This document shows positions 1-64,000 of a stretch of DNA of 64,000 nucleotides, in pieces. The first letter of the stretch is position 1; each line of letters begins with the position of its first letter. The position numbers and the translations under genes were made by a program. The stretch is from Bacteroidota bacterium (lineage in GTDB: Bacteria > Bacteroidota > Bacteroidia > NS11-12g > UBA955): assembly GCA_024103355.1 (NCBI GenBank), contig JAGFIU010000042.1, positions 1 through 64,000 of the forward strand, in the 5' to 3' direction. The notes under the pieces are model-generated. The model made no database searches. It saw nothing but the letters and a program-made list of their open reading frames with translations, and was not told where the DNA came from.

Positions 1-205
1 TGTACAAAAGAAGATAATTAAAATAATACCAAATAACAATTTGATCACCAACAGTATAATAAAAAATAATGCTCAGACTATACTGTTTTGGGAAGAATAT
101 GAAAGTTTAGGTAATGTAACCCGATAAGGTAAAGTTTTAGAAGGCATCGTACAATCTCAAGGAGAAAAAAAAATTGATAAAGACAATGATAACAATGTTT
201 ATGTA
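1..205 (+). other. Probable 5' part of the preceding cargo gene, interrupted by an in-frame TAA
   Basis: The frame of the large cargo gene is open from position 2 to 124, stops at TAA 125-127, then is open again from 128 into the annotated ATG at 206. There is no ATG, GTG or TTG in that frame between 128 and 205. The upstream stretch is very AT-rich and low in complexity, so it may be partly non-coding. Residues encoded by 128-205 match the style of the following repeat and look truly coding. Confidence 0.45.
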
Positions 206-3200
206 ATGGCTTTTGTGAATAACGCATACGTCTATTATGGAAGCGACAGTACCGAAATAAACTATAATCAAGGATCTCCCGCCATAATAAAATATACACC
301 CTATTTTGACTCTGTAATTTGGATAAAAAGAATTGCAAATGCGCAGCAAGCCGCCTTTATAATTACTACAATCAGAGGAGGAAAAAATGATGACAACCTG
401 TATTTAGCGTGCAATATGAGAGGAGGAGTCGATGTGGAAATAGAGGATACAACCTATAACCATTCAGAGGTAAGTACCTACAAAGGGTTTTTAATTATTC
501 TTTCAGCCAATGGCGATATGATACACAGGGGGTTTGTTAATCAAAACATGAAGCAGGGCGATTTTTTGTCAGATATTGAGGCGACAGATACCAACAAAAA
601 ATTCATTTGCGGCTTGGTCAGAGATACCTTTTTCAGAAACAACCAACAGTTTTATACCTCTCCGCCCTTACCACCAGACATTACACCTACGGTACTGGAA
701 ACCTCAGCATACCTGTTTATTGGCAGAATAAGCACACAAAGTGCAGACTGGATTAAACTGACTGCAAAAAGCATTGCAGCTACTAACCTGATTACCGGCA
801 GCCAACAAAGACTTGGAACAGACCCATTTGATAATATTTACATGAGTTTCTTGAATAGATACAATTATTCTGTAAGCATAGGCGGACTGTCTGATTCTTC
901 TGTCCAGAGTTCACCTTTTGTGTTTTCTAAATTTGATTCGCTTGGCAATGCTCTTTGGTTAAAATCAGGTGTTACCGCGATAGATATGCAACCCAACTCA
1001 CGGAGTGAATTGGTCTATTGTGGGAGGTATAACGGTCAATTAGAATTAGCTCCTTTTGTACTTAATTCACAATACCATTCAGGTTTTATCGCCAAAATCA
1101 CCAATTACTCAATCACACGCGGAGAAGTCCATGCGGGACCCTACTGTGCGGGGGATACTTTTTATGTACCTTATACAAAAGAGGGTGAATACGATACCGC
1201 CAACTGGTTCATTGCAGAACTAAGCGATGAAAACGGAAACTTTGAGGGAGCGGAAAGAGAATTAGGTCGGCTTAAAGGTACGGAAGACAGCACAATCATA
1301 GGGCAACTACCCCTGTTTGAAGTAGTCTCATCGGGTAATTACAGGATAAGGGTGCGTAGCACCCACCCGCCTGTACAGAGCTTTTACAGGTTGGACAGCC
1401 TTCGCCTTCTAATCTACTCCCGCGATAAAGCAGACCCTGGTCTGCCTGAAACTGTTTGCTATGGGGACAGCCTTCAGTTGCACACCTTCGGAGGCACAGC
1501 TTGGCAATGGTCGCCCGCCTACAACATGGATGACAGCACCTCTCGCACCCCCTTTATCTTACCCGATAAAGACACCGTTTACCGCATTGTTATTTCCGAC
1601 AGTTCAGGTTGCGGAGAAGCGGACACAGCTTACAAGCAAATCTATGTAAGAAGCCACCCGCAATTAAGTGCACTAAACTTTGCAGACGATTGTCTTTCCT
1701 CGTCTGTACACCTTGCCGCTTCCTTTTCGGGCGGGGACACAAGCGGTTACAGGTGGACATGGTACAACCGCAACGACTTTGATAACTGGCAGGAGCTCCA
1801 TGCGGATTCCTTCGCATTAGGCGACAGTGTCAGCCTGCCGTATCCTCTCACCACCGATTCAATACATATAGTGATAGTGCTTGAAGACGGCTGTTCCGTA
1901 CTCAAAGACACGGCATACCTTACTATTCCTCCCTTTACTCCACTTCAAATCACAGTTTCCGTATATGACACGTTGCTTTGTTCGGGACAGGAACTATCGC
2001 TTACCACCACAGGCGAGGGCGGAGTAGCGGAAAAGTATCAATGGACATGGATAGACAGCGACACAGGGGAAGAAATATCAGACACAGACAGCCTTAGCCT
2101 TGCAGTCCAAACAGACAGAACATTTGGTGTACTTCTAACAGACGGCTGCATGGACAGGAACGACACGGCAGAAGTAGTTGTGAGAGTACGTCCGCATTTA
2201 CAGACAAATATCCTTGATAGGTTTCAAAGTCCTGCAATGGACACTACTGTTTGCTACGGCAGCAAGTTGGAATTTACCGCCACAGGCGAAGGTGGGGATA
2301 GTGCAAATTATACCTTTGAATGGTATCTTAATGACAGCCTTATAGCTTCCTCTGACACATTGAGCGAGCTTGTCATAACCGAACCTTCAACGCTAACCTT
2401 AATCCTTCAAGACGGTTGTACGATTGAGCCTGACACACAACATATTCTGATAAATGTACTTCCGCCTCCTGAAGTTACCTTTTCTGCACCCGACACCCTT
2501 TGTCTTGGAGAAGAAATTTTGCTTTCTGCACAAGGAACAGGCGGAGTTTTTGGCAAGTATCAATTTACGTGGTTACACAAAAAAGAAGATGGAAGTTTTG
2601 AAAATTTGGGAAGTGCTAATTCAATAAAATTAAATACTAAAAATCTTGTTGTAGGCAAGGATTTTAGCAAGTCCAATTCAATAGAAATACTTTTGGTTCT
2701 CACTGATAATTGCAGTTCTCCAAACGATACTTTTTCAAAGAAAATAATCATAAGACCTGAATTGAGTTTATCTTTGTCAAGTTCCACTCTTTGTGCTAAT
2801 CCCAACGCATTGATTACAGCTAATCCCAAAGGTGGAAACTCTGCTTCTTATCAGGTTTTTTGGTATGATGAAAATGGAGATTTTATTGGAGATGGTTTGA
2901 CACAAACTGTTACTCCACTTGGTTTTGATAAGTTTAAAGCAGTTTTAAAAGACGCTTGTTCGTCTGACAGTGCACAAGCGGAGATTAAGATTGACAGAGT
3001 TCCTAATGTTCTTACTTTGAACAGCGACCCGAACTCCGGCTGTCAACCACTTCCCATCACATTTGAACCTCAAACCGATTACAAAGGTAAACACCGTTTT
3101 ATACTTAATTTTGGTAATGAGGATTCGGTTATAACACAGGAAGGAGCATTGAATTTAGAGTACAAATATCAAGCAAGTGGAACTTTTGTGCCACGACTAA

Positions 3201-3778
3201 GCATAACAACAGAAGGGGGTTGTCAAAAACAGGTCTTGGGTGCTCCGATAACTGTTTTTCCTAAGCCAAAAGCTGATTTTACTTTTGAACCGGAAGAACC
3301 CGACATGGATAATCCTTTTGTACGTTTTATAAATCAAAGCTCCGGTGCACAAAGCTTTTTGTGGTCAATTGACCCATACGGGGATTTTGTTCAACAAAAT
3401 CCGGAAGTTGAGTACAAAGATACCGGATATCACAGAGTGCGTTTGATTGCAGTCAGCGAACACAATTGCCAAGATACCGCCCAAAGCACTATTTATATAA
3501 AAACAAATTACAGGGTTTTTCTTCCCAGTGCCTTCTCCCCCAATGGAGACGGACTTAATGACACTTTCAAACCTTCGGTTAGAGGATTTAGTGAATTGGA
3601 TTTTAGAGTTTACAACCGATGGGGAGAACTTATTTTCCATTCAACTAAGGATGAAGCTTGGGACGGAACATACAACACACTACCAATGCCCGAAGGAGTT
3701 TATGCTTTTACCCTGAGAGTAGTTAATGTTTATGGGAAAATGCAGACATTTAAAGGAACAGTGACGCTGATGAGGTAG
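206..3778 (+). CDS. Type IX secretion cargo with tandem Ig-like/PKD modules and type B (gliding-motility) C-terminal sorting domain; 5' end disrupted
   Basis: A 1190-residue surface or secreted protein. Residues about 1-300 look like a beta-propeller-type N-terminal part. About seven cysteine-bearing Ig-like modules of 80-100 residues follow (about 305-935), sharing the pattern LCxGxxL, GxGG, W and DGCxxxxDT. Two PKD-like domains lie at about 940-1100. The end (about 1105-1190) is the type B sorting domain, with FLPSAFSPNGDGLNDTF and a final GTVTLMR, which sends the protein through the type IX system. The first ATG gives no signal peptide, which such cargo needs. The same frame stays open back to 128 and encodes a plausible propeller strand (KIDKDNDNNVYVMAF), but a TAA at 125-127 cuts it from further open sequence reaching the window edge. 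The gene is therefore probably a 5'-truncated, decayed or mis-sequenced copy. The function of the modules is unknown; adhesion is a guess. Confidence 0.85.
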   Translation: MAFVNNAYVYYGSDSTEINYNQGSPAIIKYTPYFDSVIWIKRIANAQQAAFIITTIRGGKNDDNLYLACNMRGGVDVEIEDTTYNHSEVSTYKGFLIILSANGDMIHRGFVNQNMKQGDFLSDIEATDTNKKFICGLVRDTFFRNNQQFYTSPPLPPDITPTVLETSAYLFIGRISTQSADWIKLTAKSIAATNLITGSQQRLGTDPFDNIYMSFLNRYNYSVSIGGLSDSSVQSSPFVFSKFDSLGNALWLKSGVTAIDMQPNSRSELVYCGRYNGQLELAPFVLNSQYHSGFIAKITNYSITRGEVHAGPYCAGDTFYVPYTKEGEYDTANWFIAELSDENGNFEGAERELGRLKGTEDSTIIGQLPLFEVVSSGNYRIRVRSTHPPVQSFYRLDSLRLLIYSRDKADPGLPETVCYGDSLQLHTFGGTAWQWSPAYNMDDSTSRTPFILPDKDTVYRIVISDSSGCGEADTAYKQIYVRSHPQLSALNFADDCLSSSVHLAASFSGGDTSGYRWTWYNRNDFDNWQELHADSFALGDSVSLPYPLTTDSIHIVIVLEDGCSVLKDTAYLTIPPFTPLQITVSVYDTLLCSGQELSLTTTGEGGVAEKYQWTWIDSDTGEEISDTDSLSLAVQTDRTFGVLLTDGCMDRNDTAEVVVRVRPHLQTNILDRFQSPAMDTTVCYGSKLEFTATGEGGDSANYTFEWYLNDSLIASSDTLSELVITEPSTLTLILQDGCTIEPDTQHILINVLPPPEVTFSAPDTLCLGEEILLSAQGTGGVFGKYQFTWLHKKEDGSFENLGSANSIKLNTKNLVVGKDFSKSNSIEILLVLTDNCSSPNDTFSKKIIIRPELSLSLSSSTLCANPNALITANPKGGNSASYQVFWYDENGDFIGDGLTQTVTPLGFDKFKAVLKDACSSDSAQAEIKIDRVPNVLTLNSDPNSGCQPLPITFEPQTDYKGKHRFILNFGNEDSVITQEGALNLEYKYQASGTFVPRLSITTEGGCQKQVLGAPITVFPKPKADFTFEPEEPDMDNPFVRFINQSSGAQSFLWSIDPYGDFVQQNPEVEYKDTGYHRVRLIAVSEHNCQDTAQSTIYIKTNYRVFLPSAFSPNGDGLNDTFKPSVRGFSELDFRVYNRWGELIFHSTKDEAWDGTYNTLPMPEGVYAFTLRVVNVYGKMQTFKGTVTLMR

Positions 3779-4098
3779 AGGGGGGGTAATAGTGTTGGTA
3801 TAATCAAGGCTGTATAGACTCATAATAATCAAGCAATAATTTAAATTTTGATTGGAATATTACAAGATTAAGAATTTTTACTCAATCAAAGCTATGTTAT
3901 AATTACATACCGAAACAAATGCTCCCTTTTTCTATCTAATTTGTGAAGATGAGGAAATAACTTATCTGTGACATTTTAGAGATATTAACAATGGCGATTA
4001 AAGTGTATTGTCATGTTTGTGTCATATTTAATAAAAGTATGAAAATGCGGGTATTGTAGAATTAGTTTTGCACGTGAAAAAATCTAATTTTTATAATT
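3779..4098. other. Non-coding gap of 320 bases
   Basis: AT-rich sequence between the cargo gene and the first lipoprotein gene. I see no open frame with coding character, no RNA gene and no convincing terminator hairpin. The only recognisable element is a TAnnTTTG promoter box near its right end, listed separately. Confidence 0.6.
4063..4070 (+). promoter_or_regulatory. Bacteroidota -7 box for the lipoprotein gene
   Basis: TAGTTTTG matches TAnnTTTG and ends 28 bases before the ATG at 4099. No good TTG lies at the usual -33 distance, so only half of the promoter is supported. Confidence 0.45.
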
Positions 4099-5124
4099 AT
4101 GTCAAAGAGTAAGTTTATATTGTTATTTATAGCATTTGGAATGTTAGCATTATCAAGTTGCAAGAAAGAAGACCCAAAACAAGATAATGACAGTTTACTA
4201 AAAATAGAAGGAACTTGGCAACTGGCAATGATGGACTTTCTGGATGATAGAGCTAACTGGGACAAAACAGTAGAATTCTCATTTGGCAATTATTTTGGTT
4301 TTGCACCTGCCATGTTCGCAGATATGCAAGGGTTTGACTTCGCTACTACGAAATCGTCCGGAGGTCAAGGGAATATTTTTAATTATATCAATGAAGGCGA
4401 ATATAATCAGGGAAAAGAAACCTTTTGGTATTGGAATTATACTAATAACAAAAAGGCTTTTGAAATCATCCAAATCAATAAAGAAATGCCTCCTTATGAT
4501 TTTACCATTAAAAATATAAGTGATATTGAGATTTTAGATAATGGGAATAAGATTACTTTTATGACAAAAGTAAGTTCTCGCCTCTCGGGACAGCCTATGA
4601 CAACTACCGTTCAACTTCCGGTAAAAATTACTTTAATTAAGGCAAATCCTACACAAAATGTCGAAATTTATGTACAAGGGAAGAAACAAGAATATTGGAC
4701 ACAGGGAGGAGATGATTCACTGTCATTAATAGATAAAATAAGAGAAAAGGTTTGGAAGTTGAAACCCGGTTCTGATTTGTATGATCCAAGCATGGATGAT
4801 GAAGATAATCCGGCTAAAGGTTATATGAAAATCATGGTTATGCAGTTAGATAACAATGATATTTTGAACTATCGATACGCTTATCCAATGGGAATTGTTT
4901 CTCCTAAGCAACACAGCCAAACCGAGCTTGCTAATAATATACTTGAAGTAAAGTTGGGTGGTAGTTATGGTACACCGGAGAAGATATTTGATTTTCAAGT
5001 CGAGTCCGTGGATAATAATACCGAGACCTTGAGATTAAGAGTGGATGGTGTTATAAGAGAATTTGTCAAAACTGACAACATGAATAACGTTGATAAAAAT
5101 GACTATAATCTCATCACAGAATAA
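4099..5124 (+). CDS. Putative lipoprotein of unknown function
   Basis: A 341-residue protein with a lipoprotein signal: basic start, hydrophobic core and lipobox LALSSC with Cys21. KKED follows, a charged start of the mature chain often seen in surface or periplasmic lipoproteins of this phylum. The segment LLKIEGTWQLAMMDFLDD resembles the start of lipocalin-like extracellular domains, but I do not recognise a family with certainty. It lies 125 bases upstream of a TonB-dependent receptor in the same direction and may act with it as an accessory protein. A TAnnTTTG promoter box lies 28 bases upstream of the start. Confidence 0.75.
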   Translation: MSKSKFILLFIAFGMLALSSCKKEDPKQDNDSLLKIEGTWQLAMMDFLDDRANWDKTVEFSFGNYFGFAPAMFADMQGFDFATTKSSGGQGNIFNYINEGEYNQGKETFWYWNYTNNKKAFEIIQINKEMPPYDFTIKNISDIEILDNGNKITFMTKVSSRLSGQPMTTTVQLPVKITLIKANPTQNVEIYVQGKKQEYWTQGGDDSLSLIDKIREKVWKLKPGSDLYDPSMDDEDNPAKGYMKIMVMQLDNNDILNYRYAYPMGIVSPKQHSQTELANNILEVKLGGSYGTPEKIFDFQVESVDNNTETLRLRVDGVIREFVKTDNMNNVDKNDYNLITE

Positions 5125-5249
5125 TAGTTGAAGTAGCAGTTCATTTTTTTATTCCACCTATTAAGTTAATGTTCGATTGTTATAGAAAACAAAGTTCTTT
5201 CACTCATTTCAAAAGGCAGAAGCATCTATTTTTTTTATGAATAGTACAA

Positions 5250-7649
5250 ATGAGATTTTTAGCTTTTATCATTTTTATTATTTATTGCAGTAGCAATTTA
5301 CAGGGTCAGAACAAAATCTGCGGGCACGTTGATATAGAAGGCAAATCACTGGAAAATGTGGAGATTACAGCACAATGTATTTCTTCATCAAGTTCATCGC
5401 AGATAATTTATATGAAAACGGATGAAAATGGTAACTTTTGTTTCACAAATTTGATTGCAGGAAATTATCATATAAGTGCTGCGAAGAAAGATTATAGAAT
5501 TGATGTATTTGTAGTTGCAGAAACAGACATTACCGGTTTGCAACTAACATTAAAAAAACAAGTTAAGTTAGACGAAGTCCAAATTCGAGGCAAGTCCTCC
5601 AAAGGGTTAAAATCAGAACATTCTATTAAGACCGGGATTGTTGATTTGGGAAACAAGAAATATAGTCCGACATCGGTTGAAGAGATGATGAACCAAGCTT
5701 CCGGTATCAGAGTAAGAAACTCCGGAGGAGTGGGAGGGAATGCCAATATTATTGTTGGTGGCTTTGCCGGAAGTTCGGTACGCTTTCTAATTGACGGAAT
5801 CCCAATTGATTATCTTGGCACAAGCATGGGGGTTACTAAAATTCCTTCCAACATGGCAGGATATATTGAAATATACAAAGGTGTTTTACCAACAGAGATT
5901 GGTGTAGATGCACTCGGAGCCGCAATCAATATTGTTACAAAAAATGAGAGAGAAACATCAGGTCGTTTTAGTTATCAAGCCGGTTCATTTAACACGCATC
6001 AATTTACAATAAATTCTTATTTGCGTACTTCTAAAAATTTTTCTTATGGTATCAATCTTTTTGGTATTTACAGTGGGAATAATTTCAAAGTTGATAATCT
6101 GCCCTTTGTAGATGAAGAAACAGGAAAAACTAAATTGATAACAGCGAGGCTCTTTCACAATCGTTACCGACAACTTAGTGGAGATGTCTTTATCAATTTC
6201 AGCAAAAGAAAATGGGTTGATTTGCTCAGTATCAAAATAAATAGTTATGGCTTAGATCGACAGATGCAGAACGATTTTGTTTCAAGAAATCGTGCCTATG
6301 GAAAAGTATTGATGAAAGAGTATGCTTATGCAGTTCCTTCAATTCATTATCAGAAAGACTTTTTTAAACGCAAACTTTCTGTTTCACAATTTTTTGTCTT
6401 TAGTCAGATTGGCAACCAATTAGTTGATTCACTCAAGAATGCTTATTATGATTGGAAAGGAAATCGACATGAGAATATTTCCGGTTCAGAAACAGGTAAT
6501 GACTTATCTAACTTAAAGGAGCCAATAATCCGCACAAGAACGAATAATTTGACTTATAGAGGATTGTTTAAATATAGGTTCAGCGAACGACAGTATTTGG
6601 TGCTAAACCTTATCAATACTAATTTATACCGAATTGCCGATGATTTGAGTGCATATAATAGTCGAACCCGGATTACTTATAATCGGTTTATTGCCGGATT
6701 GGGATATCAGTATTTTTTATTTGATAAACGTTTGGAAGGTTTGTCACAAGTCAAATTATTGCTGGGAGAAACCAAAGGGAAACTCAACAATCTATTAATA
6801 GGGGCCAAAGATTCACCACACCTGAATAAAGGCCATAGTTTTGCACAATCTATAAAATATCAGACGAAAAATGGCTGGTTGTTTCGAACTTCGATAGAAA
6901 ATACTTTCCGTCTGCCTGATCAAATGGAGATTTTTGGTGACAATGTTTTTATCTTGCCAAACCTCACTTTAAAACCCGAACGGAGCCTCAATGTTAATGC
7001 AGGATTGGGGTATCGACATAAAGATAAGTTTTTCTTTGAAGTGAATGGCTATTTCCGCAACCTTAAAGACATGATAAGACTCGAGGAAGTTACTCAATTT
7101 CAGGCCAATTTTCTTAATTTGGATAAGGTGCGAGGTTATGGTATTGAGATTGAAACTTCTTGGGAAGTGAAGGAAGGCCTAAAAATAGAAGGCAATCTGA
7201 CTTATAACGATTTCAGGTTTCAAGGGTCAAACGACTTTCTTTCACAAAATAATCATTTTATCAATGCAAGAGTGAGTAACATGCCCTTTTGTTTTGGAAA
7301 CACTTCGATTAGCTACCAATTTAAATATCTGTTCAGCAAGGATGACCGTTTGAAAATCTATTGGAATTACTCCTATGTTCACCAATTTTATTTGGATTTT
7401 GTTGAGAAACAATACGAACCGGAAGGATTGTTGGGATTATTTGGTCAAAGTGAAGTTTATACCAGTCGTGTCATTCCTATTCAACATGTTAATTCTGCCG
7501 GGTTAATATGGCAAATGATGATTTCTAATAAGCGATTATTTGCTGTTTCCTTAGAAGGGAATAACTTGTTTGATTATCCCATTTATAATGATTTTAAGAT
7601 GCAAAGTCCCGGAAGAAGTTTTTATGTGAAAGTTAGTTTTGAAATGTGA
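5250..7649 (+). CDS. TonB-dependent outer-membrane receptor with N-terminal carboxypeptidase-regulatory-like domain
   Basis: A 799-residue outer-membrane transporter. A signal peptide covers residues 1-20 (cleavage near LQGQ). Residues about 21-105 form a carboxypeptidase D regulatory-like beta-sandwich, as in many Bacteroidota receptors. The plug domain (about 120-230) shows IRVRNSGGVGGNANIIVGGF, VRFLIDGIPID and a closing GALGAAINIVTK. The remainder is the 22-strand barrel. No SusD-like gene lies beside it, so glycan import is less likely; ferric siderophores, haem or a vitamin are possible but unproven. The lipoprotein genes on both sides in the same direction suggest one uptake locus. Start ATG at 5250; no promoter box was found close upstream, consistent with transcription from the preceding gene. 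Confidence 0.9.
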   Translation: MRFLAFIIFIIYCSSNLQGQNKICGHVDIEGKSLENVEITAQCISSSSSSQIIYMKTDENGNFCFTNLIAGNYHISAAKKDYRIDVFVVAETDITGLQLTLKKQVKLDEVQIRGKSSKGLKSEHSIKTGIVDLGNKKYSPTSVEEMMNQASGIRVRNSGGVGGNANIIVGGFAGSSVRFLIDGIPIDYLGTSMGVTKIPSNMAGYIEIYKGVLPTEIGVDALGAAINIVTKNERETSGRFSYQAGSFNTHQFTINSYLRTSKNFSYGINLFGIYSGNNFKVDNLPFVDEETGKTKLITARLFHNRYRQLSGDVFINFSKRKWVDLLSIKINSYGLDRQMQNDFVSRNRAYGKVLMKEYAYAVPSIHYQKDFFKRKLSVSQFFVFSQIGNQLVDSLKNAYYDWKGNRHENISGSETGNDLSNLKEPIIRTRTNNLTYRGLFKYRFSERQYLVLNLINTNLYRIADDLSAYNSRTRITYNRFIAGLGYQYFLFDKRLEGLSQVKLLLGETKGKLNNLLIGAKDSPHLNKGHSFAQSIKYQTKNGWLFRTSIENTFRLPDQMEIFGDNVFILPNLTLKPERSLNVNAGLGYRHKDKFFFEVNGYFRNLKDMIRLEEVTQFQANFLNLDKVRGYGIEIETSWEVKEGLKIEGNLTYNDFRFQGSNDFLSQNNHFINARVSNMPFCFGNTSISYQFKYLFSKDDRLKIYWNYSYVHQFYLDFVEKQYEPEGLLGLFGQSEVYTSRVIPIQHVNSAGLIWQMMISNKRLFAVSLEGNNLFDYPIYNDFKMQSPGRSFYVKVSFEM

Positions 7650-7754
7650 GCAAAGATTGGGAAATGTTTTGAACCAATTTAATAAATAAAGTCTAGTTAA
7701 GAGATTTGATTATACAGAGAAATAGGGAGGTGATAAGAGTATTAATATAAAAAT

Positions 7755-9065
7755 ATGAAGAAGATAATTGTATTGCTTACTACATTTTTTTTGATTTTGA
7801 CGGGTTGCAAAGTAGAAAACCTTGAGGATGTGTTTGAAAAGCCGAAGACTAATTTTTCAGATTTTAATTATGTTATTTCAACAGAAGATGCCTCGGATGT
7901 AGATATAACAACATTTTTCACTTTTAATTTATCAGATATCAATTCTGACACTAAATACGATTTAATTGCAGAAAATGACTTATTCATTAATTCCAATCCA
8001 TCAGTCTCATCCGGTCATTTGTCAATGAATCAGTATTTTTTTGCCTTGGCAAAAGACAAGAAAGGCTACTCTTCAACTCCTGGATTGTACCGTATGACAC
8101 TCAACGACAAGAACCGTGTTTATATCAACGATAATTTAAGTATTTCCAAAAATAATCTATTTCCTTCCAGACAACTCTGTATCGTCAATGAAACCTTAGG
8201 TTACTTTTACGATGAAGGAACAGATGCACAAAAAATAAAGATTTTTAACCCTTCAACAATGACACTGAAGGGCAAAATTGATTTAAAACCTGCGATAGAA
8301 AATTTCAGACAAAATATTAAATGGGTGGACGAATCGGGTAATAATTTGGTGCGAACGGGTTCGTTGGTTTTAGATGTCAAGGAAGATAAGTTATATGTCA
8401 GTATTGTGTTTCTGGAGAAAGCAGGATTTAACCTTATTTCCAATGATGAGAAAAATTTTTATCTGGCAGTTATCAATATTAACACTAACAAAGTAGAAAA
8501 AATTATTGCATACAGAGGAACCAAAACTGTCGGTTTTTTTGTTTCAGAAAATAAATCGACCACATTAGGTGATGACGGAAATCTTTATTTTTGTTCTTGG
8601 GGTTGGAACCAATTCAACGAAGGTGATCCTTCCCAAATTTTTAGGATTAAAGCCGGAACAACAGATTTTGATTTAAATTGGAAAATTAATATTGATGAAA
8701 TCTTTGGTCCGGGAAGAATTGCTCAATCCATGGCATTCTATCATGGAAAACTTTATTTACATGTATCTACCCAACCCTACTCTTTTGCAGACTCAGATAA
8801 CCCGAAAGCAATATCAATGAATTATTATGTGATTGACCCCAACAATCCAACACAACCAACTCTGTTAAATATTCCTGAATCCAACACTTCTGAGAGAATG
8901 AATGTTTTCAGTATTGTTGATGACCAACTTTTTATTGCAGTTCCAAACATTCAAACAACTAAATTCAATGGTTTTTATTCTATTAATTCCCAAGGAAACA
9001 TCACCAAGGAAATCACCATTGAAAATAAATACCGACCTACAAGATTATATAAATTGATGAAGTAG
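7755..9065 (+). CDS. Lipoprotein, possibly beta-propeller, partner of the TonB receptor
   Basis: A 436-residue protein with lipobox LILTGC (Cys18). The mature part begins with a region containing YVISTEDASD and continues with repeated beta-rich segments (for example LYRMTLNDKNRVYINDNLSI and LYFCSWGWNQF) suggesting a propeller. The layout recalls DUF4374-type lipoproteins that accompany TonB receptors in iron uptake loci, but I cannot confirm that family by eye. It lies 105 bases downstream of the receptor, same direction. A likely role is holding or passing the receptor's ligand at the cell surface or in the periplasm. Confidence 0.7.
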   Translation: MKKIIVLLTTFFLILTGCKVENLEDVFEKPKTNFSDFNYVISTEDASDVDITTFFTFNLSDINSDTKYDLIAENDLFINSNPSVSSGHLSMNQYFFALAKDKKGYSSTPGLYRMTLNDKNRVYINDNLSISKNNLFPSRQLCIVNETLGYFYDEGTDAQKIKIFNPSTMTLKGKIDLKPAIENFRQNIKWVDESGNNLVRTGSLVLDVKEDKLYVSIVFLEKAGFNLISNDEKNFYLAVININTNKVEKIIAYRGTKTVGFFVSENKSTTLGDDGNLYFCSWGWNQFNEGDPSQIFRIKAGTTDFDLNWKINIDEIFGPGRIAQSMAFYHGKLYLHVSTQPYSFADSDNPKAISMNYYVIDPNNPTQPTLLNIPESNTSERMNVFSIVDDQLFIAVPNIQTTKFNGFYSINSQGNITKEITIENKYRPTRLYKLMK

Positions 9066-9392
9066 TCGCTAAACGCATATTTGTTGACAGCTATGCTTTT
9101 TGTCGAGTACATCGAAATTTTGAAGACTTTAATTCATTTAAAATCAATATTATTATCTAGTGTTAGTTTGTCTATTCTCTGATAATTATTTGTCAAAGAT
9201 AGAAGTCAAAGGTTAGATTGTGGTATGAGTGAATCTATTTTTTAATATGAAATAAGTATAAATTTTGAAATATGTGCCTGCACCATGACTGTTTACACGA
9301 AGGTCAATCATACTGTCCATAATGTGTTTGTTTTAACAATACACGTTCACAACTTAGCGTTTTAAAAGGGATTAAAGCTATTTCTTTGTATC
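9066..9392. other. Non-coding gap of 327 bases
   Basis: AT-rich sequence between the second lipoprotein gene and xerC. I find no coding frame, RNA gene or terminator hairpin. A ribosomal protein S21 gene, which often precedes xerC in this phylum, is not here. Confidence 0.6.
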
Positions 9393-10304
9393 GTGAAGTT
9401 TGACAATGCGTTAATATTATATTACAGGTATTTGGAAGAAGAGAAGAAATATTCTCATCATACACTTATTTCATACCAAAATGACCTAAGTCAACTCACT
9501 GAATTTCTTCAATCAGAATATGAAATTATTGATACAAATCAAGTAACACACACAATATTAAGAACCTTTCTTGCCACGCTTTCACAACAAAATCTGGCAG
9601 CAAGCAGCATCAATCGGAAATTAACAGTTTGTAGAAGTTTTTTTAGGTATTTGGTTAGAAACAGTATCGAGAAAACCAATCCTGCTGCGAATCTCAAATC
9701 TTTGAAAAAGCCCAAAAAACTGCCTGTTGTTGTAGAAAAACAAAAATTATTTAATCTGTTGGATAATGAATTCAAAACAGAATTAATGCCCAAAGATTAC
9801 CGCACGATATTGTCAGTTTGTACCTTATTTTTTATATATCATACAGGAGTTCGTTCAGCGGAGTTGCTCAATCTTAAATACACTAACTTGGATTTTTCAC
9901 AAAATCAAATAAAAGTACTGGGAAAAGGGAACAAAGAACGCATTATTCCTATGACGGAGGAGTTGAAAACTGTTCTGCAAGAGTATTATATCCCTATGAG
10001 AGACACAATCGCAGGCAGTGAATTGTTTTTTGTATTTGAAAACGGAAAGAAAATATATCATCGTTGGTTGTACAATACCATAACAGAAAAAATTAAAGAA
10101 GTCTCAACACAAGAACATCGAAGTCCCCATGTCCTTAGACACACGTTCGCAACGCATTTGTTGGATGAAGGAGCAGACCTTAACGCGATTAAAGAGCTGT
10201 TAGGGCATGCAAATTTGTCGGCAACACAAATCTATACACACAATAGCATGGAGCGATTAAAGAACATCCATCGACAGGCACATCCTTTATATAAAAACGA
10301 GTAA
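9393..10304 (+). CDS. xerC: Tyrosine recombinase XerC/XerD family
   Basis: A 303-residue site-specific recombinase that resolves chromosome dimers at dif. The N-terminal SAM-like DNA-binding domain spans about 1-90. The catalytic domain carries the set Arg (TGVRSAELLNL), Lys (VLGKGNKERIIPM), His-x-x-Arg (SPHVLRHTFATHLL), His (LLGHANLSATQIYTH) and the nucleophile Tyr in QIYTH. The start is GTG at 9393; no in-frame ATG fits the N-terminus better. It heads the block xerC-hpf-tRNA-tuf, a common arrangement in Bacteroidota, so it is a housekeeping recombinase and not the integrase of a mobile element. XerC and XerD cannot be told apart from this sequence alone; the symbol is given on context. Confidence 0.88.
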   Translation: MKFDNALILYYRYLEEEKKYSHHTLISYQNDLSQLTEFLQSEYEIIDTNQVTHTILRTFLATLSQQNLAASSINRKLTVCRSFFRYLVRNSIEKTNPAANLKSLKKPKKLPVVVEKQKLFNLLDNEFKTELMPKDYRTILSVCTLFFIYHTGVRSAELLNLKYTNLDFSQNQIKVLGKGNKERIIPMTEELKTVLQEYYIPMRDTIAGSELFFVFENGKKIYHRWLYNTITEKIKEVSTQEHRSPHVLRHTFATHLLDEGADLNAIKELLGHANLSATQIYTHNSMERLKNIHRQAHPLYKNE

Positions 10305-10322
10305 ATATAGTTCCCGACAAGT

Positions 10323-10353
10323 TTGGAAATCAGAAAAAATGGTGTTATTTTCG
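10323..10353 (+). promoter_or_regulatory. Candidate promoter of hpf
   Basis: TTG at 10323-10325 is followed after 20 bases by TATTTTCG (10346-10353), one mismatch from TAnnTTTG. It lies about 63 bases upstream of the hpf ATG and would allow expression separate from xerC. Confidence 0.4.
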
Positions 10354-10416
10354 TAGCAGATATAAGGAAGTTTTGACTCTCCTAATTTTATTAAATTCAC
10401 TTAAAAAAATAGCACT

Positions 10417-10710
10417 ATGACAATCGATTTTCAGTATGTAAACTTTAAAGCGGATAGGAAACTTCTCGCTTACATCACCAAAAAACTTAGTAAGATGGGA
10501 ACTTATTATGATGGAATAATCAACATGATTGTTTATCTCAAAGTAGTTAATACGGAAAGCAAGGAGAATAAATCAATTGAGGTTAAAGCCAATGTTTCCA
10601 ACCAAACGCTCTTTGTATCAGAAGTTAGTCAGAGTTTTGAATCAGCTGTTGATAAGGTGGAAGAAAAACTCCGTACACAGGTTCAAAAATACAAGGCAAA
10701 ACAAGCCTAA
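10417..10710 (+). CDS. hpf: Ribosome hibernation-promoting factor, short HPF/YfiA type
   Basis: A 97-residue protein, the length of short HPF. It binds in the decoding centre of the 30S subunit and keeps ribosomes idle in poor conditions. The sequence begins with MTIDFQYVNFKADRKLLAYITKKLSKM and has the family's basic helix and conserved strand pattern (VYLKVVN, KSIEVKANVSNQTLFV, ESAVDKVEEKLRTQVQKYK). No C-terminal dimerisation domain is present. It lies between xerC and the tRNA-tuf operon. A terminator-like hairpin follows at 10762-10810. Confidence 0.93.
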   Translation: MTIDFQYVNFKADRKLLAYITKKLSKMGTYYDGIINMIVYLKVVNTESKENKSIEVKANVSNQTLFVSEVSQSFESAVDKVEEKLRTQVQKYKAKQA

Positions 10711-10730
10711 AAAATAATTCACAGTTTTTT

Positions 10731-10760
10731 TTGCACAATTAAAAAAAGAATCTACTTTTG
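10731..10760 (+). promoter_or_regulatory. Strong promoter of the tRNA-tuf operon
   Basis: TTG (10731-10733), a 19-base spacer and TACTTTTG (10753-10760) match the Bacteroidota -33/-7 consensus. Transcription would start near 10765, about 60 bases upstream of tRNA-Thr, and inside the 5' arm of the hairpin at 10762-10803. Confidence 0.7.
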
Positions 10761-10761
10761 C

Positions 10762-10810
10762 AGTCCTTTCTGAAAAGGTGAAAATGCCTTCAAAGAAAGG
10801 ACTGTTTTTT
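10762..10810 (+). terminator. Terminator-like hairpin behind hpf, overlapping the tRNA operon start site
   Basis: AGTCCTTTC (10762-10770) pairs perfectly with GAAAGGACT (10795-10803). A smaller inner stem (AAGGT 10775-10779 with GCCTT 10786-10790) sits in its loop, and a run of six T follows at 10805-10810. This looks like an intrinsic terminator for hpf. A transcript from the adjacent promoter would lack the start of the 5' arm. Confidence 0.6.
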
Positions 10811-10824
10811 GATATAGTTTATTA

Positions 10825-10897
10825 GCCACTTTAGCTCAGCTGGTAGAGCAACTGATTTGTAATCAGTAGGTCGTTGGTTCGATCCCGACAAGTGGCT
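10825..10897 (+). tRNA. tRNA-Thr (anticodon TGT)
   Basis: A full cloverleaf of 73 bases. Acceptor GCCACTT pairs with AAGTGGC, the D arm is GCTCAGCTGGTAGAGC, the anticodon stem ACTGA/TCAGT encloses TTTGTAA with TGT at 10858-10860, and the T arm carries GGTTCGATCCC. The discriminator base is T; CCA is not encoded. Confidence 0.96.
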
Positions 10898-10914
10898 CAA
10901 TAAATAAGAGAAGC

Positions 10915-11000
10915 GGGGAGATACTCAAGTGGCCAACGAGGACAGACTGTAAATCTGTTGACTTATGTCTTCGCAGGTTCGAATCCTGCTCTCCCCACCA
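10915..11000 (+). tRNA. tRNA-Tyr (anticodon GTA), CCA encoded
   Basis: A class II tRNA with a long variable arm. Acceptor GGGGAGA pairs with TCTCCCC. The anticodon stem ACAGA/TCTGT encloses CTGTAAA, with GTA at 10949-10951. The T arm carries GGTTCGAATCC. The discriminator A at 10997 is followed by an encoded CCA (10998-11000), unlike the other tRNAs here. Confidence 0.96.
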
Positions 11001-11042
11001 AAAAAACAGTAACGTTCTTTCTAAACAAAATACGGATAAAAA

Positions 11043-11115
11043 GCGGGAGTAGCTCAGTTGGTAGAGCGACAGCCTTCCAAGCTGTAGGTCGCGGGTTCGA
11101 GCCTCGTCTCCCGCT
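11043..11115 (+). tRNA. tRNA-Gly (anticodon TCC)
   Basis: 73 bases. Acceptor GCGGGAG pairs with CTCCCGC. The anticodon stem ACAGC/GCTGT encloses CTTCCAA, giving anticodon TCC. The T arm carries GGTTCGAGCC. The discriminator is T; no CCA is encoded. Confidence 0.96.
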
Positions 11116-11131
11116 CGCTTATACCACTCAA

Positions 11132-11203
<72 letters not shown>

Positions 11204-11316
11204 CATAATATAGCTGCTTGATGAGTCAAGGGAGTAAGAGGTTAGAGCGTATCCATCATTGTTTAGCCCCATATTAAAATTGATTTTTAAATTATAATAA
11301 AACTAAAAATAACATC

Positions 11317-12504
11317 ATGGCAAAAGAAAAATTTGACCGCTCCAAAGCACACGTAAACATCGGTACTATTGGACACGTTGACCACGGTAAAACTACTTTG
11401 ACCGCGGCTATTACTACAGTTCTGGCTAAAGCAGGGTTCTCAGAAGCTCGCGACTATGCTTCTATTGATAATGCACCGGAAGAAAAAGAAAGAGGTATTA
11501 CCATTAATACTTCACACGTTGAGTATCAAACTGAAACACGTCACTATGCACACGTTGACTGTCCCGGACACGCTGACTATGTTAAAAACATGGTTACCGG
11601 TGCTGCACAAATGGACGGAGCAATCCTTGTGGTTGCTGCTACTGACGGACCAATGCCTCAAACTCGTGAACACATCCTTCTTGCACGTCAGGTAGGTGTT
11701 CCTAAACTTGTTGTATTTATGAATAAATGCGACATGGTTGACGATCCTGAATTGCTTGACCTTGTTGAGATGGAAATCCGTGATTTGTTGAATTTCTATA
11801 ATTTTGACGGTGATAATACACCTATTATCAGAGGTTCTGCATTAGGTGGTTTGAACGGTGACCCAAAATGGTCTCAGTCAATCCTTGACCTTATGAAAGC
11901 AGTTGATGAATGGATTCCGGTTCCTGCTCGTCTTGTTGACCAACCTTTCTTAATGCCTATTGAAGATATTTTCTCAATTACAGGTCGTGGAACTGTTGCT
12001 ACAGGAAGAATTGAAAGAGGTGTAATCAATGTGGGTGATGCAGTTGATATCATCGGTATGGGTACTGAAAAACTTACTTCAACATGTACCGGAGTTGAAA
12101 TGTTTAGAAAACTCTTGGATAGAGGTGAAGCAGGTGATAACGCTGGTATCCTTCTTAGAGGTATTGAAAAAACCGATATTAAAAGAGGTATGGTTATCTG
12201 CAAACCGGGTTCTGTAACTCCTCACCACAAGTTTAAAGCTGAGATTTATGTATTGACAAAAGAAGAAGGCGGTCGTCACACCCCGTTCTTTAATAAATAC
12301 AGACCTCAATTCTATTTCAGAACCACTGACGTTACAGGAGAAGTAAAACTTCCTGATGGAACAGAAATGGTTATGCCCGGTGACAATGTTACTATCACTG
12401 TAGATCTTATTGCTCCAATTGCAATGGAAAAGGGATTAAGATTTGCTATCCGTGAAGGAGGTAGAACAATCGGTGCAGGACAAGTAACTGACATCTTAGA
12501 ATAA
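11317..12504 (+). CDS. tuf: Translation elongation factor Tu
   Basis: A 395-residue GTPase that delivers aminoacyl-tRNA to the ribosome. The GTP-binding motifs are all present: [11 protein letters not shown] (P-loop), the switch region with [34 protein letters not shown] (G3), NKCDMV (G4) and GSALGG (G5). Domains 2 and 3 follow, with a normal C-terminus [10 protein letters not shown]. Codon use is more regular than in the neighbours, as expected for a highly expressed gene. It is flanked by tRNA-Thr upstream and tRNA-Trp downstream, the same context as one of the two tuf genes of Escherichia coli (tufB). Confidence 0.98.
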
Positions 12505-12538
12505 TTAAGAATTGTCAAATATTTTTTAAGGCACGAAA

Positions 12539-12609
12539 ACGGGTGTAGTTCAATGGTAGAATCGCGGTCTCCAAAACCGTTGATCTTGGTTCGAATCCAG
12601 GCACCCGTG
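12539..12609 (+). tRNA. tRNA-Trp (anticodon CCA)
   Basis: 71 bases. Acceptor ACGGGTG pairs with CACCCGT. The anticodon stem GCGGT/ACCGT (one G-U pair) encloses CTCCAAA, giving anticodon CCA. The T arm carries GGTTCGAATCC. The discriminator is G, as expected for tRNA-Trp. It lies between tuf and secE, a widely conserved place. Confidence 0.96.
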
Positions 12610-12625
12610 CAAGATAAATAATAGT

Positions 12626-12823
12626 ATGTTAGAGAAAATTAAGAATTATTGGAATCTGATAATAGACGAGTTGCTTAATAAAGTTACTTGGCCTACATGG
12701 GATGAACTCAGACAAGCTTCCATGATAGTACTTGTGGCCTCAATTATTATTGCTGCTCTCGTATATCTTACCGATATTGTTCTTGGTTTTATTCTTCAGT
12801 TTATTTATGGGATCTTTGGTTAA
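12626..12823 (+). CDS. secE: Preprotein translocase subunit SecE
   Basis: A 65-residue single-span membrane protein of the SecYEG channel. It has the conserved amphipathic segment with KVTWPTWDELRQASMIVLVASIIIAALVYL, whose TWPT motif precedes the single membrane helix. It is the short form, without the two extra N-terminal helices of the E. coli protein. It starts 16 bases after tRNA-Trp and is followed by nusG, the standard order. Confidence 0.95.
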   Translation: MLEKIKNYWNLIIDELLNKVTWPTWDELRQASMIVLVASIIIAALVYLTDIVLGFILQFIYGIFG

Positions 12824-12844
12824 TTATATTTGAACTCAGAAATT

Positions 12845-13384
12845 ATGGCAGAAGAATTTAGCTGGTATGTAGTAAGAGCAATTAGCGGTCAAGAGAAGAA
12901 GATTGCTAAGTATATTGAATCTGAATTAGAACATGCAAAACTAAGTAAGTATGTTCCGCAGATTCTTATACCAATGGAGAAAGTATATCAGATAAAAAAT
13001 GGGAAAAAAGTTGCTAAAGACAGGAGTTTTTTCCCGGGATATATTCTTATACATGCTAACTTGGTTGGCGAAGTTGCCCCAACCATTAAATCTGTTAATG
13101 GTGTTGTTGGGTTTCTTGGTGCAGATGACTTACCGGTTGCACTACGTCAGGGAGAGGTGAATAGAATCTTAGGAAATGTTGATGAAGTTTCTGATAATAG
13201 TGAGGAAAGATTAGAGCCATTTATTGTTGGAGAACATGTAAAGGTAATTGATGGTCCCTTCAGTGGATTTAGTGGTGTGATTGAGGAAGCAAACGAAGAG
13301 AAGAAAAAATTAAAAGTAATGGTTAAGATTTTTGGACGCAAAACTCCTCTAGAACTTAACTACGGACAGGTAGAAAAAGAATAA
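12845..13384 (+). CDS. nusG: Transcription termination/antitermination factor NusG
   Basis: A 179-residue protein that binds RNA polymerase and links it to Rho or the ribosome. The NGN domain (about 1-115) starts with MAEEFSWYVVRAISGQEKK and includes FFPGYILIHANL. The KOW domain (about 125-179) carries VKVIDGPFSGFSGVIEE. The ATG at 12845 is preferred over an in-frame TTG at 12830, because the family starts just before the YVVRAxSGxE strand. It lies 21 bases after secE. Confidence 0.96.
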   Translation: MAEEFSWYVVRAISGQEKKIAKYIESELEHAKLSKYVPQILIPMEKVYQIKNGKKVAKDRSFFPGYILIHANLVGEVAPTIKSVNGVVGFLGADDLPVALRQGEVNRILGNVDEVSDNSEERLEPFIVGEHVKVIDGPFSGFSGVIEEANEEKKKLKVMVKIFGRKTPLELNYGQVEKE

Positions 13385-13408
13385 TTAATATTTTGTAAAT
13401 AACCAGAT

Positions 13409-13849
13409 ATGGCAAAAGAAATAACCGGATATTTAAAATTACAAGTTAAAGGAGGACAAGCAAACCCTGCTCCACCTATTGGCCCGGCATTAGGTTCTAA
13501 AGGAGTAAATATCATGGAGTTCTGCAAGCAGTTTAATGCAAGAACTCAAGACAAAATGGGTAAGGTTTTACCTGTTGTCTTAACATTGTACTCTGATAAA
13601 TCCTTCGATTTTATTATCAAAACACCTCCAGTAGTAGCTCAATTACTGGAAGTTACAAAAGTAAAAGGCGGTTCTTCTGAACCCAATAGAAAGAAAGTGG
13701 CAGAAGTTACTTGGGAACAAGTGAAACAAATTGCAGAAGCAAAAATGCCAGATTTGAATTGTTTTGAAGTAGAATCAGCTATGCGCATGGTTGCAGGAAC
13801 TGCCAGAAGCATGGGTATTGAAGTTAAAGGCCAAGCTCCTTGGGCATAA
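13409..13849 (+). CDS. rplK: 50S ribosomal protein L11
   Basis: A 146-residue protein of the GTPase-associated centre of the 50S subunit. The family signature appears as [36 protein letters not shown], and the C-terminal RNA-binding domain has [18 protein letters not shown]. Length is normal. It begins 24 bases after nusG, starting the rplKAJL string. Confidence 0.98.
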
Positions 13850-13868
13850 TTAATTAATTATAAAAGAA

Positions 13869-14564
13869 ATGAGATTAACTAAGAATAGAAAAGCAGCATT
13901 AGCGAAATATGAACAAGGAAAAGCGTATCCTTTGTCTGATGCAACTCAAGTAGTTAAAAATATAACAACCACAAAATTTGATGCTTCAGTAGATATAGAT
14001 GTTCGTTTGGGAGTAGACCCACGACAAAGCAATCAAATGGTTAGAGGTGTTGCAACCCTTCCACATGGTACCGGAAAAACCGTAAGAGTTTTAGTACTTT
14101 GCACACCTGACAAGGAACAGGAAGCAAAAGATGCCGGAGCAGACCATGTAGGTTTAGATGATTATATTGATAAGATACAAAACGGCTGGCTAGATATTGA
14201 TATTATTATCACAATGCCGGCAGTTATGGCCAAGTTGGGTAAACTTGGTAAGATATTAGGTCCCAGAAACTTAATGCCAAATCCTAAATCAGGAACTGTT
14301 ACGACTGATATTGGCAAGGCAGTAGGAGAGGTTAAAGCAGGTAAGATTGATTTTAAGGTTGACAAGTCCGGTATTATTCACGCTTCCATAGGTAAAGTGT
14401 CTTTTGAGGCAAATAAACTTTCAGAGAATGCTGCCGAGCTAATTCAGACTTTACAGAAACTTAAGCCTTCTTCTGCAAAGGGGATCTATTTTAAAAGCAT
14501 TTATCTCTCCAGTACGATGAGTCCGGGGGTAAATGTGGATGTTAAATCAATTCCAGGAATTTAA
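13869..14564 (+). CDS. rplA: 50S ribosomal protein L1
   Basis: A 231-residue protein of the L1 stalk, which helps release deacylated tRNA from the E site. Family features are [20 protein letters not shown], the central domain with [21 protein letters not shown], and the C-terminal return strand. Elsewhere L1 represses its own operon by binding a leader; I could not identify that site here. The stop is only four bases before the rplJ ATG. Confidence 0.98.
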
Positions 14565-14568
14565 GAAG

Positions 14569-15090
14569 ATGAAAAAAACAGAAAAAAATGTGATCGTTGC
14601 TGAATTGCAAGAAATCTTTGATAACAACTCGTTTGTTTATATCACGGATGCTTCAGGCATGACAGCTGCCGACACAAACAAGTTAAGAAGGGAATTGTTT
14701 AAAAATGGAGTAACAATGAGAGTGGCTAAAAATACTCTTATTAAACTCGCAATGAAAAATTCATCCAAAGATTTTGGTGAACTTGTTGACACACTTAAAG
14801 GTTCGTCAGCAATTATGGTTAGCGAAAACCTCAAAGCTCCCGCAGTTGCTATCAAGAGTTTCAGAGGCTCTGCAGAATCACCAAAATTAAAGGGTGCATT
14901 TATCGATTCTGCTCTTTTTATTGGTGACAATCAATTAGGAGCATTATCTACATTGCAGTCAAAAGAAGATTTGATTGCCGAAGTTGTTGCACTCCTACAA
15001 TCACCTATCAAGAATGTTCTTTCTGCAGTACAATCAAGCAGTCAGAATATTACAGGAATTTTACAAACACTATCAAACAAAGAAAATTAA
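14569..15090 (+). CDS. rplJ: 50S ribosomal protein L10
   Basis: A 173-residue protein that anchors L7/L12 dimers to the 50S subunit. The N-terminus MKKTEKNVIVAELQEIF leads into the family core (FVYITDASGMTAADTNKLRREL, VAKNTLIKLAM), and the C-terminal helix that holds L7/L12 follows. The ATG at 14569 is chosen over one at 14533, which lies inside rplA and would add a tail not found in L10. The four-base gap leaves no room for a long L10-binding leader like that in E. coli. Confidence 0.97.
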   Translation: MKKTEKNVIVAELQEIFDNNSFVYITDASGMTAADTNKLRRELFKNGVTMRVAKNTLIKLAMKNSSKDFGELVDTLKGSSAIMVSENLKAPAVAIKSFRGSAESPKLKGAFIDSALFIGDNQLGALSTLQSKEDLIAEVVALLQSPIKNVLSAVQSSSQNITGILQTLSNKEN

Positions 15091-15110
15091 TTAATTAAAA
15101 ATCAAAAATC

Positions 15111-15494
15111 ATGGCAGATTTAAAACAAATTGCAGAACAATTGGTCAACCTAACAGTAAAAGAAGTTAAAGAGTTGTCCGATATTTTGAAAAGTGACTAT
15201 GGCATTGAGCCTGCAGCAGCAGCAGTAGCTGTAGCGGCAGGACCTGCAGTAGCAGGCGGAGCAGCAGACACAGCTGCTGCTAAAACCGAATTTGATGTTA
15301 TCCTTAAATCAGCAGGTGCTGCTAAATTAGGTGTTGTTAAAGTTGTTAAAGACTTGACAGGCCTTGGCTTGAAAGAAGCTAAAGATTTAGTTGATGCAGC
15401 TCCAAAACCTGTTAAGGAGAAAGTTTCTAAAGAAGAAGCAGATGCACTTAAGGCAAAATTAGAAGAAGCCGGTGCTGAAGTTGAAATTAAGTAG
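15111..15494 (+). CDS. rplL: 50S ribosomal protein L7/L12
   Basis: A 127-residue acidic stalk protein that recruits translation GTPases. The N-terminal dimer domain (about 1-35), an Ala-rich hinge (about 38-60, many GCA/GCT codons) and the globular C-terminal domain ([34 protein letters not shown]) are all normal. A hairpin follows before rpoB. Confidence 0.98.
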
Positions 15495-15526
15495 TTTACT
15501 CTACTTTTCTCATAATGACTATTCTA

Positions 15527-15553
15527 AGTGGCCCTCTTCTAAAGGGGGCTGCT
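15527..15553 (+). terminator. Hairpin between rplL and rpoB, likely attenuator
   Basis: A stem of about twelve pairs (including G-U) around GCCCTCTT (15531-15538), loop CTA and AAGGGGGC (15542-15549), extended by AGTG/TGCT. Only a weak T-rich tract follows, which fits partial termination. In E. coli an attenuator at the same place reduces rpoBC relative to ribosomal proteins; a like role here is inferred. Confidence 0.6.
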
Positions 15554-15592
15554 TTGTGCGTTTTAAAAATTAATAATTTAAATTAATAGAAC

Positions 15593-18500
15593 TTGGCAAC
15601 TATACTAGAAACCAATAAGAGAATAAATTTCTCTAAGACAGAAAGGGTTATTGACTACCCCGATTTTCTTGAAATCCAATTAAAATCTTTCAAAGAGTTT
15701 TTTCAACTTGATACACAGTCGGATAAAAAAGTTAATGAAGGTTTATACAAAGTGTTTGCAGAAAACTTTCCGATTAGTGACACAAGGAATATCTTCACAT
15801 TAGAATTTTTGGATTATTTTATTGATCCGCCAAGATATTCAATTTTTGAATGTATTGACAGAGGATTAACTTATTCTGTTCCATTAAAGGCTAAGTTAAA
15901 ACTTTATTGTAATGATGAAGATCATGAAGACTTTGAAACCATTATCCAGGATGTGTATTTAGGTACAATTCCTTACATGACTCCTCAAGGGACTTTTATT
16001 ATCAATGGAGCAGAAAGGGTAATTGTGTCCCAATTACATCGTTCCCCCGGGGTATTCTTCGGACAATCTTATCACACCAATGGAACCAAATTATACTCAG
16101 CCAGGATTATACCTTTCAAGGGTTCTTGGATTGAGTTTGCAACGGACGTAAATAATGTCATGTTTGCATATATCGATAGGAAGAAAAAGTTTCCTGTAAC
16201 TACTCTACTTAGAGCTATTGGCTATGAGTCAGATAAAGATATTCTAAATATCTTCGGCTTAGCAGAAGAAGTTAAGGTAAGTAAAACAGGACTTAAAAAA
16301 TATATTGGAAGAAAATTAGCTGCGCGTGTTCTTAGAACTTGGATCGAAGACTTTGTTGATGAAGATACCGGAGAGGTTGTATCCATTGAAAGAAATGAGG
16401 TTGTTCTCGAGAGAGATACAATACTTGAAAATTCTCATATAGACCTAATTCTTGAATCCGGTGCTAAAATTATCATCCTAAATAAGAATACAGACACGAA
16501 AAATGACTATGCAATCATTTATAATACCTTGCAAAAGGATACCTCAAATTCCGGTAAGGAAGCTGTTGAGCATATCTATAGACAGTTAAGAAATACAGAA
16601 CCTCCTGACGAAGAAACTGCAAGAGGTATCATCGAACGTTTGTTTTTCTCTGACAAGAGATATGATTTGGGCGATGTAGGAAGATATAGAATTAATAGAA
16701 AACTTAACCTTGACACACCGATGGAAACCAAGGTTTTGACACAACAAGATATTATCAGCATTATTAATTACTTAATTGAGTTAAGTAACTCAAGAGCTGA
16801 TGTGGATGATATTGACCATTTGAGTAATAGAAGAGTGAGAACTGTGGGAGAACAATTATACCAACAGTTTGGTGTTGGTCTTGCCAGAATGTCAAGAACC
16901 ATCAGAGAAAAGATGAACATCAGAGATAATGAGGTTTTTACTCCTACAGATTTAATTAATGCGAGAACCTTATCCTCGGTTATTAATTCTTTCTTTGGTA
17001 CCAACCAACTCTCTCAATTCATGGATCAAACAAATCCATTGGCTGAATTAACAAATAAACGTAGATTATCAGCCCTGGGACCCGGTGGTCTATCAAGAGA
17101 AAGAGCCGGTTTTGAGGTTAGAGACGTTCACTATACACATTACGGACGACTTTGCACAATTGAAACACCGGAAGGACCTAATATCGGTTTGATTTCCTCT
17201 TTGTGCGTTTATGCAAAGATTAATAGTATGGGATTTATTGAAACTCCATACAGAAATGTTGTTAACGGAAAGGTCGATACAACAAGTAACGTTATTTATC
17301 TAAGTGCAGAAGATGAGGATAATAAAACAATTGCTCAAGCAAACGCAGAATTAAATCCTGATGGGACATTTGCTTCTAATGCTGTTAAGGCAAGATTTGA
17401 AGGAGACTTCCCCATAGTTGAACCTGACAAAATTGATTGCATGGATGTTGCTCCAAATCAGATTGTTTCAATAGCAGCTTCCTTGATTCCTTTCTTGGAA
17501 CACAATGATGCTAACCGAGCTTTGATGGGTTCTAACATGCAGCGCCAAGCAGTTCCATTAATGAGGCCTCAAGCTCCGGTTGTTGGAACAGGTTTGGAAG
17601 GCAAAGTTGCTCAAGATTCAAGAGCTCTCATCTTAGCTGAAAATGATGGAGTAATCGAGTATGTGGACGGCAATGAAATTCGTGTAAAGTATAATTTCAC
17701 AGAAGATGATGAATTGGCAAGTTTTACAGGCAACATTGTGTCATATCCGATCACTAAGTTCAGAAGAACCAATCAGAATACTTGTATAAACCTTAGGCCA
17801 ATTGTAAAGAAAGGTCAAGCAGTTAAAGCGGGACAGGTATTGTGTGAAGGCTATGCCACAGACGGAGGTGAATTAGCCTTGGGAAGAAACCTTAAAGTTG
17901 CATTCATGCCTTGGCAAGGGTACAACTTTGAAGATGCAATTGTAATCTCTGAGAAAGTAGTTAAAGATGATTGGTTTACGTCACTTCACGTTTTTGAATT
18001 TGAAGTAGAGGTAAGAGATACCAAGAGAGGCGAAGAAGAATTAACTAATGATATTCCTAACGTTAGTGAAGAAGCTACAAAGAATCTTGATGAGAATGGA
18101 TTGATTAGAATTGGTGCTGAAGTTAAAGAAGGAGATATACTAATTGGAAAAATTACTCCTAAAGGAGAATCAGAACCAAGCCCTGAAGAGAAACTCTTAA
18201 GAGCAATTTTTGGTGACAAGGCAGGAGACGTTAAAGATGCTTCTTTAAAGGCACCACCTTCTACTAATGGCTATGTAATAAATAAACAACTCTTTGTACG
18301 TTCTAAGAAAGTGAAAGGAGTAAAAACAGATGAAAAATCCAAACTTACAAAGTTAGATGTCGATTACGAACGAAACATTTCTAAATTGAGAGAACAATTA
18401 ATTCAGAAACTGTTTAAAGTTGTTAATGGTAAAACATCACAAGGTATAAAAAACTCCTTAAATGAATATGTAATTCCAAAAGGAACAAAATTCTCTCAGA

Positions 18501-19405
18501 AGGCATTATCATCAATTGATTATGATACGGTTAATTTTGATGGTTGGACTACTGATATTGAAAAGAATGAATTAATAAGGAAGATTCTTGTCAACTTCAA
18601 GAGTGCAAAGAATGAATTCTATGCGGATTTCAGAAGAGAATATTTTGCGATTACAGTTGGTGACGAACTACCAACGGGAATTCTTAAAATGGCTAAAGTT
18701 TATGTTGCAACAAAAAGAAAGCTAAAAGTTGGAGATAAGATGGCAGGACGACATGGAAACAAAGGTATTGTTGCCAAAATTGTTCCGGAAGAAGACATGC
18801 CGTTTTTAGAAGATGGAACACCGGTTGATATAGTGCTTAACCCATTAGGAGTGCCTTCAAGGATGAACCTTGGGCAAATATATGAGACTATCTTAGGTTG
18901 GGCAGGTACAGAATTGGGAGTGAAATTTGCTACCCCAATTTTTGACGGTGCTTCTGAAGAAGAGGTTCAAGAATACATTAAGAAAGCCGGACTTCCCGAG
19001 TATGGTTCTGTTAATCTGTACAATGGGTTAACCGGTGAGTTGTTTGATCAAAAAACAACAGTTGGAGTCATTTATATGCTTAAATTAGGACACATGATTG
19101 ATGATAAGATGCACGCCCGTTCAATCGGACCATATTCCCTTATCACTCAACAACCATTGGGGGGTAAAGCTCAGTTCGGAGGTCAAAGATTTGGTGAGAT
19201 GGAGGTATGGGCACTTGAAGCATTTGGTGCTTCCAATATACTTCGCGAAATTCTTACTATTAAGTCAGATGATATTGTGGGTAGAGCAAAGGCATACGAA
19301 TCCATTGTTAAAGGCGACCCCATTGTAATGAACGGTATTCCAGAATCATTTAATGTACTACTTCATGAACTAAGAGGCCTTGGACTTGAGATGTCGTTTG
19401 AGTAA
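15593..19405 (+). CDS. rpoB: DNA-directed RNA polymerase subunit beta
   Basis: A 1270-residue catalytic subunit of RNA polymerase. The start is TTG at 15593 ([19 protein letters not shown]); no nearby ATG fits. The fork and rifampicin region reads [33 protein letters not shown]. The residue equivalent to E. coli His526 is Asn (N488), while Asp516 and Ser531 equivalents are kept. Other landmarks are [28 protein letters not shown], the active-site Lys region [12 protein letters not shown], and the C-terminus [24 protein letters not shown]. It is 26 bases upstream of rpoC, in one operon. Confidence 0.98.
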
Positions 19406-19431
19406 TTATCAATTATTAATTAGAAAAATCA

Positions 19432-22400
19432 ATGCAAACAAATAGAAAAACACCAAAAATAAATGCTAATTTTAGCAAGATAAGAATAAGTCTTGCTTCA
19501 CCCGAAATGATCCTACAAAGATCTTTTGGAGAAGTTACAAAACCCGAAACCATCAATTACCGTTCATTTAAACCTGAAATGGGTGGATTGTTCTGTGAAA
19601 AAATATTCGGACCTGTTAAAGACTACGAATGTCATTGCGGAAAATATAAAAGAATCCGCTATAAAGGTATTGTTTGTGACAGATGCGGTGTCGAAGTAAC
19701 AGAGAAGAAAGTAAGACGGGAGAGAATGGGACATATCGAATTAATCGTTCCTGTTGCCCATATTTGGTATTTTAAATCCTTGCCTAATAAAATAGGCTAT
19801 TTGTTAGGCTTATCTTCTAAAAAACTTGATATGTTGGTTTACTACGAAAGATACGTTGTAATTCAACCCGGTATCAAGGAAGATATTAATAAATTTGATT
19901 TCTTAACAGAGGAAGAGTACAATGATATTATTGAATCTTTACCCAAAGAAAATCAATATCTTGATGATTCTGACCCTAACAAATTTATTGCTAAAATGGG
20001 TGCCGAAGCACTTGAAGATTTGTTAAAAGAACTGAAGTTAGATGAATTATCTTATGAATTAAGACATCAAGCAGCAAATGAAACAAGTCAACAAAGAAAA
20101 GCAGAAGCATTAAAGAGGCTTAAAGTTATTGAAGCATTTAGAGCCTCTCAAAAAACCGGTGCTAATCAACCCGAATGGATGATTTTACGCAATCTGCCTG
20201 TCATCCCACCTGAACTAAGACCTTTGGTTCCATTAGAAGGTGGTAGATTTGCTACTTCTGACTTAAACGACTTATACAGAAGGGTTATTATTAGAAATAA
20301 CAGGCTAAAAAGACTTGTAGATATTAAAGCACCGGATGTTATCTTAAGAAATGAGAAAAGAATGTTGCAAGAGGCTGTTGATTCTTTATTGGATAATACC
20401 AGAAGAGCAAATGCTGTTAAAACTGCAGGAAACAGACCTCTAAAATCTTTGAGTGATATGCTTAAGGGAAAACAAGGCCGTTTTAGACAAAATCTTTTGG
20501 GTAAAAGGGTTGATTATTCCGGTCGTTCTGTAATTGTTGTGGGACCAAAACTCAAAATTAACGAATGCGGTATCCCCAAAGGAATGGCGGCTGAGCTATT
20601 TAAACCATTTATTATCAGAAAACTGATCGAAAGAGGCATTGTTAAAACTGTAAAATCTGCTAAAAAGATTGTTGATAGAAAAGAAGCGGTAATATGGGAA
20701 ATACTAGAGAATATTATGAAAGGACATCCTGTGTTGCTAAACCGTGCTCCCACACTTCACAGATTAGGAATCCAGGCATTTCAACCAAAATTGGTTGAGG
20801 GTAAAGCAATTCAGTTGCACCCACTTACATGTACCGGTTATAACGCTGACTTTGACGGTGACCAAATGGCTGTTCACGTTCCACTTGGTAATGCAGCAAT
20901 TCTTGAAGCCCAAATGCTTATGTTAGCACCCAATAATATTTTGAATCCTGCAAATGGATCTCCTATTGCAGTGCCATCTCAAGATATGATTTTGGGATTA
21001 TATTATATTTCAAAAGGAAGAAAATCAATCCCAAGCTCTCCTGTTAAGGGGGAAGGTTTGACTTTCTATTCACCTGAGGAAGTTATAATTGCTTTTAATG
21101 AAAAGAAAGTAGATTTAAACGCTTGGATTAAAATTAAAGCAAATATTAAAGAGAACGATAAGTTTGAAAATAAATTTATTGAAACTACTGTTGGTCGAGT
21201 TCTATTTAATCAGGTAGTACCTGCCGAAATGGGTTTTATTAACCAGACACTTACCAAAAAATCATTAAGAAATATTATTGGTGAGATGGTTCAGGTTTGT
21301 GGAATAAAAGTAACCGCGGATTTCCTTGATAGTATCAAAGATATGGGATTTTATTATGCTTTCAAGGGTGGTCTTTCTTTTAGTATTTCTGATGTTAAAA
21401 TACCGGATATGAAGAAGAAGTTGGTTGACGAAGCACGAGAGCAGGTTGAAGAGGTTACTATGAACTATGCCAATGGTTTTATTACTAATAATGAGCGATA
21501 TAATCAGGTTATTGATATTTGGACAAAAGTTAATTCTAAGGTATCTGAGATTTTGTTAAAACAACTTAGTGAAGATAGACAAGGCTTTAATCCCATTTAT
21601 ATGATGCTTGATTCAGGAGCAAGGGGCTCAAAAGAACAGATCAGACAGTTAGGGGGAATGAGAGGTCTTATGGCTAAACCACGTAAGCACGTTGGTGGTG
21701 GAGGCGGAGAAATTATTGAAAATCCTATTTTGGCTAATTTCAAAGAAGGATTATCTGTTTTGGAATATTTCATATCTACTCACGGTGCACGTAAAGGTTT
21801 GGCCGATACAGCACTTAAAACTGCTGATGCCGGTTATTTGACAAGACGTCTGCATGATGTTGCTCAAGATGTTATTATCACAGAAGAGGATTGCGGCACG
21901 CTAAGAGGTATTACAATGACGGCACTCAAAGACAATGATGAAGTCATAGAATCGCTCTCAGAAAGAATCTTGGGTAGAACGGGGTTACATGATATTTATG
22001 ATCCTAAAACAAATAAACTCATTATTGCAGCTGGAGTTGAAATTGACGAAACATCTGCTGATAAAATAGCGAAGGCAAATATTGAAGAAGTTGAAATTCG
22101 TTCAGTGATGACTTGTGAATCACAAACCGGTGTTTGTGCAAAGTGTTATGGACGAAATCTTGCAACAAACAGAATGGTTCAAAAGGGTGAAGCTGTCGGT
22201 GTTATCGCAGCACAATCTATTGGAGAACCGGGAACACAGCTTACTTTGAGGACTTTCCACGTAGGGGGTACTGCATCCAATATTGCTGCAGAATCAGAGA
22301 TAAAATCCAAGTACGATGGAATTGCTTTGTTTGATGAAATTAAAACAATCAAAACAGAGCGTGTAGATGAAGAAACAGGCGAAACTGCTAATGTTGAAAT

Positions 22401-23778
22401 AGTGATTGGTCGTTCCGGTGATATAAGAATTCTTGATCCAAAATCAAATACGCTGATTACAACATATCATATTCCTTACAGTTCAACTTTATATATCAAA
22501 GACAATCAAAAGGTATCCAAAAATGATTTAATCTGTTCTTGGGACCCATATAATGCAAGTATATTATCTGATTTAGATGGAGTAATTGAGTTTTCCGGTC
22601 TCGAAGATGGGTTATCCTTTAAAGAAGAAATAGATGACCAAACAGGATTTAAAGAGAAGGTAATTATTGATAGTAAAGACAAAACAATTATTCCTATTAT
22701 CAAAATAAATGATAAGAAAGGAGAAACCTTGAAAGAGATAAACGTTCCGGTTGGAGCGCGACTTTCAGTTGAAAATAAACAAAAGGTAAAGGCCGGTGAT
22801 ATTATTGCAAAAATTCCAAGAACTGGCAGCAAGACAAGTGATATTACAGGAGGACTTCCAAGAATTACTGAATTATTTGAAGCAAGAAATCCTTCTAATC
22901 CTGCAGTTGTTTCTGAGATTGATGGTGTAGTTACCTATGGTGGAATTAAAAGAAGTAATCGAGAGATTGTTGTTGAATCAAGAGAGGGCGAGGTTAGACG
23001 CTATTTAGTACCATTATCAAAGCATATTTATGTGCAAGATGGTGACTTTATAAAGGCCGGAAGTCCCCTCTCTGATGGAGCTATTACACCGCAAGATATT
23101 CTCAGAGTTCAAGGACCTACTGCTGTTCAAGAATATATTCTTAATGGAATTCAAGAAGTTTATCGACTACAAGGAGTAAAAATTAACAATAAGCATATTG
23201 AAATCATAATTCGTCAGATGATGCAAAAGGTTGAAATTGTTGAGTCTGGTGATACTATCTTGTTAGAAGGAGAGTCAGTTGAGAAATGGGAATTTAATCA
23301 GGAGAATGATGCAATATTTGATAAAAAAGTTGTTTTAGATTCTGGTGATTCTACTTCTATGCGACCAGGACAAGTTGTTTCTTTAAGAGAATTGAGAGAA
23401 GAGAATTCTAAATTAAAAAGACAGGATTTAAAGCAAGTGGAAGTGAGAGATGCTGTAACTGCTACCATGATGCCATTGTTGCAAGGTATCACGAAGGCGT
23501 CACTTGGTACCCAGAGTTTCTTATCTGCTGCATCATTCCAAGAAACAACCAAGGTTTTAAATGAGGCTTCCATCTCGGGAAAAGTTGATGATTTGAGAGG
23601 ATTAAAGGAAAATGTAATTGTTGGTCACTTAATCCCTGCCGGTACAGGATTGAGAGAATATGAGAACATTGTGGTAGGCTCTAAAGAAGAATATGAAATG
23701 CTTATTGCATCTAAGAATGATTTTGAGATTATCAATGATCAAGAAGAGAGCGATACAGTATCATCTTCTTCTCGTTAA
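19432..23778 (+). CDS. rpoC: DNA-directed RNA polymerase subunit beta'
   Basis: A 1448-residue subunit. The N-terminal zinc site reads [23 protein letters not shown]. The catalytic magnesium loop is [12 protein letters not shown]. The second zinc site lies in [19 protein letters not shown]. The bridge and trigger regions ([37 protein letters not shown]) are normal. The C-terminus ends in a short acidic/serine tail ([13 protein letters not shown]). A strong terminator hairpin follows 25 bases after the stop. Confidence 0.98.
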
Positions 23779-23803
23779 TTTGAGAACCAAATAAGTACTT
23801 CAT

Positions 23804-23830
23804 GAAACCCACTATAAAGTGGGTTTCTTT
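23804..23830 (+). terminator. Intrinsic terminator of the rpoBC operon
   Basis: GAAACCCACT (23804-23813) pairs perfectly with AGTGGGTTTC (23818-23827) across an ATAA loop, and TTTGT follows. The next gene starts 24 bases later, so read-through probably feeds it. Confidence 0.8.
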
Positions 23831-23851
23831 GTCTTACATAAATACTATAAA

Positions 23852-24175
23852 ATGGAAAAGAAAGATAACTTCAACACCCAAAATCAATTAGATATCGAAT
23901 TATCTGAAGAAATTGCAGAAGGCATTTATTCAAATCTGGCAATTATTACGCATTCTAACTCTGAGTTTATTATTGATTTTGTTAAGATTTTGCCTGGAAT
24001 ACCTAAAGGAAAGGTTAAATCAAGGATTATTCTAACACCCCAACATGCTAAAAGACTCTTAGGAGCATTGGCAGATAATATGAAACGTTTTGAGGATAAC
24101 TTTGGAGAAGTTGAGAACAATAATAACCCTCCAGGCTTTCCTATAAATTTTGGAGGAATGACTGGGCAAGCTTAG
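23852..24175 (+). CDS. DUF3467 family protein
   Basis: A 107-residue soluble protein. The core is typical of DUF3467: ELSEEIAEGIYSNLAIITHSNSEFIIDFVKILPG, then SRIILTPQHAKRLLGALADNMKRFEDNFG. A Gly/Pro/Asn-rich tail follows. No function is established. The ATG at 23852 is chosen over a GTG at 23819 because the latter lies inside the terminator hairpin. Its place directly behind rpoC is common in Bacteroidota, which suggests a link to transcription, but this is only inference from position. Confidence 0.88.
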   Translation: MEKKDNFNTQNQLDIELSEEIAEGIYSNLAIITHSNSEFIIDFVKILPGIPKGKVKSRIILTPQHAKRLLGALADNMKRFEDNFGEVENNNNPPGFPINFGGMTGQA

Positions 24176-24323
24176 TCTTCAAGGGGATAATCTATTGATA
24201 TCTATTTGATTATTTTAGAGATGTTAATAATGTGTGGATTTTCTAAGCCCTTTGTATTTCTCGATTTCTCGGTTCATTTGTTAAAAAAATAAAAAATCAT
24301 TTTTAATTTGGAACTTCGTTATT

Positions 24324-24331
24324 TACTTTTG
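24324..24331 (+). promoter_or_regulatory. Bacteroidota -7 box for the PorG-like gene
   Basis: TACTTTTG matches TAnnTTTG and ends 40 bases before the GTG start. The nearest TTG (24308-24310) is only 13 bases away, so the -33 part is poor. Confidence 0.45.
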
Positions 24332-24371
24332 CCAACTGCAAAATAGCAGTATTTATTGCATTTTTATTAAA

Positions 24372-25301
24372 GTGAATACCAAACTAGTGAGAACGAAAAA
24401 AAATAATTCATATTTAATTCTGTTTTTCGTGTGTGTCTTTTTTTATACACAAAGGGTGGATGCGCAATTTGAAATTGTCACAGCTATAGGAACAAGTCAT
24501 TTTTTAGGTGATTTAGGTGGAAAACCGCTAAAAGGTACAAATGACATTTCAGACTTAAACTTTCAAACTACTAGATATGCACTTCTGGGTGGATTTCGTG
24601 TATTTTTGGGTGATAAAGTTGCATTTAGGACGAATATAGCTTACGCCAGAGTAACTGGAGATGATAGGTTTACTCATAATAAAGAAAGACGCGGCAGGAA
24701 TGCTAATTTCTTTAGCCCAATCCTTGAGGGGAGTGCCTTGTTTGAGTTTCATATAGGGCATAATGGAAGAAGTCGGTATGATAAATCAGGAAGTTTCTAT
24801 TTTTATAGTGGGATTGGTTATTTTTATTATGAACCCAAGGGACGACTAAATGGTGAAGTCCTTAGTCTTCGCCCTTTGGGTACAGAAGGACAAAATTATA
24901 GAACTGATTTAAAACCTTATAGAAATACATCGGTTAATATTCCTTTTGGTTTTGGATATCGTTTTCGTGTAGGAGACGGGTATTTAGGTTTAGAGATTAA
25001 TTCTAGAGCTAATTTTACAGATTATATTGATGATGTGAGTACGGTCTTCCCCGATAGGAGTAAGTTATTTGCAACAAGTGGTGCTAAAGCTCTTGAATGG
25101 GTTAGTAATACAAATAGTGATATACCGGGATTCGATGACCCGGGAGCTATAAGGGGCGATCCTAAAGATATGGATGGTTTTTTCTTTATCCTTATTAAAT
25201 TTGACTATCCACTCCATAGTGCAATGGACTTAGGTTTTGGCTCAGGTAAGCGAGGGAGAGGTGGATTTAGGTTTAAGAAGGGACATTGTTGGGAGTTCTA
25301 A
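24372..25301 (+). CDS. Outer-membrane beta-barrel protein, DUF6089/PorG-like
   Basis: A 309-residue protein with an N-terminal signal (about 1-31, ending VDAQ). The mature start FEIVTAIGTSHFLGDLGG and the strand pattern (YALLGGFRVFLGDKVAFRTNIAYARVTGDD, SPILEGSALFEFHIG, FYFYSGIGYFYYEPKG, IPFGFGYRFRVG) match the DUF6089 barrels that include PorG, an outer-membrane part of the type IX system. The start is GTG at 24372. The usual neighbours of that family (uppS, bamA) are absent, so a PorG role is possible but not shown; it may be a paralogue. The presence of type IX cargo in this window fits either view. Confidence 0.72.
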   Translation: MNTKLVRTKKNNSYLILFFVCVFFYTQRVDAQFEIVTAIGTSHFLGDLGGKPLKGTNDISDLNFQTTRYALLGGFRVFLGDKVAFRTNIAYARVTGDDRFTHNKERRGRNANFFSPILEGSALFEFHIGHNGRSRYDKSGSFYFYSGIGYFYYEPKGRLNGEVLSLRPLGTEGQNYRTDLKPYRNTSVNIPFGFGYRFRVGDGYLGLEINSRANFTDYIDDVSTVFPDRSKLFATSGAKALEWVSNTNSDIPGFDDPGAIRGDPKDMDGFFFILIKFDYPLHSAMDLGFGSGKRGRGGFRFKKGHCWEF

Positions 25302-25415
25302 GCAAAGGATTCTAATAACTCTATTATCTATCTACTTTATACATTCAGGTTTTCTTTATTTTTCATATTTTCTCTTTTTAACCAAAGTCAGTTTTGAATA
25401 GGGTAAGAGTTACTT

Positions 25416-26240
25416 ATGCCATTATTTATCTATAACAATTCACAAATTCAATACCACCTGTTTGGGAAAGGCAATATATTAGTTGTTGCTTTTCATGGTT
25501 ATGGTAAAGATGCTCAAAGTTTCAAAATTTGGGAAAATAAATTGGATTCAGCTACCTTTCTTTCAATTAGCCTTTTTGAGCATGGAGAGAGTAAATGGAA
25601 TGAATCAAGAAAATTCTCTAAAGACGATTTTATTAATATAATCTCAGAACTTATTAGATTTTTGGGACTGCAGAAAAAACCAATTGTTCCTCTCGGATAT
25701 AGTATTGGTGCCAGATATGCCATTGCATTATCGATATTTTTCCCGCAGAATATATTAGGATGCATCGTGCTTGCTCCTGACGGATTTTCTACTGTTGATA
25801 TGGTTAGATTGTCTTCTAAAATAAGTTTCTTAAAGAGAATTATCATCAGATATCCAGGTATCGTATTACATGCTCTCACGTTAGGTTATTATTTCAACCT
25901 ATTTTCTAGAAGCGCTATGAATTTTTTCAAAAGCAAATTTGATACTGAGGCTAAAAGAATCATGTTATTTAACGTGTGGAAGCATGCAGATGCTATCTCG
26001 GTGAAAAGATTAGTGGTTGCAGATTTTTTTAATTCTCATAAATTACCTTTTTTCTGCGTGATTGGCATTCATGATGAAATAATCCACCCGGGTAAACTTT
26101 ATTCAATAAAAAAGCAAATAAAGAATATGCAAGTTATTGAAGTAGATGAGGGTCATTCTTTAGTTAACAATAATATGGCAAATCGTATCAATGGAATTTT
26201 ATTGCAACTAAACTCTAACTTTTTCGTCTCTTCTAAGTAA
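25416..26240 (+). CDS. Alpha/beta hydrolase
   Basis: A 274-residue cytoplasmic protein with the alpha/beta hydrolase fold. The oxyanion strand is VVAFHGYGKD, the nucleophile elbow is LGYSIGARYAIAL (Ser), the acid is in IGIHDEIIHPG (Asp), and the base is in VDEGHSLVNN (His). The catalytic triad is thus complete. The substrate cannot be told. The last 33 bases overlap the 3' end of the convergent glycosyltransferase gene. Confidence 0.85.
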   Translation: MPLFIYNNSQIQYHLFGKGNILVVAFHGYGKDAQSFKIWENKLDSATFLSISLFEHGESKWNESRKFSKDDFINIISELIRFLGLQKKPIVPLGYSIGARYAIALSIFFPQNILGCIVLAPDGFSTVDMVRLSSKISFLKRIIIRYPGIVLHALTLGYYFNLFSRSAMNFFKSKFDTEAKRIMLFNVWKHADAISVKRLVVADFFNSHKLPFFCVIGIHDEIIHPGKLYSIKKQIKNMQVIEVDEGHSLVNNNMANRINGILLQLNSNFFVSSK

Positions 26241-27356
26241 ATCTAGAATCTTCTCGGCACTAGCAGCATTACTGAATTTATTTTCAAGTATGTGTTTTCT
26301 CTCTTTTCTTTCGTTTTCGGTAAATTGCTTTTCCCATAGATTAAAAGACTTTTCTGCTAACTCAAAAGGATTATTAGCAATATTGCATAGTGACTCGATT
26401 CCGGTATTCTCAACCATCTGTTTATTTGCTACAACATGTCTTCCACAGAATAATGAATTGAGAAGTTTTAATTTTATACCTGTCGCTTGGAACGTAACTA
26501 GAATATTAATCTGAGCATCTTTAATATGTTCCATAATTTCATCATTACTGAGGTTGTCTTTTAAAGTAACATAGGGCAATTTACGAACTGCCTTTTTTAG
26601 CTCTTTTGATGGATTACTTCCGGCAATTACTACAGGAAGATTAATCAATTTGAACACTTCTTTAACTAAATATAGTGCAGCATGATTATTTTCAGGAACT
26701 CCGAGATTTCCGTGGTAGAAAATGTAATTGCCATTTCCCGATTTGATATCAACGAAATCATTTGGATGAAATGCCGAGACCCATCTTGCATTAACACCTT
26801 TACTTTTCAGATATATGCTGTCTGGCTGTGAGATAGCCAGAACATAAGTTGCATTAAGTAGGCTTGACTCATAATCTTTTAAACGGTGTGCTTCAGTCTT
26901 AAAAAAGATTCTTTTGAAAATGTTTTTCTCAACTTGCGCAAGGTTTTTATAATATTCGTGTTCTATGTTGTGGTTTCTAACAATTTTTATTCTATCTCTT
27001 AAATCGGGATGACTTAGATAGAAAGTTGTATGGATACCCTCAAAAATAATTGGGTAATTGTCTTTGAGTAAATTTTTTAATAAATCAGAATTCTCCCTTG
27101 AGCTTACAATATAGGGCAATTTCCCTTTTAATGGATTTAAAATTCTTTTCCTTTGATAGTAATATACCTTTTCACAATACTTATTTAATTCTAATTGTTC
27201 AGCTCTTCCATATTGGAAACAATGTAGAATTATTTTAATATTACAATCATGCAAGGTCCTAATTTTATGAAAAACGTCCATTACTCCACCATAATCTGCT
27301 GGGAATGGAACATCGAAACTTACAATGTGGATGTGGTTTTCTTCAAAGTTTATCAT
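26208..27356 (-). CDS. Glycosyltransferase, GT4/family 1 type (first of a pair)
   Basis: A 382-residue protein with a GT-B fold. The N-terminal half starts HIVSFDVPFPADYGGVMDVFHKIRTLHD, with the glycine-rich loop that holds the nucleotide sugar. The C-terminal half has IFYHGNLGVPENNHAALYLV, LPVVIAGSNPS and a late segment with ATGIKLKLLNSLFCGRHVV, the usual place for the donor-binding residues. No signal or membrane segment is seen. It overlaps the upstream glycosyltransferase by 14 bases and is translationally coupled to it. It likely adds a sugar to a surface polysaccharide or LPS; donor and acceptor are unknown. Confidence 0.85.
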   Translation of the reverse strand: MINFEENHIHIVSFDVPFPADYGGVMDVFHKIRTLHDCNIKIILHCFQYGRAEQLELNKYCEKVYYYQRKRILNPLKGKLPYIVSSRENSDLLKNLLKDNYPIIFEGIHTTFYLSHPDLRDRIKIVRNHNIEHEYYKNLAQVEKNIFKRIFFKTEAHRLKDYESSLLNATYVLAISQPDSIYLKSKGVNARWVSAFHPNDFVDIKSGNGNYIFYHGNLGVPENNHAALYLVKEVFKLINLPVVIAGSNPSKELKKAVRKLPYVTLKDNLSNDEIMEHIKDAQINILVTFQATGIKLKLLNSLFCGRHVVANKQMVENTGIESLCNIANNPFELAEKSFNLWEKQFTENERKERKHILENKFSNAASAEKILDLLRRDEKVRV

Positions 27357-28443
27357 ATAAGTATATTAGTTTTTTTTTCTCGTTTATCCAAGCCCAATGT
27401 GTAGCTGCTTTCTGACAGTTACTCTTAAGTTTAAGGTATAATTGATTATTATTTAGTATTGAATTAACTTTCGTAACAAGGTCATCCGGGTCAGACTCTA
27501 CAAAGATTCCAACCTCAAATTCTGAATTATGTAGTTCGTACTCCGGAAATTTATTTAGTAGAGAGGGAAGAAAGGCATGAACATAATCAAAAAATTTATT
27601 GTTTAGAGAATAAAAGTAGCTAAGTCCCATGTTTTCTGAGACATTTAATCCTAGGTATGCACTCTTCGTATATTGTCTTAATATTGAAGGTTGCATAAAG
27701 CCTAAAAACTTAACTTTATCTTCCAAATTATTTTCTGATACAAGTTTTTTAAGTGTTTCACTCAATTCTCCTTCTCCAACTATATGAAACTCTATATTTA
27801 ATTGTTTCATTGCAAGTATCATATTCTCGATTCCTCTGGCTTTATTAAGTGCACCTTGATATAGAATAAATTTTTTTTCTGGTATCTTTAATTCTTCATT
27901 GGATATTGCTTCAGATAACTCGGGTGTATTTTTAATTACATAAAATTTACAATTGAGACGTTCGGAAAAGTTTTCTGCCAATTTATCACCAACGGTATAA
28001 CACAAGTCAGACATTGGTACGAAGGTGCTCTCAATCCATGCCCAAATTCTCTGAACTCTTTTTCTGTTGATTACCTCCGGTACTTGTGTAAAGTATTCGT
28101 GAGCATCGAAGACTAATTTTTTCCTCTTAAGTTTTGAGGTAATTGCACACGGAGAGATTGTATCAAGATCAACAGAAGATACAATGTCAAACTTGTGAAA
28201 ACACAAGAAAAATAAAAGCCGGATATTGTATTCTAGATAAAACAGAAACCCTTTTTTATAAAAACAGAATAGTCTTTTTTGCTCGAATGTCCGTTTTACT
28301 AAAGGTATTGAATTGGGGAGCTTTCTTCCTACCAATAAAATATTATATCCGGATTGTGCTAATGAATCGCATATTTTATGCATTCTTTGGTCGTAGCTCA
28401 AATCATTTGTAACAGTAAATATTATTTTTTTCCCTTTTTCCAT
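27343..28443 (-). CDS. Glycosyltransferase, GT4/family 1 type (second of the pair)
   Basis: A 366-residue GT-B glycosyltransferase. The N-terminal part reads KIIFTVTNDLSYDQRMHKICDSL and has the acceptor-side DAHEYFTQVPEV. The C-terminal Rossmann half has KFILYQGALNKARGIENMI, FHIVGEGELSETLKKLV, VKFLGFMQPSILRQY and GLSYFYSLNNKFFDYVHAFLP, which fits donor binding. It lies between recQ (overlap of 22 bases) and the other transferase (overlap of 14 bases). All three are on the same strand, so they form a tight operon. Confidence 0.87.
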   Translation of the reverse strand: MEKGKKIIFTVTNDLSYDQRMHKICDSLAQSGYNILLVGRKLPNSIPLVKRTFEQKRLFCFYKKGFLFYLEYNIRLLFFLCFHKFDIVSSVDLDTISPCAITSKLKRKKLVFDAHEYFTQVPEVINRKRVQRIWAWIESTFVPMSDLCYTVGDKLAENFSERLNCKFYVIKNTPELSEAISNEELKIPEKKFILYQGALNKARGIENMILAMKQLNIEFHIVGEGELSETLKKLVSENNLEDKVKFLGFMQPSILRQYTKSAYLGLNVSENMGLSYFYSLNNKFFDYVHAFLPSLLNKFPEYELHNSEFEVGIFVESDPDDLVTKVNSILNNNQLYLKLKSNCQKAATHWAWINEKKKLIYLYDKL

Positions 28444-30356
28444 TCTAATAATCCTGTTTTATCTTTTACTACCCAATGATTGTTGAGCATCCAATTTATC
28501 GCAATAAGAAATTCGGCTAATGAACTACCCTTTAGTCCGGAACTTAATGTATGAATATCTTGTTTCTCATTGATTAACCTTTCCATTATAAAAGTTCTAT
28601 AGAACTCAAATTGCTTTGCTGAAAGGTTTCCGGAATCAGAGTCGATACATACATCGCATTTTTTACATTTATATTGTGTTTTTTCTCCAAAGTATTTTGC
28701 TATAAAATTATTACGACAGAGGCTTTTGTTGTGGATATATGAATTCATTCCCTCTAATCTCTTTATTGCTTTGTCTTGAAGTGAATTTATGAGTTTGCGA
28801 TTAGGGCTTATCTTGTCATATCGAGGTGTTGTCAATACAATCTGTGGTATTGTAGTCTTTGATTGATAATCTATGTATTCTTTATTATGAAGAAAATTCA
28901 ACATCTCAATTATCTTATTTTGGGGTTGGTTTAGGAGCAGTGCAATTTTCATTTCATCCACTTGAGTATAAAAGTCAAAGTATCCACCGCGTGTGCGTAA
29001 AAGTGCTAGAATTAGTTTATTGTATTCTTCGTTCTCAACTTGTAATTTATATAGTTCGGATGGTGATACTAAGATTTTTATTGTACTATTTATTATACCG
29101 TTTTCATTGAGATTCAGATATCCTGATTTTTGCAACATTGATATTGCGAAGTGAGTGCTGCGTATTGGGAGATTATATTCTGAGCAAAAGTTACTAAGTA
29201 TAAAGTCATGTGAAGTTCCCTCACCGGATCCAACCATGATTTTTAGATAATTACATAAATAATGATAGATTTTGTTCAGTGTTTTATCATCGGGATATTG
29301 TTCATCTATCTTGTGTTTTTCATTATCTAAGTCAGTATCAAAATAGCATAGAATACAAAAAGCTTTTTGCCCGTCTCTGCCGGCTCTACCCGCTTCTTGG
29401 TAGTATGACTCAATACAGTCAGGAGGTTCGTAATGTATAACAAAACGGACATCTGGTTTGTCTATCCCCATTCCAAATGCGTTTGTGCATACCATTATAC
29501 GAGTAGTATTGTTTATCCATTCTGTTTGTCTCAAATTTCGTTCTTCACTTGATAGTCCGGCATGGTAATAATTACAACTGATATTATTCCTTTGTAAATA
29601 GAGTGATAGTTGTTCTGTCCCGCGCCTATTTCGGCTGTAGATTATACCGGCTCCTTTTACATTATTACATATTTCCAGTATTTTAAGCTTTTTGTTTTCG
29701 GTTCTTCTTATTAGATAAATAAGATTTTCTCTAATGAAACTTCTTCTGAATATATTTTCACCATTTCTGAATTTAAGCGACTTTATAATATCTTTTACAA
29801 CCTCTTGAGTGGCTGAAGCTGTCAAAGCAAGCATTGGAACACCTGGGAATACCTCTCGTATTTCCGATATTTTTAAGTATTCAGGTCTAAAATCGTATCC
29901 CCATTGACTAATACAGTGTGCCTCATCAATAGCTACCAACCCCAATTCCATATTTTGTAACCAACCTTTGAACTCGTGAGATGCAAGTCGTTCGGGAGAA
30001 ATATAAAGGAAGTTGAGTTGATTTTTGACAGCCTGTTCTAGAATTGCGGATTGCTCTCCCTTTGTTTGACCTGAGAACAATGCAAGTGCCTTAATTCCTT
30101 TTGATTGCAAAGTTTCTACTTGATCTTGCATTAATGCAATCAGTGGCGAAATAACTAAACAAAGTTTTCCGATGATCAAAGCCGGTATTTGAAAGCAAAT
30201 AGATTTTCCACCACCGGTTGGAAGTAGGGCAAGAGTGTCCTTTCCCTCTAATATTGAAAGAATGATTTCCTTTTGTTGAGGTCTAAAATCATTATAACCC
30301 CAATATCTCTTTAGAATTTCATTTGGATCTCGGTTAGGACTCAATTTTCTTGACAA
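28422..30356 (-). CDS. recQ: ATP-dependent DNA helicase RecQ
   Basis: A 644-residue 3'-5' helicase. The Walker A motif is LLPTGGGKSICFQIP, motif II is AIDEAHCISQWGYDFRPEY, and the C-terminal helicase half has GMGIDKPDVRFVIHYEPP and YYQEAGRAGRDGQ. The RecQ zinc-binding and winged-helix part has the Cys cluster CKKCDVC near residue 570. The C-terminus is not a clear HRDC domain, unlike E. coli RecQ. The start is TTG at 30356; the nearby ATG is out of frame. Its role is DNA repair and recombination; the shared operon with two glycosyltransferases looks incidental. Confidence 0.93.
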   Translation of the reverse strand: MSRKLSPNRDPNEILKRYWGYNDFRPQQKEIILSILEGKDTLALLPTGGGKSICFQIPALIIGKLCLVISPLIALMQDQVETLQSKGIKALALFSGQTKGEQSAILEQAVKNQLNFLYISPERLASHEFKGWLQNMELGLVAIDEAHCISQWGYDFRPEYLKISEIREVFPGVPMLALTASATQEVVKDIIKSLKFRNGENIFRRSFIRENLIYLIRRTENKKLKILEICNNVKGAGIIYSRNRRGTEQLSLYLQRNNISCNYYHAGLSSEERNLRQTEWINNTTRIMVCTNAFGMGIDKPDVRFVIHYEPPDCIESYYQEAGRAGRDGQKAFCILCYFDTDLDNEKHKIDEQYPDDKTLNKIYHYLCNYLKIMVGSGEGTSHDFILSNFCSEYNLPIRSTHFAISMLQKSGYLNLNENGIINSTIKILVSPSELYKLQVENEEYNKLILALLRTRGGYFDFYTQVDEMKIALLLNQPQNKIIEMLNFLHNKEYIDYQSKTTIPQIVLTTPRYDKISPNRKLINSLQDKAIKRLEGMNSYIHNKSLCRNNFIAKYFGEKTQYKCKKCDVCIDSDSGNLSAKQFEFYRTFIMERLINEKQDIHTLSSGLKGSSLAEFLIAINWMLNNHWVVKDKTGLLEWKKGKK

Positions 30357-30372
30357 TTCATTTCTGAACTGT

Positions 30373-30404
30373 CAAAAATAAAAATTGAAAAAAAGGCATA
30401 TCAA
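30373..30404 (-). promoter_or_regulatory. Promoter of the recQ-glycosyltransferase operon
   Basis: On the minus strand, TTG (30402-30404), a 21-base spacer and TATTTTTG (30373-30380) lie 16 bases upstream of the TTG start of recQ. Transcription would begin about 12 bases before that start, which supports the chosen start codon. Confidence 0.5.
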
Positions 30405-30407
30405 TTA

Positions 30408-30788
30408 TTAATCCTCATCTTCTTGATCACCGTCCTCAGAACCGGAATTGTAGTCGTCCTCATCTTCTTCATCCTCGACTTCCAACTCATCATCGGGAAT
30501 TACTCCTTTAGGAATATCGTCTTTAGATAATGTTGAACTCACATCTTTTTCGTCATCTTCAAATTCATCTTCATCATAATCTTCCAACATTTCTTTAATC
30601 TGCTTACTCACTTTTACGAGGTATATAGTTGAATCTGTTTCAACCCTAACTGCGTAAATTAACTCACCCTTGGCATTTGGGAATTTAATTACATCATTCT
30701 CATATCCATTAGGATAGAGTTCTTCTAGCTTCTCCAATATTTCTTTTGGGAGCGAACTGTAATCAATGATAATGCGCTTCTTCTCCAT
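30408..30788 (-). CDS. Acidic conserved hypothetical protein
   Basis: A 126-residue cytoplasmic protein. The first 75 residues form a compact domain (IIIDYSSLPKEILEKLEELYPNGYENDVIKF; AVRVETDSTIYLVKV). The rest is a long run of Asp and Glu (for example EDYDEDEFEDDEKD and ELEVEDEEDEDD), surely disordered. Small proteins of this shape occur widely in Bacteroidota without known function. An acidic tail may mimic nucleic acid or bind basic proteins, but that is speculation. A TAnnTTTG box lies about 40 bases upstream. Confidence 0.75.
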   Translation of the reverse strand: MEKKRIIIDYSSLPKEILEKLEELYPNGYENDVIKFPNAKGELIYAVRVETDSTIYLVKVSKQIKEMLEDYDEDEFEDDEKDVSSTLSKDDIPKGVIPDDELEVEDEEDEDDYNSGSEDGDQEDED

Positions 30789-30828
30789 TCACTATTGTGC
30801 TTTTGATATCAGACTTCAAATAACTACT

Positions 30829-30836
30829 CAAAATTA
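30829..30836 (-). promoter_or_regulatory. Candidate -7 box for the acidic protein gene
   Basis: TAATTTTG on the minus strand, 40 bases before the start at 30788. No clear TTG lies at the -33 distance. Confidence 0.35.
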
Positions 30837-30867
30837 TTACGAATTTTTGAGCACTTTGCCTTATGGA

Positions 30868-32262
30868 TTAAACCGTATGTTTTTCCGACAAATTTCTTTC
30901 TATTAACCAAACTCGGCCTTCTCTTTTAATAAATACAACCTCGGAACCTTTAGGAATAAAACCACTTATAGAGTTAACATTAATGATTCTATTATGTATC
31001 ATTGCTTTTCCCTGCGGTTTGATTTCTGTTATAGCAACACCAATTTCACCTTTCCTTATATTGATACTTTCCTCTGAATTATCTTGTATAGAAGCGGTCA
31101 AATCTGATTCTAAACTCATTTTCCTTATTAATGTAGATTTATGTAATGAAATTCCTGAATATAAAAGCAATCCAATAAAAATGGCCAACGCAACACTAAC
31201 TATTAAAAAGGCATTTCCAATTTGAGATGGGCTCTGAATTGAAAAGTCAAATCCTTCATTTGGCAATAGACTTAAAACCAATCCGGACAAAATAGAAGCA
31301 ATACCAATGAGGCCTATTATTCCAAACCCCGGAATAGCAAATAATTCAATCAGAAGTAAAACAACACCAGCAATAAATAATAGGATTTCCCAATTATCTG
31401 CTAATCCATCTATATAGTTAGGCGCAAAATATAGGAGTGCTGATACTATTGAAACAATAATGGGAAAACCAATACCAGGTGTTCGCAATTCATAATATAT
31501 TCCTCCAATAATCAGCATTACAAGAATGCTACTGACCGCAGGATTTTTTAAAAAGCCAAAAACAATGTCAATAAAATTCTTCTCAACCTTAATGATTGTA
31601 TAATCTTGATATCCTTCAGCACTGATTACTTCCTCAATGCTGTTTTTTATTCCTTCACAAAACCCATTTCTTATAGCTTCTTCAGGAGTAAAGGTGAGAA
31701 CTTTCCCTTTCTCTGTAATACCTTTAATTTCTATATCCTCGTCAACCATAGCTTCTGCAATCTCGGGATTTCTAATCCATACTGTGTCTCCTTTGGATGT
31801 GACCTTTTTACCGTGCGCTTCAGCAGTTGAACGCATTAAACTTCTCATATAGCTTTGGTATTTGTCAGGTGCTGCGGTTCCTTCTTGAGTTACAACTGTT
31901 GCTGCACCAATGCTTGCACCTTTTGACATGTATATATGTTTGCATGCGATAGAAATGAGTGCCCCGGCAGATGCTGCATTTGGATTTATATATACAACAA
32001 CAGGTACCTTTGAGTTTAGTATTGAGTAGCGAATAGAGTCGGCATCTGCTACCAATCCTCCATAGGTATCCATATTGATTAATACTAAATCAGCATTAAG
32101 ATCTTTTGCAGTTTGAAGCGCTTTTCCTACTAGTCTTGTGGCTGATGGTGCAATTTCTTCTTTAATATCAAATACTACAATTTTTGATTGAGCTAATACA
32201 AATTCTGATGAGAAGAGAACTACAAATATAAAAAGTAGATTAAATAGACCTTTGCGAAACAT
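30868..32262 (-). CDS. NfeD-family membrane protein with ClpP-class serine protease domain
   Basis: A 464-residue membrane protein. A signal peptide covers about 1-24 (FVLAQ). The ClpP-class protease domain (about 27-200) has the Ser nucleophile in NPNAASAGALIS (S98) and a possible catalytic Lys at K134 in APDKYQSYMRS, the Ser-Lys dyad of SppA-like and NfeD-like enzymes. Several membrane helices follow (about 235-385). The C-terminal part (about 395-464) is the NfeD OB-fold, with GEIGVAITEIKPQGKAMI. Such long NfeD proteins usually act with stomatin-like proteins in membrane quality control; no stomatin gene is next to it. The start lies five bases after a TAnnTTTG box. Confidence 0.88.
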   Translation of the reverse strand: MFRKGLFNLLFIFVVLFSSEFVLAQSKIVVFDIKEEIAPSATRLVGKALQTAKDLNADLVLINMDTYGGLVADADSIRYSILNSKVPVVVYINPNAASAGALISIACKHIYMSKGASIGAATVVTQEGTAAPDKYQSYMRSLMRSTAEAHGKKVTSKGDTVWIRNPEIAEAMVDEDIEIKGITEKGKVLTFTPEEAIRNGFCEGIKNSIEEVISAEGYQDYTIIKVEKNFIDIVFGFLKNPAVSSILVMLIIGGIYYELRTPGIGFPIIVSIVSALLYFAPNYIDGLADNWEILLFIAGVVLLLIELFAIPGFGIIGLIGIASILSGLVLSLLPNEGFDFSIQSPSQIGNAFLIVSVALAIFIGLLLYSGISLHKSTLIRKMSLESDLTASIQDNSEESINIRKGEIGVAITEIKPQGKAMIHNRIINVNSISGFIPKGSEVVFIKREGRVWLIERNLSEKHTV

Positions 32263-32267
32263 TGCTG

Positions 32268-32275
32268 CAAAGATA
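32268..32275 (-). promoter_or_regulatory. -7 box five bases from the NfeD start codon
   Basis: TATCTTTG on the minus strand, followed by CAGCA and then ATG (32262). If used, the mRNA would have almost no 5' leader. Confidence 0.5.
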
Positions 32276-32297
32276 GATTGTTAAAACTGAAAGAGAT

Positions 32298-33395
32298 TTA
32301 CTTATGCATCGACTCTGTGATTTTTTTCACAATTTTTAATTCAGGAAAAAATTCTCTCGCAATTACCCTCAGTATTGTATAGACAGGTATTGCTGCGATC
32401 ATCCCGATAATTCCAAATAGTGTTCCTGCAATTAAAACTAAGAGAAATATTTCTAATGGATGCGCTTTTACACTTTTTGAAAATATGATTGGTTGTGTTA
32501 TGATATTGTCAATTGTTAGGGTAATGAGATACACAACCAAAATTTTTAGCGATAATATCCCAATACTGTTATGCAAGTCGATTGCTAATTCTGATGTTAT
32601 GCCCAATAATAACCCTAATATTATGCTCATCAAAGGTCCAATGTAGGGTATGAGATTAAGCAAACCGCTAATAATTCCTAGTATTAATGCATTCTCAATA
32701 CCAATCATTGCCAAGCCTGCCCAAATCATTAGCGTAATAATGCTTACTTGGATTATTAATCCCACAAAGTAGCGTGAGAGCAATTCTTTGATATTGTCAA
32801 TTGATTTACCCATTTTTTCGGTATGCCTATCAGGGGTTAGTGCAAAGATTGTTTCTCTCAATAAAGTTGCATCTTTTAGGAGAAAAAATGCAATAAAAAA
32901 CATTGAAAATATGGTGATTAGAATGCTAGAGGAAGTACTCAGCGCTGAACCAAAGTATTCTCCAATTTTTTTAGTTGAAACTATGTCTAAGATTTTATTG
33001 ATAATTCTTTCCCAATCTTGTGTGCTTGGCCATAAGTTTAAGTCTATAAGTTTTAGGATTAGATTTGAGGCCTGTGCTTGGACATTCGCTAATAGAATAT
33101 TAAAGTTAATACTTGAAAAGAATGCAACTTGTTCTGAAATTAATGGGATAAAAAGAAGTGTAATTGAAAGTGATAGCAGAGCGATAAGAAAGAGACAAAA
33201 GAAAGATGCAAGGGTGCGGGAAATTCTTATACCAAAGAATTTCTTTAATGTCAGAAAATTGACAATAGGTCTGCCAATGAAAGCCAAGATTATACCCAAG
33301 GATACATATAGGATAATATCAGATAAATATACAAAGCAAAAATAGATTGCTGTTGCGGCCAAAAGCCAAAGGACCCATTTATTGTTTATTTCCAT
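32298..33395 (-). CDS. AI-2E family transporter (PerM/YdiK-like permease)
   Basis: A 365-residue polytopic inner-membrane protein with about eight helices. It shows the family plan: two N-terminal hairpins (WVLWLLAATAIYFCFVYL; LASFFCLFLIALLSLSITLLFI), a long soluble stretch (about 95-150), then FFIAFFLLKDATLL and the conserved C-terminal half with LLNLIPYIGPLMSIILGLLLG and DNIITQPIIFSKSVKAHPLEIFLLVLIAGTLFGIIG. Members export diverse small molecules; the autoinducer name is historical. A TAnnTTTG box lies 16 bases upstream. Confidence 0.9.
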   Translation of the reverse strand: MEINNKWVLWLLAATAIYFCFVYLSDIILYVSLGIILAFIGRPIVNFLTLKKFFGIRISRTLASFFCLFLIALLSLSITLLFIPLISEQVAFFSSINFNILLANVQAQASNLILKLIDLNLWPSTQDWERIINKILDIVSTKKIGEYFGSALSTSSSILITIFSMFFIAFFLLKDATLLRETIFALTPDRHTEKMGKSIDNIKELLSRYFVGLIIQVSIITLMIWAGLAMIGIENALILGIISGLLNLIPYIGPLMSIILGLLLGITSELAIDLHNSIGILSLKILVVYLITLTIDNIITQPIIFSKSVKAHPLEIFLLVLIAGTLFGIIGMIAAIPVYTILRVIAREFFPELKIVKKITESMHK

Positions 33396-33411
33396 AAGCG
33401 ATAATCCCGTA

Positions 33412-33419
33412 CAAATGTA
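33412..33419 (-). promoter_or_regulatory. -7 box for the AI-2E transporter gene
   Basis: TACATTTG on the minus strand, 16 bases upstream of the ATG at 33395. Confidence 0.45.
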
Positions 33420-33493
33420 TTTTTTTCTAATGGTTCAAACTTAAGAAAATGAGTTATTAAATATGTGTATTAACTTTCAAATGGTTGATTTGC

Positions 33494-33501
33494 TATTTTT
33501 G
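33494..33501 (+). promoter_or_regulatory. -7 box six bases from the acetyltransferase start codon
   Basis: TATTTTTG followed by CAGCGC and ATG (33508). It implies a leader of only a few bases and rules against an upstream start at 33463. Confidence 0.5.
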
Positions 33502-33507
33502 CAGCGC

Positions 33508-34095
33508 ATGCAGACAGAAGAAAAAAACTACTTTGCACACGAAACTGCCATTATTGACGAGGGATGTGAAATTGGAGCCGGAACTAAGATTTGGCATTTT
33601 ACACATATTATGTCAAATTGTAAAATAGGTAATCATTGTAATTTTGGGCAGAATGTTGTTGTGTCTCCTGACGTAATTTTAGGTAATAATGTAAAAGTTC
33701 AAAACAATGTGTCAATCTATACGGGTGTTACATGTGATGATGACGTGTTTTTAGGCCCTTCCATGGTTTTTACAAATGTAATAAATCCCCGAAGTGCTGT
33801 CAATAGACGAAATCAGTATGCCAAAACCCATGTCGGACGTGGGGCAAGCATTGGTGCTAATGCAACGATTGTTTGTGGTCACGATATTGGGAAATTTGCA
33901 TTCATAGGTGCCGGTGCAGTAGTTACGAAAAATGTTCCTGACTACGCACTTGTTGTAGGCAACCCATCAAGACAAACCGGATGGATGAGTGAGTTTGGAC
34001 ATAAATTGGAATTCAATGAAAATGGAATTGCGAACTGTCCTGAAAGTGGTCAGATTTATGAATTAAAGAACGGAAGCGTTAGCAGAATTAAATAA
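33508..34095 (+). CDS. WbpD/WlbB-like sugar N-acetyltransferase, left-handed beta-helix
   Basis: A 195-residue hexapeptide-repeat acetyltransferase. The repeats (AIIDEGCEIGAGTKIWHFTHIMSNCKIGNHCNFGQNV and similar) build a left-handed beta-helix. The family marks are IWHFTHI, GPSMVFTNVINPRS and GRGASIGANATIVCGHDIGKFAFIGAGAVVTKNVPDYALVVGNP. Relatives acetylate the 3-amino group of UDP-sugars for O-antigen or capsule. The ATG at 33508 is chosen on the promoter box and on the usual family start. galE follows with one base between stop and start, so the two are coupled. Confidence 0.88.
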   Translation: MQTEEKNYFAHETAIIDEGCEIGAGTKIWHFTHIMSNCKIGNHCNFGQNVVVSPDVILGNNVKVQNNVSIYTGVTCDDDVFLGPSMVFTNVINPRSAVNRRNQYAKTHVGRGASIGANATIVCGHDIGKFAFIGAGAVVTKNVPDYALVVGNPSRQTGWMSEFGHKLEFNENGIANCPESGQIYELKNGSVSRIK

Positions 34096-34096
34096 T

Positions 34097-35116
34097 ATGT
34101 CAAAAGAAGTTTTGGTTACCGGAGGACTTGGGTTTATTGGTTCTCATACTGTTGTTGAAATGTTTTCTAATGGATATATTCCTATCATTGTGGATAATCT
34201 TAGCAATAGTTCCGAAGAGGTACTCTACGGAATTAAAAAAATAACCGGGAAAGTACCAACCTTTTATAACCTTGATGTAAACAACAAAACCGCATTGTCT
34301 AATGTTTTTTTCCAACATAAAATACAAGCAGTTATTCACTTTGCCGCATACAAAGCCGTTGGAGAAAGCGTTCAGAAACCGCTAATGTATTACAGAAATA
34401 ATGTTGGAGGGCTTATTACCTTATTGGAAGTAATGCAAGAGAATAACTGTCATAATATTGTGTTTTCTTCTTCATGTACAGTATATGGACAACCCACTAA
34501 TCTTCCTGTTGATGAAAGTTCACCGGTTGCAATTCCGGCTTCTCCTTATGGAAATACAAAAAAGATTTGTGAAGAGATATTATACGATAATCATGCTTTT
34601 AATGTTGTTTCACTTCGTTATTTCAACCCAATCGGAGCACATCCGTCATCTATGATTGGTGAACTACCTTTGGGTATTCCCAATAACTTGGTTCCCTATA
34701 TAACGCAAACTGCAATTGGTCTAAGAGAGAAGCTTACGGTCTATGGTAGCGATTATAATACTCCTGATGGAACATGTATTCGTGATTATTTGCATGTTTG
34801 CGATCTTGCGGATGCACATATTTTGGCTTTGGAGCGTATCAACTCAATAGGTTTTGGCGAAAAGGAGGGACATTTTGAAGTGTATAATCTTGGTACTGGA
34901 AATGGTTTTTCTGTTAAGGAGGTAATAGACACGTTTATAAGTTCTACCGGAGTTAATCTAAATTTCACTTATGGTCCAAGAAGAGAAGGTGATGTAGAGA
35001 AGGTTTGGGCAAACCCATCCAAAGCTAATAAAATACTAGGCTGGAAAACTAAACGTAATTTAACGGAGATGTTAGTTTCTGCTTGGGAATGGCAAAAAAA
35101 GATGAATAGTAAATAA
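34097..35116 (+). CDS. galE: UDP-glucose 4-epimerase
   Basis: A 339-residue short-chain dehydrogenase fold enzyme that interconverts UDP-glucose and UDP-galactose. It has the NAD motif VTGGLGFIGSHTVVEM, the Ser in SSSCTVYGQP, and the Tyr-x-x-x-Lys pair in SPYGNTKK. Substrate-side landmarks are RYFNPIGAHPSSMIGE, DGTCIRDYLHV and PRREGDVEKVWANPSKA. Length is typical. It forms an operon with the upstream acetyltransferase, which points to use in surface glycan synthesis. Confidence 0.95.
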   Translation: MSKEVLVTGGLGFIGSHTVVEMFSNGYIPIIVDNLSNSSEEVLYGIKKITGKVPTFYNLDVNNKTALSNVFFQHKIQAVIHFAAYKAVGESVQKPLMYYRNNVGGLITLLEVMQENNCHNIVFSSSCTVYGQPTNLPVDESSPVAIPASPYGNTKKICEEILYDNHAFNVVSLRYFNPIGAHPSSMIGELPLGIPNNLVPYITQTAIGLREKLTVYGSDYNTPDGTCIRDYLHVCDLADAHILALERINSIGFGEKEGHFEVYNLGTGNGFSVKEVIDTFISSTGVNLNFTYGPRREGDVEKVWANPSKANKILGWKTKRNLTEMLVSAWEWQKKMNSK

Positions 35117-35124
35117 CCAATATA

Positions 35125-35877
35125 TTAATGTTGTTGTCTGTACATATTGTCTAACACAATAGCAGTTGCCATTGCGGCATTCAAAGACTCTATATTCCCG
35201 GAACCGGGGATTGTAATTTTTTGAGAGATGTATCTTTCTACTTCTGAACTAATTCCACTCCCTTCATTTCCGATAACTATGATACAAGTTTGAGGAAAAT
35301 CAAATTGATGAATGTTTTTACCATCAAGAAATGTACCTATGATGGCTATGTTTTGTACTCTAGCTTGTCTAACCCATTGCTCTTTGTCTGTATAAATAAA
35401 TTTAATTTTTGCAAAACCTCCCATGCTAGCTTGAATGGTCTTTGGATTGAAGATATCTGCACAGCCTTTACTGAAACAAATATGGTTGATACCAAACCAA
35501 ACTGCCAACCGTATAATTGTACCAAGATTACCCGGATCTTGTATTTCATCTAAGAATAGGGATACGCCATACTTTATATCTTCTATTTGTAGCGGACTAT
35601 GCTGTATTGGAATAATGGCAATAACATCTCCGGGGTGCTCAAAAGAAGAAATTTTATCAATCTTATCAGAACAGTTTTCAATAATAATTGTTTGTGGAAA
35701 TAACCGAGTTAATTCAATATCTTTTTGCTTCCTAAAAAGGAATGTGTCGGGAATAAACTTCGTGTTTGTTAATTCCTTAATAGATTTTTTACCTTCGACC
35801 GCAAATTGGCTATATTTTTGCCTGAACTTTTTGGCTTTCAGCGAAGCAAATTGTTTTAACAGAGCATTACTGAGCAT
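35125..35877 (-). CDS. SpoU/TrmH family RNA 2'-O-methyltransferase
   Basis: A 250-residue SPOUT methyltransferase. The N-terminal part (LLKQFASLKAKKFRQKYSQFAVEGKKSI) is the RNA-binding region found in 23S rRNA methyltransferases such as RlmB relatives. The knotted SAM site appears as LDEIQDPGNLGTIIRLAVWFG, IIVIGNEGSGISSEVE and SLNAAMATAIVLDNM, the three SpoU motifs. The exact target base is not predictable. Its ATG (35877) directly abuts the TTG start of the divergent tamL gene. Confidence 0.92.
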   Translation of the reverse strand: MLSNALLKQFASLKAKKFRQKYSQFAVEGKKSIKELTNTKFIPDTFLFRKQKDIELTRLFPQTIIIENCSDKIDKISSFEHPGDVIAIIPIQHSPLQIEDIKYGVSLFLDEIQDPGNLGTIIRLAVWFGINHICFSKGCADIFNPKTIQASMGGFAKIKFIYTDKEQWVRQARVQNIAIIGTFLDGKNIHQFDFPQTCIIVIGNEGSGISSEVERYISQKITIPGSGNIESLNAAMATAIVLDNMYRQQH

Positions 35878-38211
35878 TTGGCATCAAAATTAAACATAAG
35901 TTTTTTCATAGGCATGATTGCCTTGGCAATATTTATGTCCGGTTGTTCGCTCACCAAAACAGTTCCAGAAGGCAAATATCTGCTTATGAAGGTTAAATAT
36001 GATTTGCATGATATTCCAAAACAAAAACAAAACTTGCCTGAATTCAAGGAACTCAATTCGTATAAACCAAATCGCAAGATTTTAGGTATAACCAGATTCC
36101 ATCTCAAGTTGTTTAATTTGGCATCAAGCACAAAAGATTCCTCTCTTAATAATAAGAAGTTAAGAAGATATTTTAGGAATGTTGGAGAACCACCTGTGTT
36201 GTTTGACTCTGCTATGGCAGACAAGGCATCAACAAATATCAAACAGTTTTTCTTTAATAATGGATACTATGATGTGGACGTTTTCTATACCGTTAAATAT
36301 AAGAGAAAGAAAGTTAAATATTTAATGTATCATATTTCTCCTAACTATTATTACAGAATTCAGTTTTATACCCTTGATTGTAAGGACTCTGTGCTTAGAG
36401 TCTTATTAAAAAACAGTATGAGAAATAGTTTTTTTAAAGGGGGAAGAAGGTTGGAATTTGAAACAATAAATCAAGAAAGAGAAAGAGTTCTTAGTATTAT
36501 CAGAAATAATGGATATTTTGATTTTAAAAAGGATTATATAGATTTTGAACTTGACACATTTAGGCAGTCCCACAATGTTGATATAAAACTTATTATTGCT
36601 CTTCCCATAGACAAGAATGTTTTATCAGTTTATCGCACAGATGAAGTTGCATTACAAATCCACTCTCCATATCACAAACCTTTCTCTGAGTTTTATACAT
36701 TTGATAGCATTAAGTACTATACCAATGGCTATCCATTTTCTGCAAAACTATTGCACAACAACCAACTGATTAGGCGAGGTCAAATATATAACCAATCTGA
36801 ACTGAATCAAACATATCGCAGGCTTAGCGAATTAGGAGTGTTTAATACTGTAGAAATCGAAACTACAAAATCCCTTACAGACAGTTTTTCTCTAAATACA
36901 AGTATTATTGTTACACCGGGGAAACTTCAAAGTTTTACTATTGAACCACAACTGATTTCATCTGATTTGAGTAATCAAATTGCTAATCTTGGTAATTATC
37001 GCAATTATGGTGTTGCCGGTATTTTAACATATTCACACAAGAATATTTTTAAAGGAGCAGAACGTCTCGATCTATCTTATACTCTAAGAGCAGAGTCACA
37101 GTTAAGAGCCCAAGAAAATTATAATCGGTTTTTTACAAACTTCCAGACAGGAATAACTGCAAATCTCTTTGTACCTAGCTCATATTTATGGCAGTCATTA
37201 ATTTATAAAAAGAAACTCAACTCAGTAAAATCAGTCTTCTCAATTTCTTATATCTATGAGAATAACTTAGATTTTAACCGCAAGATTTTACCGGCTTCTT
37301 TTTCATACCAATTTGTTAAGGATAGGAATGTATGGCTCCTGACTCCCATGGAAATTTCTTATTCAAATAGTCGAATTGTACCTGGCTTCTTAGATAAAAT
37401 TAGTGGCCAAAATCTTGAATATGTAAAACGATTGTTTGCAAACAACTTAATTACCTCATCAGGCTTGAGATGGAGTTATTCGCACTTTAAATCAGGCAAT
37501 CCTAAAGAGTATATTATTTGGAGAATCAATCTAATTGAATTTGGTGGAAATATTCATCGTATAGTTAGAAGAGCAATGGATAAAGAAAGAACAACTGATA
37601 CAACATATGATTTGTTGGGGGTTAATTATTTTCAATTTGCAAAATCAGAAATTGATTTGAGGATAGGAAAATACATTGATATCAATAATGCACTTGCATT
37701 TAGATTTAATGTGGGAGCAGGAGTTCCATATGGTAATGATGATATATTACCTTTTGACAAAAGATTTTTTATAGGAGGTTCGAATAGTTTAAGAGGTTGG
37801 CGACCTAGAACATTAGGGCCTGGAAGTTATATTGACACAACATCAGGGACACGAATTGACCGCTCAGGAGATTTGATTATCCAAGGGAGTATTGAATATA
37901 GATTTAAGTTTATTAAACCCTTGGAATTGGGTGTTTTTATGGATGCCGGAAATGTTTGGAACATTGTTCCTAACTCTGGAACAACGCAACCGGAGATGTT
38001 TGATTTCAGAAAGTTTATTGGCGAATTAGCTCTTAATACAGGGATTGGATTTCGATTTGATTTTGAATTTTTTATTTTCCGCCTTGATTGGGGAATACAA
38101 CTCAAAGATCCCGGAATAACTAAGAATAAGGGTTGGGTTGCAAAGGAGTTATTTAAACCCAAAGGAATTAACTACACTGTATTAAATGCAGGTGTTGGAT
38201 ATCCCTTCTAG
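35878..38211 (+). CDS. tamL: TamL, lipidated TamA/BamA-like outer-membrane assembly protein
   Basis: A 777-residue Omp85-family protein. The start is TTG at 35878, giving a 22-residue lipoprotein signal with lipobox FMSGC (Cys23); a later ATG at 35914 would leave too short a signal. The lipidation and N-terminal GCSLTKTVPEGKYLL are hallmarks of TamL, the Bacteroidota form of TamA. POTRA domains follow (about 40-380), then the 16-strand barrel with the loop motif GGSNSLRGWRPRTLGPGSY. TamL works with TamB in outer-membrane biogenesis; no tamB gene is adjacent here. It converges with accA, with seven bases between their stops. Confidence 0.88.
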   Translation: MASKLNISFFIGMIALAIFMSGCSLTKTVPEGKYLLMKVKYDLHDIPKQKQNLPEFKELNSYKPNRKILGITRFHLKLFNLASSTKDSSLNNKKLRRYFRNVGEPPVLFDSAMADKASTNIKQFFFNNGYYDVDVFYTVKYKRKKVKYLMYHISPNYYYRIQFYTLDCKDSVLRVLLKNSMRNSFFKGGRRLEFETINQERERVLSIIRNNGYFDFKKDYIDFELDTFRQSHNVDIKLIIALPIDKNVLSVYRTDEVALQIHSPYHKPFSEFYTFDSIKYYTNGYPFSAKLLHNNQLIRRGQIYNQSELNQTYRRLSELGVFNTVEIETTKSLTDSFSLNTSIIVTPGKLQSFTIEPQLISSDLSNQIANLGNYRNYGVAGILTYSHKNIFKGAERLDLSYTLRAESQLRAQENYNRFFTNFQTGITANLFVPSSYLWQSLIYKKKLNSVKSVFSISYIYENNLDFNRKILPASFSYQFVKDRNVWLLTPMEISYSNSRIVPGFLDKISGQNLEYVKRLFANNLITSSGLRWSYSHFKSGNPKEYIIWRINLIEFGGNIHRIVRRAMDKERTTDTTYDLLGVNYFQFAKSEIDLRIGKYIDINNALAFRFNVGAGVPYGNDDILPFDKRFFIGGSNSLRGWRPRTLGPGSYIDTTSGTRIDRSGDLIIQGSIEYRFKFIKPLELGVFMDAGNVWNIVPNSGTTQPEMFDFRKFIGELALNTGIGFRFDFEFFIFRLDWGIQLKDPGITKNKGWVAKELFKPKGINYTVLNAGVGYPF

Positions 38212-38218
38212 ATTAAAA

Positions 38219-39175
38219 CTAAACTTCCTCTTTATAAACTCCCATCTCAGAAAATTTGTTAATCCTACTTTCAATCAATTTTTCTGATGAGACGTCCTTT
38301 AGGGCTTTAAAAATCTTCTTAACCTCTCTCTTTAGAATTTCTGCTGCTTCTTGCGGGTTATAGTGAGCACCTCCAAGTGGTTCCTCAATAATACCATCAA
38401 TTAGCCCGTTTTTAAGCATGTCGTTTGGAGTAAGTTTAAGAGCATCGGCAGCCTTCTCCTTATAATCCCAGCTTCTCCACAGGATTGAGGAGCAGTTTTC
38501 AGGTGAGATAACTGAATACCAAGAATACTCCATCATCATTACCCGATCTCCAATCCCAATTCCTAAAGCCCCTCCGGAAGCCCCTTCGCCAATTACAATA
38601 CAAATAATAGGAACTTTGAGGACTGCCATTTCCATTAGGTTCTTTGCAATTGCCTCCCCTTGCCCACGCTCTTCAGCCTCTAAACCGGGCGATGCTCCGG
38701 GAGTATCAATAAGCGTGAGTATGGGTTTGCCAAATTTTTCAGCAAGTTTCATCAATCTGAGGGCTTTGCGATACCCGTCAGGGTTTGCCATTCCAAAGTT
38801 TCTGAATTGACGTTCTTTTGTATTTCTACCCTTTTGTTGTCCAATTATCATAAAGGTTTGACCATCAATTGTTCCAAATCCCCCAATAATTGCTTTATCG
38901 TCATTTACAACTCTATCTCCGTGAAGTTCAATAAAATCAGGTGCTATATATTGGAGGTAATCCATTGTGTATGGCCTATCAGGATGTCGAGATAATTGTA
39001 CTCTTTGCCAATTGGATAGCTTACCATAAACGTCTTTTTTTAATTCATCAATTTTTTTTTCTAATTGCTCAATTGTTTCAGCCATGTTAACCTTGCCTTG
39101 CGCATGTGTTCCCTTGACTTTTTCTAATTGTTCAATTAAGTCTTCTATCGGTTTTTCGAAATCAAGATAATTCAT
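38219..39175 (-). CDS. accA: Acetyl-CoA carboxylase carboxyltransferase subunit alpha
   Basis: A 318-residue subunit that, with AccD, moves the carboxyl group from biotin to acetyl-CoA, the first step of fatty acid synthesis. The helical N-terminus ([17 protein letters not shown]) and the crotonase-like core ([91 protein letters not shown]) are typical. Length matches the family. A promoter box lies 19-26 bases upstream. Confidence 0.97.
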
Positions 39176-39194
39176 TGGAACTGCAATATTAGGT

Positions 39195-39202
39195 CAAAAT
39201 TA
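39195..39202 (-). promoter_or_regulatory. -7 box for accA
   Basis: TAATTTTG on the minus strand, ending 19 bases upstream of the ATG at 39175. Confidence 0.45.
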
Positions 39203-39207
39203 TTAAT

Positions 39208-41337
39208 TCAAATAGTTACTCCCATTTCTTGAAGTAAATGCTCTGCACCCGATAGATATTTCATTATGTATATTACATAACGAATATCAACCCCAATTGA
39301 GCGGCTATAATTTTCATTCCATGCATAATCGTTTATGGTGGCAGTATAGGCACGGTCAAAATTTATTCCTACAAGATTGCCATCTTTGTCCATAATAGGG
39401 CTGCCGGAATTACCTCCGGTTGTATCAAGGTTGTATAACATACAAACTATGGGTTTGCCGTTTTTTTTATCTACTAGTATCGTAGGTAATTGTTTTTGGT
39501 TGAAAAACGTTCTAAGGTTATCAGGGAGAAAGTAATCAGGATTGCCACTATTATTTTTTTGTATGATTCCTTCTACTGAAGTAAACGGATAGTGAGTTTC
39601 TCCGTCATTGGGTGAATATCTGCGAATGTATCCATAGGTAAGCCTAAGTGTAGAATTTGCATCCGGAGTGAAATTACTTGGGTGACTTCTATATTTAAGT
39701 TCTGTGTAAATAGGAATCCATATGTTTAATTGGGCATCTATATACTCCTTCTTGGTATTTATCTCTTCCATGTACGGTAACATTTCTTTAAGAAATTCAA
39801 GTATTGGAGAGTTAACATATTGCATTTTTTCAGGATTTTTTGAAATTAACAAAGCCCATTTCTTCCTATCTTTTTGATTGTTTCTGTAAAGCTTTCTTAT
39901 CCATTCAGATTTGTCTATTGCTTTGTGATAAGACTTTGTCATAATATTCTCCTTATCTAATTTGTATATAAGTTCTCTAAAAAACTCATATTCAATATCC
40001 TGATTAGCATCTGAAAATCTTGATTGAATTAACTGAGTTAAGAATTCTTTCTTACCATGCCAAAAACTCTTTATGTCTTTCTTTGGCTGGTTTTGAAAAT
40101 TCAGTATTGTTAGAGCTGTTTGAATATATCCAATATCATTATTTAAAAAGTAAAATATGAACTCTTTGTTAAACATCTCGTTCTTAGATTTATAAAGGCT
40201 ATCTATCTTGTCAATTACAATTTCAAAATTTGAACCCATTTTATTACCAATTGCAAACGATTTCATTTTGTAATCCTCTTGTAATTTGAATTCAAGTAGA
40301 TGTGTTCGTTTAAGACCTTGAATTTTCCCTTCATAATTTTTCTTAACATTTGCCAATCTCTTGATTGAAGGTGCTAAATTGAGGTAACGTTCTTCATCTT
40401 GTTTTCCTCTGCTAACATTCATCATTGTCTGAATCTTGAATTCATACCATTTAGAAACAAATGGCAGTAAGTGGTCTACTTGATATTCAATAAACCTCGC
40501 AGGTTGATGTCTATAGGTTCTGCCGGGATAACCAAGGATAAAAACTAAGTCATTCTCTTGAACACCGTTTGGGTTGATTTTAAGAAATTTTGCAGGCTTA
40601 TAAGGTTGATTAGTATGGTGATATTCTGCAGCCTTGTTATTTGTATCTGAGTAAGCTCTTAGTATGGCAAAATCACCTGTATGTCTAGGCCATTCCCAGT
40701 TGTCTGTTTCACCTCCAAATTCGCCAACCTGACGAGGAGGAACATAGACTAATCGGGTATCTTTTAGAATCTCATATCGAAATAATACATAAGTTCTGCC
40801 AATAAACATTTCAGAGATTTCAATTTTTAAATCGGGATGTCTTTGTGATTCTTCATCTATTAGTTGTTGTGAATTACGGGTAATTATCTGTTCACGTTCT
40901 TTTCCATTTGTCTCTTCTGAGATTCCTTTGAGGATAAGACTAGACACATCTTCATAAGAGCGGGTAATCTTACACTCTATTCCGACCGGTATTTCTTCTT
41001 CACGGGTTCTTGCCATGAAACCATGTTCAAGATAATTATTTTCAACTGTTGATACTCGGCTAACAGCACCAAATGCACAATGATGGTTAGTAATAATCAA
41101 ACCTTCATTAGAAATAAATGAGCCGGTACATCCCCCAATCCTTACGAGCGCATTTGTGAGGCTTATGCCTTCAGGGTTAAATATTTCATCTTGTTGAATA
41201 GTGAATCCGGCTTTTTTAAAGTCAATTTTACTTAAATCGCTCAGTGGAAACATGCCTTCTTCCAACTTATTTGAACTAAAAATTATTGAACATACAATGC
41301 AACATAATAGGAGAATTGATTTTCTTATTGTATTCAT
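39208..41337 (-). CDS. S46 family dipeptidyl-peptidase, probably DPP11-type (Asp/Glu-specific)
   Basis: A 709-residue periplasmic peptidase that removes dipeptides from peptide N-termini. A signal peptide lies at about 1-22. The chymotrypsin-like triad is visible: His in IITNHHCAFGAVS (about 85-86), Asp in GETDNWEWPRHTGDFAILRAY, and Ser in TTGGNSGSPIMD (S644). Eighteen residues after that Ser is Arg662 (GINFDR). In Porphyromonas gingivalis the same offset holds Arg673 in DPP11, which gives acidic P1 preference, and Gly in DPP7. This copy should therefore prefer Asp or Glu. Such enzymes feed amino-acid or peptide metabolism. It stands between accA and the OmpA gene on the minus strand. Confidence 0.92.
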   Translation of the reverse strand: MNTIRKSILLLCCIVCSIIFSSNKLEEGMFPLSDLSKIDFKKAGFTIQQDEIFNPEGISLTNALVRIGGCTGSFISNEGLIITNHHCAFGAVSRVSTVENNYLEHGFMARTREEEIPVGIECKITRSYEDVSSLILKGISEETNGKEREQIITRNSQQLIDEESQRHPDLKIEISEMFIGRTYVLFRYEILKDTRLVYVPPRQVGEFGGETDNWEWPRHTGDFAILRAYSDTNNKAAEYHHTNQPYKPAKFLKINPNGVQENDLVFILGYPGRTYRHQPARFIEYQVDHLLPFVSKWYEFKIQTMMNVSRGKQDEERYLNLAPSIKRLANVKKNYEGKIQGLKRTHLLEFKLQEDYKMKSFAIGNKMGSNFEIVIDKIDSLYKSKNEMFNKEFIFYFLNNDIGYIQTALTILNFQNQPKKDIKSFWHGKKEFLTQLIQSRFSDANQDIEYEFFRELIYKLDKENIMTKSYHKAIDKSEWIRKLYRNNQKDRKKWALLISKNPEKMQYVNSPILEFLKEMLPYMEEINTKKEYIDAQLNIWIPIYTELKYRSHPSNFTPDANSTLRLTYGYIRRYSPNDGETHYPFTSVEGIIQKNNSGNPDYFLPDNLRTFFNQKQLPTILVDKKNGKPIVCMLYNLDTTGGNSGSPIMDKDGNLVGINFDRAYTATINDYAWNENYSRSIGVDIRYVIYIMKYLSGAEHLLQEMGVTI

Positions 41338-41400
41338 ATTGATGAAAATTTTAATGTTGCGAAATTAGACAAAGAAATTCTTTTGACATTATTTAAAAGA

Positions 41401-41429
41401 AAAGGGCGGCAAATCATTTGCCACCCTTT
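41401..41429 (-). terminator. Terminator of the OmpA-family gene
   Basis: A 13-pair inverted repeat (41401-41413 with 41417-41429, loop TCA). Its single mismatch becomes a G-U pair in the minus-strand RNA, and a T-rich tract follows on that strand (TCTTTTAAAT). It lies about 25 bases after the OmpA stop. Confidence 0.75.
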
Positions 41430-41454
41430 TCTTTTAATCTCAATACCCGATTAA

Positions 41455-43023
41455 TTAGTACTTAATATTAAAATCAACCCTTCTGTTTTTAGCTCTTCCA
41501 GATGCTGATTTGTTGCTTTCAATAGGTTTTTCATCTCCATAACCAATAGCGGTTAGTCTATTTTCATCAATACCTTTGCTTACTAAATATGCCTTAACTG
41601 CATCAGCTCTATCTTGTGATAGTTTCTTGTTAGCATCGGATTTTCCTACATTGTCTGTATGTCCTTCAATATCAACAAGTGCTTCTTTATATAGATTGAG
41701 CATTTCAACTAATATATCTAAGTTCTTATATGAATCTTTAGTAATAATTGCTTTTCCGGTTTCGAAGTTAATACCCTTAGCTGCAAGAGCGATTTTCTTT
41801 ATGTCTTGTTTCTTTATTTCGGGACAACCTTTATTAGCTGCAATACCCGGAACACTAGGACATCTGTCGAGATTGTCAGGAATACCATCTCCATCGCTAT
41901 CAGGACAACCATCCCATTCAGCAGGCCCTTTCAAATCAGGACACTTGTCATCAACATCAGGAATACCATCTCCGTCTTTGTCGGGACATCCTTTGAACTC
42001 TACGGTTCCCGCAGCATTAGGACATCTATCATCTATATCAGGAATCCCGTCTCCATCTGAATCAGGACATCCATTAAATTCTGCTGTTCCGGCCGCTTCA
42101 GGGCATCGATCTGTTTTATCAGGAATGCCGTCACCATCTGTGTCGGGACATCCGTTAAATTGAGGAAGTCCTTTGGTATATCTGCAGGAATCAGCATGAT
42201 CAAACAAGCCATCTCCATCGGAATCAAGAGGACAGCCCACACTATCAACAATCCACCCAAGAGGAGTTTTTGGGCATTTGTCGAATTTGTTTGGTACCCC
42301 ATCTTTATCTGAATCTTTTAGTTTTCTTGGACCTTTCTCATAATTCAAAAAGTCATATGGTAGATTAAATACAACGCCTACTGAGTGATACATGTAAGAG
42401 TCATATAGTTTCCTTCTTTTATGAATACCATTTGTGAATGGATAACCATCCCAAATATCATTATATGTATAATTAAATACAGTTTGTACCCTAAGTCCAA
42501 TTTGCTCGTTAATATTATATTGTAAACCTCCGCCTCCGGTAAAAACACCGCAAAACTCTGTTAAATTATTTCTGGTTTGATTCAGTATTTTTGAGTGGAT
42601 GTATTGAAATCCCCAACCTCCCACTAAATATGGAAATAACTTTGATTCTGAAGAGAGTATAATATCATTATTGAGTTTATACTTTAAACCTGCAGATACA
42701 TTAAAAAGTCTTGCTCTAAAACCAGCTTTGTCAAACGGAGGCTCAACGTATGGAACGTTTTTATAATAACCAAGGTCTCCGGAGCCACCAAATAACATTA
42801 CATCAAAAGAAGGAGAAAGATAATGACTAATGCTGCCACCTGCTCCCAAATAGATTGGTTTTCTCGAGAAAAAAAGTGAGTAGCCATGGTCACCTTGGTA
42901 TTCCATGAATCCACCATTAATCTCTATCCCAAGTTTCTTGTCAGCATTCTGAGCCTGAGATTGGTTGCATAGTCCGCTAACTAATGCTAATGGAGTAAAT
43001 AATGTTAGTAGTATTTTCTTCAT
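41455..43023 (-). CDS. OmpA-family outer-membrane protein with thrombospondin type 3 repeats
   Basis: A 522-residue protein. A signal peptide covers 1-25. Residues about 28-225 form a beta-barrel (GIEINGGFMEYQGDHGYS through YHSVGVVFNLPYDFL). Residues 237-402 are six calcium-binding TSP3 repeats of 27 residues, with SDGDGIPDIDDRCP and variants, forming a stiff spacer. Residues about 410-522 are the OmpA peptidoglycan-binding domain, with IEGHTDNVGKSDANKKLSQ and GRAKNRRVDF. It ties the outer membrane to the wall. A good promoter and a terminator make it a single-gene unit. Confidence 0.95.
   Translation of the reverse strand: MKKILLTLFTPLALVSGLCNQSQAQNADKKLGIEINGGFMEYQGDHGYSLFFSRKPIYLGAGGSISHYLSPSFDVMLFGGSGDLGYYKNVPYVEPPFDKAGFRARLFNVSAGLKYKLNNDIILSSESKLFPYLVGGWGFQYIHSKILNQTRNNLTEFCGVFTGGGGLQYNINEQIGLRVQTVFNYTYNDIWDGYPFTNGIHKRRKLYDSYMYHSVGVVFNLPYDFLNYEKGPRKLKDSDKDGVPNKFDKCPKTPLGWIVDSVGCPLDSDGDGLFDHADSCRYTKGLPQFNGCPDTDGDGIPDKTDRCPEAAGTAEFNGCPDSDGDGIPDIDDRCPNAAGTVEFKGCPDKDGDGIPDVDDKCPDLKGPAEWDGCPDSDGDGIPDNLDRCPSVPGIAANKGCPEIKKQDIKKIALAAKGINFETGKAIITKDSYKNLDILVEMLNLYKEALVDIEGHTDNVGKSDANKKLSQDRADAVKAYLVSKGIDENRLTAIGYGDEKPIESNKSASGRAKNRRVDFNIKY
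41818..42315 (-). repeat. Tandem TSP3-encoding repeat, 81-base unit
   Basis: Six coding repeats, five of exactly 27 codons, within the OmpA-family gene. Unit core DGDGIPDxxDRCP...GCPD with variable linkers. Copies 3 to 5 are the most alike, suggesting recent duplication. Confidence 0.85.
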
Positions 43024-43055
43024 GATTTGATGATTTGATTTGTATTGAGTACGGG

Positions 43056-43084
43056 CAAAAGTAAAGATATTTTTTGTTTGTCAA
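43056..43084 (-). promoter_or_regulatory. Promoter of the OmpA-family gene
   Basis: On the minus strand, TTG (43082-43084), an 18-base spacer and TACTTTTG (43056-43063) lie 32 bases upstream of the ATG at 43023. A full match to the Bacteroidota consensus. Confidence 0.7.
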
Positions 43085-43127
43085 AATTTTTTTGTAGGTT
43101 AAAAAAACAAATACTTTCGATAAGTGA

Positions 43128-43589
43128 TTAATTACTGATGTCAATAATATTTCCGCTTTTAAAAACTCTATAATTTTTTAGTGGATATATTGAGGGTCCA
43201 TTTAATAACAAACCATCAAATTGAAATTTTGATTCACAACATTTTTGAAAGACTCCATTCTGCATATTGCCACATCTGAATGTGAAATTAGAATCGAGTT
43301 CTACCCTAGAACATTCTTCAAATGGCTGGTAGGGACACATCCTGTCTGTTGCATAATATTCACCATTAAATCCATGAAAAAGTGTGATACCCTTGTTCCC
43401 GCCATTCAAGTAGATGTAGTTGCCGGGTATGAGTAAATTAGCATACAAGGGCAAATCCATATTAATCCGGATACTTACCGGAACGTTGGGTATCATATTT
43501 TCATCTTTATTCTTTTTGCAACCCGAAAATACCATTATTGTAAAAGCAATACCCATAAGAATGCTTGACTTCATTATTTTAATATACAT
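43128..43589 (-). CDS. Lipoprotein with degenerate Rieske-like fold
   Basis: A 153-residue protein with lipobox VFSGC and KKNKDEN after it. The C-terminal part has the Rieske layout: two Cys segments (RMCPYQPFEEC and FQKCCESKFQFDG) and the closing NGPSIYPLKNYRV strand. A true Rieske [2Fe-2S] site needs CxH and CxxH; here both His positions are changed (CPY, CCES), so a normal cluster is unlikely. The start was taken at ATG 43589, preceded by an AAGGGGG run; ATG 43574 is an alternative, and a start at 43628 would lie well inside the upstream gene and spoil the signal. It follows 3-hydroxyacyl-CoA dehydrogenase with a slight overlap. Confidence 0.72.
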   Translation of the reverse strand: MYIKIMKSSILMGIAFTIMVFSGCKKNKDENMIPNVPVSIRINMDLPLYANLLIPGNYIYLNGGNKGITLFHGFNGEYYATDRMCPYQPFEECSRVELDSNFTFRCGNMQNGVFQKCCESKFQFDGLLLNGPSIYPLKNYRVFKSGNIIDISN

Positions 43590-44424
43590 AGAACCCCCTT
43601 TTTGTTTTTCTGCCGTGAAATCCGGCAATTACTTTTTGTTTTTGAATTCTATTGGGCCTGAAGCGATTTTCGTAATTAAATAAACCAAACATACTTTCAG
43701 TAACGGAGTAATTTGTTTCTACGCCAATCAAATCCATAAGTCTAAATGCACCCATCTTGAACCCTGTGGCTTCAAGGAGTTTGTCAATGGTTTGAAAGTC
43801 CGCAACCCCTTCTTCTGCTATTTTTAAACTCTCAAGATAATAGTGCCTCGCTACTCTATTCACAATAAACCCGGGTGCATCTTTTGCCATGACACTTCTC
43901 TTACCAAGCATATTAACAAAATTAATACATATGTCAGTGGTTTCCGCAGAGGTAGATTCTCCTTGAATAATTTCAACCAACTTCATGATATGTGCGGGGT
44001 TAAAGAAATGAATGCCAATAACTCTTTCAGGATGAGCAAGCCCATTAGCAATTTGTGTTATCGGTATAGAGGAAGTATTGGTAGCCAAAATGGTTTCTGT
44101 ACTATTTTGTGCAGCAATTTTTCTGAAAAAAGCTTGTTTTAATTCAAGCTTTTCAGGGATGGCTTCCAAAATTAAATCTGCTTTTAGAGTTTCAAAATTT
44201 GTTGTATATGAAAGTTGATTCAGTGTTTCTGATTCTTTTTGTTGCGTTAGCTTACCTAATTCAACAGCCTTTGAGAGATTTTGTTGGATAATCTTTTCTG
44301 CACTTATTAATAATTCTTCTTTTATATCATAAAGAATAGTTTTAAAACCTGCCATAGCGCATACCTGCGCAATCCCTGAACCCATGACCCCTGAACCGGC
44401 AATAACTACTTTTTCTATTTTCAT
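43579..44424 (-). CDS. 3-hydroxyacyl-CoA (3-hydroxybutyryl-CoA) dehydrogenase
   Basis: A 281-residue NAD(P)-dependent enzyme of fatty-acid or butyrate metabolism. The Rossmann motif is VVIAGSGVMGSGIAQVCAMAGFKTILYD. The catalytic His lies in HPERVIGIHFFNPAHIMKLVEII. The C-terminal dimer domain has DAPGFIVNRVARHYYLESLKIAEEG and GFKMGAFRLMDLIGVETN. The ATG at 44424 is chosen over 44457 because it begins directly at the Rossmann strand and follows a TATCTTTG promoter box by seven bases. It is divergent from gmd. Confidence 0.93.
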   Translation of the reverse strand: MKIEKVVIAGSGVMGSGIAQVCAMAGFKTILYDIKEELLISAEKIIQQNLSKAVELGKLTQQKESETLNQLSYTTNFETLKADLILEAIPEKLELKQAFFRKIAAQNSTETILATNTSSIPITQIANGLAHPERVIGIHFFNPAHIMKLVEIIQGESTSAETTDICINFVNMLGKRSVMAKDAPGFIVNRVARHYYLESLKIAEEGVADFQTIDKLLEATGFKMGAFRLMDLIGVETNYSVTESMFGLFNYENRFRPNRIQKQKVIAGFHGRKTKRGFYVY

Positions 44425-44431
44425 TAGGTTG

Positions 44432-44439
44432 CAAAGATA
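44432..44439 (-). promoter_or_regulatory. -7 box seven bases from the dehydrogenase start
   Basis: TATCTTTG on the minus strand, then CAACCTA and ATG (44424). It implies a very short leader and excludes the upstream start at 44457. Confidence 0.45.
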
Positions 44440-44456
44440 TGTAAATGCAAAACGCA

Positions 44457-44484
44457 TTGAATTCTGCTTTTATACTTACTTTTG
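44457..44484 (+). promoter_or_regulatory. Promoter of gmd
   Basis: TTG (44457-44459), a 17-base spacer and TACTTTTG (44477-44484) lie 31 bases upstream of the gmd ATG, and back-to-back with the box of the divergent dehydrogenase gene. Confidence 0.65.
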
Positions 44485-44515
44485 AAAACTCACAAATTGA
44501 CAATTTGATTTTATA

Positions 44516-45652
44516 ATGAAGAAAGCCCTTATCACAGGAATTACAGGACAAGACGGAGCTTATTTAGCAGAATTTTTGTTAAAAAAAGGCTATGAAGTTC
44601 ATGGTATCAAAAGAAGAAGTTCTCTTTTTAATACAGATAGAATTGACCATTTATATGAAGACCCTCATACACCCAATGCCGCATTAAAACTTCATTATGG
44701 TGATATGACGGATAGTAGCAATCTAATTAGTATTGTACAAGAAGTTCAGCCTGATGAAATCTATAATCTCGCAGCTCAGAGCCATGTGAAAGTAAGTTTT
44801 GAAAGTCCTGAATATACCGCAAACTCGGATGCTTTGGGAACTTTGAGATTGTTAGAAGCAATTAGAGTTTTAGGATTAATTGAAAAAACTAAAATTTATC
44901 AAGCCTCTACCTCTGAACTTTATGGGAAGGTACAAGCAATTCCGCAAACTGAGACTACCCCTTTTTATCCCCGTTCTCCTTATGCGGTTGCAAAAATGTA
45001 TGCATATTGGATTACTGTAAATTACCGGGAAGCATATAATATGTATGCATGCAACGGAATTTTGTTTAACCATGAATCACCCGTTAGAGGTGAAACCTTT
45101 GTTACAAGAAAAATTACCAGAGCTGCCTCAAGAATTGCACTTGGGTTACAAGAAAAATGCTATTTAGGAAATCTAAATTCTAAAAGAGATTGGGGGCATG
45201 CAAAAGATTACGTGGAAGCAATGTATCTGATTCTTCAACAAATTAAGCCTGAAGACTATGTAATTGCTACCGGTCAAACCACTGAAATAAGAGACTTCGC
45301 CAGATTGGCTTTCGGATATTTAGGTATTACACTTGATTTTGTCGGAAAAGATGAAAACGAAAAAGGGATTATTGCTGAAGTAGATGTTGAACGAGCAGTT
45401 GCATTAGGCCTAAATACCAAATTTCTAAAGAGTGGAAAAGAAGTTATAGCTGTTGACCCAAAATATTTTAGACCAACTGAAGTTGACCTTTTAATAGGAG
45501 ATGCATCCAAAGCTCGAAATCAACTTGGCTGGAAACCCAAATATAGTTTAAAAAATTTGGTTGATGACATGATGCAAAGTGACCTGAAATTGATGAAACG
45601 TGATGAGTTTTTGAAAGAGGGTGGTTATGGTTACAAAAACTATTTTGAATAG
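44516..45652 (+). CDS. gmd: GDP-mannose 4,6-dehydratase
   Basis: A 378-residue extended short-chain dehydrogenase that makes GDP-4-keto-6-deoxymannose, precursor of fucose, rhamnose and perosamine. The NADP motif is [31 protein letters not shown], the catalytic set includes Thr/Ser in [10 protein letters not shown] and Tyr-x-x-x-Lys in [12 protein letters not shown]. Typical landmarks are [17 protein letters not shown] and [18 protein letters not shown]. No fucose synthase gene (fcl/wcaG) is adjacent. It is followed three bases later by a GlmU-like gene, in one operon. Confidence 0.96.
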
Positions 45653-45655
45653 CTT

Positions 45656-46795
45656 ATGACACTGAAAATTACGCTTTTTGATGATTCAAACAGAGAAGAA
45701 CTCTTTCCCCTTACTCTTAATAGAAGTTGTGCGGATATTCGCTGGGGTATATTGACAATCAAAGAAAAATGGGAATTAATACTTGATTCACAGATAGATA
45801 TAAAAACAGAATCCTATATACAGCCATTGTATGGAAATCCTATCAACACAATTTTTGTTAACAGTAGATTATTACCCGACCCAAATTTAATAGCTGTCAT
45901 ATCTAATCTCAAAATTGGTGATGCACTATATAAGGATGGGTTTTTGTTAGCTAAGAATGGTGAAACAGAGCTAAATAAAATTGATTTTAATGATGATATC
46001 AGAATATTAAATCAGGTTTGGGAAATCTTTCAATATAATCACCGTGAAATCAATTTAGACTTTGAAATGCTCACCAAAGGAAGGATTTCGCATAAATTAT
46101 CTGTTACAAATAAAGTAATTGGCTCAAATCCTATTTTCTTGGATGAAGGGGTAAAGGCCGAATTCGCAATATTTAATACTACAGAAGGCCCAATATATTT
46201 GGGAAAGGAATCAGAAGTGATGGAAGGAGCGATGATTAGAGGTCCTTTCTCATTAGGGGAGTATAGTCAAGTTAAAATGGGTGCGAGAATATACAGTGGT
46301 TCTTCTTTTGGTCCTCATTGCAAAGTAGGAGGTGAGGTTAGCAACAGCGTTATTTTCGGATATTCAAACAAAGGACATGAAGGATTTCTTGGAAATTCTG
46401 TATTGGGAGAATGGTGCAATTTAGGCGCAGATACAAATAATTCCAATCTAAAAAATAATTATGAAGAAGTAAGATTGTGGAACTATAAGAAACAGAGTTT
46501 TGTAAGAACCGGATTGCAATTTTGCGGGCTTATAATGGGCGATCACAGCAAATCGGGTATTAATACTATGTTTAATACCGGAACAGTAGTGGGTTTTTCT
46601 TCAAATATTTTTGGTTCTGGATTTCCTCGAAATTATATTCCATCATTCTCATGGGGAGGAGCACAAGGGATGGATGTTTATGCATTGCCAAAAGCGCTAC
46701 AGACAGCTCAACGAGTAATGGAAAGAAGAGGAATTCAACTTAATAAGGTTCAAAAAGAAGTATTTGCATATTTGTTTGAGAAGAGGGAAAGCTAA
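45656..46795 (+). CDS. GlmU-like putative sugar nucleotidyltransferase with beta-helix
   Basis: A 379-residue protein. The N-terminal part (LFDDSNREELFPLTLNRSCADIRWGILTIKEKWE) matches a Bacteroidota family related to GlmU, in which the classic pyrophosphorylase loop LAAGxGTRM is missing. From about residue 165 a left-handed beta-helix begins (FLDEGVKAEFAIFNTTEGPIYLGKESEVMEGAMIRGPFSLGEYSQVKMGARIYSGSSFGP in pieces), ending near 340 with the trimer region. Family members are annotated as GlcNAc-1-phosphate uridyltransferase/acetyltransferase-like, but the activity is not established. The operon with gmd suggests nucleotide-sugar synthesis. Confidence 0.82.
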   Translation: MTLKITLFDDSNREELFPLTLNRSCADIRWGILTIKEKWELILDSQIDIKTESYIQPLYGNPINTIFVNSRLLPDPNLIAVISNLKIGDALYKDGFLLAKNGETELNKIDFNDDIRILNQVWEIFQYNHREINLDFEMLTKGRISHKLSVTNKVIGSNPIFLDEGVKAEFAIFNTTEGPIYLGKESEVMEGAMIRGPFSLGEYSQVKMGARIYSGSSFGPHCKVGGEVSNSVIFGYSNKGHEGFLGNSVLGEWCNLGADTNNSNLKNNYEEVRLWNYKKQSFVRTGLQFCGLIMGDHSKSGINTMFNTGTVVGFSSNIFGSGFPRNYIPSFSWGGAQGMDVYALPKALQTAQRVMERRGIQLNKVQKEVFAYLFEKRES

Positions 46796-46832
46796 TTTTT
46801 TATTTCTTTTAACTCTTTGCTGAATATATATA

Positions 46833-46866
46833 AAAAAACTCCTTAGAATAATCTAAGGAGTTTTTT
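46833..46866. terminator. Bidirectional terminator
   Basis: ACTCCTTAGA (46838-46847), loop ATAA, and TCTAAGGAGT (46852-46861), flanked by A and T runs that extend the stem to 15 pairs. It lies between the convergent GlmU-like gene and the XRE regulator and serves both. Confidence 0.88.
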
Positions 46867-46884
46867 AAAATAAAAGGTTATAAA

Positions 46885-47271
46885 TTATTTTTCAAGTTGT
46901 TTGATAACCTTTTGTTGTAATTCAATGATTAAGGATTGATAATCAAAAATTTTGCCTGAAGAGCTAGTAGAAATACCCGAACCGTTTTGAGTAGAGGAAG
47001 TGCTAATTGGAGCATGTGGATTAGTAATGCCATCAATAAACATTTCACCTTCACCTAGAATTAACCACGAAGGACTAATTCTGTCTCTAAAGGTTTCATA
47101 CACCTTTTGAATTACTTCAAAAGAAGGTTTCTTACCTTTTTCAATGTAATTGTTAATGTTCTGGTAACTTACTTCTAAAGCTTTTCCCATCTTTGATTTG
47201 TTACCGCCATAATAGGTTTCACAAATAATTTTCAATCTTTCACTTGGTGTGTTTAACGCATCAGTTGTCAT
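46885..47271 (-). CDS. XRE-type helix-turn-helix regulator
   Basis: A 128-residue DNA-binding protein. The helix-turn-helix (about 8-60) includes ICETYYGGNKSKMGKALEVSYQNINNYIEKGKKPSFEVIQKVYETF, followed by the segment SWLILGEGEMF seen in repressor-like XRE proteins of this phylum. A Ser/Thr-rich linker (about 80-105) leads to a short C-terminal coiled coil (FDYQSLIIELQQKVIKQLEK). The ATG at 47271 is chosen because a full promoter lies between it and the alternative at 47319. No prophage genes are near, so it is probably a host regulator; its target is unknown. Confidence 0.85.
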   Translation of the reverse strand: MTTDALNTPSERLKIICETYYGGNKSKMGKALEVSYQNINNYIEKGKKPSFEVIQKVYETFRDRISPSWLILGEGEMFIDGITNPHAPISTSSTQNGSGISTSSSGKIFDYQSLIIELQQKVIKQLEK

Positions 47272-47300
47272 TTGATTTAATTTTAAAATATTTTCGCGTG

Positions 47301-47330
47301 CAAAGTTATTACTTAACAAGAAATTAGCAA
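47301..47330 (-). promoter_or_regulatory. Promoter of the XRE regulator gene
   Basis: On the minus strand, TTG (47328-47330), a 19-base spacer and TAACTTTG (47301-47308), 29 bases upstream of the ATG at 47271. A full consensus match. Confidence 0.65.
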
Positions 47331-47435
47331 GAGAACTCTGTGTTAAAATCTTTTGAAATGAGTGAAAGAAACGATAAAACTCATGTAAAAAATTAATATT
47401 TATCTAATAAATTGATTTATAGGTTAGTTATAGAA

Positions 47436-48806
47436 TTATATCTGCCTATTGGTATCAAAATTTTCAAGATAGTCTGCAACTCTTCTGACAAATGCACCAC
47501 CAAGTGCACCATCAACTACCCTATGATCATAGGATAGAGATAGGTACATCATGTGCCTTATTCCAATCATGTCTCCTTGTGGTGTTTCTATAACTGCCGG
47601 TTTTTTTCTAATTGCACCTGTTGCTAGTATTGCAACTTGGGGTTGATTGATAATAGGGGTGCCCATCACATTACCAAAAGTTCCCACATTTGTGATAGTG
47701 AAAGTACCCCCTGCAATATCATCCGGTTGTAATTTATTATCTCTAGCTCTTGCGGCTAAATCATTTACAGATTTAGTTAATCCTGTTAGACTTAGATTAT
47801 CTGCATTCTTAATGACTGGGACAATTAGATTTCCACTTGGCAATGCTGTTGCCATTCCTATATTAATAGATTTGCGCTTGATAATTTTATCCCCATCTAA
47901 ACTAATATTTATCATTGGCATATCTTTAATAGATTTTACTATTGCCTCAATAAAAATTGGTGTAAATGTGATTTTCTCTCCTTCTCGTTTCTCAAATGAA
48001 TTTTTTACCTTATTTCTCCATAGTACCAAATTAGTTACATCTGCTTCAACAAATGATGTAACGTGAGGAGAAACGGACTTACTCATCACCATATGCTCTG
48101 CAATGAGCTTTCTCATTCTGTCCATTTCAATAATTTCATCGCCCTCCATTAAAGTAATTTTAGGCGCTTGAATATTTTTAGAAATAACTAGAGATTCAGT
48201 ACTTGTTGATGTATTAGAAGTTGTAATGTCTTTTTGTATAGAACCGGTAGCTGATGTCGGTAGTTTTTTCTTATTCTCAATATATAGTAGAATATCTCTC
48301 TTTGTAACTCTTCCATTCGAACCACTCCCTGCAATACCCTCTAATGCATCCATTGAAAGTCCCTCTGCTCGTGCAATATTGAGCACAAGAGGAGAATAGA
48401 ATCTGCTACTTTCAGAATTTGAATTAGTAGCTGTATTGGTCGAGGATTGAGTAAGATTAATATTGCTTTCAATTTCCTGTATCGCCTTATCTATAGATAC
48501 TGATTCATCTTTCTGTTCAGGTGAAAGAGAATTGGAGGGTTTTACTGTAGTTTCTTCTGTAGATGATTCAATCCCAATAATTGCTATAGGTGCGCCAACC
48601 GGTGCCACTTGACCTTCAGAAAAAAGTTTTTTTACTAATATACCCGAATAAGTGGATGGTACCTCAGAATCAACTTTGTCAGTAGCTATTTCAACTACAG
48701 CCTCATCAACTGTAATCTTGTCGCCTTCGTTCTTTAACCACTTAGTGATTGTTGCTTCTGCAATGCTTTCTCCCATCTTTGGAAGGATTAATTCTACTTC
48801 TTTCAC
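47436..48806 (-). CDS. 2-oxoacid dehydrogenase complex E2, dihydrolipoamide acyltransferase
   Basis: A 456-residue E2 enzyme that transfers an acyl group from lipoate to CoA. One lipoyl domain (about 1-76) carries the lipoylated Lys in VEIATDKVDSEVPS. A flexible linker rich in Ser/Thr/Asn follows. The E1/E3-binding domain is at about 138-180 (YSPLVLNIARAEGLSMDALEGIAGSGSNGRVTKRDILLYI). The catalytic domain (about 225-456) ends with SYDHRVVDGALGGAFVRRV, His and Asp being catalytic. It is most like branched-chain or pyruvate E2 of this phylum; the substrate is uncertain. The start is GTG at 48806. No E1 or E3 gene is adjacent. Confidence 0.93.
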   Translation of the reverse strand: MKEVELILPKMGESIAEATITKWLKNEGDKITVDEAVVEIATDKVDSEVPSTYSGILVKKLFSEGQVAPVGAPIAIIGIESSTEETTVKPSNSLSPEQKDESVSIDKAIQEIESNINLTQSSTNTATNSNSESSRFYSPLVLNIARAEGLSMDALEGIAGSGSNGRVTKRDILLYIENKKKLPTSATGSIQKDITTSNTSTSTESLVISKNIQAPKITLMEGDEIIEMDRMRKLIAEHMVMSKSVSPHVTSFVEADVTNLVLWRNKVKNSFEKREGEKITFTPIFIEAIVKSIKDMPMINISLDGDKIIKRKSINIGMATALPSGNLIVPVIKNADNLSLTGLTKSVNDLAARARDNKLQPDDIAGGTFTITNVGTFGNVMGTPIINQPQVAILATGAIRKKPAVIETPQGDMIGIRHMMYLSLSYDHRVVDGALGGAFVRRVADYLENFDTNRQI

Positions 48807-48832
48807 GTGTTATTGAATTAGTTAATATTGAG

Positions 48833-48850
48833 AAGTGCAAAAATGCACTT
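48833..48850. promoter_or_regulatory. Perfect palindrome upstream of the E2 gene
   Basis: AAGTGCA, AAAA, TGCACTT: a 7-base inverted repeat with a T run on its right. It lies 26 bases upstream of the E2 start, in a divergent promoter region, where a terminator would have no gene to end. It may be an operator or a leader hairpin. Confidence 0.35.
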
Positions 48851-48987
48851 TTTTGTTTGGCTTGACAAATCAGATATCAAATTTGAAAAAATGAAATTGG
48901 ATGCAGGCAACATTTTTAAACTTTATAGTGTCTTTGAGTGTGTAAATACCTGATTTTTGCTGTCGGTTATTGCCTTATTGAACCGCG

Positions 48988-49524
48988 ATGATGAAAGAGG
49001 AAGATATCATACAAGGGTGTATAAAGGAAGACAGACAAGCACAAGAGGTGTTATACAAAAAATATGCTCCTCGTTTGTTGGGTCTGTGCTGCCGATATGC
49101 AAACGATATGCTTGAGGCGGAAGATATCCTACAAGAGGGGTTCATTAAGGTCTTTGACAATATTTCGAGTTTTAGCGGAAAAGGGTCCTTTGAAGGATGG
49201 CTCAAAAGAATTATGGTGAATGAAGCACTCAATAAAATAAGAGCAAGAAAGAAAAATCTTGATTTTACTGATAATTATGAAGTGGATGTTCAGGATGCCG
49301 GTGTCCCAACAGATAAAATCCAGTATAAGGAATTATTAAATGCACTCAACTCTATGCCGGATGGGTACAGAGCGGTATTTAATATGTATGCAATAGAAGG
49401 TTATAGCCATTTGGAGATTGCGCAAATGTTAAATATTAGTCATGCAACCTCGCGCTCTCAATATGCTAAAGCTAAGAATTATTTGATAAAACTGATTAAT
49501 GAATTAGAGAAAGTAAAATTATGA
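48988..49524 (+). CDS. ECF-type RNA polymerase sigma factor
   Basis: A 178-residue sigma-70 family protein with only regions 2 and 4. Region 2 (about 20-90) has LYKKYAPRLLGLCCRYANDMLEAEDILQEGFIKVFDNI and SFEGWLKRIMVNEALNKIR. Region 4 (about 118-172) has ALNSMPDGYRAVFNMYAIEGYSHLEIAQMLNISHATSRSQYAKAKNYL. It directs RNA polymerase to a stress or envelope regulon. Its stop overlaps the next ATG by four bases (ATGA), so the downstream protein is made together with it and is the likely anti-sigma factor. Confidence 0.95.
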   Translation: MMKEEDIIQGCIKEDRQAQEVLYKKYAPRLLGLCCRYANDMLEAEDILQEGFIKVFDNISSFSGKGSFEGWLKRIMVNEALNKIRARKKNLDFTDNYEVDVQDAGVPTDKIQYKELLNALNSMPDGYRAVFNMYAIEGYSHLEIAQMLNISHATSRSQYAKAKNYLIKLINELEKVKL

Positions 49525-50966
49525 ATGAAAATAACTTTGAAGAGTTTGTAAAAAAACAATTTGAAAACTTTGAAATTAAGCCTTCCACAGGTTTGATGGA
49601 AAAGATTTTTGATAAAAGGCTTGGTAGGAGGAAAGACAGTACTTTTATATATAATAGTAAAGCTATTGCCTTGTTGCTTGTAGGGTTGATATTGAGTGGT
49701 TCTTGGATTTTTATTAATTCAAAAAAGAATAATTCAAAATCAGTTAAAGAAAAGACAGTTTTTGAAAATAGTATTAACATAGCCAATGCAAATAAGAAAA
49801 ATACACTGAGAAAGCCTCATACAATAAAGTCGGAAAACCCTTCTGATAATACTAATCAAAATCAGGCTTATTCACAAGAGAAGTTAGAAAAGAAAAATGT
49901 GATTGAAGAATCTTCAGACCATTCTTACATATCGCAAAAAAAACATCCAATATCTAAATCAAGTAATGAGGATAAAACTCATCAACGGCCTATTTCTAAA
50001 TCAAGTATTGAAAATATAATTAGTAATACAACAAAGGAGAATGAAGATAAGTATTTGTTAGTCAATAATATTGACGAAATCAATGCTAGAACACAAGAAT
50101 TGTCAAGAGGAAGAATCTTAAGGACTTCATCATTGTATTATCAATTGCCACTTCGCACTCTCAAAAATACATTTTATCCGACACTCTCTCTCGAAAAAGC
50201 ATTTATCAAACCGGAAGATTTAAGGTACTCACCCATACCCTACAAAAGACCTCGAAGGCTTTATGCTTCATCAATTTGGCTTAAAGAAATGGAGATTAAT
50301 CTTGGTGTAGGCAAATGGTTTGTACATAATCAACTTGACCAATTTAATGAGGCATCACCTTTCTCAATCTCAGCGAATATTAGAACAAGATTTAAAATTA
50401 ACGAGCAGTTTAATGTAATTTCAGGAGTTAACTATCTTTATAGGAATTCTTCAGTTAATTATAATAGAACTAATAATAAAGAAATTTTGAGCATTGATAC
50501 AATCCATGGATTTATCATTGACCCGGGTGCTCCACCGATCCCTATAGTAAGATATGACAGTTCTTTCTATACAATTACAGAATATTATCATGGGACAGGA
50601 CAGAATGAATATCATCGTTTTTCACTGCCTATCGGTGTTGAGTACAATACGTATTTTGGCAAGAACTTGATATATATAAATGGCGGTATATTAATTACTC
50701 TCACAACATATGATAGAGGAAGATGGATTGAAGATAACAATCAAGAAATAAAGATGTTCAATGGTAAATCAAATCAAATTTCGAGCAGTCTCAATTCCGG
50801 TTACTTTATGGGACTAGGATATGGATATACAATAATCCCTGAACTTATTTGGATTATTGAATCTGATTTCTCTGTATGGAATTTTAAGTCTAATCCTTTG
50901 GGAAATAAGGCTAAGACAAGAATACTTAATGTGGGGTTGAACACAGGGGTTAGATGGAAATTTTAG
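49521..50966 (+). CDS. Probable dual membrane-spanning anti-sigma factor: cytoplasmic head, one helix, linker, outer-membrane barrel
   Basis: A 481-residue protein. Residues 1-47 are cytoplasmic and charged (NNFEEFVKKQFENFEIKPS). One membrane helix lies at about 48-66 (AIALLLVGLILSGSWIF). A polar, low-complexity linker runs to about 190, with the near-repeat PISKSSNE / PISKSSIE. From about 255 the sequence alternates like a small beta-barrel (MEINLGVGKWFV, FSISANIRTRFKINEQFNVISGVNYLYRN, HRFSLPIGVEYNTYFGKNLIYINGGILITL, TRILNVGLNTGVRWKF) and ends in Phe, the usual last residue of outer-membrane barrels. There is no signal peptide. This plan matches the Dma anti-sigma factors known from Bacteroides, which cross both membranes. 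The four-base overlap with the sigma gene supports the pairing. Confidence 0.75.
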   Translation: MNENNFEEFVKKQFENFEIKPSTGLMEKIFDKRLGRRKDSTFIYNSKAIALLLVGLILSGSWIFINSKKNNSKSVKEKTVFENSINIANANKKNTLRKPHTIKSENPSDNTNQNQAYSQEKLEKKNVIEESSDHSYISQKKHPISKSSNEDKTHQRPISKSSIENIISNTTKENEDKYLLVNNIDEINARTQELSRGRILRTSSLYYQLPLRTLKNTFYPTLSLEKAFIKPEDLRYSPIPYKRPRRLYASSIWLKEMEINLGVGKWFVHNQLDQFNEASPFSISANIRTRFKINEQFNVISGVNYLYRNSSVNYNRTNNKEILSIDTIHGFIIDPGAPPIPIVRYDSSFYTITEYYHGTGQNEYHRFSLPIGVEYNTYFGKNLIYINGGILITLTTYDRGRWIEDNNQEIKMFNGKSNQISSSLNSGYFMGLGYGYTIIPELIWIIESDFSVWNFKSNPLGNKAKTRILNVGLNTGVRWKF

Positions 50967-50984
50967 GAAAATAGTTTTTTCATG

Positions 50985-50992
50985 TAATTTTG
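50985..50992 (+). promoter_or_regulatory. -7 box four bases from the type A cargo start codon
   Basis: TAATTTTG, then TCTC and ATG (50997). If active, it gives an essentially leaderless mRNA. Confidence 0.4.
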
Positions 50993-50996
50993 TCTC

Positions 50997-52532
50997 ATGA
51001 AGCATTGGGGTATTTTGATATGCTGTGTTTTTACATTTGTTTTGTCGTTTGCACAAAATAATCCATTTCAAATTAAGAGCCCTAAAATGGATTTTAATCT
51101 TAGTCCTAATGGACTCTATATAGCACAGCCGAGTGCATCTGTTTTTTTCCCTACTTCTTCTCTAAACCCAATTATTTCAAATTCAGGAATTTGGTACTCC
51201 GGCAGAATGCCTGATAACAAAGTTAGAGCTTCCATTAATCTTGATAACAGTCTTTCTGATTTTACATTTGGACCACTTTCGATGTCTCAATCAGAGAATC
51301 TAGATAGTGTTAAGTGGTTTAAAACATGGGTTATCACAAAGAGCGAAATTCAAACCCATCTTAATAAATATAAAGAACCGGGATATTCAGTGCCAGACAA
51401 CATAAAAAATTGGCCTGTAAATCCCCCACCTAATTATGACGGGATTCTAACTCCGTTTGCAGATTGGAATGGCAACGGATTATATGAGCCAGAGCTAGGG
51501 GAGGCTCCGGTTGTTGAGGGAGATTTAAATGTATTTGCTGTTTATAATGATTATAGAAGTAATAGAATCAGACTAGATAGTGGATTAGGTGTTGAAATCA
51601 AACATTTTGCATATATTATTTTTAACCCTGAAATAAATCAATTTCTCATTCTCAATAGGGTGCTATTAACCAATAGAAATAATTTTGATATTCATTCATT
51701 CAAACTTGGATTATATGCCGAATTGTTGTTGGGTGAAGGGACTTCTAATTTTATTAAAAGCTTTCCTAAACAGAATGCTATTACCGGATATAACATGAAT
51801 GTGTCCGACAGTTTTTATGGAAACCATATTCCGGCAGTTGCATTTATCTCTCTTAATAGAGATTTAGCCGGTACAATGTACCTTAGCCATGATAATAATC
51901 CCATTACCGGATATCCAGAATCTGTTGAACAGATAAATAACTATTTATCAGGAAAATGGAAAAATGGTAAGTCATTGACATATGGTGGGAATGGGATTGA
52001 TGGTAGTACTTTGACAAGATTTGTATATCCGGGAGGAGGAGATCCTGACAATCATCAGTTTGAGTGGGTTGAGGAAAACTCGGGAAGCACACCCGGTAAA
52101 AGAAGTGCTTTGATTGTCTTTGACAGTATATTATTCAAACAAAATTCAACAGAGGAATTTCGTTTTGCATATCAAATTATTCCTGATGTAAACAATGATA
52201 CTACACTAATAAAGGAGCATATTATTCAAACTCAAACGCTTTATGGTAATGGCGAATTGACCAATATTTTTGATATCCATAATGCAAAACAGAGAATACA
52301 GATTTACCCAAATCCTATATCTTTTAATTCAGAAGTATTTGTTCAATCTGAATATTCAATATTATCACTTTTGATTCGAGATTTGACAGGTAGAATCGTA
52401 TTCTCATCACATTATAATGATCAGAGCCGCAAGAAGTTAATTGGTATTAATCCAAAATTAAAAAAAGGGATTTATTTAATTCAATTAACCACAAGTTATG
52501 GGTTGACTCATGCGAAATTACTTGTTAATTGA
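50997..52532 (+). CDS. Type IX secretion cargo with type A C-terminal sorting domain
   Basis: A 511-residue exported protein. The signal peptide (about 1-20, FVLSFAQ) is followed by a body of unknown fold that contains many Gly, Pro and aromatic residues (FADWNGNGLYEPELGEAPVVEGD; DGSTLTRFVYPGGGDPDNHQFEW). The last 80 residues are the type A sorting domain: IQIYPNPISFNSEVFVQ, LLIRDLTGRIVFSS and KKGIYLIQLTT. It starts 30 bases after the anti-sigma-like gene in the same direction, so it may be in the same regulon. Its function is not recognised. Confidence 0.9.
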   Translation: MKHWGILICCVFTFVLSFAQNNPFQIKSPKMDFNLSPNGLYIAQPSASVFFPTSSLNPIISNSGIWYSGRMPDNKVRASINLDNSLSDFTFGPLSMSQSENLDSVKWFKTWVITKSEIQTHLNKYKEPGYSVPDNIKNWPVNPPPNYDGILTPFADWNGNGLYEPELGEAPVVEGDLNVFAVYNDYRSNRIRLDSGLGVEIKHFAYIIFNPEINQFLILNRVLLTNRNNFDIHSFKLGLYAELLLGEGTSNFIKSFPKQNAITGYNMNVSDSFYGNHIPAVAFISLNRDLAGTMYLSHDNNPITGYPESVEQINNYLSGKWKNGKSLTYGGNGIDGSTLTRFVYPGGGDPDNHQFEWVEENSGSTPGKRSALIVFDSILFKQNSTEEFRFAYQIIPDVNNDTTLIKEHIIQTQTLYGNGELTNIFDIHNAKQRIQIYPNPISFNSEVFVQSEYSILSLLIRDLTGRIVFSSHYNDQSRKKLIGINPKLKKGIYLIQLTTSYGLTHAKLLVN

Positions 52533-52608
52533 TGGTATATTATTTATTGAAAATAATGTTTTGAGTAATCTATTAAATCATTAACTTTGAAAATCTTAAA
52601 TAACATTC

Positions 52609-55600
52609 GTGAAAGAGAATCTACGGATAGGCTTTTTAATCGGATTCTTCCTAGTGCTAAGCTTTCAAAGTAAAGCAAGTCATGTACTTGGAAGTGAGTT
52701 GTACTTTAAATTTACCGATGCTTTCAATTTGCAGTTAAATTTGAGAATTTATCGAGATTGCAGCGAATGCAAGTTTAATGGAAATGGAGGTGGAGTAAAT
52801 TCTGATAATTGTTCAGAGATTCCTCCCATTGAAGTGTATGGAGTTGATAATATTACCGGAAAGAAAGTTTATCTAACCTCTGTATCTATTACACGAACCG
52901 GAATACAAAATATTACAAATACTTGCGTTGGATTAACAAATGCATGTGATATAACTGCAAGTCCTGATTTTGTGAGAGGGATGGAAGTACATAATTTCAT
53001 TGCCGGATTTAATACCCAGACCTATGAGAGTCAGGGATATTGTCATTTTTATTTTGTTACTTCAATCTTTTCTCGTTCTGACGAAATCACGCCTCCCGGC
53101 TCCCCAATTGAAAAATTCTTTAATTATTCTGAATTGAATTTCTGTTCCGGCATCAAATCAGGCACAGTAAACCTTTCTAATGAGCCTAATTTTATGGTAA
53201 GCGTTGGTTCCCCAATTTATCATTCACCGGGGATTAATCAAGGTGATGCTGACAGTATTTCAGTTAAGTTAGTTCCTGCTCTCAGTGCTTTTGGCCAAGA
53301 AATTAGTTATATCTCAGGCTATAGTTTCAAGTTGCCATTTATGGTGTTAGGTTGTGGCAGTATTGGATGTCAAGCGGAACCTTCAGCAGAACCACCAACA
53401 GGTTTCTACTTTGATGAGAATACAGGAAACACCATTTTTACTCCTCAATTAACAGGCCAAGTTGGAACTTTAGTTTATGAAATAACTAAATGGAAAAAAG
53501 ATGCATCAAACCAATTTTATGCAGTTAGCAAGATGCGAAGAGACTATTTGATAAAAACATACTCCAATGCGAATACTGAACCAAAAATTGATTATAGCCC
53601 TTCAATATTTAAACTCTGTACAGAGACAAAGTTCTCCTTAAATGTTTCTATAAAAGATGGGCAAAACATATCGCTGAGTATGAGTAACTTGATTGCAGGA
53701 ATGAGTTTCTCTCAAACCTCCCATACAGCACCAACCTATAACCTCTTATTTACATGGACTCCGCCCTCTGATGCTGCCGGAAAAATATACTTTATCACTG
53801 TGAAGGCTCAAGATGAACATTGTCCCATAAATGCAATAAGTACAAAGACTTTTATTCTAAAAGTTGCTAAAACACCTTCCTTATCAATCTCTCTTGACCA
53901 AAAGGCATGCGGTAATATTGAATTAAAAGCAATGCCTTCTACATATCCCGATAATATGTATCTATGGAGAGTTACTTATCCCAATACTGTGACAAAAGAA
54001 TATTGGGGTAAAACCCAAAAAATCCAACATTTATCAGGAGGAACACTTAATCTTGAATTAGGGCTAAATCAAGTTTGTAAAGGCACAACTGTATCTTCGA
54101 TTTCTCTACCAACATACACTATCCCAAAGTTTTCTCTTGATTCTGAATATATTTCTTGTCTTGGTACCAATATTACAGTAACACCCACGGGTATATTAGG
54201 GAATTCTCCATTTAAATACTATTGGAATGATTCTCTGGGTTCTTCATTCCTTGTGTTATCTGCAGGAAAAGATTACCCATTAACTGTTAAGATTGAAGAC
54301 GTTGATGGATGTACAAACAAAGTCTCTACAGTAATTAAGTCATATCCAATATTAAAGCCTATTACAAGGGATTCATCTTTTTGCGCCTATGACTCAGGAA
54401 GGTTTGTTATTAATGAACTTTTAGAAAATTCTTATTCGACAGTTTCAAATGGTTTTGAGTTGTTAGGAGGAGGAACACAATTATTTAATGATAACGGAGA
54501 ATGGTATTTTATGAAACAAAACTTCTCCAAGGAGTTTATTACTTTTAGGGCTTGGATTCAAGATGAACATGCCTGCAAATATTATGATACATTTAGAATT
54601 TATAAGACTTCGGGTTTGAAATTTTCTCAACTCAAAATTGGTACTTTTTGTATGTCGGAAAAGAAAGTAAACTTAATTGATTTGTTAGATTTGAAGGAGA
54701 ATGACGGAATCTTTGAATCGATTGTTTATGGTGCAATTGAGAATAATAATATTCTAAATCTTTCCGCATTTACTCATCCAGGTACCTATGATATTTATTT
54801 TATCAGTTCCCCAAAATATTGTTCTAAAGTTACTACACTTCAGATTGAAATTGTTGCATCACCTGATATCTCTTGGATATCTAATCTAAATGATAAAGTA
54901 TGTAAGAATAGTGATGTTGTTTCTTTAGGAGGAGAGGGACAAGGAGGAACTTGGACTGGAGTTGGTGTTACAGAAAATATTTTCAATCCACAAGTGCCTG
55001 AAGTCGTTGCTGGACAAGATTATCAGTTGATTTATTATGTTCAGGAACCAATTTTAGGGTGTTCCTCAACTGATACTTTATTAATTCATGTCTATGATGC
55101 GCCTTCTTTTGATCTCATATTTACTGATAGTGCAAAGAATCCAATTACAAAAGAAGCTTGTATAAATCAGTATGTTGCTATCGAAGTAAATAGTTTGTCT
55201 AATAGTCAAAATTACCCTCCAAATTTCAGATATAACATAGAAGTTAGCAAAGGTGTCCTTCATCCCAATTTTCGGTTACTTCCTGATAGTTTAGGAGGAG
55301 TTCACAGAGTGAGCTTAGTTACAGAAAGCGATTTATGCCCGGATGTTTTTGATTACGATAGTATTAATTTTGAAAGACTCCCTTCAATATATGTCAATAC
55401 TTCAGAAACTGAGTTTTGTGAGAATGATAAAGATATAACTATTGAATACTTCTCTGAGAATACAAATACTATTGATTGGTATTTGAATTGGTTGAAAGTT
55501 GGTGAATCAAATAATAGTAAAGGTGTTTTCCAGGTTAAGGATATCAAGAGCGGGTCATATATATTTAGTGCTAAATTATCAAATAACGTTTGCAAAAATG

Positions 55601-56175
55601 AGGTTGAATTAATTAATCCGATAGTAATTAATCCTGTTCCGGAACCTATTATATACGTTACACCAACTCAATATGTGCCTGTTGATATGCGATTTGTATC
55701 AATAAGCGATAAAGGGAATTATCTGAGTCAAAAGATTGAAAGAACATGGACAATCGAGGGTGTTGTTTATGAAAATGTAAGTAGTTTAACGCATAGGATT
55801 CAGACAGAAAGTGGAGAAATTCCAATTAATTTATTTGTCAAGAACGAATTTGGGTGTTCTGCTGAGACAAAGAGCCTTCTTTATATTTCTCCACCGTTGG
55901 ATTTGTATATTCCTAATGCATTTAGCCCTGATGGTGTCGGTCCTGAGAGTAATAACACTTTTAAAGTAAACACCGAACATGTGAAAGATTTTAACATGGT
56001 TATATATAATAAATGGGGTGCAGTAGTTTTCCACACAACTGACCCAACAAAAGGATGGGATGGGACCTTCTTAGGCGCTGAATTACCAAGTGATGTTTTT
56101 ATCTATTATATCAAAGTTGTAAATCAGTTAGGTGGAACACGAGAGTTCAGAGGTACAGTTACACTCTTGAGATAA
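52609..56175 (+). CDS. Type IX secretion cargo with type B (gliding-motility) C-terminal sorting domain
   Basis: A 1188-residue surface protein. The start is GTG at 52609. The signal peptide ends near SKASHVLG; the mature start ASHVLGSELYFKFTDAFNLQLNLRIYRDC is typical of a large Bacteroidota family. The middle is a string of beta-sandwich modules rich in paired Cys. The end has YIPNAFSPDGVGPESNNTFKVN and GTFLGAELPSDVFIYYIKVVNQLGGTREFRGTVTLLR, the type B sorting domain. It follows the type A cargo by 76 bases. Probable role: adhesion or surface layer; not proven. Confidence 0.92.
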   Translation: MKENLRIGFLIGFFLVLSFQSKASHVLGSELYFKFTDAFNLQLNLRIYRDCSECKFNGNGGGVNSDNCSEIPPIEVYGVDNITGKKVYLTSVSITRTGIQNITNTCVGLTNACDITASPDFVRGMEVHNFIAGFNTQTYESQGYCHFYFVTSIFSRSDEITPPGSPIEKFFNYSELNFCSGIKSGTVNLSNEPNFMVSVGSPIYHSPGINQGDADSISVKLVPALSAFGQEISYISGYSFKLPFMVLGCGSIGCQAEPSAEPPTGFYFDENTGNTIFTPQLTGQVGTLVYEITKWKKDASNQFYAVSKMRRDYLIKTYSNANTEPKIDYSPSIFKLCTETKFSLNVSIKDGQNISLSMSNLIAGMSFSQTSHTAPTYNLLFTWTPPSDAAGKIYFITVKAQDEHCPINAISTKTFILKVAKTPSLSISLDQKACGNIELKAMPSTYPDNMYLWRVTYPNTVTKEYWGKTQKIQHLSGGTLNLELGLNQVCKGTTVSSISLPTYTIPKFSLDSEYISCLGTNITVTPTGILGNSPFKYYWNDSLGSSFLVLSAGKDYPLTVKIEDVDGCTNKVSTVIKSYPILKPITRDSSFCAYDSGRFVINELLENSYSTVSNGFELLGGGTQLFNDNGEWYFMKQNFSKEFITFRAWIQDEHACKYYDTFRIYKTSGLKFSQLKIGTFCMSEKKVNLIDLLDLKENDGIFESIVYGAIENNNILNLSAFTHPGTYDIYFISSPKYCSKVTTLQIEIVASPDISWISNLNDKVCKNSDVVSLGGEGQGGTWTGVGVTENIFNPQVPEVVAGQDYQLIYYVQEPILGCSSTDTLLIHVYDAPSFDLIFTDSAKNPITKEACINQYVAIEVNSLSNSQNYPPNFRYNIEVSKGVLHPNFRLLPDSLGGVHRVSLVTESDLCPDVFDYDSINFERLPSIYVNTSETEFCENDKDITIEYFSENTNTIDWYLNWLKVGESNNSKGVFQVKDIKSGSYIFSAKLSNNVCKNEVELINPIVINPVPEPIIYVTPTQYVPVDMRFVSISDKGNYLSQKIERTWTIEGVVYENVSSLTHRIQTESGEIPINLFVKNEFGCSAETKSLLYISPPLDLYIPNAFSPDGVGPESNNTFKVNTEHVKDFNMVIYNKWGAVVFHTTDPTKGWDGTFLGAELPSDVFIYYIKVVNQLGGTREFRGTVTLLR

Positions 56176-56215
56176 TTTCAGTCTTTATTAATAATCAGAA
56201 TTGAGTCACTCCAAT

Positions 56216-56902
56216 CTATCTGAAGTGTTCCCAAAATTGATTTTTGGGATAAGGAGTTTTAACCATAATTTTTTCCTTGGTAACAGGATGTTCAAACTCG
56301 ACCCTAAAGGCGTGAAGACAAACTGATTTATCTTGATTGGGCTTTTTAGCACCGTATTTTAGATCACCGATAATATAATTCCCATTCTTAAAGAGCTGTG
56401 CTCTGATTTGATGAAAACGACCTGTTTCTAATTCAACTTCTAAAAGGCTGTTGCCATTAAAGTGTTTCAACATTTTATAATGCAAAACTGCCGGTTTGGA
56501 ATTTGATTTTGGGGTATTGCTTAGTATGGCAATTCTTTTTTCACCATCTTTTCTGTGATAATGCGTTAGAGTTGCGGAGTCTTGTGCAGGGATGCCATTT
56601 ACAATTGCATGATAAACTTTCCTTACTTTTCTGTCTCTAAACATCTCGGTGAGCCTGCTCAAAGCTTTCCCCGTTTTTGCAAGAATAACAATCCCGGAAA
56701 CCGGTCTGTCAAGACGATGAACAAGTCCCAAATAAACATTGCCGGGTTTTGCATCTCGTTCTTTTATGAATCCTTTGATTACATCTAATACACTTGCATC
56801 TCCTGTCTTATCGCCTTGAACAGGTAATCCCGAAGGCTTGTTAAAAATGAGTACATGGTTGTCCTCATATAGAATTCTTTTTTTAATTTCCTTGAAGTCC
56901 AT
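56216..56902 (-). CDS. RluA-family pseudouridine synthase
   Basis: A 228-residue RNA pseudouridine synthase. The catalytic Asp lies in LGLVHRLDRPVSGIVILAKT. Other landmarks are ILYEDNHVLIFNKPSGLPVQGD, AVLHYKMLKHFNG and LLEVELETGRFHQIRAQL, then YIIGDLKYGA. No S4 domain precedes the core, so it is a short RluA or RluC/D-like form, perhaps TruC. It starts three bases after the murB stop and is probably co-transcribed with it. Confidence 0.93.
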   Translation of the reverse strand: MDFKEIKKRILYEDNHVLIFNKPSGLPVQGDKTGDASVLDVIKGFIKERDAKPGNVYLGLVHRLDRPVSGIVILAKTGKALSRLTEMFRDRKVRKVYHAIVNGIPAQDSATLTHYHRKDGEKRIAILSNTPKSNSKPAVLHYKMLKHFNGNSLLEVELETGRFHQIRAQLFKNGNYIIGDLKYGAKKPNQDKSVCLHAFRVEFEHPVTKEKIMVKTPYPKNQFWEHFR

Positions 56903-56905
56903 TAC

Positions 56906-57928
56906 TCAGATAATATTTACCTCGGGGATAATCTCAATTCCAAAAGTGTCAAAGACGGATTTTTTAATTTGAAGTGCTAATTCATATATCTCATTTCCTT
57001 TGGCCCCACCATAGTTTACCAGTACTAAGGACTGTTTTGCATGACTTCCGCAATTTCCCATACGTTTGCCTTTCCAACCGGTTTTTTCTATGAGCCATCC
57101 TGCTGCTACTTTGGTTAAGCCTTCACCCGCAGGGTAGCCTTTTAGGTCAGGATATTTTTTTTGTAATTTTTCAAATTGTTGGTTTGGAATAACAGGATTT
57201 TTAAAAAAACTTCCGGAATTACCAAGTTCTTTGGGATTGGGTAGTTTGCTTTGACGAATACGAATAACCGCTTCACTTATTTTTTGTGGATTGAGTGTTT
57301 CTGATGATACATTCATTTCGCTGAGCATTGCCTTGATATCTCCGTATTCTGTATGAAACACAGCTTTTTTATTTAACTTTAAAGTAACTGAATAGATAAA
57401 ATACTTGTTTTTGTATGTGTTTTTAAAGATGCTTTCTCTATATCCAAAATTACATTCATGGGCTGTGAAAGAAACAATGTTTCCGGTGGATAATTCTATT
57501 GCCTCTAATGAGTCGAATACTTCTTTTAGTTCTACTCCATAAGCTCCTATATTTTGCATGGGTGCAGCGCCAACCGTACCCGGAATAAGAGATAAGTTTT
57601 CGACTCCGGACCACCCTTGTTCCAACATCCACAAAACACTCTCATGCCAAATCTCACCCGACTTAAATTTAACCCAAACATGTTCGTCAGTTTCTTTTAT
57701 TTTTTCTCTTCCCTGGATTTTGTTGATAATAACAAGCCCTTCATAGTCAGATGTAAAGAGCACATTGCTGCCTCCGCCTAAAATCAACTTTTGAATATTT
57801 TTGAATTCAGGATGATTCCAAACTTCAATAAATTCATTTTTTGTATTGACAATCGCCAATGCTTTTGATTTGACTTCTAATCCAAATGTTTGATAAGGTT
57901 TCAGAGAAACATCCTTAAGGATTTGCAT
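56906..57928 (-). CDS. murB: UDP-N-acetylenolpyruvoylglucosamine reductase
   Basis: A 340-residue FAD enzyme that makes UDP-MurNAc for peptidoglycan. The FAD site shows LGGGSNVLFTSDYEGLVI and SLIPGTVGAAPMQNIGAYGVELKEVFDSLEAIEL. The catalytic parts are NFGYRESIFKN, LGNSGSFFKNPVI (Ser) and the C-terminal EIIPEV (Glu). The YRES segment and length mark a type I MurB as in E. coli. A TAATTTCG box ends only four bases before the ATG. Confidence 0.96.
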   Translation of the reverse strand: MQILKDVSLKPYQTFGLEVKSKALAIVNTKNEFIEVWNHPEFKNIQKLILGGGSNVLFTSDYEGLVIINKIQGREKIKETDEHVWVKFKSGEIWHESVLWMLEQGWSGVENLSLIPGTVGAAPMQNIGAYGVELKEVFDSLEAIELSTGNIVSFTAHECNFGYRESIFKNTYKNKYFIYSVTLKLNKKAVFHTEYGDIKAMLSEMNVSSETLNPQKISEAVIRIRQSKLPNPKELGNSGSFFKNPVIPNQQFEKLQKKYPDLKGYPAGEGLTKVAAGWLIEKTGWKGKRMGNCGSHAKQSLVLVNYGGAKGNEIYELALQIKKSVFDTFGIEIIPEVNII

Positions 57929-57932
57929 GGGA

Positions 57933-57940
57933 CGAAATTA
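57933..57940 (-). promoter_or_regulatory. Variant -7 box four bases from the murB start
   Basis: TAATTTCG on the minus strand (one mismatch to TAnnTTTG), then TCCC and ATG (57928). Confidence 0.35.
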
Positions 57941-58010
57941 GAATAAAATAGCGCATACATTCGATTGAATTATTAACGATAGAGAATAAGGTTCGCTATT
58001 TATAATCATC

Positions 58011-58030
58011 AAAGCCACAATATTGGCTTT
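58011..58030 (-). terminator. Weak hairpin after aroC
   Basis: AAAGCCA (58011-58017) pairs with TGGCTTT (58024-58030), loop of six. It lies just after the aroC stop, but no good T run follows on the minus strand, so termination would be partial. Confidence 0.4.
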
Positions 58031-58035
58031 CAATC

Positions 58036-59112
58036 TCAGTTAGGTTTAATATTTCCCATCAACCATAAGTCAGCCAAAACCAACCATGTTAATGCAGAAA
58101 CTATTGGTACTGCTCTGGGTACAACACATGGATCATGCCGCCCGCTTGCTGTTAATGTAATGGTATTCCCTGCTGTGTCAAGTGTTTGTTGTGGTTTACC
58201 TATGGTAGAAACCGGTTTAAATGCAACGTCAAATATGATAGGCATACCATTACTTATTCCACCTTGTAACCCACCTGAAAAATTGGTTTTTGTTTTGAAT
58301 TGAGAATCAACCGTTTGCCATTCATCGTTCACTTCTGAACCTTTTTTTGTGCTCATTTCAAATCCTCCTCCGAATTGTAAGCCTTTAACTGCATTGAGAG
58401 AAAAAATTGCTTGGCCGATTTTTGCTTGAAATTTTTCAAAAACAGGCTCTCCCAAACCAATAGGGCAATTTAGAATTTGAGTAGATACAATGCCTCCCAA
58501 ACTATCCTTGTCTTTTATAGCTTGTTCTATACTTTGTTGAATTGACATTGCTGTATCAGCATGAGGGCAACGCAATGGGTTTTTGCTTTCTCTTAATTGT
58601 TCTATACTAAGGTTGTCGGGAATTTTGTGAGTGTAGATTTGACTGACATAGCTAATAACTTCTATACCACTATTCTTGAGTAACTGTTCTGCAATGGCAC
58701 CTGCTGCAACCCATCCAGCGGTTATTCTTGCAGAAGAACGTCCGCCCCCTCTGTGGTCTCGAATACCATATTTTTTTAAATAAGTAAAATCAGCATGTGA
58801 TGGACGAAATACGTTTTTTAGTTTGTCATAATCCTGAGGTTTCTGGTCTGTGTTGGGAATCCAGATTGATAGGGGAGAACCGGTTGATTTTCCTTCATAA
58901 AGACCGGATAAAATCTCAAATTGATCTGTTTCTTTTCTTGGACTAACAATATCTGAGCTACCCGGTTTTCGCTCATCTAATTTTTTTTGAATTTGCTCAA
59001 GGTCAATTTCAATATTTGCCGGAAGCCCGTCAATTACTACACCAATACCCGAGCCGTGTGATTCTCCAAAGGATATTATTTTGAATAGATTTCCTAAACT
59101 ATTGGATGCCAT
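58036..59112 (-). CDS. aroC: Chorismate synthase
   Basis: A 358-residue FMN enzyme, the last step of the shikimate pathway. Signatures: ISFGESHGSGIGVVIDGLPANI, IRDHRGGGRSSARITAGWVAAGAIA, and the C-terminal TASGRHDPCVVPRAVPIVSALTWLVLADLWL. Length is normal. A TATTTTTG box ends eight bases before the ATG. Confidence 0.97.
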   Translation of the reverse strand: MASNSLGNLFKIISFGESHGSGIGVVIDGLPANIEIDLEQIQKKLDERKPGSSDIVSPRKETDQFEILSGLYEGKSTGSPLSIWIPNTDQKPQDYDKLKNVFRPSHADFTYLKKYGIRDHRGGGRSSARITAGWVAAGAIAEQLLKNSGIEVISYVSQIYTHKIPDNLSIEQLRESKNPLRCPHADTAMSIQQSIEQAIKDKDSLGGIVSTQILNCPIGLGEPVFEKFQAKIGQAIFSLNAVKGLQFGGGFEMSTKKGSEVNDEWQTVDSQFKTKTNFSGGLQGGISNGMPIIFDVAFKPVSTIGKPQQTLDTAGNTITLTASGRHDPCVVPRAVPIVSALTWLVLADLWLMGNIKPN

Positions 59113-59120
59113 CTCAAGCG

Positions 59121-59128
59121 CAAAAATA
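59121..59128 (-). promoter_or_regulatory. -7 box eight bases from the aroC start
   Basis: TATTTTTG on the minus strand, then CGCTTGAG and ATG (59112). Confidence 0.45.
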
Positions 59129-59166
59129 CGGATTGAATTGGTTCATTCTGTACTAAATACAACTTG

Positions 59167-61107
59167 TTACTTCTTTATTATTTCATAAATAAATTCTGTG
59201 CTATAACCATCCGTACCATAGGAACTCTGCCTGGCTGAAGCACCTCTAGAAGTTTGAAAGGTATTTTTGATTAAATTTTCTAATGGGTTGGCGTTTGCGC
59301 CTCGGGAATTAGTGCCCCCGCTTTCTACTGTTGGCTGTAAGTCCAAAGGAAATGGGGATGCAAAACCTTTTAAAGTCAACTTCTCATAGGGCTCGCTAAA
59401 TGAATATACACAACGCTTAAAAACATAAGTCTTGTTGGCGGGAATCATCCTTTCTTGATTATTCAATTGGCAATTTTGGTGAGGGAAGAATGAGGCTATT
59501 TCTCCTTTGCTATTAATTTCAACAATGCTGATATATAATGGATAGCTGCTTTTGTTTGTCACCTCTAACCACATTTGGTCTTTGCCCGGAATTACTTTTA
59601 ATACCTGGTCAGGAGAATTGTTTTGGTAGTTTTCAGAATTTATCGGAACCAAGCGAAATGAAAATTCATAGTTTTGATTGTTGAGCTGTAAGTTTTTTAA
59701 ATATTGCCCTTGGGCAAACTCGAAAATCTTCTTGCTCAGAATATTAATTTCAGATTCTCCTCTTGTTACTATAGTGTTATTTATGGTTTGCAAGTCACTT
59801 GTTACGGCTATATTATATGTTCCTTTGTTAAAAATAATGGTAATATCTGATTCCATTTGGTCTTGTACGATTTCTCCTAAATGGTTTTGATTCAAATAAT
59901 TCTCTACTCCATCAATAATTTGTTGATTTTTTACTGATAAATCAAAGTAAACCTTAATAAACATGTCATCGTATGTGGGCTTGGTTACAAAAACCCATAG
60001 ATCTTTTTCAAGTTGTGATGTAATATCATTGTTTAGTGTGACAACCGATTCTGTATATTCGGCAGTGCTAATGGTTCCTTTTGCAAATGCTTTTGTAGAG
60101 TCAGGTTTAGCAGACCCGGCAGGCATTACAATAACCTCTGTTCCTTCAAACAATCCGTGTAATTTCCCGGCAGGAATGATGAGTGAGTTGAAGTTTTCAA
60201 TTTTCTTCACATTGAAATAAAGTTTTTGCGGACTGTAATTTCCACTAAAAATCTCAAAGTCAATATCGCCTTCAATCACAGGATTTTGGAAAGGAGCTAC
60301 AACTTGCATTTGAGCAAGAACTTTTGCAAATAATTGTCTGTATGTTGCATCTTTACCTAAATGAGCCATGGCTTGTGAGAATGAATAGCTTAGTGAGCCA
60401 CAGCCTTTATATTCGTAGTTTAATTCTTCAGCAGATGCTCCTGAAATCATAACAAAAGGAGCTGCATCCGGATTGATTTTTACATTTTCAATAATTCCAC
60501 TAATCCCGTTCTCCTTTTTTGAATCAGTAACACTCCAGTCAGGAGGAACCAAAGCACCCCTGCCACCTCTGGCTTTTTGACCTCTTGACATTGAGCCTGA
60601 ATGACAACTGTCAAGGATAAAAAGCAACTGCCCGGTTTTGCCTAATTTGTTCCTAAGGTTAGCCATTATATTACCTAATTCGTCATCTCTTATATGATTT
60701 TGTCCTTGATATTTGTCGTTATACACAGCACAAGCATCATAGGGTACAAGCGCTTCATCCAAGCCGTCTGCTTCATCTCCATTGTCATCAAAAATCTGTT
60801 GCCCATGACCGGAATAATGAATAACTACAATATCCCCTTTTTTAATTTTTGCCTGAAGATTAGTGAGGGCATTTATAATTCCCTTTTTTGTAGCTGCACT
60901 ATCCAGAATGATTGTGATATCATTTTGTGAAAATCCTTGGCTTAACAATGCGTCTTTAATCAAAGGTACGTCATTGGACGAACTGATTTTGCCCCATTGT
61001 GTCTCAGTTGGATAATCACCAATGGCAATAATCAGTGCATATTTTTTGGCAAAAGCGCCTATTCCACAATAAAATATTAGCAATATGAGGATACTTATTT
61101 TTCTCAT
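59167..61107 (-). CDS. Exported orthocaspase (C14 caspase family) with DUF4384-like C-terminus
   Basis: A 646-residue protein. A signal peptide covers about 1-20 (LILLIFYCGIGAFA). The caspase domain (about 22-290) has His101 in IHYSGHGQQ and Cys168 in FILDSCHSGS, plus the metacaspase-type segment DEADGLDEALVPYDA, so it should cut after basic residues as metacaspases do. The middle (about 300-470) is of unknown fold. The end (about 500-600) resembles DUF4384 (MWLEVTNKSSYPLYISIVEINSKGEIASFFP), often fused to bacterial caspases. The ATG at 61107 is chosen over 61149 because the promoter box lies between them. It is divergent from the HtrA-like gene. Confidence 0.9.
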   Translation of the reverse strand: MRKISILILLIFYCGIGAFAKKYALIIAIGDYPTETQWGKISSSNDVPLIKDALLSQGFSQNDITIILDSAATKKGIINALTNLQAKIKKGDIVVIHYSGHGQQIFDDNGDEADGLDEALVPYDACAVYNDKYQGQNHIRDDELGNIMANLRNKLGKTGQLLFILDSCHSGSMSRGQKARGGRGALVPPDWSVTDSKKENGISGIIENVKINPDAAPFVMISGASAEELNYEYKGCGSLSYSFSQAMAHLGKDATYRQLFAKVLAQMQVVAPFQNPVIEGDIDFEIFSGNYSPQKLYFNVKKIENFNSLIIPAGKLHGLFEGTEVIVMPAGSAKPDSTKAFAKGTISTAEYTESVVTLNNDITSQLEKDLWVFVTKPTYDDMFIKVYFDLSVKNQQIIDGVENYLNQNHLGEIVQDQMESDITIIFNKGTYNIAVTSDLQTINNTIVTRGESEINILSKKIFEFAQGQYLKNLQLNNQNYEFSFRLVPINSENYQNNSPDQVLKVIPGKDQMWLEVTNKSSYPLYISIVEINSKGEIASFFPHQNCQLNNQERMIPANKTYVFKRCVYSFSEPYEKLTLKGFASPFPLDLQPTVESGGTNSRGANANPLENLIKNTFQTSRGASARQSSYGTDGYSTEFIYEIIKK

Positions 61108-61148
61108 TTTAGTTTTGATTATTTCTCCTCGAGTGGTAAATAGTGCCA

Positions 61149-61156
61149 CAAATCTA
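61149..61156 (-). promoter_or_regulatory. -7 box for the orthocaspase gene
   Basis: TAGATTTG on the minus strand, 41 bases before the ATG at 61107. Only a weak TTC is found at the -33 place. Confidence 0.4.
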
Positions 61157-61365
61157 AATCAAATTTTTTTTTAATTGAACATGATGTTTGTTTTGGATGA
61201 AAACAAAAACAAATTATGACAAGATTGATATGCTTTTATCATTGATATAGTGGTGTTTCAGAGATTTATTGAAGTTGTATTATAAATACTTAATTGCCAC
61301 CAACAGCGACAACATTGGATTTCTAATTGAGTTTTACATTCGAGGTTTTATAGAGGATTAAATAT

Positions 61366-61373
61366 TATTTTTG
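61366..61373 (+). promoter_or_regulatory. -7 box for the HtrA-like gene
   Basis: TATTTTTG, 21 bases before the ATG at 61395. It covers an in-frame TTG at 61371, which therefore cannot be the start. Confidence 0.45.
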
Positions 61374-61394
61374 TCAATTCAATTTTCATTCACC

Positions 61395-62825
61395 ATGAAG
61401 AATATAGTAACTTCTTTGCTTGCAGGTGTTGTATTTTTTTACTCAAGCACTGTTTATGCACAAACACCAACAAATAAAATAGAGAATGCACTCAGTGCTG
61501 TTGTTACGGTTACAGTTGAGAAAGTAATGACAGCCGGCAAAGCATTGATGGGATTTCGCGGTAAAATATCAGAGGAAGCATATCAGAAGTCTTTAGAACT
61601 ATCCGATGCGGTTTCCACCGGCTCCGGTTTTATAATAGAAAAAAATGGGAAGAAATATATTATTACCAATGCACATGTAGTAGAGGATGCTTCCGATGAA
61701 GATGGAAGTATTTATATTTATACTTTTACAAGAAAGAAGTATGAGGTTAAAGTGTTGGGAGGAGATTCTTTCTATGATTTGGCTGTTCTTGAATTTGTAG
61801 ATAAGCCGGGAGCGGAACTTCAGACATTGTCTTTTTCTCCTGTATTGCCGGCAATCGCAACGAAAGTGTATGCAATAGGAAATCCATTGGGTGAATATCC
61901 ATATACTGTTACTGATGGTATTGTGAGTGCAGTTAATAGAGTTAGAGGAGGCACGACAGGGAAATACGGTTTTATTCAAACAACAGCCACTCTTATTTGG
62001 GGAAATAGTGGCGGGCCTTTGATTAATGAGGAAGGACTGGTGGTAGGGATTAATTCACAGATTGCTTTTGCAGATGCACCTGACGGTACTTCATTTCAGA
62101 TGCAACAAATAAATTTTGCTTTAGAATCTACTTTAGCAATGAAATTGGTGGATGATATTATTCAAAAAGGAAAACCTGTTAGAGCATATTTAGGGATTGA
62201 ACTCAAACAAAGATGGAGAATGGGCAAAACCAAAAATGGCTGGGGTTTGAGTAGTCAGATTGATGAACTTCCGATAATTTCTCAACTTACTCCCGGCACT
62301 GATGCTGCGATAAAATTAAGTACATACATTGGTTGGACAATAGCCGGAGTCAATGGAGTAGAGGTTAGAAATCTTGAAGAAACTTTAGGAGAATTTGAGA
62401 AAATTAAACCCGGTGAAATTGTCAAATTACGTATGTATAACAAAGGTGCTTATTTAGATGCAAGTGTTAAGTCAACTGAGTTGACAACAGTTCATTTGGA
62501 AAAATTAGCAAGTATGGTTTTGCAAAAAATACCCAATTTCAGGGTGGATTTGAATTCTCCTCAAGTGAAAGTGTATTTTGAAGATAAAACTCGCTTGGGA
62601 AATTCGGCAGTAGGGTATTATTTGACAAGTGGAGGTTCTTCTTCTAAAGATCTGTGGCGTATTACCACTTTGGCGGATTTAGGAACTTTGCTTCGTATCT
62701 ATGGAATGAGAGGAGGGGTTGAATATGTTTTTGTTTCTGAAAATGATTATAACAATACTCCCAAAACATATAACCAATATTTTGGTGAAAAAGATGATAT
62801 CTTTCAAACGATGTTGTGGTACTGA
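61395..62825 (+). CDS. Exported HtrA/DegP-like serine protease with PDZ-like domain and extra C-terminal domain
   Basis: A 476-residue periplasmic protein. The signal peptide ends near Ala22 (STVYAQ). The trypsin-fold domain (about 28-260) has His94 in IITNAHVVED, Asp128 in DSFYDLAVLEF and Ser205 in WGNSGGPLINEEG, so the triad is complete. A PDZ-like segment spans about 265-360 (RAYLGIELK, TIAGVNGVEVRNLEETLGEF). Residues about 365-476 (LEKLASMVLQKIPNFRVDL through DIFQTMLWY) match no domain I know. Only one PDZ is seen. It lies between the orthocaspase and CHAT genes, its stop four bases from the CHAT stop. Confidence 0.9.
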   Translation: MKNIVTSLLAGVVFFYSSTVYAQTPTNKIENALSAVVTVTVEKVMTAGKALMGFRGKISEEAYQKSLELSDAVSTGSGFIIEKNGKKYIITNAHVVEDASDEDGSIYIYTFTRKKYEVKVLGGDSFYDLAVLEFVDKPGAELQTLSFSPVLPAIATKVYAIGNPLGEYPYTVTDGIVSAVNRVRGGTTGKYGFIQTTATLIWGNSGGPLINEEGLVVGINSQIAFADAPDGTSFQMQQINFALESTLAMKLVDDIIQKGKPVRAYLGIELKQRWRMGKTKNGWGLSSQIDELPIISQLTPGTDAAIKLSTYIGWTIAGVNGVEVRNLEETLGEFEKIKPGEIVKLRMYNKGAYLDASVKSTELTTVHLEKLASMVLQKIPNFRVDLNSPQVKVYFEDKTRLGNSAVGYYLTSGGSSSKDLWRITTLADLGTLLRIYGMRGGVEYVFVSENDYNNTPKTYNQYFGEKDDIFQTMLWY

Positions 62826-62829
62826 TTTA

Positions 62830-64000
62830 CTACCTCACCAACACAAAAGCTGCCCATTTGTAAGGTTCATTCGGATATTTTGCTTTCATGTATTTTTGAG
62901 TTAAAGCAAAACTCTCTTCAATATTGTTAATCGCAAATAATTTCCCGTAAAAATACTGCATAAACTCCGCAGTTTCCTTGTCAGGTACTTGCCATAGACT
63001 CATCAATAGGTATTTTGCTCCGGCAATTTTAAAGGAACGTTGCAATCCATAGACACCTTCACTGCCCTTGATGTCGCCCAAACCTGTTTCGCAAGCGGAT
63101 AAAACAACAAGTTGTGTATTGGGTAGTGAAATATTGGAAGCTTCATAAGATGTGAGAATACCATCATCCAAACCTTTGGTTGTTTTTTCTCCTTTCCAAG
63201 CATGATTAGCTCCTGCAAAGAGCAAACCGGAACGGTTGAGCGGGTCTTCAGATATTTTATATTGATTCTCTTCTGTAATAATGCCTCTGCTGCCTTGAAG
63301 CTTATCTTTGTTTTTTGCCGGGTCGGGAAAGAAAAAACCGTGAGTGGCTATATGGATTATAGAAGGAGCATTTTTTCCGCTCATTGCCTTAAATTGTTCT
63401 TCTAAAGCTTGGGTTCCTACAAAATATCTAATGTTGATGTTCTTCTTTTCTGCTATTCCTTTAATATTTTGAACCTCTGTGAGTGTGCCTTGTAAGTAAT
63501 CCCATGTTTCTCCTCTTGTGCCGGAACTGCTTGAAAATGAACGTGAAGCTATGTCGTTATTCTCTTTAATTCCGCGCGCTACAGAAAGCATTGCGTCTGA
63601 TGATGCATCATAATTTATACCTCCAAACAAAGCCAAATTATTCAACTGTAAAACATTATGATTACTTAATATCTGTGCAGTTGTGCTGAGTTGTTTTAAA
63701 GTATATTTATCAGAGAGATATTTTTGGTCAGGAGTAACAATAGCAGCAAACGCAATCTGATTGAGTGTTCCTGCAGGTGCAAAATAAATAGTCTCACCAT
63801 CTTTGAGGTATTTTTCTATGGGTTTCCAAACCAAATCATAGAGCTTAGTTAAATCAATTTGTGAACTAGAACTTGCAATTGAGCCTCTGTAAAGATTGTT
63901 AACTCTGTTAATACCAATACCGGAACCCTCAATAACTTGATCAAATTGGTTTTGATAAAATAAAGGAATAAGTAGAGGCTGTTTGTCCTCTTTTCTGATG
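62830..64000 (-). CDS. CHAT-domain caspase-fold protein, partial (N-terminus beyond the window)
   Basis: At least 389 residues, open to the right edge of the window, so the start is missing; the TTG at 63834 is internal. The visible part is a complete CHAT domain: LYDLVWKPIEKYLKDGETIYFAPAGTLNQIAFAAI, the catalytic His in IIHIATHGFFFPDP and Cys in LVVLSACETGLGD, and the closing GLQRSFKIAGAKYLLMSLWQVPDKETAEFMQYFY. Full-length relatives carry N-terminal TPR repeats and often a signal peptide; neither can be seen here. It is the second caspase-fold gene in this cluster. Confidence 0.9.
   Translation of the reverse strand, partial: IRKEDKQPLLIPLFYQNQFDQVIEGSGIGINRVNNLYRGSIASSSSQIDLTKLYDLVWKPIEKYLKDGETIYFAPAGTLNQIAFAAIVTPDQKYLSDKYTLKQLSTTAQILSNHNVLQLNNLALFGGINYDASSDAMLSVARGIKENNDIASRSFSSSSGTRGETWDYLQGTLTEVQNIKGIAEKKNINIRYFVGTQALEEQFKAMSGKNAPSIIHIATHGFFFPDPAKNKDKLQGSRGIITEENQYKISEDPLNRSGLLFAGANHAWKGEKTTKGLDDGILTSYEASNISLPNTQLVVLSACETGLGDIKGSEGVYGLQRSFKIAGAKYLLMSLWQVPDKETAEFMQYFYGKLFAINNIEESFALTQKYMKAKYPNEPYKWAAFVLVR

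Follow-up and report, generated by a model that had tools for sequence, protein, structure and literature searches.

Gene content of the operon and predicted structure of ORF2

The window, a 64,000-nucleotide stretch of Bacteroidota contig JAGFIU010000042.1, carries on its forward strand a four-gene operon that begins with an ECF sigma factor gene (48988..49524, 178 aa) and continues with ORF2 (49521..50966, 481 aa), which overlaps it by 4 nt and is predicted from this overlap, its modelled structure and its profile match to encode a Dma-like transenvelope anti-sigma factor. The initial annotation of this DNA as an ECF sigma gene was borne out by both Pfam sigma domains (Sigma70_r2, 2.4e-19; Sigma70_r4_2, 3.7e-13), and these domains together with the tree described below place the protein in the Das (Dma-associated sigma) clade. 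The annotation had also read the next genes as type IX cargo, and sorting domains of the type IX secretion system (T9SS) were found in both, above the Pfam cut-off. The third gene (50997..52532, forward strand, 511 aa) encodes a type-A cargo protein with a sorting domain at residues 436–510 (PF18962, 2.1e-8), and the fourth (52609..56175, forward strand, 1188 aa) encodes a giant type-B cargo protein of the ASHVLG... family (PF13585, 8.5e-12; TIGR04131). In the third protein, the C-terminal domain is similar in fold to one 75-residue chain of 8gl8, a T9SS translocon structure (TM 0.80), and a beta-sandwich region weakly resembles solved sugar-active enzymes. The SprA translocon is encoded in the window genome (SprA_N, 2.5e-159). 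Near the operon, a small ORF on the reverse strand (46885-47319) gave weak, below-cut-off helix-turn-helix and YdaS-like matches.

ORF2 has no significant match in Pfam or NCBIfam. Its hydropathy profile contains one hydrophobic segment, residues 40–67, and an AlphaFold2 model built with 24 homologues gives the same succession of parts that had been claimed for it, namely a head, one helix, a linker and a C-terminal barrel ending in Phe. The head (residues 1–40, 49521..49640), a predicted cytoplasmic sigma-binding segment delimited by the model and by head profiles, is modelled as short helices at 6–15 and 25–35 with a low pLDDT of about 60. It is followed by the transmembrane helix (residues 41–66, 49641..49718) and by a predicted disordered periplasmic tether (residues 68–253, 49722..50279), in which pLDDT lies below 50 at 68–244. 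The C-terminal half (residues 254–481, 50280..50963) is a predicted outer-membrane beta-barrel with strands spanning 254–480 at a pLDDT of mostly 75–96, and eight strands can be counted in the DSSP string of the model. The top solved Foldseek matches include the closed eight-stranded barrels of OmpA and NspA (target-normalised TM 0.65 and 0.66), so that the closed barrel on which the initial reading depended is predicted as a fold of that type. The even number of strands and an N-terminus entering from the periplasm fit, in the model, an inner-membrane anchor of the same chain.

Two very long strands of the modelled barrel, 297–332 and 340–379, make a protruding beta3-beta4 hairpin (residues 313–362, 50457..50606), which is predicted to be extracellular and holds a conserved P335/D346 motif. 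P335 is invariant and D346 nearly invariant across the 24 homologues, and it is in this region that conservation of the family is highest within the window's order; a partner could dock there. A single-sequence search recovered homologues that likewise lie next to and overlap a sigma gene in 24 of 57 relatives, and by profile they are widespread in the class; because such neighbours and similar overlaps recur, ORF2 is not a chance reading frame. Frames of about 200–300 aa that match the Dma-like profile in the head and helix only also occur (L082, L091 and others); judging by these matches, such short proteins are possibly anti-sigma factors whose outer end is different or absent.

Sigma clade and relationship to Bacteroides Dma

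Sigma factors that match the profile of the window sigma family at E <= 1e-28 are present in 57/57 relatives, at 1–11 copies per genome. For comparison with Dma, Bacteroides faecis MAJ27 was used as a stand-in for its close relative B. thetaiotaomicron (SusD fragment 99% identical). Four matching loci were found in B. faecis, two being pairs of sigma and barrel genes and two being sigma-barrel fusions, and the sigma factors of these four loci lead the 25 ECFs listed against the window-sigma-family profile (<=1.7e-37; next 1.2e-22). In a tree of 96 rows, all 71 sigma factors with Dma-like or T9SS C-terminal-domain partners form a single branch (SH-aLRT 99). This Das branch holds the window sigma and the Dma-linked sigmas of B. 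faecis; outside it lie the remaining 21 B. faecis ECFs and four further ECFs from the window genome. By this placement with the B. faecis sigmas, the window sigma is assigned to the Dma-linked (ECF21) group. The pairing of sigma and anti-sigma factor proposed at the outset is backed by synteny and by natural fusions in which sigma, helix, tether and barrel form one chain, as in the Dma3 type; such chains were seen twice in B. faecis (L258, L259) and once elsewhere (L114).

The barrel had been described as distant from known Dma barrels. This is how it appears in pairwise BLAST, where ORF2 matches a Bacteroides Dma at E 0.04, but not in profile comparison, where the barrels of the window's order and of the Bacteroidales Dma set align with an hhalign probability of 99.4 and E 2.2e-21; the Dma reading is upheld, if with divergence. 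The head profiles align as well (window order against class, E 5e-10; against the Bacteroidales set, E 5e-7), and moderate weight is given to these alignments because the head sequences are short. Since the sigma clade, the barrel and head profiles and the anatomy all agree, ORF2 is by every computable feature a Dma protein, though a divergent one.

The window protein shares with Dma (PMC13088901) the head, single helix, disordered tether and C-terminal barrel in the same order, the barrel profile (E 2.2e-21) and an adjacent sigma factor that shares its clade with those of the B. faecis loci. However, its tether is longer, with 185 residues in the window and 139–211 across its order compared with 109–129 in the Bacteroides set, and the region corresponding to hairpin 313–362 spans 50 residues in the window and 46–50 in the order, in contrast to 1–13 in the Bacteroides set. 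The window also differs in its four-gene operon with T9SS cargo and in a host that has the SprA translocon. The Dma3-type single-chain fusions agree with the window pair in sigma clade and in barrel profile, but they join sigma to barrel, whereas sigma and anti-sigma factor are separate, overlapping genes in the window. A small lipoprotein-like gene follows one of the B. faecis pairs, an arrangement that recalls the three genes reported for the dma2 operon, and at another locus (L130:3152-5218) a NigD-like lipoprotein gene, whose closest solved structure is 5bmt, stands directly after the Dma-like gene. In B. thetaiotaomicron, the vesicle phenotype of Dma1 is reported to require nigD1 (PMC13088901).

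Type IX cargo, the sister form and the promoter motif

The T9SS cargo genes are recurrent parts of the operon in the window's order, which goes beyond the initial annotation. In nearly all of the relatives first found, a protein of about 500 residues begins −7 to +33 nt after the sigma/anti-sigma pair, and 18 of 21 homologues of the third gene carry the T9SS type-A domain TIGR04183. The fourth position in relatives is taken by a giant protein, in many cases with an ASH(M/V)(M/L)G start. A total of 91 Das-type sigma loci of the window's order, picked from search hits and thus a non-random sample, were examined, and 61 of them have a complete barrel partner. At 36 of these 61 barrel-type loci the next gene encodes T9SS type-A cargo according to a local profile (about 500 aa in 24 cases and about 800 aa in 12), while at 17 there is no gene within 350 nt downstream. 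Other neighbours of Dma-like genes occur outside the window's order, across the class, and together with the 17 loci that have no near gene they rule out T9SS cargo as a partner that is always required. At three loci outside the order (L120, L123, L124) a gene of about 322–325 aa follows the Dma-like gene, and that of L120 carries a T9SS type-A sorting domain.

In 25 of the 91 loci, a T9SS type-B sorting domain replaces the barrel, while the sigma factor is of the same kind and the head and helix are similar. One locus of this sister form lies in the window genome itself (L058, G000:C48:10000-19183, reverse strand), and further ones were noted at L203–L207 and L210. Pfam detected CHU_C in all six of the sister-form proteins tested, and most sister-form sigma factors make up a subclade within the Das clade of the 96-row tree. 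A giant ORF follows in 25/25 sister loci, with the type-B domain confirmed in 13 and the ORF running past the extracted stretch in the other 12. With its sorting domain, the possible anti-sigma factor of the sister form may also be exported by the T9SS. Anti-sigma factors with a T9SS signal at their end were not described in the literature examined, of which the founding Dma paper was not part.

A predicted promoter of the sigma gene, GGCAACATTTTTAAACTTTATAGTGTCT (48906..48933, forward strand), ends 54 nt before the start codon. The underlying pattern is expected 0.01 times in the window at <=1 mismatch. Its core, GCAAC-N18-GTCT, is found upstream of 17 Das-type sigma genes compared with 0.0 expected in shuffles, and the spacings 16 and 17 occur five times each, mostly in the layout with cargo of about 800 aa. 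When a pattern built from the window site and its nearest relative was run across the genome, the sole exact match was the window site, with nine others at 1–2 mismatches. The total at <=2 mismatches equals that of a reversed-pattern control (10 vs 10), so that the number of 1–2-mismatch sites is uninformative and their placement alone is informative. Two of the nine lie 38 and 22 nt upstream of giant paralogues of the fourth gene, and the chance that two in nine random matches would be so placed is, by a rough count, about one in ten million. Protein homology revealed a third giant paralogue, and the best site at its locus lies about 29 nt upstream of the start, with 3 mismatches. The fourth has no promoter motif at its locus, and no motif precedes the window giant gene itself (52609..56175), which is presumed to be transcribed by read-through.

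The three paralogue sites fit GGCAACATT-N14-TGTCT with identical spacing, and exact matches to this consensus in 372 loci are confined to these three sites and two sigma promoters, a description rather than a test because the consensus was drawn with those sites included. As a sequence motif, the promoter points to a regulon of T9SS surface proteins. A comparable arrangement is described for Flavobacterium psychrophilum, whose T9SS genes and a sigma/anti-sigma pair are preceded by a CGT-box ECF motif (PMC9723704). Two of the giant paralogues (L368 and L370, at the ends of G000:C24 and G000:C5) are cut by the contig end, where the two share the same sequence, so that the assembly breaks at repeats between them.

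A possible signalling route from the surface to the sigma factor

The reading that we regard as probable is a Dma-type switch that reports the state of the outer membrane or of a surface protein to the sigma factor; this sigma would in turn drive expression of its operon and of related genes for T9SS surface proteins. We infer the binding of the head to sigma, the location in both membranes, the trigger and the direction of signalling as follows. The anti-sigma head would keep sigma bound at the inner membrane, and the same chain would span the periplasm through the disordered tether of about 185 residues to the eight-stranded barrel in the outer membrane. There the long conserved surface hairpin probably meets a partner, which may be a ligand at the surface, a T9SS surface protein encoded alongside it, or the condition of the outer membrane itself. 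If the barrel changes, because it fails to assemble or because the partner is lost or gained, the head would relax, and the released sigma factor would read promoters of the GGCAACATT-N14-TGTCT type. Its targets would be the operon in which it is encoded, with sigma, anti-sigma, T9SS-A cargo and T9SS-B giant, and the giant paralogues elsewhere in the genome.

This reading follows from the anatomy, the barrel fold, the shared sigma clade, the homology of barrel and head, and the single chains of sigma and barrel that occur naturally in B. faecis and L114; its T9SS part follows from the cargo at 36 of 61 loci, the SprA gene in the genome, and the motif before sigma genes and three of the four paralogues. 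It draws as well on experiments in B. thetaiotaomicron, where the phenotypes of Dma1 and Dma2 need their sigma factor (PMC13088901). The low confidence of the head model (pLDDT about 60), the window giant gene without a motif and the one paralogue without a motif are points against it, as are the 17 barrel-type loci with no near gene, the other neighbours outside the order and the genome-wide number of mismatched sites, which is no higher than in the reversed control.

That ORF2 might be an ordinary outer-membrane barrel with an unusual cleaved leader, its N-terminus being no anti-sigma domain, would suit its single hydrophobic segment and common eight-stranded barrel type. We consider this highly improbable, as it leaves a conserved head of about 40 residues before the helix and an overlap with the sigma gene kept across the order; moreover, sigma is fused straight to helix, tether and barrel in B. 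faecis and L114, and similar heads precede the T9SS C-terminal-domain partners of the same sigma clade. A different question concerns the relay step, and its answer overlaps with the other readings: the barrel signal might lead to a cut in the tether or the membrane helix, in the manner of RseA, instead of being passed along an intact chain. Regulated proteolysis is common among single-pass anti-sigma factors, as in the RseA/RsiW systems, and a long disordered tether is easily cut, but the alignment of the tether contains no conserved sequence marking a cut site; we judge this route less likely than not.

The locus might also be a generic sensor of outer-membrane or barrel-assembly stress, with T9SS cargo as a co-transcribed output that never signals back to the barrel. 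Adjacent cargo is lacking at 17 of the 61 same-order barrel-type loci, such loci occur in other families too, and Dma in Bacteroides species is tied to vesiculation rather than T9SS (PMC13088901). Yet conservation peaks on the predicted extracellular hairpin, which is longer than in the Bacteroides set, cargo stands directly downstream at 36 of 61 loci, and the chain of the sister form terminates in a T9SS sorting domain; on balance a generic sensor seems a lesser but sizeable possibility. Comparably tentative is an extension of the switch reading to the Das-clade sigma factors of the window's order, each of which would be kept in check by an envelope-spanning anti-sigma factor whose outer end can be swapped, being either a barrel or a T9SS type-B domain; genes for T9SS surface proteins accompany both types. 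Through this end, the progress of T9SS export or the occupancy of surface proteins would be reported directly to sigma, and the sister form would be a T9SS substrate tethered to the inner membrane.

Two known systems invite comparison with the switch reading. In FecI-FecR-FecA, a surface signal reaches an ECF sigma factor through a single-pass anti-sigma factor, which the window system resembles, but the barrel is predicted to belong to the anti-sigma chain itself in the window. A FecR-type system was ruled out by Pfam, since ORF2 has no FecR match and the operon has no TonB receptor, genes 3 and 4 being T9SS cargo. PorA-PorXY-SigP of Porphyromonas gingivalis likewise links a surface protein with a T9SS C-terminal domain to an ECF sigma factor (PMC7712824). 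However, the PorX/PorY two-component system acts upstream of SigP, whereas the predicted link in the window is an anti-sigma factor encoded with its sigma, and PorXY-SigP regulates the T9SS machinery, whereas the predicted targets in the window are cargo.

The locus bears on the question of how Bacteroidota monitor their surface and their type IX secretion. The T9SS wiring and the sister form appear to be new relative to known Dma; the sister form, if real, would be a new coupling of secretion status to transcription. If the switch reading is correct, a single protein would form a line from the outer surface to the sigma factor that is wired to T9SS cargo, and Dma would extend beyond the vesicles of Bacteroides. 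The joining of this gene pair and T9SS proteins in one operon suggests that an anti-sigma factor predicted to reach across both membranes serves the cell to adjust what is displayed at its surface.
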